A stretch of 46,793 nucleotides of DNA from Actinomycetes bacterium. GTDB lineage: Bacteria > Actinomycetota > Acidimicrobiia > Acidimicrobiales > Bog-793. Positions within the stretch are counted from its first letter, which is position 1; every line of letters begins with the position of its first letter. The stretch spans positions 1-46,793 of the forward strand of contig JAJZLV010000010.1 in the NCBI GenBank assembly GCA_021803215.1, in the 5' to 3' direction. The position numbers and the translations under genes are program-made. Shown here piece after piece: positions 1-46,793 of the stretch. The notes beneath the pieces are model-generated. The model was not told the DNA's origin. It saw nothing but the letters and a program-made list of their open reading frames with translations, and ran no database searches.

Positions 1-2
1 AC

Positions 3-581
3 TACCCCGAGGGTGCCAGATCAGAAGAGATCCTCGAGCTCCCCTTCGAGGAGCTCGGCTACTGGGACGGCGGCCCGGCGCTTCCCTGCGGGGCGGTGCT
101 GGCGGCTGTCGAGATCGACCCGGAGACGATGTTCCCCCGGGTACGCAAGGTCGTCGCGGTCGAGGAGTGCGGCAAGGTGCTCGATAGGGACGCGGTCGTC
201 GGTCAGGTGCGCGGCGGCCTTGTGATGGGAGTGGGCGACGCCCTTTTGGAAGAGCACCTCTACAGCGAGGCCGGCGAGATCTTGACCTCTTCGTTCATGG
301 ACTACCTGCTTCCGAGCTTCGATGACTCCTTCGAGGCCGAGATCGAGCTCTTCGAGGAGGAGCGGCTGTTCACCGGACGGAGCGAGTCCGGCGCGAAGGG
401 AGTCGGGGAGGCTGGGACGATCGGAGCCGTGGCTGCCATCGGCTCTGCCGCAGCGGACGCCCTCTGGCGCCGCGGGGCCTCTCTCGACGAGCTGCCGGCC
501 ACACCTTTCAGGATCTTCTCGTCGCTGGCCGCAGCCTCGAGCCGGTCCGTCCAGGAAGTGGCCGACGGGCAACTCGAGTGA
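3..581 (+). CDS. Molybdenum hydroxylase large subunit (CoxL/xanthine dehydrogenase type), C-terminal part
   Basis: The reading frame is open from the window edge, so the N-terminus and most of the molybdopterin domain are missing. About 192 residues remain. The segment GVGEAGTIGA near the C-terminus matches the conserved GxGEAG stretch that carries the active-site glutamate in the aldehyde oxidase/xanthine dehydrogenase/CO dehydrogenase family. These enzymes hydroxylate or oxidise substrates with a molybdopterin cytosine dinucleotide cofactor and work with FAD and 2Fe-2S subunits, which would lie upstream if present. The substrate cannot be told from this fragment; the AYRGAG-type CO dehydrogenase loop is not in the window. 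The next gene starts 105 bp downstream on the same strand. Confidence 0.85.
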   Translation, partial: YPEGARSEEILELPFEELGYWDGGPALPCGAVLAAVEIDPETMFPRVRKVVAVEECGKVLDRDAVVGQVRGGLVMGVGDALLEEHLYSEAGEILTSSFMDYLLPSFDDSFEAEIELFEEERLFTGRSESGAKGVGEAGTIGAVAAIGSAAADALWRRGASLDELPATPFRIFSSLAAASSRSVQEVADGQLE

Positions 582-686
582 ACAGCCGCCTCCGCCGCCC
601 CGGCGCGCTCAGCCGGGCAGCCGGAGCGGGTCGCCGGGAGCTTCTTCTGGAGGACATCTCGGTTCGAAGAGGCGAGGAAAAGGAGC

Positions 687-1460
687 ATGATGCCGCTCGA
701 CAGGAGTCGTGAAGGTCACGTCGAGGTGCTGGTCATCAACCGGCCCGAGGCGGCGAACTCGATAGATCTCGAGACTTCGCAGGCTCTCGCCGAAGCCTTC
801 GACGAGCTTGCGGGGGAGAGCGAGGTGCGCGCCGTTGTCCTCACCGGTGCCGGGGAGCGGGCCTTTTGCGCCGGCATGGACCTCAAGTCCGTCAAGGCCG
901 GGTTGGCTGATCAGATAAACGGTGTCCCCGGCGGCTTCGGCGGCATCGTCTCGCGCTCGGACTTTCCCCATCCGGTGATCGCCGCCGTCAACGGCTCGGC
1001 CGTCGGAGGGGGCTTCGAGATCATGCTCGCCTGCGACATCGTCGTGTCCGCCGAGGAGGCGCTCTTCGGGCTACCTGAGGTGCGCCAGGGCCTGATGGCC
1101 GCTTCAGGAGGACTCGTCCGCCTCACCAAGCACCTGGCACCCCCGGTGGCGCTCGAGCTGGCGCTCACCGGCGAGCGGATCGATGCGGCCCGTGCCTATG
1201 AGCTCGGGCTCGTGAACAAGGTGGTCCCGCGCCACAAGGTCTTTTCGGAGGCGATGTCATTGGCGGCCCAGGTGGCCGCCAATGCACCGGTGGCGGTGCG
1301 AGCCTCGAAGCGCCTCTTGCGCTTCGTCCTCGACGGCGGTGACGACGCCAGTTGGGAGCTCAACCGGCAGCTGGCGAGCGAGGTGCTGGCGAGCGAGGAC
1401 GCGTCGGAGGGAGCCCTGGCGTTTGCCGAGAAGCGTGCACCCCGTTGGACCGGCAGATGA
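687..1460 (+). CDS. Enoyl-CoA hydratase/isomerase family protein
   Basis: A 257-residue crotonase-fold protein of normal length. The first oxyanion-hole segment reads AFCAGMDL and the second AVGGGFEIMLACD, both typical of the family. GLPEV follows, where hydratases place a catalytic glutamate; the glutamate in LPEV fits hydration of an enoyl-CoA. The start is one of two adjacent ATGs (687 or 690) behind GAGGAAAAGGAG. It probably acts in fatty-acid or aromatic acyl-CoA degradation in the cytoplasm, beside a molybdenum hydroxylase and an LLM oxidoreductase. The exact substrate is unknown, and isomerase or dehalogenase activity cannot be excluded. Confidence 0.9.
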   Translation: MMPLDRSREGHVEVLVINRPEAANSIDLETSQALAEAFDELAGESEVRAVVLTGAGERAFCAGMDLKSVKAGLADQINGVPGGFGGIVSRSDFPHPVIAAVNGSAVGGGFEIMLACDIVVSAEEALFGLPEVRQGLMAASGGLVRLTKHLAPPVALELALTGERIDAARAYELGLVNKVVPRHKVFSEAMSLAAQVAANAPVAVRASKRLLRFVLDGGDDASWELNRQLASEVLASEDASEGALAFAEKRAPRWTGR

Positions 1461-1518
1461 GCGGGGCTGTTCGTGTCGAAGGTATCGATCCCTACAAACC
1501 ACTGAGGAGCCGGCAAGA

Positions 1519-2517
1519 ATGGGTATAGACATCAGCATCGGCATCAGCCCGCGGGAGTCCTTGGCCGACTGGATGACGTTTGTCTCCGAGCTCGAACGGG
1601 AGGGGGCAGACCGCATCTGGCTCATCGACTCCCAGCTCGCCATGAAGGACGTGTACGTCGGCCTCGCGACAGCTGCTCTGCACACCGAGCACCTCGAGCT
1701 CGGTACCGGAGTCACGAACTTGTTGACGAGGCACCCCACCGTCACGGCGAATTCGATCTCTGCCATTGCCGAGCTGTCGGGCGGGAGGGCCCTGCTCGGC
1801 CTCGGAGCCGGCGACTCGGCGGTCTACGGTCTTGGAGAGAGCCCCTCGAAGCTGGCCGCGGTGGCAGAGGCGCTCGTCTTCTTCCGTACCGTTCTCGGAG
1901 GGGGAGAGGGCACATGGAAGGGCCGGAGCTTCCGGCTGCCTTACGAGGTGCCACCGGTGAAGCTCTACCTCGCCGTCACCCAGGAGAGGATGTGCCGCCT
2001 GGCGGGACGCCTGGCCGACGGAGCCATCGTCATGGGCCCGGCGCAAAAGGACGCGGTCGCCCGCCAGGTGGGGTGGGTGAGGGCCGGCCTGGAAGAGGCC
2101 GGTCGACACCCGTCGGAGGTCGACATCTCCTACGTCGCCACCCTTTCTGTCGGAGAGGTCGCATCGGCCGTCAACGACGTGGCCTCTTGGGCGACCGGCC
2201 AGGCCCGGCTGCTCGCGAGTACGAAAGATCTCCCGCCCGGCCTGCAGGCCTACCACGAAGAGTTCGTCCGTGCGAAAGAGAGCTACGACTACGGAGAGCA
2301 CCTCTCGACCAGGGCCGCCCATCGTGGCGTCATCAGCGACGAGCTTGTCCAGGTGCTCGCCATCGCCGGACCGGCCTCCGAGTGTGCGGCCCGCCTGGCA
2401 GAGCTAAAAGCGAGCGGGATCGACCGCTTCATCTTCCCGCTGATGGGAGCGGGTAGGGTCGAGCGGCTCCGCCAGCTGCGCGACGAGGTGCTGGGGGCCA
2501 GCCTGGCTGGCGCCTAG
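1519..2517 (+). CDS. LLM-class (luciferase-like) F420- or flavin-dependent oxidoreductase
   Basis: A 332-residue TIM-barrel protein of the luciferase-like monooxygenase superfamily. Features seen are the N-terminal ISIGISPRES strand, the LELGTGVTNLLTRHP segment and ALLGLGAGDS, the pattern of the Mer (methylene-tetrahydromethanopterin reductase)-like F420-dependent group. ATG 1519 is chosen because GAGGAG lies 9 nt upstream; an open frame extends further upstream but has no family similarity. It starts 58 bp after the enoyl-CoA hydratase and may be co-transcribed. The cofactor F420 is inferred from family and likely actinobacterial host, and the substrate is unknown. Confidence 0.85.
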   Translation: MGIDISIGISPRESLADWMTFVSELEREGADRIWLIDSQLAMKDVYVGLATAALHTEHLELGTGVTNLLTRHPTVTANSISAIAELSGGRALLGLGAGDSAVYGLGESPSKLAAVAEALVFFRTVLGGGEGTWKGRSFRLPYEVPPVKLYLAVTQERMCRLAGRLADGAIVMGPAQKDAVARQVGWVRAGLEEAGRHPSEVDISYVATLSVGEVASAVNDVASWATGQARLLASTKDLPPGLQAYHEEFVRAKESYDYGEHLSTRAAHRGVISDELVQVLAIAGPASECAARLAELKASGIDRFIFPLMGAGRVERLRQLRDEVLGASLAGA

Positions 2518-2524
2518 TTGGCAC

Positions 2525-3328
2525 TCAGCGAGCTTCCAGCACCTTTTTCAGCACCAGCGCTCCGGAGTGCTCGAGATCTCCCGTGGCGGTCATGAGGACG
2601 AGCGGTGAGGATCGCCTGGCGTCATCCAGGCGCTCGAGGGCCCCGCTGGAGGCCTCAGAGTCCAACTCGTCGCGGTAACGGCGGGAGAACTCCTCGAAGC
2701 GCTCGGGGCGATGCCCGTACCACTTGCGCAAGCCGGCGCTCGGGGCGAGCTCCTTCACCCACAGCTCGAAGGGGGCCTCCGCCTTCGAGAGCCCGCGGGG
2801 CCAGAGCCGGTCGACGAGCACGCCGGTGCCCTCGGGGCGGTCCTTGTCGTAGACGCGCGCCACAGCGATCCCGCGCCGCCCACCCGCCCCGACGGGCTCG
2901 CCCGGGAAGCCGTGGTGGCGCTGGGTGGGAGCCAGCCCGTCCCAGGCCCGCGGCAGGTCGAGCTCGAGCCGTTCGAGCTCTTCGAGGTGGAGGGCCGAGA
3001 GAGCCTCGAGGCGGGCCTCCCCCTCTGCGGTGAGACTGAGGCGCACCACCCGATGGTCTGTCAGGCTTCTCTGGCGCTCGACCAACCCGGCAGCTTCGGC
3101 CCGGTCGACCAGCTCGACGGTGCTGTGGTGGCGCAAAAAGAGGTAGTCGGCCACCTCGCCGATGGTGGGTCGCTCCTCGCCTTGGTGCCCTCTGATCGCC
3201 AGCAGCAGCTGGTGCTGGGCCGGGGTGAGGCCGGCTGCCCGCGCCTGTTTGGCGCTCCAGCGCTCGAAGTGGCGAAGCCCGGTCCGCAGCGCCAGCAAGC
3301 GGGCGTAGGTGGAGTTGGGCAGGGTCAC
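2525..3328 (-). CDS. MarR-family regulator fused to a DUF488 (YeaO-like) domain
   Basis: A single uninterrupted frame of 267 residues. Residues 1-137 form a MarR winged helix: LTPAQHQLLLAI, then PTIGEVADYLFLRHHSTVELV as the helix-turn-helix (about 55-80), then the wing ending in VVRLSLT. Residues 154-267 match DUF488: RVYDKD, then VDRLWPRGLSK (172-182), then the LRKWYGHRPERFEEF helix. GTG 3326-3328 is chosen as start because the MarR fold begins there and a palindrome lies just upstream; the frame stays open further upstream without similarity. DUF488 has no firmly established biochemical role. The protein is transcribed divergently from the ClC gene and probably controls itself and perhaps that gene. 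The fusion is seen directly; regulation is inferred. Confidence 0.85.
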   Translation of the reverse strand: MTLPNSTYARLLALRTGLRHFERWSAKQARAAGLTPAQHQLLLAIRGHQGEERPTIGEVADYLFLRHHSTVELVDRAEAAGLVERQRSLTDHRVVRLSLTAEGEARLEALSALHLEELERLELDLPRAWDGLAPTQRHHGFPGEPVGAGGRRGIAVARVYDKDRPEGTGVLVDRLWPRGLSKAEAPFELWVKELAPSAGLRKWYGHRPERFEEFSRRYRDELDSEASSGALERLDDARRSSPLVLMTATGDLEHSGALVLKKVLEAR

Positions 3329-3333
3329 TCTTG

Positions 3334-3350
3334 TAACGATAACATCGTTA
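3334..3350. promoter_or_regulatory. Perfect 17-bp palindrome, candidate MarR operator
   Basis: TAACGAT-AAC-ATCGTTA has perfect 7-bp arms around a 3-bp centre. A further AACGAT half-like copy follows at 3351-3356. It begins 6 bp upstream of the GTG start of the MarR-DUF488 gene, in the short divergent region shared with the ClC gene. Size and symmetry fit a winged-helix dimer site. Binding is inferred. Confidence 0.65.
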
Positions 3351-3422
3351 AACGATGGATATGGCGATCTCCCCCGGGCGCGCGGATCGCATGGAGCGAC
3401 GCCGCCAGCTCGGCGAGCCGGC

Positions 3423-5411
3423 GTGAGGCCGGCCCTCGGCCGCTTCTTCGAGGCGCCCGCCGATGAGGAGGTGAGCCTCGGAGAGCCGCGACGCCGGATG
3501 GCGCTCCTCGCCCTGTTCGGGGTGCTGCTCGGCGGTGTGGGCGGGGTGGCCGCCTTCCTCGTCGTCCGGCTGGTCGGCCTGATAAGCAACCTGGCCCTCC
3601 TCCACCGGGTCGGCTTCGGGCTACCCGATCTCCGTCACTACCACCCCGGGCCCGATCTGATAGCCGTCGGCGTCGGCGGCGCTCTCGTGGTGGTGCTCCT
3701 GGCGCTGTGGAGCCCGGTCATAAAAGGGCACGGGATTCCCGAGTCCCTCGCGGCGATCGTGCTGCGCGAGAGCCGGATCGAGCCGCGGGTCCTTGTCGCC
3801 AAGCCGCTCTCGGCCGCAGTGGCGATGGGCACGGGAGGGCCCTTCGGCGCCGAGGGCCCCATCATCGTGACCGGGGGCTGCATCGGGTCGCTGCTCGGCC
3901 AGCTGGTCAGGGTCTCGGCTTCGGAGCGGCGGATCCTGCTCGCGACGGGAGCGGTCGCCGGGATGGCCGGCGTCTTCGACACCCCGCTCGCAGCCGTCAT
4001 CCTCGCCTTCGAGCTGCTCTTGTTCGAGCGCTCGCTGCGCGCCCTGCTCCCGCTCGTGCTCGCCACCGGGCTCGCGAGCGAGCTCCACGTCCTTTTGATC
4101 GGGGCGAACCCGTTGTTCGCGGTCAGGTTGCCGCTCACATACACCGCAGCCCAGCTGCCGCTCTTCTGCCTCTTGGGCCTGGCCGCCGGGCTCCTCGCCA
4201 TCCTTCTCAACAAGGGGCTCGCCGCCTTCGAGGCGGGCTTTGCCCGCCTCCGGGTGCCCGGGGCTCTCCATCCGATCATCGGAGCCATCGGCTTTACGAC
4301 CATCGGCCTCGCCGTCCCGGGCTCCCTCTCGGTCGGCTACTGGGCCATCTCGGGGGCGGTGAACGGCAAGTTCCTCCTCGGGGCCGCCGCCGCCCTCTTT
4401 CTTGGGAAGCTCTTCTCCTGGTGGATCGCCCTCGCCTCGAACACCTCGGGCGGGACCCTGGCGCCCATCTTCCTCATCGGGGCGACCATGGGCGAGATGA
4501 TCGGCATCGGCTTTGCCCACCTGCTCCCCGGGCTTAGCATCGCCCCGGCGGCCTTCGCCCTCGTCGCCATGGGCGCGACCTTCGGCGCCGCCGCCCGGGC
4601 CCCTCTCACCGGGGCGGTCTTCGCCATAGAGGTGACCGGGGCAACCCATCTGCTCGTCCCGATGCTGCTCGCCCTCGGCCTGGCAGAGCTGGTGGCCGAG
4701 CTCGGTCTTCGCGAGCGGCTGATGACCGACAAGCTCGTCCGGCGCGGCTTTCGGGTCGAGTTCGACACCGAGGTCGACCCCTTCCGGACCGCCGTGGCCG
4801 GCCAGGCGATGGACCCCCTCTCCGAGAGCTCGATCCCGCCCGGCGCTCCGAGCGTCGACCGCTCCTCCTACCTGCGAGACGTCCTGGCGATCTTCCTCGC
4901 CGAGCGGGAGGTGAACGAGGTCGTCGTCACGGCGGACGCCAGCCCGGTCGGGGTGATCACCCGGTCGGTCATCTCCGACGTGCTGAGCCGCCGCCTGGCC
5001 GAGTCCGAGCTGCAGGCTCCCACCCTCAGGCCGGCGCTCTTTCCGGCCAGGCGGCGCCGACCCCGGGGGCCGCGGGCCGGCCGGATCCCTCGGGTGGACG
5101 AGGCCCACGGGAACGCCCCAGACCCCGACGCCGACAGCGATGGCGCCGAGCCGGGCGGAGAGGCTGCGGGAGCCGGTGGCGGCGAGAGCCGGCAGCTCAT
5201 CCCAGGACCGGCCCGGTCGGCACCGCCGCCGGCGCCTAGGCTCGACCAGCAGATGGCAACGGACTCTTTGCCCGATCGCCTCCCCGACGATGACCCGGCC
5301 GACCTGGGGGGCGAGGCCGCCTGCTGGGCCCATCAGCTCTGCCCGGAGTGCGACGCCGTCATGGCAGAGGGCCACCGGCCCGGCTGTCCCTCCGCAGAAG
5401 GGCCCGCCTGA
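3423..5411 (+). CDS. ClC-family chloride/anion channel or transporter with extended C-terminus
   Basis: A 662-residue frame with a hydrophobic ClC core (about 25-465). The anion-binding loops are GHGIPE (about 102-107) and GAEGP (about 142-146), the latter keeping the gating glutamate. GGTLAP (about 343) is the third loop. Aligned to E. coli ClC, the internal proton glutamate E203 is Leu (ILAFELLL), S107 is His and Y445 is Thr, so simple H+/Cl- exchange by the known route is doubtful. A single CBS-like segment lies at about 478-526, then a Pro/Arg/Ala-rich linker and a Cys/His cluster (634-655). GTG 3423 is a tentative start; GTG 3471 is possible. The gene is divergent from MarR-DUF488. Confidence 0.85.
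   Translation: MRPALGRFFEAPADEEVSLGEPRRRMALLALFGVLLGGVGGVAAFLVVRLVGLISNLALLHRVGFGLPDLRHYHPGPDLIAVGVGGALVVVLLALWSPVIKGHGIPESLAAIVLRESRIEPRVLVAKPLSAAVAMGTGGPFGAEGPIIVTGGCIGSLLGQLVRVSASERRILLATGAVAGMAGVFDTPLAAVILAFELLLFERSLRALLPLVLATGLASELHVLLIGANPLFAVRLPLTYTAAQLPLFCLLGLAAGLLAILLNKGLAAFEAGFARLRVPGALHPIIGAIGFTTIGLAVPGSLSVGYWAISGAVNGKFLLGAAAALFLGKLFSWWIALASNTSGGTLAPIFLIGATMGEMIGIGFAHLLPGLSIAPAAFALVAMGATFGAAARAPLTGAVFAIEVTGATHLLVPMLLALGLAELVAELGLRERLMTDKLVRRGFRVEFDTEVDPFRTAVAGQAMDPLSESSIPPGAPSVDRSSYLRDVLAIFLAEREVNEVVVTADASPVGVITRSVISDVLSRRLAESELQAPTLRPALFPARRRRPRGPRAGRIPRVDEAHGNAPDPDADSDGAEPGGEAAGAGGGESRQLIPGPARSAPPPAPRLDQQMATDSLPDRLPDDDPADLGGEAACWAHQLCPECDAVMAEGHRPGCPSAEGPA
5253..5411 (+). CDS. 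Possible separate small Cys/His-rich protein nested at the 3' end of the ClC frame
   Basis: From ATG 5253 the same frame would give a 52-residue protein beginning MATDSLPDRLPDDDPADL. It carries a CxAH, CPEC, then GHRPGC cluster that could bind one zinc. A TAGGCT box at 5237-5242 precedes the ATG at a spacing like those at 8153 and 23230, so a leaderless transcript is conceivable. I have an unverified impression that stand-alone small proteins of this kind occur in related actinobacteria. If this is a separate gene, the ClC frame simply lacks a stop before it; otherwise this is a fused zinc domain. Confidence 0.45.
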   Translation: MATDSLPDRLPDDDPADLGGEAACWAHQLCPECDAVMAEGHRPGCPSAEGPA

Positions 5412-5851
5412 AATGGCCGCGCGCGGTCCGGCCTGATCACCGCGGGCGGTCGGCTCCGGAGGGGCCGCTCGGGCCAGCACCGCTTGCTCCGTCCGAGCGC
5501 CACGATGAGCCTGGCGGCAGGCTCGCGTCAGCCCGAGCGCTCGTCAGGTTGTGCCTGAAGGCCCGCAGGCAGCCAGCGCCCGGCAGGGGCGGCCAACTGC
5601 TCCGCTGTAGCCCAAGCACAAGGGGCCGAAGCACAGGCCGGTGAAGCACAAGCACGGCCGGCCCCGGCACCCGAAGCGCCGCCGAGAGCCAGTCGCTCCG
5701 CTGGGGCCGAGGCGGTCAGGAACGGCTCGACGGCTCCGGCGGGCCACCTGGCCGGCGGCGCGGGGGCCGGCCAGGTGGGCCTCGCCGGCCCTCGGGTGGC
5801 CGCAGCCGGCAGGTAGTCTCGCGACGTGTTGCGGATCGACGGGCCGGCTGA
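5412..5851. other. Intergenic region between ClC and helicase genes
   Basis: About 440 bp of very GC-rich sequence. It contains Ala/Gln/Arg-rich open frames without recognisable similarity and a strong hairpin at 5744-5778. I see no convincing gene or structured RNA. The promoter of the helicase gene should lie in the last 100 bp. Confidence 0.5.
5744..5778. terminator. Hairpin with 13-bp perfect stem
   Basis: CCACCTGGCCGGC (5744-5756) pairs perfectly with 5766-5778 across a 9-nt loop. There is no T-tract, which is common for high-GC actinobacterial terminators. It lies between the ClC gene and the helicase gene. Confidence 0.5.
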
Positions 5852-8155
5852 GTGGTGAGCCGAGTCGACGAGTGGGATCTCTTCGGTGACTTCTCGGTCC
5901 TTCCGGCTCTGGCCGAGGATCCAGCTGGGCAGAGCCACGACCTCTCCGACGAGGCCCTGCTAGGGGATCTGAACGAGGTCCAGCGCGAGGCAGTGCTGCA
6001 CCAGGACGGCCCGCTCGTGGTCGTGGCCGGAGCTGGCTCGGGCAAGACGAGGGTCCTCACGAGGCGCATCGCCCGCCTGGTCGCCACCGGCACGGCGCCT
6101 TGGCGGATCCTCGCCATCACCTTCACCAACAAGGCGGCCGGCGAGATGCGCGAGCGGGTGGCCGCCCTCGTCGGCGAGGACGCCAAGAGGATGTGGGTCT
6201 CGACCTTCCACTCGGCCTGTGTCCGCATCCTCCGGCGGAACGCCGAGGCGATCGGGTACCGCTCCAATTTCACCATCTACGACGACGGCGACTCCCGCCG
6301 GCTCGTCGAGCACATCCTCGACGACCGGGGGATCGACCAGAAGCGCTTCCCCGCCCGGGCCGTCGCCGGTGCCATCGGCCAGGCGAAGAGCGAGCTCATC
6401 GACGCCGACGCCTACGACGCCCGGGTCGCCACCTTGTACGAGCGCAAGATCGCCGAGGTCTACCTCTCCTACGAGCGGCGCCTCGTCGAGGCGAACGCCA
6501 TGGACTTCGACGACCTGCTCGTTCGCACGGTGCGCCTCTTTAGGGAGAACCCCGACATCCTGCAGGGCTACCAGGAGCGCTTCGTGCACCTGCTCGTCGA
6601 CGAGTACCAGGACACCAACCTCGCCCAGAACGAGATCGTCATGCTGCTCGGCCGGGCGCACAGAAACGTCTGCGTGGTCGGCGACACCGACCAGAGCATC
6701 TACCGCTTCAGAGGGGCCGAGATGCGCAACCTGCTCGACTTCGAGCACGCCTTCCCCGACGCCCGGGTCATCCTGCTGGAGCAGAACTACCGCTCGACCC
6801 AGCACATCCTCGACGCTGCCAACGCCGTCATCGCCAACAACCTGGTCCGCCAGAGAAAGGACCTCTGGTCGGCCCTCGGCGAGGGGGAGAGGGTGAAGCT
6901 CTTCCGGGCCGGCACCGACCGGGAGGAGGCGAGCTTCGTGGCGGACGAGATCGGCTCGCTCTATCGAAGCGGCATCCCCTTCAACGAGATGGCGGTCTTC
7001 TACCGCACGAACGCCCAGAGCCGGGCGCTCGAAGAGGCTCTCATGTCACGGGGGGTCCCCTACGTGGTCATCGGGGGCACCCGCTTCTACGACCGCCGGG
7101 AGATCCGCGACCTCCTCGCCTACCTGAAGCTGGTGGTGAACCCCGAGGACGAGGTCGCCCTGCGCCGGGTGCTAAACGTGCCCCGTCGCGGGGTGGGCGA
7201 CACCACGGTCGGCCGGCTGGTCGCCTACGCCAGGGAGCGGGGCATCTCTTTTGCCGCCGCTCTCAGGCGAGGAGAGGAGGCGGGAGCCTCGCCGAAGGCG
7301 GCGAACGGCCTGAGGAGCCTTCTGTTGCTCCTCGACGAGCTGGCAGCAGAGGACCTGGCTCGAAAGCGGCCCTCCGAGATCGCCGAGCTGCTCTTGGAGC
7401 GGACCGGCTACAGTGAGATGCTCGAGGCCGAGGCGCTCAACGGGGGCGCCAAGGCGATCGAGGCCGAGGGACGCCTCGAGAACCTGGCCGAGCTGGTCTC
7501 GGTCGCCTCGGAGTTCGACGACCTCGAGGCCTTCTTGGAGACCACCACCTTGCAGGCGGCCGCCGACGAGCTCGACGACGGGCCGACGGTCTCTCTCATG
7601 ACGCTGCATGCCGCCAAGGGCCTCGAGTTCTCGACTGTCTTTCTGACGGGGATGGAAGAGGGGCTCTTCCCCCACTCCCAGACCCTCGGCGAGCCGGACG
7701 ACATGGAAGAAGAGCGCCGTCTTTGCTACGTCGGGATCACGCGGGCGAGAGAGCGCCTCTATCTCACCCACACCTGGACGCGGCTCATGTTCGGCTCGGT
7801 GAAGGACTCGATCCCGAGCCGCTTCCTGAAAGAGATCCCGGCCGAGCTGATCGAAGAGGTGGGAGGCGGCTCGATCGTCGGGTCGGGCCGGTCCTCGTTC
7901 TCGTCGCTTTACACAAAGCGCCTCGCCTCGCCCACAGCTCCGGCCCCGGCCGCCTCGACCGGGGCCGAGGCCCTCGGACTGGAGGCGGGCGACGCCGTCG
8001 TGCACGAGCGCTTCGGAGCCGGAGTCGTCACCTACGTCGAGGGAGAGGGCGAGGAGGCCCGCGCCGAGGTCCGCTTCCCCGAGCGGGGCACTAAGCGCTT
8101 CCTTCTCGCCCTCACGCCACTTCGGAAAGTGACGGCACCCGAGGCAAGGCCGTAG
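5852..8155 (+). CDS. pcrA: ATP-dependent DNA helicase UvrD/PcrA
   Basis: A 767-residue superfamily 1A helicase that unwinds DNA 3' to 5' in repair and replication. Walker A is AGAGSGKT (about 59-66), motif II DEYQDTN (about 250), motif IV QNYRST, motif V TLHAAKGLEF (about 583) and motif VI YVGITRARE (about 625). The C-terminus from LEAGDAVVHERFGAG onward fits the PcrA/UvrD Tudor-like domain that contacts RNA polymerase. Length is normal. The start is one of two tandem GTG codons (5852, 5855). No clear LexA box is visible upstream. The next gene begins 12 bp after the stop, so read-through transcription is likely. Confidence 0.95.
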   Translation: MVSRVDEWDLFGDFSVLPALAEDPAGQSHDLSDEALLGDLNEVQREAVLHQDGPLVVVAGAGSGKTRVLTRRIARLVATGTAPWRILAITFTNKAAGEMRERVAALVGEDAKRMWVSTFHSACVRILRRNAEAIGYRSNFTIYDDGDSRRLVEHILDDRGIDQKRFPARAVAGAIGQAKSELIDADAYDARVATLYERKIAEVYLSYERRLVEANAMDFDDLLVRTVRLFRENPDILQGYQERFVHLLVDEYQDTNLAQNEIVMLLGRAHRNVCVVGDTDQSIYRFRGAEMRNLLDFEHAFPDARVILLEQNYRSTQHILDAANAVIANNLVRQRKDLWSALGEGERVKLFRAGTDREEASFVADEIGSLYRSGIPFNEMAVFYRTNAQSRALEEALMSRGVPYVVIGGTRFYDRREIRDLLAYLKLVVNPEDEVALRRVLNVPRRGVGDTTVGRLVAYARERGISFAAALRRGEEAGASPKAANGLRSLLLLLDELAAEDLARKRPSEIAELLLERTGYSEMLEAEALNGGAKAIEAEGRLENLAELVSVASEFDDLEAFLETTTLQAAADELDDGPTVSLMTLHAAKGLEFSTVFLTGMEEGLFPHSQTLGEPDDMEEERRLCYVGITRARERLYLTHTWTRLMFGSVKDSIPSRFLKEIPAELIEEVGGGSIVGSGRSSFSSLYTKRLASPTAPAPAASTGAEALGLEAGDAVVHERFGAGVVTYVEGEGEEARAEVRFPERGTKRFLLALTPLRKVTAPEARP

Positions 8156-8158
8156 CAT
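8153..8158 (+). promoter_or_regulatory. TAGCAT box, possible -10 of a leaderless transcript
   Basis: The 12-mer TAGCATCCGGCC (8153-8164) ends 3 bp before the ATG of the B12-binding gene. It is identical to the sequence just upstream of icd (23230-23241). TAGCAT resembles an actinobacterial -10 hexamer. Its first three bases are the helicase stop codon. Confidence 0.35.
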
Positions 8159-8167
8159 CCGGCCAGG

Positions 8168-8587
8168 ATGGAACGCCGCTACAGAGTCGTGGTCGCCAAG
8201 CCTGGCCTCGACGGTCACGACCGTGGGGCCAAGGTGATCGCCCGCGCCCTGCGCGACGCCGGCTTCGAGGTCATCTACACCGGCCTTCACCAGAGCCCCG
8301 AGCAGGTCGTCGAGGCGGTCGTGCAGGAGGACGCGGATGCCGTCGGCCTCTCGCTGCTGTCGGGCGCCCACCTCACCCTCGTCCCGAAGGTGCTCGAGGG
8401 GCTCAGGTCGGAGGGCCTCGAGGACGTCCTCGTCCTTTGTGGCGGCATCATCCCAGACGACGACATCCCCGTCCTGGAAGAGGCCGGCGTCGCCCGGGTC
8501 TTCACCCCCGGTGCGTCGCTCCCGGAGATCACCTCCTGGCTGGAGGCAACCCTGGACGAGCGGGAGCGGGCGGGCAGCAGCAGTTGA
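8168..8587 (+). CDS. Cobalamin B12-binding protein, methylmalonyl-CoA mutase small-domain type
   Basis: A 139-residue stand-alone B12-binding domain. DGHDRGAK contains the DxHxxG motif (D15, H17, G20) whose histidine ligates cobalt in the base-off form. GLSLLSG and CGGIIPD are the other two cofactor-contacting segments. The sequence is closest to the C-terminal domain of methylmalonyl-CoA mutase, which interconverts methylmalonyl-CoA and succinyl-CoA. The catalytic TIM-barrel subunit is not in the window. Its position 35 bp before sucC fits a succinyl-CoA role. Another split acyl-CoA mutase partner remains possible. Confidence 0.88.
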   Translation: MERRYRVVVAKPGLDGHDRGAKVIARALRDAGFEVIYTGLHQSPEQVVEAVVQEDADAVGLSLLSGAHLTLVPKVLEGLRSEGLEDVLVLCGGIIPDDDIPVLEEAGVARVFTPGASLPEITSWLEATLDERERAGSSS

Positions 8588-8622
8588 GCCCTCGCCTTTG
8601 ACCATCTACAGAAAGGCTCGCA

Positions 8623-9783
8623 GTGGATCTCTTTGAGTACCAGGGCAAGCAGTACTTTGCCCGCTACGGCATCCCGGTCTCGCAAGGGGGTGTGGCCGAC
8701 ACGGTCTCTGAGGCCGTGGCCGTCGCCGAGAAGATCGGCTACCCGGTCGTGGTGAAGGCCCAGGTGCAGGTGGGCGGCCGTGGCAAGGCGGGCGGCGTGA
8801 AGCTGGCGGCCGACCGCTTTGAGGTCGAGCTGCACGCCTCCAACATCCTCGGCCTCGACATAAAGGGCCACGTCGTGAAGCGCCTCTGGGTCGAGCACGC
8901 CACCGACATCGCCGCGGAGTACTACGCCAGCTTCACCCTCGATCGGGCCGCCAAGCTCCACCTCGCCATGGTCTCGGCCGAGGGCGGCGTCGAGATCGAG
9001 CAGGTGGCGGAGGAGAACCCGGGCGCCATCGCCCGGCGCCACATCAACCCGCTCGACGGCCTTCCCATCGAGGAGGCCCGGGCGCTCGTGACCGAGGCCG
9101 GCCTCGACGAGGCGGCCCGCGACGAGGCGGCCCGCATCCTCGTCGACCTCTACCGCTGCTATGTCGAGGGCGACGCCGACCTGGTCGAGATCAACCCCCT
9201 CGTCCTCACCACCGACAACAGGGTGCACGCCCTCGACGCCAAGGTGACCCTCGACGACGACGCCGCGTTCCGCCACCCCGAGTGGGAGGAGTTCGCCGGC
9301 ATCGGCGAGATCGACGAGCGGGAGCGCCTGGCGCACGAGAAGGGCCTCAACTACATCGGCCTCGACGGCACTGTCGGCATCATCGCCAACGGTGCCGGGC
9401 TCGCCATGTCGACCCTCGACGTGGTCAACCAGGTGGGCGGCTCGGCGGCCAACTTCTTGGACATCGGGGGCGGGGCCAACGCCGACGTGATGGCGAACGC
9501 CCTCGAGGTCATCAACACCGACGAGAAGGTGGAGGCCATCCTCGTCAACATCTTCGGCGGCATCGTCCGCTGCGACGAGGTGGCCCGGGGCATCCTGACC
9601 GCCCTCGACCGGGTCGAGCTCTCCTCGCCGATCGTGCTCCGCCTGGACGGCACCAACGCCACCGAGGCCCGCCAGATCATCGCCGGGGCCTCGAGCGAGA
9701 AGGTCATCAGCGAGCCGACCATGCTGTCGGCCGCCCGCCGGGCCGTCGAGCTCGCCGAGAGCCGCAGTGGAGGAGGAAAGTGA
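8623..9783 (+). CDS. sucC: Succinyl-CoA synthetase (ADP-forming), beta subunit
   Basis: A 386-residue protein of normal length for SucC, which forms ATP (or GTP) from succinyl-CoA in the TCA cycle. The N-terminus MDLFEYQGKQYFARYGIPV and the ATP-grasp stretch VVVKAQVQVGGRGKAGG are diagnostic. VEINPLV and the C-terminal NIFGGIVRCDEVA segment, near the nucleotide-specificity loop, are also present. The start is GTG 8623 with GAAAGG six bases upstream. The stop overlaps the sucD start by four bases (GTGA), indicating translational coupling. Confidence 0.96.
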   Translation: MDLFEYQGKQYFARYGIPVSQGGVADTVSEAVAVAEKIGYPVVVKAQVQVGGRGKAGGVKLAADRFEVELHASNILGLDIKGHVVKRLWVEHATDIAAEYYASFTLDRAAKLHLAMVSAEGGVEIEQVAEENPGAIARRHINPLDGLPIEEARALVTEAGLDEAARDEAARILVDLYRCYVEGDADLVEINPLVLTTDNRVHALDAKVTLDDDAAFRHPEWEEFAGIGEIDERERLAHEKGLNYIGLDGTVGIIANGAGLAMSTLDVVNQVGGSAANFLDIGGGANADVMANALEVINTDEKVEAILVNIFGGIVRCDEVARGILTALDRVELSSPIVLRLDGTNATEARQIIAGASSEKVISEPTMLSAARRAVELAESRSGGGK

Positions 9784-10667
9784 GCATCTTCGTAGACGAG
9801 AAGACAAAGGTGGCCGTCCAGGGCCTCACCGGCAGCCAGGGCCGCTTCCACGGCCTTCGGAACAGGGCCTACGGCACGAAGGTCGTCGCTGGCGTCACGC
9901 CGGGAAAGGGCGGGAGCGAGGTCGAGGGCATCCCCGTCTACGACACGATCGATGAGGCCGTCGCGGCACAAGGGGTGGACGCCACCTTCGTCGCGGTGCC
10001 CCCGAGGGCGGCCCCGGCCGCCATCTTGCAGGCGGCCGAGGCCGGCGTGCCGCTCGTCGTCTGCATCACCGAGCACATCCCCGCCAAGGACGAGGCCTAC
10101 GTCGCCGCCAAGCTGCAGCGGGACTTCCCGAAGACCCGCCTCATCGGGCCGAACTGCCCCGGGCTCATCTCGCCCGGGAAGTGCAACATCGGCATCACCG
10201 CCGGTGACATCGCGCTCCCGGGCGGCCCGGTCGGGATCGTGAGCCGCTCGGGCACCCTCACCTACCAGGCTCTCCACGAGCTCTCCCAGCAGGGCGTCGG
10301 CCAGACGACCTGCGTCGGGATCGGGGGCGACCCGGTGCCGGGCACCACCTTCGTCGACGTGCTCGAGGCCTTCGAGGCCGACAGCGAGACGCGGGCGGTC
10401 ATGATGATCGGGGAGATCGGGGGCGAAGCCGAGGAGCTGGCGGCCGAGTACATCAAGACCAAGATGTCCAAGCCCGTCGTCGCCTACATTGCCGGCCAGA
10501 CGGCTCCGACCGGGCGGAAGATGGGCCATGCCGGAGCCATCGTCTCTGGCTCGAAGGGGACGGCCAAGGGGAAGATGGAGGCCCTCGCGGCCGCCGGCGT
10601 CATCGTCGCCGAGAACCCGACCCGGGCCGGCGAGCTGATGGTGGAGATAGTCCGCTCGCTCCCCTGA
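9780..10667 (+). CDS. sucD: Succinyl-CoA synthetase, alpha subunit
   Basis: A 295-residue CoA-binding subunit. [12 protein letters not shown] is the CoA-binding Rossmann start and GPNCPG follows. The phosphohistidine loop reads [11 protein letters not shown], with the histidine in GHAGA. GTG 9780 overlaps the sucC stop and has a strong AGGAGGAA Shine-Dalgarno at 9771-9778; an in-frame upstream extension has no similarity. It forms a heteromer with SucC. Confidence 0.96.
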
Positions 10668-10685
10668 GCGAGAGGGCGGGGAGAG

Positions 10686-11945
10686 ATGGCGCACGCGATA
10701 GGTCCTGAGGACATAGAGCGGGTGAGGCCGGCGGTCGAGAAGGTGGCAGTCAGGACCCCGGTGTTCAACTCGCGCATGCTGACCGAGATGGTGCCGGGCT
10801 CGCGGGTGGTGCTGAAGGCGGAGAACCTGCAGCGGACCGGCTCGTTCAAGGTGCGGGGCGTGTCGGCCAAGCTCTCCGAGCTCGGCGAGAGCGCCCGGCG
10901 GGGGATCGTGGCGGCCTCGGCCGGCAACCACGCCCAGGCGGTCGCCTTCGGGGCCGCCACCCACGGCGTGCCGGCCCACGTCTTCATGCCGGCCGAGGCT
11001 TCGATCGCCAAGGCCGAGGCCACGGCGGCCTACGGGGCGAGCATCCACCTCGAGGGCGACTCGGTCGACTCCTGCCTGGCGCTGGCGGCCGAGCGCTGCG
11101 CCAAGAGCGGCGAGATCCTCGTCCACCCCTTCAACGACCCGGCCATCATCGCCGGGCAGGGCACCTTGGGCCTCGAGCTGCTCGAGCAGGTGGAGGAGCT
11201 CCGCCTGGTGGTCATCCCCCTCGGCGGGGGAGGGCTGGCCGGCGGGGTGGCGCTCGCCCTCAAGTCAAAGCGCCCGGAGATAAATGTCATAGGGGTGCAG
11301 GCGGCCGCCTGTGCCCCTTACGTCGAGTCCTTGAAGCAGGGCAAGGCGGTCGAGGTGCCGACCCTTCCCACCCTGGCCGACGGCATCGCCGTCAAGCACC
11401 CCGGCGAGCTAACCCTCCCGCTCGTCGAGGACTTCATCGACGACGTCGTCACGGTGAACGAGGACGACATCGCGGACGCCATGGTCCTTCTCTTGGAGCG
11501 GGCGAAGCTGCTCGTCGAGGGAGCCGGCGCCGTCGGGGTGGCGGCCCTGCTGGCGAGGGCGATCGAGCTCCCGACCGACGGGGCGACCGCCCTCGTCCTG
11601 TCGGGCGGCAACGTCGACACCGGGCTCCTCGCCCCGGCCATCCGCCGCCACGAGTCGAACGCCGGCCGGCGCCTCGTCGTCTTCGCCCGCGTGCCGGACC
11701 GCCCCGGGCAACTGGCGCGCCTGCTCACGGTGCTCGGAGAGGCGGGCGGCAACGTCGTCACCGTCGAGCACCTGCGGGACGGCTACGACCTGCACGTGCG
11801 AGAGACCGGCCTGCACGTCGTGCTCGAGACCCGCAACCGGGAGCATGCGGCGGCCGTCCTGCAGGCCGCCAGAGCCCACGGCTACTCGGTCTCGCCCGTC
11901 GGATGGCGGGCCGCCGGCTTCGACTCCTCCGATCTGCCGAGGTGA
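10686..11945 (+). CDS. ilvA: Threonine dehydratase with C-terminal ACT-type domain
   Basis: A 419-residue fold-type II PLP enzyme that deaminates L-threonine to 2-oxobutyrate, the entry to isoleucine synthesis, or acts catabolically. GSFKVRG carries the PLP lysine, SAGNHAQ the substrate loop and PLGGGGLAGG the phosphate-binding glycine loop. The last 80 residues, from LVVFARVPDRPGQLARLL, form an ACT-like domain. The architecture is one of short ilvA/tdcB-type enzymes with one ACT domain. A GGCGGGGAGAG ribosome site precedes ATG 10686. The SHMT gene starts 4 bp after the stop, so threonine, glycine and serine metabolism are linked in one transcript. Confidence 0.93.
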   Translation: MAHAIGPEDIERVRPAVEKVAVRTPVFNSRMLTEMVPGSRVVLKAENLQRTGSFKVRGVSAKLSELGESARRGIVAASAGNHAQAVAFGAATHGVPAHVFMPAEASIAKAEATAAYGASIHLEGDSVDSCLALAAERCAKSGEILVHPFNDPAIIAGQGTLGLELLEQVEELRLVVIPLGGGGLAGGVALALKSKRPEINVIGVQAAACAPYVESLKQGKAVEVPTLPTLADGIAVKHPGELTLPLVEDFIDDVVTVNEDDIADAMVLLLERAKLLVEGAGAVGVAALLARAIELPTDGATALVLSGGNVDTGLLAPAIRRHESNAGRRLVVFARVPDRPGQLARLLTVLGEAGGNVVTVEHLRDGYDLHVRETGLHVVLETRNREHAAAVLQAARAHGYSVSPVGWRAAGFDSSDLPR

Positions 11946-11949
11946 GCTG

Positions 11950-13239
11950 ATGGAGCTGGAGCCGACCGAAGCCGAGCTGCTCGGCACGAGCCTCGCCGAG
12001 CTCGACCCCGAGCTCTCAGCGCTCGTGGCGGGCGAGCTCGCCCGCCAGCGCGGCACCCTCGACCTCGTCGCCTCGGAGAGCGTCCCGCCCCGGGCCGTCC
12101 TCGAGGCGCAGGGCTCGATCCTCACGGCCAAGTACGCCGACGGCTATCCCGGCCGCCGGGACTACGACACCTGCGGCTGGGTCGACGAGATAGAGAGCCT
12201 CGCCATCGAGCGGGCCAAGTCCCTCTTCTGCGCCGAGCACGCCAACGTCCAGCCCTACTCGGGCTCGAACGCCAACATGTCGGTGCTGCACGCCCTCTGC
12301 GAGCCGGGCGACCCCGTGCTCGGATGGGACTTCGAGCACGGCGGCCACCCGACCCACTACTACTCGGGCACGTTCGCCGGCCGCTTCTACAGGGCCTCGG
12401 CCTACGGGGTGCGCCGGGAGGACCGGCTGGTCGACATGGACCAGGTGGCAGAGATGGCCGAGCGGATCAGGCCGAGGGTGATCTTCGCCGGCTGGTCCTG
12501 CTACCCCCGTTTCTTGGACTTCCGCCGCTTCCGGGAGATCTGCGACGAGGTGGGCGCCTATCTCGTGGTGGACATGGCGCACTTCGCCGGTCTCGTGGCC
12601 GCCGGTGTCCACCCCGACCCGGTTCCCTACGCGGATGCCTGCACGATGACGGTCCACAAGACGCTCGGCGGGGCGAGGGGAGGGGCCATCCTTGCCCGGG
12701 AAGAGCTGGCCGAGCGGATCGACGACGGCGTCTACCCGGGCGAGCAGGGCTGCCCCCTTCCCCACGTCATCGCCGCCAAGGCCGTCACCTTCAAGCTGGC
12801 CGCCACGCAGGCCTACCGGAGCCGCATGGCGCGGGTGGTGGAAGGGGCCCAGGCGATGGCCGCCGCCATCGCCGAGCGAGAGCCCGAGACGAGCTGTCCG
12901 GTCGTGACGGGCGGGACAGACGTCCACCAGCTGCTGGTGGACCTCTCGCCGGCCGGCCTCGAGGCGAACGCCACCATGGCCCGCCTGAACGAGGCGGGCG
13001 TCTCGGCCAATGCCATGAGGATCGCCTACGACCCGGCCGAGCCGCCGGGGGGCTCGGGCCTGAGGCTCGGGGCGACCGCCCTTGCCACCCGGGGCTTTGC
13101 AAGAGCGGAGTTCACGGCCGTCGGCCACCTGCTCGCAGACGGCCTGGCGGACCACTCGGGCAGCCGGACGGCCGAGCTGGCCCGGCGGGTCGACGAGCTC
13201 CTCTCTTCCTTCCCCCTCTTCGGCTTCTTAGGCTCCTAG
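11950..13239 (+). CDS. glyA: Serine hydroxymethyltransferase-like PLP enzyme (divergent)
   Basis: A 429-residue fold-type I enzyme. The family moves a one-carbon unit from serine to tetrahydrofolate, giving glycine and methylene-THF. The SHMT pattern is clear: LVASES near residue 40, NVQPYSGSNANM, HGGHPTH, VDMAHFAGLVAAGVHP, and the PLP lysine in VHKTLGG (K237). The normally strict KYAEGYPGxRYYGG segment instead reads KYADGYPGRRDYDTC (from K61). The residue equivalent to E. coli E57 is Asp, and Y64 is Asp. It may be a working variant or a paralogue with a different aldol substrate. The purN start follows the stop directly. Confidence 0.85.
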   Translation: MELEPTEAELLGTSLAELDPELSALVAGELARQRGTLDLVASESVPPRAVLEAQGSILTAKYADGYPGRRDYDTCGWVDEIESLAIERAKSLFCAEHANVQPYSGSNANMSVLHALCEPGDPVLGWDFEHGGHPTHYYSGTFAGRFYRASAYGVRREDRLVDMDQVAEMAERIRPRVIFAGWSCYPRFLDFRRFREICDEVGAYLVVDMAHFAGLVAAGVHPDPVPYADACTMTVHKTLGGARGGAILAREELAERIDDGVYPGEQGCPLPHVIAAKAVTFKLAATQAYRSRMARVVEGAQAMAAAIAEREPETSCPVVTGGTDVHQLLVDLSPAGLEANATMARLNEAGVSANAMRIAYDPAEPPGGSGLRLGATALATRGFARAEFTAVGHLLADGLADHSGSRTAELARRVDELLSSFPLFGFLGS

Positions 13240-13830
13240 ATGGCTAGCCTGGCCGTCTTGGCCTCGGGAAGCGGGACCATCCTCGAGGCGCTCATCGACG
13301 CCGGCCTGCCGATCTCGGTCGTGCTGGTGGACCGGCCCTGCCGGGCAGAAGAGGTGGCCAGGCGCGCCGGCATCCCTCTGGAGCGGGTTATCCGGACCTC
13401 CTACGGTCCGGGCTTCGACCGGGAGGCCTACACCGTCCAGGTGGTCGAGGCGCTTGGTGGCCACGAGGTCGACTTCGTCGCCATGGCGGGCTATGGGACG
13501 GTGCTCGGCCAGGCGATGCACGACGCCTACGGCGGACGGATCGTGAACACCCACCCGGCCCTGCTGCCGGCCTTCAAGGGCTGGCACGCCGTCGAGGCCG
13601 CCCTAGAGGCCGGTGTCGCGGTGACGGGCTGCACGGTCCACATCGCCACCCTGGAGGTCGACCAAGGGCCGATCCTCGCCCAGGAGGAGGTGGCGGTGCT
13701 GGAGGGAGAGAGCGTCGAGAGCCTGCACGAGCGGATCAAGGCGGTCGAGCGGCGCCTCTACCCCGAGGCGCTCTGGGGGCTCTTGAAAAACGGCTCGCCG
13801 GCCGGCGGGAGCCAGGACCAGGAAGGGTGA
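13240..13830 (+). CDS. purN: Phosphoribosylglycinamide formyltransferase
   Basis: A 196-residue GAR transformylase, step 3 of purine synthesis, using 10-formyl-THF. The phosphate loop is ASGSGT. The catalytic triad is visible as NTHP (Asn and His) and the Asp in LEVDQGPILAQ. ATG 13240 abuts the SHMT stop codon with no spacer, so translation is probably coupled. It is followed after 10 bp by purH, a second user of 10-formyl-THF. Confidence 0.95.
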   Translation: MASLAVLASGSGTILEALIDAGLPISVVLVDRPCRAEEVARRAGIPLERVIRTSYGPGFDREAYTVQVVEALGGHEVDFVAMAGYGTVLGQAMHDAYGGRIVNTHPALLPAFKGWHAVEAALEAGVAVTGCTVHIATLEVDQGPILAQEEVAVLEGESVESLHERIKAVERRLYPEALWGLLKNGSPAGGSQDQEG

Positions 13831-13840
13831 TGGAGAAAAG

Positions 13841-15394
13841 ATGAGAGCTCTCCTCTCTGTCTACGACAAGAGCGGCCTCGAGGCCTTTGCCAGCGGGCTC
13901 TCGGAGCTCGGCTGGGAGCTCGTGGCGAGCGGCAACACCGCCCGGGCGCTCGCCGAGGCCGGCATCGCCCACAGAAGCGTCGAGGAGGTGACCGGCTCAC
14001 CTGAGATGCTCGGGGGCCGGGTGAAGACCCTCCATCCCCGCATCCACGGCGGCATCCTCGCCAATCTGAACGACGAGTCCCACCTCGAGGACCTGGCGGC
14101 CCTACAGATCGAGCCGATCGCTCTCGTGGCCGGCAACCTCTATCCCTTTGAGGCCGAGCCCTCGATCGAGATGATCGACATCGGCGGGCCGGCCATGCTG
14201 CGGGCGGCCGCCAAGAACCACGAGCACGTCACCGTCATCGTCGACCCCTCCGAGTACGGTCCGGTGCTCGACGAGCTCCGGCGGGAGGGGGAGGTGAGCC
14301 TCGCCACCCGCCGCCGCCTGGGGCGGGCCGCCTTCGCCCACACCGCCGCCTACGACGCCGCCATCGTCTCGTGGATGGACGAGAAGGAGGCGGCCGAGAA
14401 GCCCCTCCCCCCGACTCTCCATCTCGCCCTTGGCCGGCGGGAGGAGCTCAGATACGGCGAGAACCCCCATCAGAGGGGGGCCCGCTACGAGGTGATCGCA
14501 GGCGGCGGACCGGGAGCCGTGAAGGGCGCGGGAGGCTTCTGGGCCTTCGCCAGCCAGCACGGCGGGCGGGAGCTCTCCTATCTCAACCTCTTCGACGCCG
14601 ACGCCGCCTGGCGGCTCGCCCACGAGCTGCTCGGCCTCGGGACCACGGCGGCCGCCGTCATCGTGAAGCACGCCAACGCCTGCGGGGCGGCCCTCGCCCG
14701 GCCGGGCGAGGGTCTCGCCGAGGCCTACCAGCGAGCCTTCGACTCCGACCCGGTCTCGGCCTTCGGCGGCATCGTCGCCCTGACGGGCCGGGTGGACCGC
14801 CCCCTCGCCGAGCAGATCGTCTCCAACCCGCTCGCCGACGTCCTCATAGCGAGTGGCTATGACGAAGAGGCGCTCGCCCTTTTCGCCGAGAAGCGAAAGA
14901 ACATGCGTCCCCTCGAGGCGCCCGAGCCGGGACCGCTCGGGCTCGCCCTGCGGCAGATCGACGGCGGCTACCTCGTGCAGGAGCCCGACCTCGTCGCCGG
15001 GAGGGACGACTCCTGGCGGGTCGTGACGAGGCGCCAGCCGACCGACGAGCAGTGGCGAGATGCCTCCCTCGCCTGGCTCGTCTGCGGCCGCACCCAGTCG
15101 AACGCCATCGTGCTCGCCAAGGAGGGCCAGCTCCTCGGGGTCGGCTGCGGCCAGCAGAACCGGGTCGACGCCGCCGGCCTGGCGGCTCGCAAGGCGGGGG
15201 GGCGGGCCGAGGGGGGAGCGGGGGCGAGCGACGCCTTCTTCCCCTTCCGGGACGGCCTCGATGCCGTCGCCGACGCCGGCGTCGGGGTGGTCGTCCAGCC
15301 GGGCGGCTCGCTTCGCGACGACGAGGTGGTGGCGGCGGCCGACGAACGTGGCATCGCCATGGTCCTCACCGGCCAGCGGCACTTCCGGCACTGA
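13841..15394 (+). CDS. purH: Bifunctional AICAR transformylase/IMP cyclohydrolase
   Basis: A 517-residue enzyme for the last two steps of IMP synthesis. The N-terminal cyclohydrolase (about 1-195) shows [31 protein letters not shown] and NLYPF. The C-terminal transformylase shows RYGENPHQ, the catalytic KHANACG (usually KHxNPCG) and a CGQQNRVDA stretch. [11 protein letters not shown] and GGSLRDDEV close the active site. Ribosome site GGAGAAAAG precedes ATG 13841. It lies between purN and folD. Confidence 0.96.
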
Positions 15395-15414
15395 CCGCCT
15401 ACCTGGAGGAAACC

Positions 15415-16278
15415 GTGACTGCTCGACTGCTCGATGGCAACGCCGTGGCCGAGCGGGTGATGGCCGACCTGGCAGAGAGGGCCGGCCGGCTCCGCCGGGC
15501 CGGCCGGCCGGCCGGGCTCGGGACCGTGCTCGTCGGCGACAATCCCGCCAGCGCCCGCTATGTCGAGATGAAGAGGGAGGACTGCGCCAAGGTCGGCATC
15601 GAGTCCGTCCACGAGCACCTGCCGGCCGACGTCTCCGCGGTCGAGCTGGCCTCGGTCATCGCCCGCTTCAACGCCGACGAGAGGGTCGACGCCTACATCG
15701 TCCAGCTGCCTCTCCCGAAGGGCCTCGACGAGGAGGCGGCCCTGCGGGCGATAGACCCGGACAAGGACGCCGACGGCCTTCACCCGGTCAACCTGGGCCG
15801 GCTGGTGATGGGCGGGAAGGGACCCCTTCCCTGCACCCCGCTCGGGATCGTCGAGCTGCTGGCCGCCCACGAGGTGCAGGTGGAGGGGCGCCACGTCGTC
15901 ATCATCGGCCGGGGGCTCACGATCGGGCGGCCTCTCTCTCTTCTCCTCACGATGAAAAGGCCGCGGTGCAACGCGGCGGTGAGCGTCGTCCACACCGGCG
16001 TGCCCGGCGAGCAGATGGCGGCCATCTGCCGCCAGGCCGACGTGATCGTGGCGGCAGCCGGCTCTCCGGGGATAGTCCAGCCCGAGATGGTGAAGCCGGG
16101 AGCCGCCGTCGTGGGGGCCGGCACGACCTTCGAGGGGCGAAGGCTCCTCTCCGACGTGGCCGACGAGGTCTCTGAGGTGGCAGGTTGGATGACGCCTCGG
16201 TTGGGTGGGGTGGGCCCGATGACGAGGGCCATGCTGCTGTCGAACGCCGTCCAGGCAGCCGAGGCGCACCGGCGATGA
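15415..16278 (+). CDS. folD: Methylenetetrahydrofolate dehydrogenase/cyclohydrolase
   Basis: A 287-residue bifunctional enzyme converting methylene-THF to 10-formyl-THF. Signatures are [12 protein letters not shown] (catalytic Tyr/Lys region), [26 protein letters not shown] and GGVGPMT. The cofactor loop reads GRGLTIGRP where GRSxxVGxP is usual. The start is GTG 15415 behind TGGAGGAAA. It supplies the formyl donor used by purN and purH just upstream, and takes the methylene-THF made by SHMT, so the four genes form a pathway module. Confidence 0.95.
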
Positions 16279-16365
16279 GGATCACCCTGTCGGCGTGATT
16301 GTGTAGGGTCGGCTGGTCCGGGCCCCGGGGCGGTCGAGGGCAGGACTGCGAGACGCCCTGATCAG

Positions 16366-17964
16366 ATGAGTGAACGAGACGAGAAGGAGAGCCGGCAGCG
16401 GGGAGGCGAGCGGCGTCTCTTCACGAGGAGGCGCTTCCTCAAGCTGGCTGCCACCCTGCCGCTCCTTGGGGCGGCAGGGTGCTCGACGGCGAAGGCGGCC
16501 GGGAAGAAGGGCCTTTCTCTTGGCGGGGGAGCGACGAGCACCACCGGCACCTCCAGCGGCCCGAGGCCGAGCTCGTCGCCGACCAGCACCACCGCCACCA
16601 CGCTCCCGCCCGACTCGGCGACGGCCGGGCCGCCGACCGAGGCCGGGATCGACCCCGAGCCGGTGACCGTCCTTCAGCCGGGCGAGACCGCGCCGGGCTA
16701 CATCTTTTTGACCCCCGGCCCGATGAGGGGCCGCCAGGAGGGTCCGCTCATCGTCGACGACAACGGCGAGGTCGTCTGGTTCTGGCCCTTGAAGTCGCCC
16801 CTCATCTCGACCAACCTGCAGGTGCAGAGCTACCGAGGAGAGCCCGTCCTCGCCTGGTGGCAGGGGATCAACATCAAGCCCGGATACGGCCAGGGCCACT
16901 ACATCATGCTCGACAGCTCCTACCGGCCGGTGGCCGAGGTCTACGGCCAGAACGGGCTCAAGGGCGACCTGCACGAGTTCTTCATCACCCCGGAGGGGAC
17001 TGCCCTTTTCACCTGCTACCGGCTCCAGCCGGCCGACCTCTCGAAGTACGGCGGCTCGCGGCACGGCACGATCCTCAACTCGCTCATGCAAGAGGTGGAC
17101 ATCGCGACGGGCAAGCTCCTTTTCCAGTGGGACGCCGCCCAGCACGTGCCGATGGAACACTCGGAGGTGGCCTGTCCGAAAAGGGGCATCTGGGACTGGT
17201 TCCACATCAACTCGATCGACGTCGACACCGACGGGAACCTGCTCATCTCCTCTCGCCACCTCTGGTCCGTCTTCAAGGTCGACCGCTCGAACGGGAAGGT
17301 GATCTGGACCCTGAACGGCAAGGGGAGCGACTTCAAGATCGAAAAGGGCGCCTTCTTCTCCTGGCAGCACACGGTGCGCCACCAGGCGAACCACACCATG
17401 AGCATCTTCGACGACGGGGCCGGGCCGCGAGCGACCGAGAAGGAGTCCCGCGGCCTCATCCTGAACGTCGACACGACGAGGATGGTGGCGAGCCTCAACG
17501 AGCAGTACCTGCCGACGCCGCGGCTCTTGTCGGGGAGCCAGGGGAGCGTCCAGATCCTGCCCGACGGCCATGTCTTCGTGGGTTGGGGCGCCTACCCGTA
17601 CTACTCGGAGTACCTCCACAACGCCACCCTCATCTACAACGCCCGGCTGCCTCCGCCCTCGCACTCTTACCGGGCCTATCGCTACGTGTGGACCGGCCGG
17701 CCGACGACCCCGCCGGAGCTCACCGCCAAGTCGCTCGGCCGGGGGAGGATCGAGCTCTCCGCCAGCTGGAACGGGGCGACCGAGGTGGCCCACTGGCTGG
17801 TCCTCGCAGGTGCGAGCGAGTCCAGCCTGCAGCCAGTCCACAGCTTCTCCTTCGACGGCTTCGTGACGACGATGGAGCTCGAGAGCCCGCAGAAGGTGGT
17901 GGCGGTCGAGGCGCTCTCCGCGAGCGGCTCCAGCCTCGGGCGCTCGGTGCCCGTCACCCTCTGA
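16366..17964 (+). CDS. Tat-type lipoprotein of the arylsulfotransferase (ASST_2) family
   Basis: A 532-residue exported protein. The N-terminus has a twin-arginine motif TRRRFLK (20-26), a hydrophobic stretch and a lipobox LGAAGC with the lipidated Cys at 39. A Ser/Thr/Pro linker (about 55-95) follows. The main domain has the ASST_2 pattern: LIVDDNGEVVWFWP, then WDWFHINSIDVDTDGNLLIS with the likely catalytic His, then KVIWTLNGKGSDF and FSWQHTVR. The family includes PAPS-independent sulfotransferases that move sulfate between phenols, but many members are uncharacterised. It is expected on the outer face of the membrane. Hairpins follow the stop. Confidence 0.85.
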   Translation: MSERDEKESRQRGGERRLFTRRRFLKLAATLPLLGAAGCSTAKAAGKKGLSLGGGATSTTGTSSGPRPSSSPTSTTATTLPPDSATAGPPTEAGIDPEPVTVLQPGETAPGYIFLTPGPMRGRQEGPLIVDDNGEVVWFWPLKSPLISTNLQVQSYRGEPVLAWWQGINIKPGYGQGHYIMLDSSYRPVAEVYGQNGLKGDLHEFFITPEGTALFTCYRLQPADLSKYGGSRHGTILNSLMQEVDIATGKLLFQWDAAQHVPMEHSEVACPKRGIWDWFHINSIDVDTDGNLLISSRHLWSVFKVDRSNGKVIWTLNGKGSDFKIEKGAFFSWQHTVRHQANHTMSIFDDGAGPRATEKESRGLILNVDTTRMVASLNEQYLPTPRLLSGSQGSVQILPDGHVFVGWGAYPYYSEYLHNATLIYNARLPPPSHSYRAYRYVWTGRPTTPPELTAKSLGRGRIELSASWNGATEVAHWLVLAGASESSLQPVHSFSFDGFVTTMELESPQKVVAVEALSASGSSLGRSVPVTL

Positions 17965-18347
17965 GAGATCTGCCTCTCGTCGCCCCGCGAGCCCCGGGCA
18001 GTTCGTTCTCTGCCCCCGGGCCGCTTCGGGACCGTCTCGAAGCGGCCGGGGCATCTTCTCCGAGCTGCTTCCGCCCCCAGGGTGCTCGCCTGCGGCCGGG
18101 ATGGATCTCAAGGCCGCCCTCCCGCCCTGTGGCTGCTGGGCGCTCGACCCGGGGAAGACCCCGCTGGCCATGGCCGACCTCCGCAAGCAGAGCTGGGGTG
18201 CGCCACCCCGTGAAGTCCGACAGCGACAGCGATGAAGGCTTCGAGATCCTCTGGTTCGAGGACGAGAGCCTCGATCCGGCCGTCCCAACCGGCAGGCCCG
18301 GCCGGTGCCAGAGGTGATCGGAGGCGGCTGCAGCGCTTCTGTCTAGC
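17965..18347. other. Gap after the ASST gene: hairpins and possible tiny ORFs
   Basis: Two hairpins occupy the first 85 bp. Two tiny overlapping frames follow: ATG 18101-18235 (44 aa, CGCW motif) and GTG 18210-18317 (35 aa, acidic, with EGFEILWFEDES). Neither is recognised and neither has a clear ribosome site. The gap ends at the insertion sequence and its left target duplication (18342-18347). Confidence 0.35.
18019..18047. terminator. Hairpin terminator after the ASST gene
   Basis: GGCCGCTTCG (18019-18028) pairs perfectly with 18038-18047 around a 9-nt loop. A weaker GGGCAG/CTGCCC hairpin lies just before it (17996-18015). Both lie within 85 bp of the ASST stop. No T-run is present. Confidence 0.55.
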
Positions 18348-18361
18348 CCGAAGTTCCCCCC
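18348..18361. repeat. Left terminal inverted repeat of the IS1634-type element
   Basis: CCGAAGTTCCCCCC is a perfect inverted match to 20314-20327. The outer side is the target duplication TCTAGC. Confidence 0.88.
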
Positions 18362-18424
18362 AGCATCTTGGCCCATACCGCTGACTACCAGGACTTTTCT
18401 GTCGCCAGCCAGCGAAGCTACTGA

Positions 18425-20161
18425 CTACGCGTAGCCGAGGCGCTGCGAGACGCCGAGCAGATCGAAGGCCCGTCGCTGGATCGGGGTGGGCGTGGTGACC
18501 ACCGTGAACGACGCCAGCTCCCCGTCGATCGGCTGGACCCGGTTGGCGGTCACGGTCGCAAGGTCCTTGAGCAAGGTGGCGAAGCTGTGCACCGGATCAT
18601 TGTTGGCGGTGCGCTTGGTCTGGGTCTTCGCGATCGCTCTGCTGGACCGCTTTGCGGGGGCGACCGGGCTCGTGCGCTTGGCCTCTGCGCCCTCTGGGTC
18701 GTCGTCTTTGAACAGCATCGGCGCGAGGGTGCGCTGCATGTGGAAGCTGACGTAGTAGCTGAGCATGCGCAAGAAGACGTGAGCACGGACGCGCTCTTCG
18801 CTGCGGTGGCGAATGGGGCGGATGTCGAGGTCGGTGTTGAAGCCCCGAAAGACCCGCTCGACGTACGCCAAGGACTTGTAGGACGAGACCACCTCTGCAC
18901 TTGCGAGCGCCTCTTGGTCGAGGGTCGTGCGTAGCACGTAGATCCCGTCGAGGGAGGCTTCTGCGGCGATCTTGTCCTCGTCACGCCGATAAGTGATGGA
19001 GTCGTCGGTGATCTCGATGATGAAGTGCTTGGCCATCTTGAACTTGTTGATCACCTTTCCGACACGAAGTGCGATCTTGTCCTTACCGCGCAGAGCCCGG
19101 CTCTCTCGCTTCACCGAGGTGGCGATCTTGTCGAGCTCTGCTTCGGTCGCATCGAGCAACGACAGACGCTTGATCGTTCGCTCTTGGGCCAAGAGCGGGT
19201 TCTTGCAGGCGACGAGGCGCTCGCCTGGGTAGTCAGGGTGGGCGACCTCGAACAGGTCCGTTTCGTCGAAGAGGGAGAGCTGGATCGCATCGCTTTGCAC
19301 CAGGGCCTTTATCTGTGGGGCACGCAGCGCGGTGATGAAGTCGAGGTGTTGGGGGACGACGTCGTCTCTCAGGCGCGCGGTGGTCAGCAGCCCGCGGTCT
19401 CCCACCAAGACGACCCTCGAGAGCCCGAAGCGCTCCTTCAGCTTCTTCACCTGCACAGCTATGGTCTTGGGCTCTCCGGTGTTGCCGGGGAACACCTCGA
19501 TCGAAATCGGGACACCCTCTTTGGTGGCGAGGAGGCCGTAGACGATCTGGAGCCGGCCTCGCACGCCGTCTTTTGGATGCCCGCGTGCACCGAGCGGGCA
19601 GGTCCGCCCCTCGAACGCGGCCGAGGACATGTCGTAGAGCACGAGCATGCCGTCTTTTAGGTGACGTGCTGCAAGCGCCCCTTCGATCCGGGACTGTCGA
19701 GGACCCAGCCAGTCCATCGCTTGGTAGAGGTCGTCCTCGTCGACACAGCTGAGCGAGAGCACCTCGCCGAGCGAGCTGGTCGCGGTCTCGGCGCGTAGCC
19801 CGCGCGCACAGGCGAGCTTGGAGGACGGCTCGATCACCTGGGCGGCGATCATAGCTACCACCGAGTCACGCGAGCGCGACGGAGCGGGGTCGATGAGCGC
19901 GTCGAGGCCGAGGTCGCGCACTGCTCCGAGCACTGCTGCGACGTGCCCGTGAGGCAGGCTGCGCACGATGTCGAAGCTGTCTTGGAGTAGAGCGGTCGTG
20001 GGGGCATCCTTCAACACCGCACGAAGCGCGTCGACCTTGGCCTGTGGCCAGTGGCTCAAGTTGGCGAGCGTGCGGTTCTTCACCTTCCCACCCTCGCGGA
20101 AGCTCTCGCGCAGCAGGATCGCCGGCGGTGAGCTCCGATTCGGTACGCTCGCCACGTACAT
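18425..20161 (-). CDS. IS1634-family (IS4-superfamily) DDE transposase
   Basis: A 578-residue transposase filling most of the element. The first catalytic Asp lies in LYDMSSAAFEG, the second in VLVGDRGLLTTARL, and the C-terminal Glu region reads YVERVFRGFN before DLDIRPIRHRSEERVRAHVFL. This order and the long insertion between D2 and E are typical of IS1634. ATG 20159-20161 (MYVASVPNR) is chosen because family proteins begin with this strand. A GTACA/TGTAC inverted repeat spans the start region and the upstream sequence is AT-richer, consistent with a promoter. The frame is intact, so the enzyme could be active. Confidence 0.92.
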   Translation of the reverse strand: MYVASVPNRSSPPAILLRESFREGGKVKNRTLANLSHWPQAKVDALRAVLKDAPTTALLQDSFDIVRSLPHGHVAAVLGAVRDLGLDALIDPAPSRSRDSVVAMIAAQVIEPSSKLACARGLRAETATSSLGEVLSLSCVDEDDLYQAMDWLGPRQSRIEGALAARHLKDGMLVLYDMSSAAFEGRTCPLGARGHPKDGVRGRLQIVYGLLATKEGVPISIEVFPGNTGEPKTIAVQVKKLKERFGLSRVVLVGDRGLLTTARLRDDVVPQHLDFITALRAPQIKALVQSDAIQLSLFDETDLFEVAHPDYPGERLVACKNPLLAQERTIKRLSLLDATEAELDKIATSVKRESRALRGKDKIALRVGKVINKFKMAKHFIIEITDDSITYRRDEDKIAAEASLDGIYVLRTTLDQEALASAEVVSSYKSLAYVERVFRGFNTDLDIRPIRHRSEERVRAHVFLRMLSYYVSFHMQRTLAPMLFKDDDPEGAEAKRTSPVAPAKRSSRAIAKTQTKRTANNDPVHSFATLLKDLATVTANRVQPIDGELASFTVVTTPTPIQRRAFDLLGVSQRLGYA

Positions 20162-20313
20162 GTCTACTAGTGTACACGATAGAGGACGCCATATCAAGCT
20201 CTAGAGCCACTATCGATCCAATATCTCTCATACTACATGACTACGCTCTGAGCTACCTGAAGGCGTAGAACCCCAGCTCTTGGTTCCTTTCGGGGCCGGA
20301 TCCGAGCAGATCA

Positions 20314-20327
20314 GGGGGGAACTTCGG
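20314..20327. repeat. Right terminal inverted repeat of the IS1634-type element
   Basis: GGGGGGAACTTCGG is the perfect complement of 18348-18361. TCTAGC follows at 20328-20333 as the second copy of the target duplication. Confidence 0.88.
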
Positions 20328-20349
20328 TCTAGCGGTTTAGACTAGAAGG
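20327..20349. promoter_or_regulatory. Inverted repeat at the promoter of the HTH gene, split by the insertion sequence
   Basis: GTCTA (20327-20331) and TAGAC (20338-20342) form an inverted repeat just upstream of the HTH gene. Removing the IS and one TCTAGC copy restores CTTCTG-TCTAGC-GGTTTAGACTAGAAG. Its outer arms, CTTCT and AGAAG, are also complementary. TAGACT (20338-20343) could be a -10 box. Operator function is inferred. Confidence 0.45.
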
Positions 20350-20358
20350 GTGACACCG

Positions 20359-20559
20359 ATGGTGAACACCGACGAGCTGGCCGACGCTCACGAGCTGGCA
20401 CGGCTTCTCTCCCTTGCCCAGCCCAACAGCGTCAGCACCTACCAGCACCGCTACGGCGACATGCCCCGTCCCGTTCTCGACCTGGGCCCGGGTCGGCCGA
20501 AGCTGTGGCTGAGAGGGGAGGTGATCGAGTGGGCGAGTCGCCGCCAGCTGCGAGCCTGA
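20359..20559 (+). CDS. Small helix-turn-helix protein (AlpA/MerR-like fold)
   Basis: A 66-residue protein, MVNTDELADAHELARLL at the start, with the pattern of short excisionase-like DNA-binding proteins. LADAHELARLLSL and the following NSVSTYQHRY would form the helix-turn-helix. WLRGEVIEWA is the wing-like end typical of this group. ATG 20359 is preferred over GTG 20350 because AGAAGGG lies 8 bp upstream. Its 3' end overlaps the start of the methionine aminopeptidase by 31 bp, so the two may be translated together. The IS1634-type element lies 31 bp upstream of the start and may have altered its expression. Its target is unknown. Confidence 0.75.
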   Translation: MVNTDELADAHELARLLSLAQPNSVSTYQHRYGDMPRPVLDLGPGRPKLWLRGEVIEWASRRQLRA

Positions 20560-21467
20560 AGGCGAACGATCCCTGCTGGTGCGGGAGCGGGCGGAAGTTC
20601 AAGCGCTGCCACCGGCCGAGCACCGAGCCGGTCCGGCCGCACCAGCTCTCGGAGAGGCGCCTTGTCCCCGATTCGATAGCGAGACCCGCCTACGCCGTCT
20701 CGGGCGATCCCGGGCCGGAAGAAGAAGCCCTTGTCCGACCGCCAGAGCTCATCGAGGCGATGAGACGGGCCGGCGCGGTGGCAGCTCAGGTGCTGGCGAC
20801 GGCCGGCGCGGCCGTCCGCCCGGGCATCACCACCGACGAGCTCGACGCCATCGCCCATGACGAGTGCGTCCGGCTCGGCGCCTATCCGAGCCCGCTCAAC
20901 TACAAGGGCTTCCCGAAGTCGATCTGCACCTCTGTGAACGAGGTGATCTGCCACGGCATCCCCGACAAAAGGGAGCTGCGCGACGGCGACATCGTCAACA
21001 TCGACGTCACCGTCTACCTCGACGGAGTCCACGGCGACACCAACGCCACCTTTCCTGTCGGGCGCGTCGACCCGGTCTCGCGCCGGCTCATCTCGGTCAC
21101 GAGGCAGTGCCTCGAGCTCGGCATGGCGGCCGTCCGGCCGGGCCGGCCGATCTCGGACATGGGCCAGGCGATCGAGCTCCATGCCGAGGCGGCCGGCTTC
21201 TCGGTCGTGCGCTCTTTCGTCGGACACGGCATCGGCCAGGTCTTCCACAGCCAGCTCGTCATCCCTCACTACTTCGACCCGCGAGCCGAGACCGTGATGG
21301 AAGAGGGCATGACCTTCACCATCGAGCCGATGATCAACGTCGGGACCTGGCGGGCGCGTGCCTGGTCGGACGGCTGGACGACGGTCACCGCCGACGGCTC
21401 GCGGAGCGCCCAGTTCGAGCACACCCTGGTGGTCACCGCAAAGGGCGCCGAGGTGCTGACCGGATAG
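20529..21467 (+). CDS. map: Type I methionine aminopeptidase with N-terminal SEC-C zinc motif
   Basis: A 312-residue enzyme removing initiator methionine. Residues 14-28 hold a SEC-C motif, CWCGSGRKFKRCH (C16, C18, C27, H28), found in some actinobacterial and eukaryotic long-form MetAPs and thought to aid ribosome binding. Catalytic metal ligands are visible: two Asp in IVNIDVTVYLDGVHGDTNAT, His in GHGIGQVFHSQ, Glu in FTIEPMI and Glu in AQFEHTLVV. GTG 20529 is chosen because AGGGGAGG lies 7 bp upstream; the start lies inside the upstream HTH gene. Other methionine aminopeptidases may exist elsewhere in the genome. Confidence 0.93.
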   Translation: MGESPPAASLKANDPCWCGSGRKFKRCHRPSTEPVRPHQLSERRLVPDSIARPAYAVSGDPGPEEEALVRPPELIEAMRRAGAVAAQVLATAGAAVRPGITTDELDAIAHDECVRLGAYPSPLNYKGFPKSICTSVNEVICHGIPDKRELRDGDIVNIDVTVYLDGVHGDTNATFPVGRVDPVSRRLISVTRQCLELGMAAVRPGRPISDMGQAIELHAEAAGFSVVRSFVGHGIGQVFHSQLVIPHYFDPRAETVMEEGMTFTIEPMINVGTWRARAWSDGWTTVTADGSRSAQFEHTLVVTAKGAEVLTG

Positions 21468-21477
21468 AGCCTGTCGG

Positions 21478-22314
21478 CTACGAAGGAAACTCGAGGACGG
21501 GAGGCTCCTCCCGCCCGATCCTCTCGGCCCTTTGGCGGACGCCCTCTTTCACCTCGTCATGGGGGAGGACGTAGAACCTCGACTCCGTCACGGCGCTCAC
21601 GACCCTGGCAGCGACCTCGTCGGGCTCCATACCGCCTGCCACCAGCCCGGCGACGAGCTCTGAGCCGGAGCCGGCACTTTTGGGCTCCCCGGCGGCGAGC
21701 ACCTCGGCGGGGGCGTTTCGCTCCGACTCGGCGATCCTCGTCCTCACCCACATCGGACAGAGGACGGAGGCCCCGACAGCACCCCCGGCGAGGGAGAGCT
21801 CGATCGAGAGGGCCTCTGTGAGGGCCACGACCGCATGCTTGCTGGCGGTGTAGGGGCCCATGTAGGGGACGGCCAGCAGGCCGGCCGCCGAGGCGGTGTT
21901 CACCACGTGGCCCTCTCCTTGGGCGAGTAGGAGGGGTATGAAGCTCGAGATGCCGTGGACGACCCCCCAGAAGTTGACCCCGAAGACCCACCTCCAGCGG
22001 GCGAGGGGGATCTCCCAGCTCGGACCACCCGCCCCGACCCCGGCGTTGTTGCAGAGGAGGTGAACGGTTCCAAAGGCCGCAACGGCCCGGTCGCGGAGCG
22101 CCTCGATAGAGGCCGGGTCCGAGACGTCGCAGGAGACGGCGGCCGCCTCGACCCCGGCGGACTGGAGCTCTGCCCGGGCCATCTCGAGCCGTTCGGTCTC
22201 GATGTCGGCGAGCACGACCCGCATGCCTTCTCGGCCGAAGGCGTGCGCCATGGAAAGGCCGATCCCGCTGGCGCCTCCGGTCACGACGGCCACCTTGTCT
22301 CTCAGAGTCTCCAT
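21478..22314 (-). CDS. Short-chain dehydrogenase/reductase
   Basis: A 278-residue classical SDR. The cofactor loop is TGGASGIG, followed by NNAGVG, then the catalytic Ser in VVNTASAAG and the YTASKHA motif with catalytic Tyr and Lys. An acidic residue after the second strand (VVLADIE) suggests NAD(H) preference. ATG 22312-22314 (METLRDKVAVVTGG) starts at the Rossmann fold; the frame is open further upstream but without similarity. It is divergent from metF with 36 bp between starts, and convergent with map. The substrate is unknown. Confidence 0.88.
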   Translation of the reverse strand: METLRDKVAVVTGGASGIGLSMAHAFGREGMRVVLADIETERLEMARAELQSAGVEAAAVSCDVSDPASIEALRDRAVAAFGTVHLLCNNAGVGAGGPSWEIPLARWRWVFGVNFWGVVHGISSFIPLLLAQGEGHVVNTASAAGLLAVPYMGPYTASKHAVVALTEALSIELSLAGGAVGASVLCPMWVRTRIAESERNAPAEVLAAGEPKSAGSGSELVAGLVAGGMEPDEVAARVVSAVTESRFYVLPHDEVKEGVRQRAERIGREEPPVLEFPS

Positions 22315-22350
22315 TCGCGCATTGTGCCAGGAGAGACAAGACTGGGGGCA

Positions 22351-23220
22351 ATGACGCGGATCTCCGAGCTGTTCGCCGAGGGCACGACGCTCTCGGTCGA
22401 GATGTGGCCACCTCGCAACGAGGTGGCCGAAGCCCGCCTCGAGGCGGCCCTGGCTGAGATCGAGTCCGTCCTGGCCCCCGCCTTCTACTCGATCACCTAC
22501 GGGGCGGGCGGCTCCACGCGCGAGAGGACCCACGACCTCGTCGTGCGGCTCCGAAACGAGGTCGACGGCACGGCGATGGCCCATCTCGTCTGCGCCGCCC
22601 ACAGCCGAGCCGAGCTGACCGAGATACTCGGGCGCTACCAGGCGGCCGGCGTCGAGAACATCCTGGCGCTGAAGGGCGATCCGCCCCTCGACGCCGAGGA
22701 GTCGCTCCGTGCCGGAGAGCTCGCCTACGCCGCCGAGCTCGTCGAGCTGGCGAAGTCGGTGGGCGACTTCTGCGTGGCGGTCGCCGCCCATCCAGAGGGC
22801 CATCCGAGCTCCCCGGACCTGGCGAGCGACCGGAGATGGCTCGCCGCCAAGCTCGAGGCGGCCGACTTCGCCATCACGCAGTTCTTCTTCCGGAGCCAGG
22901 ACTACTTCTCGCTCGTGGAAGAGCTGGCCGCCCGCGGGATCGACAAGCCGGTGCTCCCCGGCATCATGCCGATCACCAACCCGCGCACTCTGGCCAAGAT
23001 GGCCGAGATGTCCGGCAGCGCCATACCCGAAGAGCTTGCCAGGCGCATCGACGAGGCCGCCGGCGAGCCGGGCGAGGTCCTCCGCATCGGGGTGGAGGTC
23101 GCGACCAACCTCGGCAACGAGCTCCTGGAGGGAGGGGCTCCCGGCTTGCACTTCTACACGATGAACGCCTCGGCGGCCACGGTCGCCGTCTGTCGCAACC
23201 TAGGAATCGCAGTCGGCTAG
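22351..23220 (+). CDS. metF: Methylenetetrahydrofolate reductase
   Basis: A 289-residue TIM-barrel flavoprotein making 5-methyl-THF for methionine synthesis. [12 protein letters not shown] carries the catalytic Glu of the FEFFPP-type motif. [29 protein letters not shown] and ITQFFF are all typical. [11 protein letters not shown] lines the barrel. It draws on the same methylene-THF pool as SHMT and folD in the cluster at 12-16 kb. The icd gene starts 22 bp after the stop, with its own possible -10 box. Confidence 0.93.
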
Positions 23221-23229
23221 AACTCTCGT

Positions 23230-23235
23230 TAGCAT
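23230..23235 (+). promoter_or_regulatory. TAGCAT box upstream of icd
   Basis: TAGCATCCGGCC (23230-23241) is followed by the icd ATG at 23243. It is identical over 12 bp to the box before the B12-binding gene. No Shine-Dalgarno is visible before icd, so a leaderless transcript started just downstream of this box is plausible. Confidence 0.35.
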
Positions 23236-23242
23236 CCGGCCC

Positions 23243-24439
<1,197 letters not shown>

Positions 24440-24624
24440 GCCACCCCGCCACCTTCGCGCCGCCGGCTCTTCGGCCGACTCTGATTACCGCCGGGCGTTA
24501 CTTCTTTGGTCGGGAGTCGGCGGGCTAGAGGTGCCGGCCTGAGCGGCCTGCGGAGCCCGCATCACTGACACTGACCCGCCGGCGGCTCGCCCCGGTCGCC
24601 TGGAGCAGCCACCTGGGAACGCGA

Positions 24625-24656
24625 CACTGCCACCGGCTCTGTGGCCGGTGGCAGTG
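24625..24656. terminator. Hairpin with 12-bp perfect stem, bidirectional
   Basis: CACTGCCACCGG (24625-24636) pairs perfectly with 24645-24656 around an 8-nt loop. It lies between the converging ends of icd and the secreted-protein gene and could end transcription from both. Nothing else is recognised in 24440-24728. Confidence 0.6.
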
Positions 24657-24728
24657 CGCCAGTTCCAGATCGGCTCTGCGCGACGGGCAGTGGAACCCGT
24701 CAGCCCGCTCGAGCAGTCGAAGCCGTTG

Positions 24729-25442
24729 TCAGCGGGCCGACTGGGGGAGCCGGAAGCTGCGTGAGGCGGCGAAGAGGAAGTCTCCGCCGTAGGCGGCGTG
24801 CACCAGATAGTGGCCCCGCGGGAGCACGAAGCGGCAGAACCCGTAGCCGTTCGCCTTGAGTATGAAGCTGCAGACGTGCAGGATCTTCCGGGTGAACCGG
24901 TTCCAGGCGATGATGGCCACCCGTCCCTTCGGGGGGATGCCGTGCACTATCGGTCGAACGTAGACGTTGGCCGAGAAGTGCCCTGGGATGCCGAGCCAGC
25001 GGAGCCCCAGGAAGCTGTTGCTCGGAACCTTCCGGATGACGACCGTGGTGGTCAGGTAGAGCCGCGTGTTGTCGCCAGTCCCTGACACCACCACCTTGCA
25101 GGGGCCGAGGGGATAGCTGATCGGCACGTTGAAGCGGTGCAGGGCTGCGCCTCCGCTGTTCGCTGTCGTCGTGATCGTGCGGATGCCACAGGCCTTGAAG
25201 GTCACCTTGCTGTTGGCGACGTAGCCACCGACTCTCACCACGAAGAAGAGGCCGCGGGAGGCAAAGGGCGGCGCCTGGATGCTCCCGCCGCAGTTGGAGC
25301 TGCCGATCGGGTAGCACGTGGCTGCGGGCCTTGCCGCGGCAGCCGCGCTGCTCGCCGGCGCCAGCGTCAATCCCGTGACACCCACGCCGGCCAAGACTGC
25401 CGACATCAGCGTTGCACGGGCGATTCTTCCGACCCTTGTCAT
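24729..25442 (-). CDS. Secreted protein of unknown function
   Basis: A 237-residue protein with a Sec signal peptide: a charged start (MTRVGRIAR), a hydrophobic core, and ASSAAAAA around residue 33 as the likely cleavage site. The mature part is rich in Val, Gly and Thr, with six scattered Cys and strands resembling an Ig-like or surface domain (VGGYVANSKVTFKACG, VLPRGHYLVHAAYGGDFLFA). No known enzyme motif is seen. GGAGG lies just before ATG 25440-25442. It is divergent from mdh across about 145 bp that would hold both promoters. Export is well supported; function is unknown. Confidence 0.7.
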   Translation of the reverse strand: MTRVGRIARATLMSAVLAGVGVTGLTLAPASSAAAAARPAATCYPIGSSNCGGSIQAPPFASRGLFFVVRVGGYVANSKVTFKACGIRTITTTANSGGAALHRFNVPISYPLGPCKVVVSGTGDNTRLYLTTTVVIRKVPSNSFLGLRWLGIPGHFSANVYVRPIVHGIPPKGRVAIIAWNRFTRKILHVCSFILKANGYGFCRFVLPRGHYLVHAAYGGDFLFAASRSFRLPQSAR

Positions 25443-25586
25443 TCGGTCCTCCAGCCCCCCGGCGAGACCTTCAGGTCCGGGATGCGTCGAAGCATACTCT
25501 CTGACAGTATTCCCAGCAAGCACGAGTGCGAGCAGTCCCACTTCGAGTTCGCACCGGGCTAGCTTGCTCGGTAACCTCGTCTCTTT

Positions 25587-26594
25587 GTGACCTCGTCTTC
25601 CTCATCTTCTCGTCAACCAGTGCAGGTGACCGTCACCGGCGCTGCCGGCCAGATCGGCTACTCACTTCTCTTCCGTATCGCCGCGGGAGAGCTGCTCGGT
25701 ATCGACCAGCCCATCGTGCTCCGGCTGCTCGAGATCGAACCGGCTATGAAGGCGCTCGAAGGTGTCGTCATGGAGCTCGACGACTGCGCTTTTCCCCTCG
25801 TGCGAGAGGTCGTCACGACCTCTGACCTTGCTACCGCCTTCGACGGGTGCTCATTCGCCCTGCTCGTCGGCTCGGTCCCACGCAAGGCAGGGATGGAGCG
25901 AAAGGACCTCCTCGGGATCAACGGCGGGATCTTCAAGCCGCAGGGAAGGGCGATCGCCGAGAACGCAGCCTCCGACGTACGGGTCCTCGTGGTGGGAAAC
26001 CCCTGCAACACGAACTGCCTGATCGCCCGGTCGAATGCCCCCGAGGTTCCAGCCGACCGCTGGTTCGCCATGACCCGCCTTGACGAGAACCGGGCCAAGA
26101 GCCAGCTCGCGAAGCGGGCCGGGGTAGAGGTCGCCGAGGTCACCAACATGGCGATCTGGGGCAACCACTCCTCGACGCAGTTCCCGGATTTCGAGAACGC
26201 CAGGATCGGCGGTCGGCCCGCCGAGGAGGTCATCGGCGAGCGCGACTGGCTCGAGGGCGAGTTCATCTCGGTGGTGCAAAAGCGCGGGGCGGCCATCATC
26301 GATGCCAGGGGCGCCTCCTCGGCGGCCTCCGCCGCCAACGCCGCCATCGACTCGGTGCGCGCCGCGAGTCGAGCCACCCCGGACGGCGACTGGACCTCAC
26401 TCGCCGTCGTCTCGCACGGCGAGTACGGAGTGCCAGAAGGCCTCCAGTTCGGCTTCCCGGTGCGGGCCGACGGGAAGGGCGGCTGGTCAGTGGTAGAGGG
26501 CTTGGCCCATTCGGAGTTCGCCCGGGAACGGATCCGCCTCACCACTGAGGAGTTGCTGGCGGAGAAAGCCGACGTCACCTCGCTGATCAGATAG
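25587..26594 (+). CDS. mdh: Malate dehydrogenase
   Basis: A 335-residue NAD-dependent enzyme of the long cytosolic/chloroplast-like type. [16 protein letters not shown] is the Rossmann start. [20 protein letters not shown] holds the residue that sets the cofactor. [15 protein letters not shown] carries the mobile-loop Arg, and [13 protein letters not shown] and [13 protein letters not shown] carry the catalytic Asp and His. GTG 25587 has no clear Shine-Dalgarno; GTG 25626 is a weaker alternative. With icd and sucCD it makes this window rich in TCA-cycle genes. Confidence 0.95.
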
Positions 26595-26627
26595 ACGCCT
26601 CGCGCCCGCAGGCGAGCCACGGCCCCC

Positions 26628-26647
26628 GCTCGCTTTCCGGAGCGAGC
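26628..26647. terminator. Short hairpin between mdh and the DUF4012 gene
   Basis: GCTCGCT (26628-26634) pairs with AGCGAGC (26641-26647) around TTCCGG. It lies 33 bp after the mdh stop and just before the next gene, so it may be a terminator or attenuator. Confidence 0.4.
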
Positions 26648-26660
26648 AAGATAGGCGCCC

Positions 26661-28988
26661 ATGGCGACCGACGAGCGCGAACCCCGCATCGTCGCGCTGC
26701 GCGCCGAAGACGAGCTGGCCGCATCGCCCAGCCCGCGAGGAGCCGTCGAGACTCGCTTTCTCGTCATCTCCCTCGCCTTCGCCAGTGCCGTCGTGGCGGG
26801 CTATGCCGGAGGCCACCCGACCGGGATATCGCTGTGGGATGCTATTTGCAGGTCAGCCCTGGGTTTCGTCGCGGCCCTGGCGGGCACGGTCTGTCCGTGG
26901 CCGTTTCTCGTCCTCTCGGCCGTCGTCCTTCTGGCAGCGACAGTGCACAGCAGCGCCGCTTTGGTGCCGATAGCCTGCCTGCTGATCGCTGGCGGCGGCA
27001 TGTGGGCCGGCTTTCGCCGCGCCGCCTCGCCTCCTTCCTGGTTGCGCCCGGGACCGATCCTGACCGCCCTCCGTGCTCTTGTCGGCCTACTGCTGTGCCA
27101 GATTGCTCTCCGCCTCAGCTGGCCCTCGCATCCGCTTTACCCGTCGCTCGTTGCGGCCGTCGCCTTTGGGCTGCTTTTAATCCCGGCCCTCTTCTGCTGT
27201 CCTCGCCCCTATCGGCGCTGGGTGGCCGCCGCCAGCGCAGTCCTACTGGCGGCCGGTGTCGGGCTCACAGCTCTGGCTGGTCTCTCGGTGCTGGCTGCGA
27301 AGAGCTCACTTGTCGACGCCGTCGGGTCCAGCCAGGCCGGAGTGGCCGCAGCCCGGGCCGGCAACCAGGCAGGTGCCGTCGGGAGCTTTGCGAGCGCCGA
27401 GACACAGTTCCGCGCGGCCGGCCGGGACCTCTCGGCGGCTCGTTGGGCCGAGCTCGTCCCAGGCGTCGCCCAGCAGGTCCGGGCAGTCCGGGCGGCCGCT
27501 CGGATAGGGGCCACGGTCTCCTCGGTGGCGCGCCACACGGCAGCTCGGGCCGACCTCGGCAGCCTGCGCATCGATCGGGGAACCTTTCCTCTTGCAACCT
27601 TGGAGGCTCTCCGTCCTCTCTTGCGCAGGGACTTCACGGCTTTGCGCCTGGCGCTCCGGCAGTCGCGCGCCATCCGCTCGCCGTGGCTGTTGTCACAGAT
27701 CGAGAGCAAGCTCGGCTCGGAGACCAACAAGCTGAGGGAGGCGGAAAAGGCCGCCCAGACCGCTTACCGCGGCATGGAGGTTGTCCCCGGCCTTCTTGGT
27801 GCCAAGGGGCCGGTGCGATACCTCCTCCTCCTGGAAGACCCAGCGGAGTCCCGCGCCAGCGGAGGGATCGTCGGGGAGTTCGCCCAAGTGACCGCTGACA
27901 AGGGAAGGCTCCATCTCGACAGGGTCGGCTCGGTGGGCTATCTAAACTCGAGCGGCGACCCGGCTACGAGGACCCTGCGGGGGCCGACCGGCTACATCGA
28001 CCGCTACAGCCAGTTCGAGCCGCAGGACTACTGGCAGAACGTTCCGATGTCGCCGGACTTTCCGTCTGTCGGCGAAGTAGCCGCCAATCTCTACCCCCAG
28101 TCGGGAGGAGTACCGGTCGAGGATGTGATCAGCCTCGATCCACAGGCCGTGGCCAGCTTCCTCGCCGTGACTGGCCCGATCAGCGTGCCGCTCTGGCCGA
28201 CGCCGATCTCCAGCAGCAACGTCGTGCCAGTCCTCGCCAACACCGAGTTCCTCCACTTTGCTGGCAACGAGAGCGCCGGCACCCAGTTCGTGCAAGAGCT
28301 GGTCCGGGCTCTTTGGAGCAAGCTCGTCTCCCAGCCCCTGCCGCCGATCCCTTCGGTCATCAATGACCTGCGACCAGCCGTTCGAGGCCATAGCCTCCTC
28401 CTCTACAGCAGGAACGCGAAGGCAGAGAGCTTCTTTCGCTCGGTGCACATCGCCGGCGCCATGCCGCGAGTGCGCGGTGACTTTCTCGGAGTCGTGACCC
28501 AGAACGCCGACGGGAACAAGCTCGACTGGTACCTTCGCCGGACCATCGACTACCACGCGACAGTGGACTTCTCGACAGGCGCTGTCACAGCGACGGTCAA
28601 GGTGATACTGCGCAACCTGGCACCCAGCTCGGGCCTTCCGGCTCAGGTGATCGACCCGTCTCCCGGGGCCAACACCTTGCCAGGGGAAAACAAGCTCTAC
28701 GTCTCGATCTACACCCCGTGGGAGGACAACGGAGCCACCTTCGGCGGCAAGAGGCTCGATCTCTCGTCACAGCAGGAGCTCGGTCGCTTCGTCTACTCGG
28801 GGCTGGTGAAGGTTCCTGCTCGCACGTCGGAGACTCTGGTGCTCCACCTGGTCGGGTCCTGGCCAAGGGACTTGCACCGCTACCACCTGGGAATGTTCCA
28901 CCAGGTCGTCCTTTTTCCCGATCAAGTCCACACAGCAGTGAAGGTCCTGGGCTCGTGGAGGAAGCGTTCCGGAGGTCGTTCGGCCTAA
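26661..28988 (+). CDS. DUF4012 membrane protein
   Basis: A 775-residue protein. The first 210 residues contain several hydrophobic helices (about 30-180) and a last membrane helix at about 186-208. The remaining part faces outside and matches DUF4012: PVRYLLLLEDPAESRASGGIVGEFAQV, a stretch at about 405-480, and later SVIYTPWEDNGATFGG-like strands near residue 690. DUF4012 proteins are often found in actinobacterial polysaccharide loci beside Wzz/tyrosine-kinase genes, as here, but their role is not established. The GT remnant and the BY-kinase follow. The start is ATG 26661. Confidence 0.8.
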   Translation: MATDEREPRIVALRAEDELAASPSPRGAVETRFLVISLAFASAVVAGYAGGHPTGISLWDAICRSALGFVAALAGTVCPWPFLVLSAVVLLAATVHSSAALVPIACLLIAGGGMWAGFRRAASPPSWLRPGPILTALRALVGLLLCQIALRLSWPSHPLYPSLVAAVAFGLLLIPALFCCPRPYRRWVAAASAVLLAAGVGLTALAGLSVLAAKSSLVDAVGSSQAGVAAARAGNQAGAVGSFASAETQFRAAGRDLSAARWAELVPGVAQQVRAVRAAARIGATVSSVARHTAARADLGSLRIDRGTFPLATLEALRPLLRRDFTALRLALRQSRAIRSPWLLSQIESKLGSETNKLREAEKAAQTAYRGMEVVPGLLGAKGPVRYLLLLEDPAESRASGGIVGEFAQVTADKGRLHLDRVGSVGYLNSSGDPATRTLRGPTGYIDRYSQFEPQDYWQNVPMSPDFPSVGEVAANLYPQSGGVPVEDVISLDPQAVASFLAVTGPISVPLWPTPISSSNVVPVLANTEFLHFAGNESAGTQFVQELVRALWSKLVSQPLPPIPSVINDLRPAVRGHSLLLYSRNAKAESFFRSVHIAGAMPRVRGDFLGVVTQNADGNKLDWYLRRTIDYHATVDFSTGAVTATVKVILRNLAPSSGLPAQVIDPSPGANTLPGENKLYVSIYTPWEDNGATFGGKRLDLSSQQELGRFVYSGLVKVPARTSETLVLHLVGSWPRDLHRYHLGMFHQVVLFPDQVHTAVKVLGSWRKRSGGRSA

Positions 28989-29120
28989 GTGGCCCGTGTC
29001 TTCTGGGGTCTTTGGATGGCACCCCCTGAAAAGGAATCGGCTCCAGGAGGCCGTCTGCGCCGCTTTGAGAGCCTCATGCTCCGCAGACACCAGTGTCTCC
29101 GGCGTGCATATGTGCGGACC

Positions 29121-29474
29121 CTAAGCGCCAGCTCGGCTCACCGGCGCCAGCTGGGCGAAATGGCGAGCGAGCTCCTGAGCTCGACGATCCCAGGTGTGGC
29201 GCGCCGCCACCGCTCGCGCAGTACGAGATGCCTCCTGTCCGCGAGCGGGTTCGGTGAGAAGCTGGATGACCCCTTCACCCAAGGCATCGGCGAGACCCCC
29301 GTCTCGCTGCAGCGGCACTTTGACGCCGGCGGCGGCCGGCATGAAATCGCCTACCCCATGGAGGTCGCGCGCCACGACGGGAAACCCGCGAGACATTTGC
29401 TCGCGTTCGGGTCGCTTCGCGAAGTCCAGGATGTGTGTTGTATCGTTTCGCGAGCAGTTAGGCGAGGCTGGTCG
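29121..29474 (-). pseudogene. Glycosyltransferase family 4 remnant (C-terminal part)
   Basis: About 118 codons on the minus strand end in a stop at 29121. MSRGFPVVARDLHGVGDF is the typical acceptor-side segment of a GT4 enzyme (usually EAMSRGxPVVA). It is followed by AGVKVP and a C-terminal helix. The donor and acceptor domains upstream are missing: an in-frame TGA lies at the upstream end, and the sequence then enters the promoter of the next, oppositely oriented gene. The gene has lost about two thirds of its length. Confidence 0.65.
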
Positions 29475-29527
29475 TCACGGTGGAACGTCGGTCGCCTTGT
29501 GGTGGAACGATTACGAGAGAATGGATC

Positions 29528-31144
29528 GTGAGTTGGTTGACTGACTCCTACGAAGCTCCTGCACTTAGCCTCGGCTCCTATCTCGCGCTCCTGCGGCGGC
29601 GGAAGTGGTGGGTGATCGCTCTCGCCGCGCTCGGCCTAGTGGCCTCGCTCGGGTATTCCCTGACCCAGCCCAAGGTGTATTCGGCCTCCGCGCAGCTTCT
29701 GCTCCAACCGGAGAACCTCCTGGTCACTTCGAACCAACAACCGATCACCTCGACTGACGTGCTCACCGAACTTCAGCTAGTGACGAGCTCCCCGGTCGAG
29801 GCGGCGGTCCGGCGGCGGCTGGGCAGCGTGCCAAGCGTCACCGCGGGCGAGGTGGGCCAGACGAACGTCATCTCGGTAACTGCCACCGCGGCCAGCCCGG
29901 CCCGAGCCGCGTTGATCGCCAATACCTACGCGACTGCTTTCATCACTTACCAACGATCGGTCACCATCAACAACCTGACGGCGGCCGAGACACAGCTTCG
30001 CCGTCAGATCACGTCGATTGCCGCCCAGGTGAAGTTGGTCCCGCCGTCGTCGGTCGCCCAGGTGAACGCACTGCTTAACGAGGAAGCCTCGCTGAAGGAC
30101 CAGCTGGCCCAGCTCCAGCTGAGCGGGACGGCGGCCACCACTGGGATCCAGGTGGTTACCGCGGCCACAGCGCCGAGCGCGCCGACCTCCCCCAAGCCGC
30201 TCACTGATGCCATCCTTGGGTTGCTACTCGGGCTCTTGTTGGGGATCGGGCTGGCCTTCGCGGTAGAGCATCTCGACGACACCATCCGCGTGCAAGAAGA
30301 GGTGGAGCGGCTCACGCCTGGCACGCGGGTGCTAGCAGTCATCCCGATGGTGCGCTCGTGGAAGAGCAAGGACCAGACGCTCGTGATCACGGTGACCGAA
30401 CCCAACTCAGTGGCCGGGGAGGCCTTTCGCTCGCTGCGGACCTCGCTGCGGTTCGCCACCCTCGACAGCCACGTTCAGACGATCCTCGTGACCAGTCCGG
30501 GCGAGTCCGAGGGGAAGAGCTCGACGGCGGCAAACCTGGGTGTGGTTCTGGCCACTTCGGGCGAACGAGTGGTTGTCGTCTCGGGCGACTTTCGCCGGCC
30601 GCGCATCGGTAAGTACTTCAACCTGGACGAACGGGTGGGCCTGACCACTGTGCTGCTCGGCCGGTGCTCACTCGAGGAGGCACTCCAACCGGTGCCGGGG
30701 GTCGACGGGCTCTCTATCATGGCCACCGGGGAGCGGATGTCGGACCCGACCGGTGTGCTCGGCAGCCAACAGTTCGCCGGGTTGCTTGAGAAGCTGCGCC
30801 AGATGTTCGATCTCGTTCTTGTCGACAGTCCACCGCTATTGCCGGTTACCGACGCGGCAATCCTGGCCCAGACAGTCGATGCCACGCTCTTGGTGGTGGC
30901 CGCTGGGCAGACTCGGGGCAAGAACCTGCGCCGGGCGACCGAGGCGCTCTCCCTGGTCCACGGCACGCTCCTCGGCGTGGTGCTCAACGAGGTCAGCACG
31001 TCCACAAACGGCTATGGCTACGGCAAGTACTACCGGTACGGCAAGTACGAACCCACCGGGGAGGCTGCCACCGGCAACGGCGCCCGCCCGGTCGGCGTGG
31101 GGTCGGCACGGTTGACGGCACCGGACGAGCCGAGAATACGGTAG
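29528..31144 (+). CDS. Wzz chain-length regulator fused to BY-kinase (polysaccharide co-polymerase/tyrosine autokinase)
   Basis: A 538-residue membrane protein. Wzz-type transmembrane helices lie at about 27-46 and 228-247 with an external coiled region between them. The kinase half carries GESEGKS (P-loop, about 327-333), SGDFRRP (Walker A', 352-358) and LVLVDSPP (Walker B). A tyrosine cluster, GYGYGKYYRYGKYEP (495-509), is the likely autophosphorylation tail. The first Asp of the usual DxDxR Walker A' is Ser. The family sets polysaccharide chain length by phosphorylation cycles. GTG 29528 lies behind GAGAGAAT; the frame extends upstream without similarity. It marks the start of the exopolysaccharide locus. 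Confidence 0.9.
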   Translation: MSWLTDSYEAPALSLGSYLALLRRRKWWVIALAALGLVASLGYSLTQPKVYSASAQLLLQPENLLVTSNQQPITSTDVLTELQLVTSSPVEAAVRRRLGSVPSVTAGEVGQTNVISVTATAASPARAALIANTYATAFITYQRSVTINNLTAAETQLRRQITSIAAQVKLVPPSSVAQVNALLNEEASLKDQLAQLQLSGTAATTGIQVVTAATAPSAPTSPKPLTDAILGLLLGLLLGIGLAFAVEHLDDTIRVQEEVERLTPGTRVLAVIPMVRSWKSKDQTLVITVTEPNSVAGEAFRSLRTSLRFATLDSHVQTILVTSPGESEGKSSTAANLGVVLATSGERVVVVSGDFRRPRIGKYFNLDERVGLTTVLLGRCSLEEALQPVPGVDGLSIMATGERMSDPTGVLGSQQFAGLLEKLRQMFDLVLVDSPPLLPVTDAAILAQTVDATLLVVAAGQTRGKNLRRATEALSLVHGTLLGVVLNEVSTSTNGYGYGKYYRYGKYEPTGEAATGNGARPVGVGSARLTAPDEPRIR

Positions 31145-31261
31145 CCGGGGAGTAGCGGAGACGTGAGGCGGAAGCAGATCAGCATGGGCTGCATGCACCG
31201 GGGTTTTGGCGGCGCCGGCCGGTGTTGTCTCGGCATGCAGGTATCGAGGGTTCGGTGACCC

Positions 31262-32002
31262 TTGGATGAGTCGGCATGGGAGTTCAGAACTCGGAGTGAC
31301 AGGCCGCTTCGGGCGCTGATCGCCGCCTGCCAGGTCTCGCCCTGTCGGGGGAGCGAACCAGGCTCCAGTTGGCATCTGACCTCCGCACTGGCTGCCACAG
31401 GTGTCGATGTGCACGTAATCACCGGCGCGGATTGGCACGCCGAGATCGAGGCGCACGGGCGGCCCGGTGACGGTCTCACCTTCCACTATGTTACTAGCCG
31501 TCCGGCTCTTCTAAGGGACTTCAGATCCGGGCAGCGCAGTGTGTAGGCCAAGTACCTCGCGTGGCAGCGAGACTGTCTTGAGGTCGCGGTACAGCTTGAT
31601 GCAGAGCATGACTTCGACGTTATGCACCACTTGAACTGGGGCAGTCTCTTCTGGGGATCCACCTTCTCACGGCTCGGCAAGCCCTTCATCTTCGGGCCCA
31701 TCGGTGGGGGCGAGATCTCCCCCGAAGTGTTGCGTGAATGGTTCGGCGAATCGTGGCGTCGCGAGGTAAAGCGGAATTGGGCCCTGCGGGTGCTGCTTAG
31801 GTTCAACCCGCGAGCTCGCCGCACGACTCGGGCAGCCGGCCTTGCCTTGGCGACCAACAACGAGACAGCTGCACGATCGCGAGCCCTTGGTGCCACACGG
31901 GTCGAGCTCTGCCTGGACACAGCGGTGGAGCCCGAGGCCATCGCGACCGAGGAGCGCGAAGCTCCAGATCGCTCGGCCCCGGCGGCCCTCTGGGTCGGGC
32001 GG
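31262..32002 (+). pseudogene. Glycosyltransferase family 4, broken by an amber codon and a 3' deletion
   Basis: One frame runs from TTG 31262 through TAG 31544-31546 and on to about 32002. Before the stop, ALIAACQVSPCRGSEPGSSW is a typical GT4 N-terminal strand. After it, KYLAWQRDC and DVMHHLNWGSLFWGS continue the same fold, then PFIFGPIGGGE. The protein reaches ALWVGR, where the donor domain should begin, and there similarity stops at the junction with a methyltransferase fragment. Loss of the donor-binding half makes function very unlikely. A single base could restore the amber but not the deletion. Confidence 0.75.
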
Positions 32003-32106
32003 AATCTCCGGCGTGCCGGTATGCGCAGTTCGCCCGCCACCTGGGCAACGCGACGCGCATCCTGGACGTGGGTTGCAATACCGGGCGAGGGGGGTGTGGC
32101 ACGTAA
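31999..32106 (+). pseudogene. SAM-methyltransferase motif I fragment
   Basis: In the frame starting at 31999 the sequence reads RYAQFARHLG and then RILDVGCNTGRGG. This is the first strand and glycine loop (motif I) of a class I methyltransferase. The frame ends at TAA 32104-32106. It sits in a different frame from the truncated glycosyltransferase and abuts it, so a deletion has joined the two genes. Only about 35 codons survive. Confidence 0.6.
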
Positions 32107-32360
32107 TGGCGTTCGCGCGCGCTCTACGTAACGTTGTTGCTGGAGCTTGACTACCCGAGATCGCGGCACATCGACCGCCGGCTGCAGCCGAATACGCTGC
32201 GGCTCGGCACACAGAGAGGGTGACGAGTGATGAGCGCCGGTCTTGGGCCAAGCAGGTATGTGACGTTGGCCATGGCGGCTCACACGAAGCTGTTCAGACC
32301 GGCGGGCCGTCCCTCGGCAGGAACCACGAAGTGCCCGGCTGTCACGAAGAGGGAGACGGC
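32107..32360. other. Degraded coding sequence before the ABC exporter
   Basis: Short frames suggest further decay. One ends ELDYPRSRHIDRRLQ, then stops at about 32222; another runs from 32232 to just past the ABC start. Neither is recognised. AGAGGGAGAC before 32361 is the ribosome site of the ABC gene. Confidence 0.35.
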
Positions 32361-34157
32361 ATGACGGCGCGGTACCGCATCTGGCGAGCCCGCACCGGGA
32401 ACACGCCGATCTGGGAACGTGCCAAGGTGCTTTTCGGCAACCGCCCAGGTCTGGTCGTGGCTTTGGTGATGGCTTCCGCGCTAGCGGGCATGTGCGAGTC
32501 GGCCGTCCTTGCTCTTGTCGCATCGATCGCGACCGCGCTGGTCGGTCAGCACTCGACAGTCAGCTTCCAGGTCGGGTCCCTGCACGTTGAAGCTCGGGTG
32601 GGTGAGCTGCTGGTCGTGGGCCTTGCCATCGCACTGGCACGTATCGCTGTCCAGGGGTTGATCGCCTACCTGCCGGCGCGCATCGGAGCCGAGGTACAAG
32701 CCGGGCTGCGTCTCCGGCTCTTCGCCGCCTTTAGTAGGGCACCATGGTCTGTGCAGTCGGCCGATGGTGAGGGCAGATTCCAGGAACTCGCGACCAGTCA
32801 AGTCATCCAGGCGACGCAGGGCGTCATGCAAGCGACGCTGGGCGTCACGGCAGGCGTCATGCTGTTAGTTCTCGTGGGTGCGGCTCTCTTGGTTGAGCTG
32901 ACCACAGCGCTCGTAGTGATCGGGGCGGGGTTGGCATTGTTCCTCCTGTTCCGTCCACTCGGTAAGGTCGGGTCCCTTCGCGCCCGGGCTCTGTCTTCAG
33001 CCCAACTCGAGTATGCCTCCGGAATCCATGATGCGGTCGGTATGGCTGAAGAGACCCAAGTATTCGGCGTCGGCGAGACACAGGAGCGCCAACTCGGCCG
33101 CCTTGTCGAGGTCGCCCGTCGACGCTTCTTTTCAACTCTGTTCCTGGGCGCACTGGTGCCAGGTGCCTATCAGGGCATAGTGCTCCTGTTGCTCGTAGGA
33201 GGACTCGCCGTTCTCGAGGCCACGGGTAGTGGCCACCTCGCCTCACTTGGGGCCGTCGTCCTGCTCCTGGTACGCGCTTCGTCCTACGGCCAGCAGCTAC
33301 AGGGCAACTACCAGAACTTGCACCAAAGCCTTCCCTTCCTCGACCGGCTCGCCGATGCTGAGCGCAACTATCGAGCTACGCCTGTCATCCGGGGGACGCG
33401 CGTGGCTACTAACGTGCCACCTATCGCCTTCGACGAGGTGTCGTATGCCTATAACCCCGCCAGACCCGCACTTCGTCGAGTGAGCTTCCGAGTCGAGCCA
33501 GGAGAGGCGATCGGAGTTGTCGGCCCCTCCGGAGCGGGTAAGTCGACGCTGGTCCAGCTGCTACTCGGCCTCCGAGAGCCCGCTTCGGGCCGGTATCTGG
33601 TGGACGGAGAACCCGCGGAAACCTGGTCGCCGTCGTGGTGGTCGGGAGCGTTCGCCTATGTCCCCCAAGAGCCGCGTCTCCTGCAAGGCACGGTCGCCGA
33701 GAACATCCGCTTCTTCCGCCAGCTGGACGATGCAGCGGTGGAGCGGGCGGCGTGTCAGGCCCGTATCGACAGCGAGATCATGAGCTGGGTGAACGGCTAT
33801 GAGACCCTGATCAGTCAGCGAGCGAAGGCGGTATCTGGTGGTCAGCGTCAGCGTATCTGCCTGGCAAGAGCGCTGGCGGGGAACCCAGTCGTGTTGGTCC
33901 TCGACGAGCCAACGAGTGCGCTTGATCCCCACTCGGAGTCTTTGGTTCAGGAATCCTTGGCTGGGCTAAAGGGACGGCTCACCCTGTTTGTGGTCGCCCA
34001 TCGCATGTCCACCTTGAGCCTCTGCGATCGCGTAATAGTGCTGAACGAGGGAGTGCTCGAGGCCTTCGCGCCGGCCGCGGAGCTCGAGCGGTCGAACGAC
34101 TTCTATCGCAAGGCGGCATCGCTTTCGCAGTTCAACAGCATCGAGAACTCGCCATGA
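32361..34157 (+). CDS. ABC exporter, fused membrane and ATPase domains
   Basis: A 598-residue half-transporter of the MsbA/lipid-or-peptide exporter type. The N-terminal 310 residues hold about six membrane helices. The ATPase has Walker A GPSGAGKST (about 388-396), Q-loop YVPQEP, signature VSGGQRQR (usually LSGGQ), Walker B VLVLDEP (about 510), D-loop SALD and H-loop VVAHR. It would act as a homodimer or with a partner elsewhere. ATG 32361 has a good Shine-Dalgarno. The stop overlaps the sulfotransferase start (ATGA), so the two are likely co-translated. Context suggests export of a glycan or lipid-linked precursor, by inference. Confidence 0.9.
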   Translation: MTARYRIWRARTGNTPIWERAKVLFGNRPGLVVALVMASALAGMCESAVLALVASIATALVGQHSTVSFQVGSLHVEARVGELLVVGLAIALARIAVQGLIAYLPARIGAEVQAGLRLRLFAAFSRAPWSVQSADGEGRFQELATSQVIQATQGVMQATLGVTAGVMLLVLVGAALLVELTTALVVIGAGLALFLLFRPLGKVGSLRARALSSAQLEYASGIHDAVGMAEETQVFGVGETQERQLGRLVEVARRRFFSTLFLGALVPGAYQGIVLLLLVGGLAVLEATGSGHLASLGAVVLLLVRASSYGQQLQGNYQNLHQSLPFLDRLADAERNYRATPVIRGTRVATNVPPIAFDEVSYAYNPARPALRRVSFRVEPGEAIGVVGPSGAGKSTLVQLLLGLREPASGRYLVDGEPAETWSPSWWSGAFAYVPQEPRLLQGTVAENIRFFRQLDDAAVERAACQARIDSEIMSWVNGYETLISQRAKAVSGGQRQRICLARALAGNPVVLVLDEPTSALDPHSESLVQESLAGLKGRLTLFVVAHRMSTLSLCDRVIVLNEGVLEAFAPAAELERSNDFYRKAASLSQFNSIENSP

Positions 34158-35197
34158 GTGGGGATGGCGGTGTTACGGACGCGGTGAGCCAAAGAGCCAT
34201 CACGGGCGACGAGTCGGGCGCGGCGCGCGTGCCCGACTTCTTCATCGTGGGTCAGCCCAAGAGCGGCACCACCGCGCTGTATGAGATGCTCCGGCGGCAT
34301 CCCGAGATTTTCATGCCTGACGTCAAGGAGCCCATGTTCCTCGCCGCCGACTTGCGGCAGCGGTTCCACGGGCCCCGGATAGGGTCGCGCTATACAAGGT
34401 CCCGGGAGTACCTGGCCTCGCTCCCTACGACGTTGGAGGAGTACCTGGCACTGTTCGAGGATGCGATGTCGCACCAGCAGCTCGGCGAGGCGTCGGTTCT
34501 CTATCTGTTCTCCCGCACAGCCGCAGCGTCGATCGGAGCGCTCAATCCGGCTGCCCGCATCATTGTGATCTTCCGTGAACCAGCATCGTTCCTGCGGTCA
34601 TATCATCTACAGCAGTGCAGGAGCCATCAAGAGAGTGAGCGAGACTTACGCAAGGCAATCGCTCTCGAGGCTACACGCGAGAGCTACGTGCCGCGAGGGT
34701 CGTATAGCCCGCAGGAGCTACTTTACTCCCAACACGTCTGTTACACCGAGCAGCTCCGCCGTTACCGCGCTGTTTTCCCTGCCGAGCAGGTGCTCACCTT
34801 GATTTACGACGATTATCGCAGTGATAACGAGGCGACGGTGCAACGCGTCTGCGACTTCCTGGGGGTCGACAGCTCGGTGCCGCTCCTGTCAGTGGAGGCG
34901 AACCCGACCGTTGCCGTGCGGTCGCAGCTGCTCGACGATGCCGTTCAACGGTTCTCGGCCGGTTGGGGACCCTTCTCGAAGGCTGTCAAGTCCGGGATCA
35001 AGGCAGTCGTTCCCCAGTCGGCGCGCCGACACCTGCTCCAGAGTGTCCAGTCGAGGATTGTGTACTCGCCGCCGCCTCCCCCGGATGACGACCTGATGGC
35101 CGAGCTCCGCATCTGGTTGAGACCCGAGGTTGAGCGTTTCAGCGAGTACTTGGATCGTGACCTTGTGAGGCTATGGGGTTATGATATGTCTGATTAG
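34154..35197 (+). CDS. PAPS-dependent sulfotransferase
   Basis: A 347-residue protein. GQPKSGTTALYEML (33-46) is the 5'-phosphosulfate loop, and IVIFREPASFLRSYHLQ (about 136-152) is the 3'-phosphate motif with the usual Arg and Ser. These bind PAPS. The rest is similar in plan to carbohydrate and heparan-type sulfotransferases. Its overlap with the ABC exporter and position in a polysaccharide locus suggest that it sulfates the exported glycan or its carrier; this is inference. The IS relic cluster begins right after it. Confidence 0.88.
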   Translation: MSGDGGVTDAVSQRAITGDESGAARVPDFFIVGQPKSGTTALYEMLRRHPEIFMPDVKEPMFLAADLRQRFHGPRIGSRYTRSREYLASLPTTLEEYLALFEDAMSHQQLGEASVLYLFSRTAAASIGALNPAARIIVIFREPASFLRSYHLQQCRSHQESERDLRKAIALEATRESYVPRGSYSPQELLYSQHVCYTEQLRRYRAVFPAEQVLTLIYDDYRSDNEATVQRVCDFLGVDSSVPLLSVEANPTVAVRSQLLDDAVQRFSAGWGPFSKAVKSGIKAVVPQSARRHLLQSVQSRIVYSPPPPPDDDLMAELRIWLRPEVERFSEYLDRDLVRLWGYDMSD

Positions 35198-35274
35198 GCT
35201 GCGGACCGCGTTCCCATAAGTAGCGGGATCCGGCGCCCGACCCGAGAACGGTAAGTCTGCCGGTAAGTGTTCAG

Positions 35275-35538
35275 TTACCTCGGCTGCGGTGGCATCCACG
35301 GGTCTCCCTCGAAGAGGCGGATGAGGGCGTCGATGGCGGACATATCGTCCTTCCGGGTCGTGGAGAGGTAGCTGCGCACGTGGGCGAAGCGCTCGGCACC
35401 TGCCTGGCTTCGGAACAGGCCTGAAATCTTGCGATGAAGCTTCGTGGGTCGCAAATCCCGTTCCGCTTGATTGTTCGTGAACCCGACCTGGAGGTCGTAC
35501 ATGTAGCGGCGGATGGAGACCTTGTGGGGTGGGCCAGT
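35275..35538 (-). pseudogene. IS66-family transposase, C-terminal remnant
   Basis: About 87 codons remain. NNQAERDLRPTK is the conserved IS66 segment containing the last catalytic Glu, followed by SGLFRSQAGAERFAHVRSYL and the C-terminal helix. The upstream part is missing; the frame runs into the presumed left end of the IS30 element at about 35532. This fits IS30 insertion into the IS66 gene. Confidence 0.8.
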
Positions 35539-36465
35539 TCAAGTGGTGACGGCAACACCTGGCCCCTGAGCTGGGGGTGAGTCGGGTGGCCTGAGGTCCA
35601 CCGGTCAGAGCGTGAGGGCGGGCAGGATGCCCGCTGCTCAAGACACGCACCTGACCAGTGGAGGACCCAGCATGCCAGCCCGACTGTTGACGTTGCACGA
35701 GCGAGAGGAGATCCGCGCCGGGATCGAACGACGCGAGCTCGACGGGGTGATCTCCGGGCGCCTCGGTCGGCATCGGTGCACGATCAACGCGGAGATCACC
35801 CGAAACGGCGGCCGGCGCGCCTACTTCGCAGTGGCGGCCCAGGGTCGGGCTAACGAGCAGCGCCAGCGGCCGAAGACGCCGATCCTGGTGGCGGCCCCCA
35901 CGCTGTGCGCTCACGTGACGGCCCGCCTGGAGGTGAAGGACTCGCCGATGACCATCTCGCGCGAGCTGGCCTCCGGGGTCCACGACGCCACCGGGTCGAT
36001 CAGCTACGAGTCCATCTACCGGGCCGTCTACCCCCACGGGGCGAGAGGCCTGCCAAAGGGTCTCCACGAGCGCCTGCACCGCCGGCGCCGGTGCAGGCGC
36101 CGTCGCAGGTCGGACAGTGCCGATGCGGAGAAGAAGGCCCGTTGGGCCAGTTCAGCCCCATCACCAACCGCCCGGCCAGCGCCGATGCGCGCACCGAGGT
36201 GGGCCACTTCGAAGGGGACCTGATCACCGGCGCCTACAACCGCTCGGCGATCGTCACCGTGTTCGACCGCACCTCTCGCTACCTCTGGCTGGCCGACTTC
36301 CCCGAGGACCACGGCGCAGAGGCCACCCTGGCCGCGCTCTGCGAGATCTTGGAGCGCATCCCCGAGCACAGCTCCGCCGCAGGCTCACCTGGGACCAGGG
36401 ACGCGAGATGGCCCGCCAGGAAGAGCTCGCCGAGCTGTGCGGCATCGACGTCTACTTCTGTCCTG
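35532..36465 (+). mobile_element. IS30-family element, truncated at the right
   Basis: The presumed left end is a 28-bp stretch from 35532 to 35559 ending in ACGGCAACACC. It is followed by a leader with ACCAGTGGAG just before the transposase start. A similar leader precedes the IS30-type gene at 46748. No right-hand inverted repeat is found, and similarity fades at about 36465, next to an ISL3 relic. Confidence 0.6.
35672..36465 (+). pseudogene. IS30-family transposase with two frameshifts and a lost C-terminus
   Basis: ATG 35672 opens a typical IS30 N-terminus, LTLHEREEIRAGIERRE. DSPMTISRELA and SYESIYRAVY follow. At about 36130 the frame shifts, giving ADARTEVGHFEGDLITG, with the first catalytic Asp, then AIVTVFDRTSRYLWL. 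A second shift at about 36380 gives LTWDQGREMARQ with the second Asp region. Beyond VYFC near 36460 the sequence no longer fits, so the last catalytic Glu is gone. The element is dead. Confidence 0.85.
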
Positions 36466-36591
36466 ACTTCGGCGGTACTTTCGCGAATGCCCAGGTAGAT
36501 GGGGACGCGATGAGGACGTGTTCCCCCTACGCGTGATGTAGAAGTACTGGTCAGGCGATTTCGGGGCCTCCCGGCATGAATGTGGGTTGAT

Positions 36592-36889
36592 TCAGGGATC
36601 TGAGCCCCGGCGCCGTTCGTGTGGCAAGACATGCTCGATCGGTCCGAGCGTCAGCATGATGAGGCCGAGTGCCGCGTTGGCGGAGTGGAAGCCGTAGGCG
36701 CGGTTGGCGATGAGGCGAACCCGCCGGTTGAGGCCCTCGTGGCGGGCATTCGATGTGCCTGAGCGAAGAGAGGCTTCGATCGCTGTTCGGTGACGACGGA
36801 TCTTGGCGCCGAGTGCGACGAATGCGGGGATCTGACAGCGCGCCGTCCACGCGAGCCAGTGAGCAAGAAGTGCTATTCCTTCCTCGCCC
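36592..36889 (-). pseudogene. ISL3-family transposase, C-terminal remnant
   Basis: About 98 codons without an internal stop. LAWTARCQIPAFVALG is followed by SGTSNARHEGLNRRVRLIA and AYGFHSANAALGLIML, the standard C-terminal DDE-ISL3 pattern with the conserved Glu in HEGLN. A stop lies directly upstream (36890-36892) and the catalytic N-terminal part is absent. The sequence after the stop, toward 36541, may be the element's right end. Confidence 0.82.
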
Positions 36890-36933
36890 TACTCATGGTT
36901 TCAACCCCACTGGGGCGGCAACACCTATATTGA

Positions 36934-37245
36934 CAGAGAGGGGGGGGCTACGGCGTCCACGAGGTCGGCGCCAACGATCGCTGGGTCAACGTCGGCGACC
37001 AGCACGACATCCCGGCCTTCGCGGTTGCCGCGATTGCGAGATGGTGGGAGCGGATGGGTGCCGATCACTGTCCTGATGCCACCCGGTTGATCACCACCGC
37101 CGAGGCGGGAGGCTCGAACAGCCACCTGCCGCGGGGCTTCAAGGTCAAGTTAGCGAAGCGGGCTGCCACGATCGTTCTTGTCAACACCGTATATCACACG
37201 CCGCCGGCCACCTCCAAGTAGCACAAAATCGGCACGAGCCTTAGA
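36934..37245 (+). pseudogene. ISAzo13-family (Rhodopirellula-type DDE) transposase remnant
   Basis: The frame from 36934 reads YGVHEVGANDRWVNVG, then AAIARWWERMGADHCPDATRL and TAEAGGSNSH, a clear match to the middle of ISAzo13 transposases. The second part, PPATSK followed by TAG at 37219-37221 and then HKI, corresponds to PPGTSKWNKI with the Trp codon changed to amber and some sequence lost between. Both ends are missing. An eight-G run at 36940-36947 starts the remnant. Confidence 0.78.
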
Positions 37246-37276
37246 GCCAAGGGACAGGCTGATACCATCACCGACC

Positions 37277-38038
37277 GTGGACGAAGCGCTGAGAGACGGG
37301 CTGCGAAAGGTTCGCGGTGCGCGCAACGCCGCACTTGCCTTCAAGCGCCCGACGGTCGCCATACGGAGTGTTGTACCGTACCTCAGGGACTTGAGGGAAT
37401 ACCGACGCTTGGGCGGAGCGGCGCCGCTGGCCATCATCTCGCCGCAGTTCGGACAAGACACAGGCACGCAGACGGCCGAGCCTCAGTACTTCCACCAGGC
37501 TGGTTGGGCGGCGCGTCACATCGGCGAACGCAGGCCACGGACGCACTATGACATCGGAGGCCAAGCTGGCTTTCTCGCGGTGCTCACGGGCATCGCCGAC
37601 GTGGTCGGGGTCGAACTCCGACCGCTCACCAACCGCATGCCTCATATGCTGAACGTGTCTGGTGACCTTCTAGCCCTTCCGTTTGCCGACCGCACGTTGC
37701 CGTCCCTCAGCTGCCTCCATGTCATCGAGCACGTCGGCCTCGGCCGGTACGGTGACCGACTCGACCCGCGTGGCACCGAAAAGGCCGCGGCCGAGTTGGC
37801 GAGGGTCCTCGCCCCCGATGGTGCGCTGTACGTGACGCTCCCGATCAGCGGAGTGACGCGCACCGAGTTCAATGGGCACCGAGTACACGAGGTCGATCAC
37901 GTGCTTGCGATGTTCGACAGCCTCACTGTGTTTGACTTCGCGGTCGTCGACGATGTGGGGGAGTTCCTGCCTCACCAGAACCCATCTGACGAGTGGAACC
38001 TGCATCACGGTCTCGGCCTGTTCGCATTCGCCCGCTGA
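37277..38038 (+). CDS. DUF268-type SAM-dependent methyltransferase-like protein
   Basis: A 253-residue protein. HYDIGGQAGFLAVLTG is a variant SAM loop, and LHVIEHVGLGRYGD with LDPRGTEKAAAELARVL is the DUF268 signature. EFNGHRVHE follows. Family members are common in polysaccharide loci and are presumed to methylate sugars, but few have been tested. GTG 37277 is chosen because similarity begins soon after; the upstream frame belongs to the ISAzo13 relic region. The relic lies only 31 bp upstream, so its promoter may derive from the relic. Confidence 0.75.
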   Translation: MDEALRDGLRKVRGARNAALAFKRPTVAIRSVVPYLRDLREYRRLGGAAPLAIISPQFGQDTGTQTAEPQYFHQAGWAARHIGERRPRTHYDIGGQAGFLAVLTGIADVVGVELRPLTNRMPHMLNVSGDLLALPFADRTLPSLSCLHVIEHVGLGRYGDRLDPRGTEKAAAELARVLAPDGALYVTLPISGVTRTEFNGHRVHEVDHVLAMFDSLTVFDFAVVDDVGEFLPHQNPSDEWNLHHGLGLFAFAR

Positions 38039-38123
38039 TTGGCGCAGCGTGGAGCGACCGAGAACCGACGGGGTGTCCTCCTCTCGCCCGAGCAACCTCG
38101 TCCTCATCGGTCATACTGGATCT

Positions 38124-38870
38124 ATGCGAGCGACTATAGAGTTCCACGTGCAGAGTCTGCCCGGGCGTGTGCTCCCTCGACTCGGCAAGGCGATTCGCGT
38201 GCGGGGCCAAGCGGCTCATCGTCGGGTCTACTTCTCTTCTGCAGACGAGTTGGTCAAACATCACTTTGCCGCGCGAAGCAGCCTCGACCATCCCAGCTAT
38301 GACTCGATGCGGGAAGCAATTCACCTTCTGGGGCAATCGCCAAGCGTGATTCTTGAGACCGGGATGTCTGCTTGGGGAACGGATTCATCTCGGTTGTTCG
38401 ACGACTATGTCGACTGCTTCGGCGGTGAGTTCTACACGGTTGACATTCGCCTCCTCCCTCTGATGCAAATGCGAAGTCTCGTGAGCCACCGGACCCAGCT
38501 GATCTGCGATGACAGCGTCAGGTTCCTCGAACGCTGGGTTCATTCGAACCCGCGACGCAAGGCGGATCTCGTCTACCTAGACAGCTATGATCTGGACCCT
38601 CGCTCACCGTACGCGGCGGCTGTGCACGGTATCCGCGAGTACCTCGCCATTCGTCCCGCGCTTGGGGAAGGTTCGCTGCTACTCGTCGACGACACGCCGA
38701 TCAGTCCTGACGTGTGCCCCCCTGAGTGGCGGCATGAAGCGGAGGCCTTTCTCGAGCGCGAAGGCGTCATGCCAGGCAAGGGAATGCTGATAGTTCCATA
38801 TCTGGATTCGACGCGCGCCGTCACGAAGATGCATCACGGCTACCAGGTGCTGTATCGGTTCGACCGGTAA
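38124..38870 (+). CDS. Class I methyltransferase-like protein (CmcI-like)
   Basis: A 248-residue protein. VILETGMSAWGTDSSRLF resembles a SAM-binding loop with a preceding Glu, then GGEFYTVDI as the second strand acidic position. DLVYLDSYDLD and LLLVDDTPISPD supply the later strands and a possible metal-binding Asp pair, as in CmcI-type or cephalosporin hydroxylase-like proteins. Its identity is by pattern only. It starts 85 bp after the DUF268 gene and may be co-transcribed with it. It converges on the next GT gene. Confidence 0.6.
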   Translation: MRATIEFHVQSLPGRVLPRLGKAIRVRGQAAHRRVYFSSADELVKHHFAARSSLDHPSYDSMREAIHLLGQSPSVILETGMSAWGTDSSRLFDDYVDCFGGEFYTVDIRLLPLMQMRSLVSHRTQLICDDSVRFLERWVHSNPRRKADLVYLDSYDLDPRSPYAAAVHGIREYLAIRPALGEGSLLLVDDTPISPDVCPPEWRHEAEAFLEREGVMPGKGMLIVPYLDSTRAVTKMHHGYQVLYRFDR

Positions 38871-38916
38871 TAGCGAAGTACAGCCTGCCGATAGGGTCGA
38901 GTCTCAATAACAGGGC

Positions 38917-39915
38917 TTAGAGTAGCGCATGTTGGTAGACGGCCAAATATCTCTTGGCAATGTCATCCCAAGTCTCCACTGGGAAGGTGCAAGCCCTCAT
39001 TCGTCGCGAGGTATCGAAGAACGGCTTCAGCTGCTCTGCCAACGCGTCCTCGACAGGCGGGACGAGATGCAGGGATGGGTTCCTACCGTAGACCCGTGCC
39101 CACGGGCGATCTGAAAGCAGCATTGGAAGCCCGGCGGCGGCAGCTTCATAGACCGCGATGCACCCACTCTCAGCGCGGGACGCAAGAACGAAGCCAGATG
39201 CTCCAACCAACCAGGCAGTTTTCTCGTCCTCCGAGACGTAACCCGGATAGATGACACACTCCCCGTCCACGAGAGCCTTGAATTCCTTGAAGTAGGGGTC
39301 GTCTTCGTCGAAGGCCTTCCCGAGGAACACAAGCGGCACCCCTGCCCGTCGAGCAGCTCGCGCGAGCACTATGGTGTTCTTCCGAGGGACGATGCTCCCG
39401 ACCGACACGAGATAGGATGCCGCCTCACGAGCTCCGGCTTGGAGCCGCGTGATCGCATCAGTGCCGCACCCGTGGGGGATCACGTGGGTCCGGCGTCGCT
39501 GTATGCCGTAGATATCGATGGCGGTTTCGGCATCGGCTTGATTGATGTAGACAAGCTCATCGATGGCAGGAAGCACATGCCAGGGGAAGAGCCGTCGCAC
39601 CGAACCTGGGGCGAACTCGCGTATTGCAGCATTCCGTGTGCGATGCCAGAGGCGTCTTGAGCAAGAGCTGTTTGTCATCTCGTCGACGATGTGCGTGAGC
39701 ACCACTTTGACGCCGGCCTGATGAGCCATGGAGACCATCGACGGTGAACAGCCAAAGGTGTGAATGAGGTCGCTGTACTGGTCCGGATCCCACCAGCGTG
39801 CGTGTTCCACTTCGATCCCGAGAGTCCGCAGGGATCCGTACAGCTTCTCAGCGAGCACCTGCTTCCCACCGTGGCACAGGTAGGCCGGAGTGTCGTCGTG
39901 CAACAGGACTTTCAC
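38917..39915 (-). CDS. Glycosyltransferase family 4
   Basis: A 332-residue GT-B enzyme. ELVYINQADAE and HVIPHGCGTD mark the domain junction, and YLVSVGSIVPRKNT starts the donor-binding domain. SRAESGCIAVYEAAAAGLPML carries the family Glu residues (E-x7-E). It should transfer a sugar from a nucleotide donor to a lipid-linked intermediate at the cytoplasmic face. The start is GTG 39913-39915, overlapping by GTGA an upstream broken frame ending in YVRYGLGDRRL. That suggests it was once the second gene of a coupled pair. Confidence 0.85.
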   Translation of the reverse strand: MKVLLHDDTPAYLCHGGKQVLAEKLYGSLRTLGIEVEHARWWDPDQYSDLIHTFGCSPSMVSMAHQAGVKVVLTHIVDEMTNSSCSRRLWHRTRNAAIREFAPGSVRRLFPWHVLPAIDELVYINQADAETAIDIYGIQRRRTHVIPHGCGTDAITRLQAGAREAASYLVSVGSIVPRKNTIVLARAARRAGVPLVFLGKAFDEDDPYFKEFKALVDGECVIYPGYVSEDEKTAWLVGASGFVLASRAESGCIAVYEAAAAGLPMLLSDRPWARVYGRNPSLHLVPPVEDALAEQLKPFFDTSRRMRACTFPVETWDDIAKRYLAVYQHALL

Positions 39916-40708
39916 AGCCTTCGATCACCGAGCCCGTATCGCACGTAGGTTGCCTCTAAGACTGCAGACCTTGGGTGGAGCATGGCGTCGAACGGACCGA
40001 CGAAAAGATCAGGCGCCACGCTACGCAGTCACCTACGGTACTCGCCGGAAGAGCAAAACCCGGTGCGGCCTGATGGTCGTCGCCTGGCGATCATCCGCGA
40101 CAAGACTGCTTCTTGGTGGTTCCGGATTCAGCATGCCGCAGGCTTACCGAACGCGAGGACCCTCTTCAATGCGACTGTGATGTGATAGCGGGTCCGAGCA
40201 GCGACGCGACTCACCTGAGAGGCCCCGATGTATGTCGCTGCGTGGGCGTGCAAGTTACCGCTCCGCGGCGGGTCATCCGCAAAGATGTCGCAGTGTGCTT
40301 CCAAGAGAACGCGGCGCTTACACTGATGATTTACGAACCGATAGGTCTCGCTACCTCGCCATTCGATCCGACGCGCGGCACTCCACGTCGGTACAAGCGC
40401 GGTGGTAAGCATCTCCGTGTATCGAGCATTGGAAACCGAATCCGCCTCGGTCGCACTCGTGACTGGCGCACTGCTCCACTCCGCGATGCAGTGATCCGTA
40501 ACGTAGCCGCGCCTGTGAGCAAGCTCGAAGTAGTTCACCCTTCAGACCTCGGTCGAGCCCCGAGTAAATTACTCCCTACCAGCGTCCGACATCGGCTCCA
40601 GAGTCCAGGCTGGCCCAAGACGGAGAGCACCGCTGTCGTTATCGACCGAGGAAGTCCGACTTCGAACTGCCCGGAGATTGCATTCGCGGGAGACGGGGTG
40701 CGCATCGA
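39916..40708. other. Degenerate interval between glycosyltransferase and polymerase genes
   Basis: No intact recognised gene in about 790 bp. On the minus strand a 38-codon frame (VAPDLFVGPFDAMLHP near its start) overlaps the GT start at 39912-39915 and looks like the end of a lost gene. A 136-codon frame lies at 40128-40538. Base composition is lower in GC than the left half of the window. The interval fits a decayed or foreign segment. Confidence 0.45.
40128..40538 (-). CDS. Uncertain hypothetical protein
   Basis: A 136-residue frame starting at GTG 40536-40538 (MNYFELAHRRGY) and ending FGKPAAC. No domain, signal peptide or membrane helix is seen. The start follows a stop closely, with GAAGG almost touching it. 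An opposing open frame of 202 codons overlaps it, and neither is convincing. It could be a fragment of a lost polysaccharide gene. Confidence 0.25.
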   Translation of the reverse strand: MNYFELAHRRGYVTDHCIAEWSSAPVTSATEADSVSNARYTEMLTTALVPTWSAARRIEWRGSETYRFVNHQCKRRVLLEAHCDIFADDPPRSGNLHAHAATYIGASQVSRVAARTRYHITVALKRVLAFGKPAAC

Positions 40709-42028
40709 TCAGGACCCCTGAGTAGTTGCTGCCATGAGGCGTTGCGACCGATCGATCGACGGCTCCTGGTCGCTTTCCTGAACGTATCCGCATGCAAGGC
40801 CGAGCATCAGCCCGACGAGAGTTCCTTCCGAGTAGGTAATGAGGTAGGTGAGCTGGAGCGCCAGTAACGCGATGAACATAAGGGCGGCCTGGCCGACGAA
40901 GGCAGAAGGCGAGCGCAATCGCAGACGATGCTTCCGGAGGGCTATTACGTACGCCCACAGGAGTAGGGTGAGCCCGATGATCCCGGTCATGGTGAGGCTT
41001 TCCACGTACTCGCTGTGAGCAGGGGCCGCAGTAGTGTTCCCGTCGATGGTGCGCACGTTTCCGGTTCCGCTTGGCGAACCCACGACCAGGTCGGCGGCTG
41101 GGCCGGCTATCTGGCGGTTGATTAGGAAAGACCAGCTTTTGAGACGCCAACTAAAGGTGCTGTTCTGAGTAGCGCTTGTCTGCTGATACCCGGTCGTGAG
41201 ACTGCTCGTCACGCCAGACGGACCGGCGGCCACGAGGAAAAGCACGGCGAGCACCGCTGCCACGACGACGAGCCGTCGACCCGCGACCGACATAGTCCCG
41301 CGCCCCTTCTGGCGGACGACCACGAGCACCGCAACTGCGACGAGCCCGGCTACCCACACCGTCCGTTGTATCGAGAGTACCACGACGACGAAGCCAACCA
41401 GCGGTACAACCCAACGGAGGATTGGGCCACGAAAGAGCGGGAACACGACGACCATGACCGTTGTCTCCAGAACGATCAGGGCTTGTAGCCCGTCGAGCGC
41501 TCGAGCACCCGTTGCGGCATAGGTGCCGAAGCCATGCTGCAACCAGAAGTTGATCGCCACGACGATTAGCGTGCCAGAGGCCAGCAGCAACCAGTTCCTC
41601 ACGGCCCGAACGAGTTGAGGCGTGACGCGAACTGTGCTGAAGAAGACGGCTGCAGTGAGCATCGCTAGCATTTCGCGGGCGGCGACTATCGGCGGCTGGA
41701 GACCAAAGATCGCTACCCCCCGCAGCATGTTGAACAATAGGATCACCAAAAAGACGCTCAGTGGCGCGAGCGGCTGCAAGCGCGCTCCGTGCTGGTGCCA
41801 CCGCAGAAGGGTCGCCACTACCAGCGCCGTGACGAGGATGTCTCCGGCATATACGTGGAGATGCCCCACCATGACCGCTGGTGTGATCGAGGAGGCGACA
41901 CCCACTTCGACGAGCAACAGCAGCGGGATCGCGCTCGCTGGCCGGTTGGCAAAACCTACCGACAGCAGCACAATGAGGACGACCACGATCGCAGCGAGGA
42001 GCGCCGACTCGAGTGTCAGGCCCGCCAT
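40709..42028 (-). CDS. O-antigen ligase/polymerase-like membrane protein (Wzy_C type)
   Basis: A 439-residue protein with about 11-12 hydrophobic helices. A long outside loop (about residues 270-345) ends in APAHSEYVESLTMTGIIGL, the conserved His/Glu stretch of the Wzy_C family, which joins or polymerises lipid-linked oligosaccharides at the outer face. This makes it the candidate polymerase of the locus, together with the Wzz/BY-kinase. The ATG abuts the stop codon of the preceding GT4 gene, so they are co-transcribed. A ligase or transfer role cannot be excluded. Confidence 0.8.
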   Translation of the reverse strand: MAGLTLESALLAAIVVVLIVLLSVGFANRPASAIPLLLLVEVGVASSITPAVMVGHLHVYAGDILVTALVVATLLRWHQHGARLQPLAPLSVFLVILLFNMLRGVAIFGLQPPIVAAREMLAMLTAAVFFSTVRVTPQLVRAVRNWLLLASGTLIVVAINFWLQHGFGTYAATGARALDGLQALIVLETTVMVVVFPLFRGPILRWVVPLVGFVVVVLSIQRTVWVAGLVAVAVLVVVRQKGRGTMSVAGRRLVVVAAVLAVLFLVAAGPSGVTSSLTTGYQQTSATQNSTFSWRLKSWSFLINRQIAGPAADLVVGSPSGTGNVRTIDGNTTAAPAHSEYVESLTMTGIIGLTLLLWAYVIALRKHRLRLRSPSAFVGQAALMFIALLALQLTYLITYSEGTLVGLMLGLACGYVQESDQEPSIDRSQRLMAATTQGS

Positions 42029-43267
42029 TCAACCGATCCGATCGGTCTTGGCTCGGCGGTCGTGGGCCGCCGCATCGAGCAGGGCCTCGATCGAGGTGAT
42101 CAGACGCTCCGGATCGTGGCGATGTCGGGCGAGATCAGTACCCGTTCGGGCCAGCCGCGATCGGGTCGTGGAGTCAAGCGCAAGCTCTCTCATCGCCGCG
42201 GCAAGGCTACTCGGCCTCCGAACGTCGACGAGCCGGCCGGCTCGGTCGTAGTCGAGTATCCAGGGGACGCCACCGCTATGTGAGCCGCCGATCACCGCCA
42301 CACCGGCCAGTTGTGCCTCAGCGATGACCATCGGAGCTGACTCTTCGAGGGCAGGGTGGACGAGGATGTCGGCTGCGGCCAGGGCGTCAAGCACCCGATC
42401 GTGCGGGAGCGGCCCAACGAAGGTGACCCTGTCGGTGAGGCCATGCTCGGCGGCCCAGCGCTCTGCCGGGCCGCCCGGCCCAAAGCCATGTCCGATCATC
42501 CGTAGTGACGCTTTCGGCAACTCAGCTCGGACCTGACCAAACGCTTCGATTGCTGCTGCCCCGTTCTTAAGTGCGCTCCACGAACTGAGAATCGTGAGGT
42601 AGCTGGTGCCATCGTGCGGCGGCCGTCTGATGGGTGACACCGGTCGGCGTGACGGCGGTGACATCATATTCGGGACTACCGTGATCTCGCCTCGGTAGCG
42701 CAGCGCATGGCGGAAGTGGCGTTCAACATATGGGGAGACCGCGATCAGGTGCTTCGCCTTATGAGCGACGAGAGCGGCCGTCGCTGCACGAACTGACCAG
42801 TGCGCTGCAGTCGGCAGCTGGGCGAGGAGCGGCCCGACGCTTTTGGTAGGCAAATTGTAACGGAGCGAGGCGACCAGCGGCGCATCGTGAGCTGTGACCA
42901 CGGTCGGGAGGCCAGTGGCCAGCGCAGCGAGGGCGAATTCGTAGGTCCAGTGGGCGTGGACGACGTCGGGCCTGGACCCCAGAAGTGCCTTCGCCACGAA
43001 CTGCCGCTCCATCTTGAACCCATCGCGGGCGGCGTGACGCTGGCGAAAGGGTCCGACGTGAACTGTCAGCCGGTTGCCGCGCAAGATGATCTCGCTCGCG
43101 AGATCCGGGTCGAGCGTGACGAGGGAGACGTCGTGACCGCGCGCAATCAGGGCTCGTACCTCGGGAAGCGGTGGGGTGCCGCCGAGCCCTGCGGGAACTG
43201 CGGCGGGTTCATCGAGTAGGTCGGCCAGTTGCCGAAGACTTAGCTGACCGGCGATGGCGATCCTCAT
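42029..43267 (-). CDS. Glycosyltransferase family 4
   Basis: A 412-residue GT-B enzyme. DVVHAHWTYEFALAALA and VVTAHDAPL lie in the acceptor domain. HLIAVSPYVERHFRHAL and ITVVPNMM form the linker, and LTILSSWSALKN starts the donor domain. HPALEESAPMVIAEAQLAG contains the E-x7-E pair. ATG 43265-43267 (MRIAIAGQLS) overlaps the stop of the upstream GT4-GT2 gene by ATGA, indicating translational coupling. The sugar specificity is unknown. Confidence 0.88.
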   Translation of the reverse strand: MRIAIAGQLSLRQLADLLDEPAAVPAGLGGTPPLPEVRALIARGHDVSLVTLDPDLASEIILRGNRLTVHVGPFRQRHAARDGFKMERQFVAKALLGSRPDVVHAHWTYEFALAALATGLPTVVTAHDAPLVASLRYNLPTKSVGPLLAQLPTAAHWSVRAATAALVAHKAKHLIAVSPYVERHFRHALRYRGEITVVPNMMSPPSRRPVSPIRRPPHDGTSYLTILSSWSALKNGAAAIEAFGQVRAELPKASLRMIGHGFGPGGPAERWAAEHGLTDRVTFVGPLPHDRVLDALAAADILVHPALEESAPMVIAEAQLAGVAVIGGSHSGGVPWILDYDRAGRLVDVRRPSSLAAAMRELALDSTTRSRLARTGTDLARHRHDPERLITSIEALLDAAAHDRRAKTDRIG

Positions 43268-45285
43268 CGTGGGCCTCGTCCCGCAATCAGCCGAAGGTAG
43301 GGCGAGAGCGCCAGAGCGGGCCAGAGCGGTCCACCGTGGCGACGGCACAGCACCGCCCATTCGGCGACTGGGAGCCCTTTCGGCGAGGCAGCTCGCCGGA
43401 GGCGTTCGCGGCGGCTCAGTGTCTCGTCTCGAAATGTGTCGGCGCGGGGGTTGACGCTGCAGGTGCCGACATGACCGGGAGCGAGAAATACCTGACACCC
43501 GGCCGAGCGAGCCCGGAACCCGTAGTCAAAGTCGCCCATGGCGTGGGTGAACTTCTCATCGATGTTCCCCACTACCGAGTACACCGATCTGGGTATGAGG
43601 ACGACATTGCCGTTCATCGTGTCACAGGACTGAGGTGTGTCGGTGGGTGTGACCTGGGCAAAGGCCATCCGCCGCAAGCGGCTGATCCTTCGGACCCCGC
43701 CGTAGGTCGTGGTCCCCGTCTGCGGGTCGCAGACCGAGCCCGTCACCACCGACAGCGGCTGACGCCCAGCGCAGAGGGTGGCGTAGGTCGCGAGCAACCG
43801 TTTGAGCGCGTCGGGGTAGAGCACGACATCGTCGTTGAGCCACAGCAGGTAGTCGGGGCGCGCCGGCACCGCTCGTGCGAAGGCGAGGCGCATTCCGCCG
43901 CCCCAGAACAAGTCACCCGTGCCTGGATTGATCTCGACGTGGGGATAGGCCGCAGCCACTGCCTCCGCGGTGCCGTCGTTGCTCGCGTCGTCGACCAGGT
44001 GAACATCGACCGTGACTCCCGGAATGGCGGCGGCCCGGAGACTCTCCAAACACGCCAGCGTGTGTTCCCGACGGTTGTGGCTGGTGACGAGGGCACTGAT
44101 CGTCGCCGGCTCGACCGACGCGAAGGAGGCGGCGCTTGGCCGAACCGATGAGTGGTACAGGTCCGCGTACTGGGCCACGCCCCTCGGGGGAGAGAACCAC
44201 CGTTCGGCCGTCTTGCGGAGGTCCCGTGATCGTTGATCGCGGTCTTTGCGGCCCAGGCATCGCTTGATCGCCCCCGAGAGAGCGACAGGCTCGGCTTCGA
44301 CCGTGTCGATTGCGCTGCTCAACGCTGCGATGTCGCGTAGCGCGGGAATCCGGGTCACGAGCGTGGGTGTGCCGGTGGCGACGGCCTCGACCGCCGAGAT
44401 ACCAAGCCCTTCATTGCGCGATGGCATGACGAACAGGTCAGCGGCGCGGAGCACACGGCATACATCTTCTACGGTCCCCAGGAATCGGACCCGGTCGCCG
44501 AAACCAAGGCTCGCCGCGAGCCTGCGCTCGGCGATCCCCGCCTCACTGCTGTCGTCGCCGACGTGGAGATAGACTACGTTCGACAGTGTTGGCGCCGTCG
44601 CAATGGCCCGGATAATGGACTCGTGGTTCTTGGCCGGTGAACAATTGCCGACGCTGACTAGCACCTGGTCGTCGCCATGCAGACCGAGTCTGCCTCGAGC
44701 GGTATCGTGATCGGCGTCAGTAGTCTCACTGAACGTCTCGAGGTCACACCAGTTCCAGATGATCTCCGCCGGGTTGTGGAAGATGCGCCACTCATTGAGG
44801 CCGACACTCGGGCCGACTGCTATGTAGTCGACGCCGAGGTTCCTCAGCACTCGGCGCTGGATGATGCGCTCAATCCGCAGAGCACCACTAAGAGGCAAAC
44901 AGCCATGCACCGTCTGCACCACCCGCGCCCCGGAGCCGAGGGCCTCGAGGGCGAGCCAGAAGTTGGCCCGCTCGACGTGGAGGTGGACGATGTCGGGCTT
45001 GATGGCGCGGAGCAATCTGGGAAACGACGTGAGCAATCGAGGCGCTGAGGGCGAGAGCCGGTGGCAGCGGTATCCGGCCTCTTCAAGGGTCCGGGCGTAG
45101 GACACAATGACATCCGCAACGGCCACTATCTCGCACTCGATACCATGCTCGGCCCACAGGTCCGAGGCCACACGCATCATGACCGCGTCCCCCGACTGCC
45201 GGAGCTCGGAGAACACGTGTAGCACCCTCAGCGGAGCTGTGGGACTTGTCGGACTGCCGCGCTGACGTCGCCTCCGGCGGCTCAT
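43264..45285 (-). CDS. Two-domain glycosyltransferase, GT4 fused to GT2
   Basis: A 673-residue protein with two catalytic units. Residues 20-380 are GT4: VLHVFSELRQSGDAVMM, VSVGNCSPAKNHESII and PSRNEGLGISAVEAV with E292/E300. Residues 395-670 are GT2: ISALVTSHNRREHTLACL, VDDAS (431-435), GDLFWGGGMRLAF and WLNDD (the metal-binding DxD-like motif, about 484-486). The GT2 part resembles rhamnosyl/galactofuranosyl-type transferases. It probably adds two successive sugars to one acceptor, by inference. It leads an operon with the next GT4 and the polymerase. Confidence 0.88.
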   Translation of the reverse strand: MSRRRRRQRGSPTSPTAPLRVLHVFSELRQSGDAVMMRVASDLWAEHGIECEIVAVADVIVSYARTLEEAGYRCHRLSPSAPRLLTSFPRLLRAIKPDIVHLHVERANFWLALEALGSGARVVQTVHGCLPLSGALRIERIIQRRVLRNLGVDYIAVGPSVGLNEWRIFHNPAEIIWNWCDLETFSETTDADHDTARGRLGLHGDDQVLVSVGNCSPAKNHESIIRAIATAPTLSNVVYLHVGDDSSEAGIAERRLAASLGFGDRVRFLGTVEDVCRVLRAADLFVMPSRNEGLGISAVEAVATGTPTLVTRIPALRDIAALSSAIDTVEAEPVALSGAIKRCLGRKDRDQRSRDLRKTAERWFSPPRGVAQYADLYHSSVRPSAASFASVEPATISALVTSHNRREHTLACLESLRAAAIPGVTVDVHLVDDASNDGTAEAVAAAYPHVEINPGTGDLFWGGGMRLAFARAVPARPDYLLWLNDDVVLYPDALKRLLATYATLCAGRQPLSVVTGSVCDPQTGTTTYGGVRRISRLRRMAFAQVTPTDTPQSCDTMNGNVVLIPRSVYSVVGNIDEKFTHAMGDFDYGFRARSAGCQVFLAPGHVGTCSVNPRADTFRDETLSRRERLRRAASPKGLPVAEWAVLCRRHGGPLWPALALSPYLRLIAGRGPR

Positions 45286-45505
45286 TGGCAGGCCTTACTT
45301 CGAGGACCCGAGAGGGAGGAGCCGTACTTTAAGAACAGGGGTGATGCCGCAGGCAGAGGTTTGAGCACGGGAACGATGCGCTCTAGATGACAGAGCACCT
45401 GACGGTGACTGTCCGCCGCCCTCTGTATCAGCCTCCAGGGAGACAGTGTTTGTAGCCGAATCAAACAGCTCAGGGACACTGCCCTGGATCGCGTACGCCT
45501 CGTCC
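45286..45505. other. Gap between the GT4-GT2 and GT11-like genes
   Basis: About 220 bp. Two overlapping minus-strand frames of about 75 codons cross it (45282-45509 and 45295-45528). Neither has a recognised motif. The leader and promoter of the GT4-GT2 operon may lie here. Confidence 0.3.
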
Positions 45506-46555
45506 TCATTGTGCCCTACGAACGACACCGTACATGCATAAATCTGTGCTACTGGCGCGTACGAGAGCGCGAGCAGCCAGTGCGTCTGGCAGCCAGCGCG
45601 GCCATGATGGCGTGTGGGCCTGTACCGGTATACCGCGGACTATCAGCACGGCTTCCGGGCCCTGGGAGGCGATCGACTCGGTGGTGGGGGGACCACCCGA
45701 TGACGACTCATGGCCCCAGATGCTCAGCCAGCCATCTGTGTCGTTAAGGTGCTCCTGCGGCCAGCAGTAAAAGGCGTCGCTGAGGAATATTGCGAGTAGC
45801 GAGTAGCTGCTGATACTGGGAATGATAAAATCGCAGCTGGCTAACACGGCTAGGTCCTCGGTCGCTGATCCAGACAGCAGAGTTATGCTGCAGCCGGGCA
45901 GGTCGAGTAGATCCGCTAGGCGCTCACCCGGCAGGTTGGAGGCGACGTACACCTGGAGTGGCCTGTCTAGTCCTAGCTCCCTGTGAACCGAGTCGAGTAC
46001 ATCGCGATACCAAGCCTCCGGAATAGTCGCGTTGAAGACTCCGGGTGTTACTTGTCCCTGGCTGTCAAAGTCTCCCCCCCGGATGTGTAGGCCAACCGTT
46101 ACGACGCCACTCGCCACTGCGGGTAGAGATGCCAGGTGCCGCAACGCCGACTCTGTGCCAAGTAGGCGTGACCGAAGAAAAGGGCGTGCGCGTCGGATAG
46201 CGAGGTAGCCGTTCTGCATGCCAGTCGTGTGCCTCAATATCAAGCCTGACTTCGTGCCGAGTCGCGCCCGCAATGCGCACATGGCGTCGTAGTAGTCGAT
46301 CGCACCGAGCGTATCGAGCAAGGGTTGGTCGATCGTAGTCGCCGGGAGAGAGTGGACGGCGAGGTAGCGAATGGTTGCGGCGATGCCGCCAACGTCGAGT
46401 TCGCGGTCATAGCGGCGTGGGTTCAGCAGAAACGGCGGGTCCACGAGACGGGCATCAAAGGCGATGGCGCCGAGATATGCCTTAGCCCAGGGGAAAACCT
46501 CGTTGCCTAGGCCGGCGCCTCTAGTTGTAGTCATCTTACCGACAGACCATCTCAT
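45506..46555 (-). CDS. GT11/fucosyltransferase-like glycosyltransferase
   Basis: A 349-residue protein. The N-terminus GAGLGNEVFPWAKAYL matches the GxGxGNxxF glycine loop of the GT11/GT65 superfamily. VGLHIRGGDF (154-163) is the HxRxGD motif that contacts GDP-fucose. Near the C-terminal half, DFIIPSISSYSLLAIFLS resembles the conserved SS(T/S)F segment. The donor is probably GDP-fucose or a related nucleotide sugar, by family only. ATG 46553-46555 is chosen because GAGG lies about 8 bp upstream; ATG 46532-46534 also fits. Confidence 0.7.
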   Translation of the reverse strand: MRWSVGKMTTTRGAGLGNEVFPWAKAYLGAIAFDARLVDPPFLLNPRRYDRELDVGGIAATIRYLAVHSLPATTIDQPLLDTLGAIDYYDAMCALRARLGTKSGLILRHTTGMQNGYLAIRRARPFLRSRLLGTESALRHLASLPAVASGVVTVGLHIRGGDFDSQGQVTPGVFNATIPEAWYRDVLDSVHRELGLDRPLQVYVASNLPGERLADLLDLPGCSITLLSGSATEDLAVLASCDFIIPSISSYSLLAIFLSDAFYCWPQEHLNDTDGWLSIWGHESSSGGPPTTESIASQGPEAVLIVRGIPVQAHTPSWPRWLPDALAARALVRASSTDLCMYGVVRRAQ

Positions 46556-46666
46556 TGGTGTACCTCAGGTTCAGCCTAGATCCACCGAGGCAATTGGTCG
46601 CGAGAGCGGGTCTTCGCCCCCGCGCACCCTCCGCGGTAGGGAGAATGTGGACTATCGGAGGTGAGC

Positions 46667-46793
46667 TGGCGAGTTCCACCAGTCGTTGCAACGGTCCGGC
46701 CATGATGGCCGGGTCACCCCGAAACAACGACCAGTGGAGAGACCATCATGCCAGGGCAACCACTTCGCGCGGACGAGCGCGAGGAGATCCGTG
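46667..46793 (+). mobile_element. Left end of a second IS30-type element, running off the window
   Basis: The presumed left end begins near 46667 (GGCGAGTTCCACC) and is followed by a leader with ACCAGTGGAG at 46730-46739. That leader is shared with the IS30 relic at 35655-35664. The first 15 codons of the transposase lie at the edge. The boundary is approximate because no partner repeat is in view. Confidence 0.55.
46748..46793 (+). CDS. IS30-type transposase, N-terminal 15 residues only
   Basis: MPGQPLRADEREEIR closely matches MPARLLTLHEREEIR at the start of the IS30 relic at 35672. The rest is outside the window. Confidence 0.7.
   Translation, partial: MPGQPLRADEREEIR

Follow-up and report, generated by a model that had tools for sequence, protein, structure and literature searches.

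The window analysed here is a 46,793-nucleotide contig from a bacterium of the Acidimicrobiales. It encodes a MarR–DUF488 fusion protein and a ClC family protein in divergent orientation, and the intergenic region that they share contains overlapping inverted repeats (Table 1).

Table 1. Features of the MarR–DUF488/ClC locus, with positions in the window.
Feature	Position	Strand	Basis and remarks
MarR–DUF488 fusion protein, 267 aa	2525..3328	-	ORF; GTG start at 3328; Pfam MarR_2 and DUF488; no cysteine
DUF488 domain, residues 154-266	2531..2869	-	Pfam; AF2 model; closest to Pfam subclade DUF488-N3i ('inactive')
MarR winged-helix part, residues 1-135 (MarR_2 HMM match 33-93)	2924..3328	-	Pfam
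Repeat of the earlier note, TAACGAT-AAC-ATCGTTA (overlapping register ACGAT-N3-ATCGT)	3334..3350	.	Perfect 7-bp arms
Putative -10 element TATCGT	3336..3341	-	7 nt before GTG, inside operator, leaderless-type spacing; putative promoter function
Predicted operator, three alternating half-sites ATCGT-TTA-ACGAT-GTT-ATCGT	3336..3356	-	Conserved in fused relatives
Dyad CATCGTT-A-AACGATG (register ATCGT-N3-ACGAT)	3343..3357	.	Perfect; register best conserved in unfused relatives
ClC chloride channel/transporter, 662 aa, divergent from fusion	3423..5411	+	Voltage_CLC; predicted start codon

ORF and Pfam analyses confirm what an earlier note on this DNA had described as one uninterrupted 267-codon frame joining a MarR winged helix to a full DUF488 domain, with all domains above their cut-offs. 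The MarR_2 match (PF12802) scores 51.7 bits against a cut-off of 27 (E 1e-13), and the MarR part shares 44-81% identity with other ClC-linked MarRs. The fusion protein scores far under every cut-off of the named MarR subgroups of NCBIfam, and no plasmid record covers 80% of it. The protein contains no cysteine, nor do four of the other six ClC-linked fusions; with no conserved cysteine, an OhrR-type thiol redox switch is ruled out. A whole-protein AF2 model built from the single sequence (pLDDT 42) was too poor to judge the intertwined N/C-helix dimer of MarR proteins.

The C-terminal part is a complete DUF488 domain. Its match to PF04343 spans profile positions 2-121 of 121 and scores 94.5 bits against a cut-off of 22.2 (E 1e-26), and the AF2 model of the domain has a mean pLDDT of 90. 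The DUF488-N3i profile also matches above cut-off (E 2e-28) and outscores the 'active' DUF488-N3a profile (100 versus 70 bits), so the best match is not the active subclade. All nine DUF488 members of the class that we examined, free relatives included, likewise match N3i. Residues invariant between free and fused copies of the class are retained in the window domain, which has in common with the free relatives the motifs LVDRLWPRG, APS and LRxWYGH and a TATxD...SxAxVL tail. In DUF488, dN is well under dS. The domain evolves faster than the MarR part (dN/dS about 0.2-0.4 versus about 0.05-0.2), indicating purifying selection that is weaker on DUF488. Structural searches with the DUF488 model returned no PDB match with E<=0.001, and no solved DUF488 relative was found by sequence or profile. 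Second-look fold matches (RapZ, tetrapyrrole methylases and dual-specificity phosphatases) reached a Z of at most 5.7 and were too weak to use.

The window genome has no DUF488 besides the fused copy; in 6 of 11 genomes examined the fused copy is the sole one, and G014 and G017 contain no DUF488 beyond a degenerate fused copy. In one scan of genome contigs, the sole match was an unrelated free DUF488. Free DUF488 genes of relatives have varied neighbours, none of them a ClC gene, and this variety led us to reject their neighbourhoods as a clue to function. We also observed a YeaO-type DUF488 gene at the extreme end, in the first 340 bases, of about 40 prophage-like viral contigs (L156-L195, mostly 37-40 kb), as if the element integrates beside the host yeaO region or the boundary had been called within it.

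The divergent gene encodes a ClC protein (Voltage_CLC, E 2e-70, 238 bits) that most likely starts at GTG 3423, with ATG 3501 as an alternative. HMMER alignments uphold its earlier description as atypical. Compared with E. coli ClcA, it keeps the external gating Glu148 and has His in place of Ser107, Leu in place of Glu203 and Met in place of Tyr445. Two markers of ClcA-type Cl-/H+ exchangers, the internal proton Glu203 and Tyr445, are thus replaced, which does not imply uncoupled transport. The protein shares the Voltage_CLC domain with ClC channels and exchangers but differs from them in its weak single CBS match, which falls below cut-off, and its long C-terminal tail. Its closest solved relative is 1kpl, and CLC-F chains have a lower overall score (34 versus 92 bits). 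The window contains no Rfam match, either to a fluoride riboswitch or to another RNA element, and a reading of the locus based on such an element was rejected. The extreme C-terminus of the ClC protein (window 5318-5411) is a cysteine-rich, zinc-ribbon-like tail (CWAHQLCPECDAVMAEGHRPGC) that is absent from the other ClCs compared.

The repeat next to the fusion start had been reported as a perfect 17-bp palindrome 6 bp upstream of the gene. Its 7-bp arms are indeed perfect, but the 3-bp centre AAC is not self-complementary, so that 3334-3350 is an interrupted repeat rather than a perfect 17-mer, and the gap to the GTG is 5 bp. The 'palindrome' consists of overlapping half-sites that make up two overlapping dyads, and the array of three half-sites begins 7 bp from the start codon. 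The repeat exceeds chance, with one exact match observed in the window where 0.17 matches are expected even at three mismatches. Both the 12-base core AACGATN3ATCGTT and the pattern ATCGTN3ACGATG are single-copy in the 2.6-Mb genome. With the core present as a single copy, a regulon beyond this locus was rejected.

Several observations point to this site as a conserved operator. First, the triple half-site has no mismatches in the window and two at most in the six other fused ClC-linked loci tested, whereas 0.6% of shuffles reach even three mismatches. Second, 24 of the 26 divergent MarR/ClC regions have the dyad ATCGT-N3-ACGAT (at most one mismatch, either register) in front of MarR, the exceptions being L031 and L040. 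It occurs in 2.5% of Markov-shuffled regions (binomial p about 1e-36 if loci are taken as independent), and the 59 remaining permutations of this half-site word are each found in 0-2 loci. The motif was read from the same loci that enter this count, so co-directional and out-of-class loci matter as tests, the latter being independent. Of the 12 pairs with the co-directional order ClC->MarR, six have the site in front of ClC and one has it in front of MarR. Of 14 loci from other classes of the phylum, 10 include ClC, and seven of these carry the site (at most one mismatch). Finally, 115 kb of sequence from 20 control MarR paralogues contains no copy of it.

Actinobacterial leaderless promoters have a TANNNT -10 element. 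In 15 of 27 loci, a TATCGT or TACGAT sequence that fits this pattern lies at a distance of 6-8 nt from the start of MarR. In the window TATCGT is formed by the last half-site, read on the MarR strand, and its N7 spacing is repeated in four fused relatives (L022, L023, L026 and L027). This spacing, taken together with the leaderless consensus, suggests that the predicted operator covers the regulator's own -10 element. A clear -10 element for ClC was not found in the window.

We identified intact ClC-linked fusions in the window genome and in six others of the same family (G001, G004, G006, G007, G022 and G023). The fused frames of these six contain no stops and share 65-72% identity with that of the window; as they come from independent assemblies at this level of divergence, the fusion is not an assembly join. 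Fusions with an adjacent ClC were also found in G650, where the gene has an internal stop, and in G012, where it is split over two contigs. ClC-linked fusions are thus present in nine genomes of one family, eight besides the window genome, and the check that the earlier note had proposed, a search for such fusions beside ClC with the same site, returned the same operator architecture in all eight. In G650 (L135) the interruption is an in-frame TAG, either a pseudogene or a sequencing error, with ClC and operator kept. The split of the fused gene in G012 (L038 and L134) falls at contig ends and is likely an assembly break; the linker there consists of a (T/G)DKGD repeat.

A second fused group (L028, L030, L032 and L041) consists of intact genes that lack both the operator and a ClC in their flanks. 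The MarR tree groups three of these (L030, L032 and L041) with support of 95/85, and their DUF488 motif around RKWYGH is eroded. The motif is also eroded in L029, where ClC is downstream and convergent. L030, L032 and L041, together with L136 and L138, encode fused proteins with weak DUF488 matches (38-47% identity) and lack both a nearby ClC and an ATCGT operator; this set is possibly a retargeted or decaying branch.

Using an iterated ClC profile to detect ClC genes, we found that ClC adjoins MarR in 38 of 50 loci with homologues of the MarR part, fused ones counted. Most of these homologues are unfused proteins of about 130 aa with 44-66% identity. The 12 loci without a nearby ClC comprise the four intact fused genes of the second group and eight others, and two of the 12 are truncated at contig ends. 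Genomes contain 1-4 Pfam ClC matches each (11 genomes checked), so by our estimate chance adjacency should amount to a small fraction of a percent. Antisense shadows of MarR and ClC aside, no third gene family is common to more than three of the 38 neighbourhoods. Such shadows also account for the larger neighbour clusters, and a wider operon or pathway including the two genes was rejected. A literature search combining MarR with ClC or chloride-channel terms, with most subscription journals outside its coverage, found no paper.

Adjacency to ClC also occurs outside this MarR group: 2 of the 20 control MarR loci lie beside ClC, with a MarR of a different subfamily. At L215 637-3105 in G020 and L205 1-1092 in G012, a MarR gene is directly upstream of, overlapping and on the same strand as a GREGP-type ClC. 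As the MarR of these loci belongs to another subfamily, control of ClC by a MarR may have evolved on more than one occasion.

The ClC proteins associated with the regulator fall into three types. Type A (GHGIP/GAEGP) includes the window, L022 and L031 among others, type B is found in L023-L027 and L029, and type C is shorter, without GxGIP and with GPEAP. The fused ClC-linked MarR clade (support 96/97) combines type A in the window and L022 with type B in the rest. Because types differ inside one supported clade, the channel was probably exchanged while regulator and site stayed. That one ClC type could replace another while regulator and site remained unchanged suggests a regulator that responds to some condition shared by these transporters and not to a feature of any single channel.

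By comparative evidence, the predicted control of ClC by MarR is well supported. The module formed by MarR, ClC and the putative operator is an old one and is widespread in the phylum, where it extends to further classes. The switch looks real, and the fusion looks like a lineage-specific add-on. In the model we propose, the fusion protein acts as a one-component repressor of the MarR type on a module of two genes. It would bind the shared intergenic region as a dimer, or as two dimers placed on the overlapping ATCGT-N3-ACGAT dyads; the bound operator would cover the -10 element of the regulator's leaderless-type promoter and would also precede the divergent ClC gene. The regulator's own gene and ClC would both be repressed until a signal, ancestrally sensed by the MarR part, releases the regulator. 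In one family, this MarR would have gained a C-terminal DUF488 as an added regulatory input, through ligand binding or oligomerisation.

Taken as a whole, this model of an auto-repressor of itself and ClC, with DUF488 as an added input, is probable in our judgement. Binding, repression and promoter positions are its firmest predictions, and we consider them very likely; the regulatory role assigned to DUF488 is tentative, with a chance somewhat short of even. A one-component circuit controlling anion transport had been proposed for this locus before. The linkage of regulator, site and ClC that it postulates does recur (38 of 50 loci; 24 of 26 divergent regions), but DUF488 is not a needed part of it: operator and target are the same for unfused MarRs, which makes the domain dispensable for the circuit.

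Two other readings give DUF488 a larger or a separate part. According to one, DUF488 is the principal signal sensor, a catalytically dead ligand-binding domain that would couple a metabolite or ion to ClC expression with DNA binding as its readout; ligand binding would free the MarR part from the ClC operator. The presence of both domains in a single polypeptide is consistent with this, as are the retention, under purifying selection, of residues invariant in free relatives and the status of the fused copy as the only DUF488 in 6 of 11 genomes. We nevertheless consider it unlikely. The Pfam subclade is labelled inactive, the domain decays in the sister fused group without ClC, and MarRs that lack it share the operator and the ClC target, which places the ancestral sensor elsewhere, probably in the MarR part. 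The same three observations count against the suggestion in the earlier note that a DNA-binding DUF488 could show what DUF488 senses, an appeal that is weakened because the circuit works elsewhere without the domain.

According to the other reading, DUF488 keeps an independent role like that of free YeaO-like proteins and is merely tethered to the regulator, its level tied to ClC expression. This would fit the genomes in which the fused copy is the sole DUF488, as well as the varied, ClC-free neighbourhoods of the free copies. It is doubtful, as G014 and G017 have no DUF488 outside a degenerate fused copy, and a role that several genomes leave to such a copy is not essential.

The adjacency of MarR and ClC might instead be incidental, with the regulator controlling itself or other genes only, as the 12 loci without a nearby ClC could indicate. 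Adjacency in 38 of 50 loci, a site that lies upstream of ClC when gene order changes and the single copy of that site in the genome make this very improbable. That the fusion is an assembly or frame artefact, which the draft state of the genome (148 contigs) might suggest, can be practically dismissed given the same stop-free fused frame in six relatives.

For bacterial ClC proteins, few of whose physiological signals are known, the preferred reading, in which DUF488 is an input added to an older MarR–ClC switch, describes a widespread regulator–operator–channel module. It specifies the DNA site and provides natural versions of one circuit with and without DUF488. These pairs offer a clean way to ask what DUF488 adds.

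The fusion resembles MarR family one-component repressors such as OhrR, SlyA, HpaR and MarR in its winged helix, which scores above the Pfam cut-off, in a short inverted-repeat site near its own start, in its divergent target and in predicted autorepression. By sequence comparison, a conserved palindromic operator is present at its own and the adjacent divergent promoter (24 of 26). It differs from these repressors in its extra C-terminal DUF488, and from OhrR in particular in having no cysteine and thus no thiol switch. DUF488 is likewise joined to a helix-turn-helix protein in archaea, where ParB-CTPase-fold proteins are fused to DUF488-HTH and CTP binding is assigned to the ParB-type fold (PMC12704722); neither MarR nor ClC figures in that work. 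Like DUF488/YeaO-like proteins (PF04343, PF22751/PF22752), the window protein has a complete domain, with a TATxD...SxAxVL tail where YeaO-type relatives from the viral contigs have LYAAKDxxxNxAxVL. It is set apart from them by the fusion of this domain to a DNA-binding domain.
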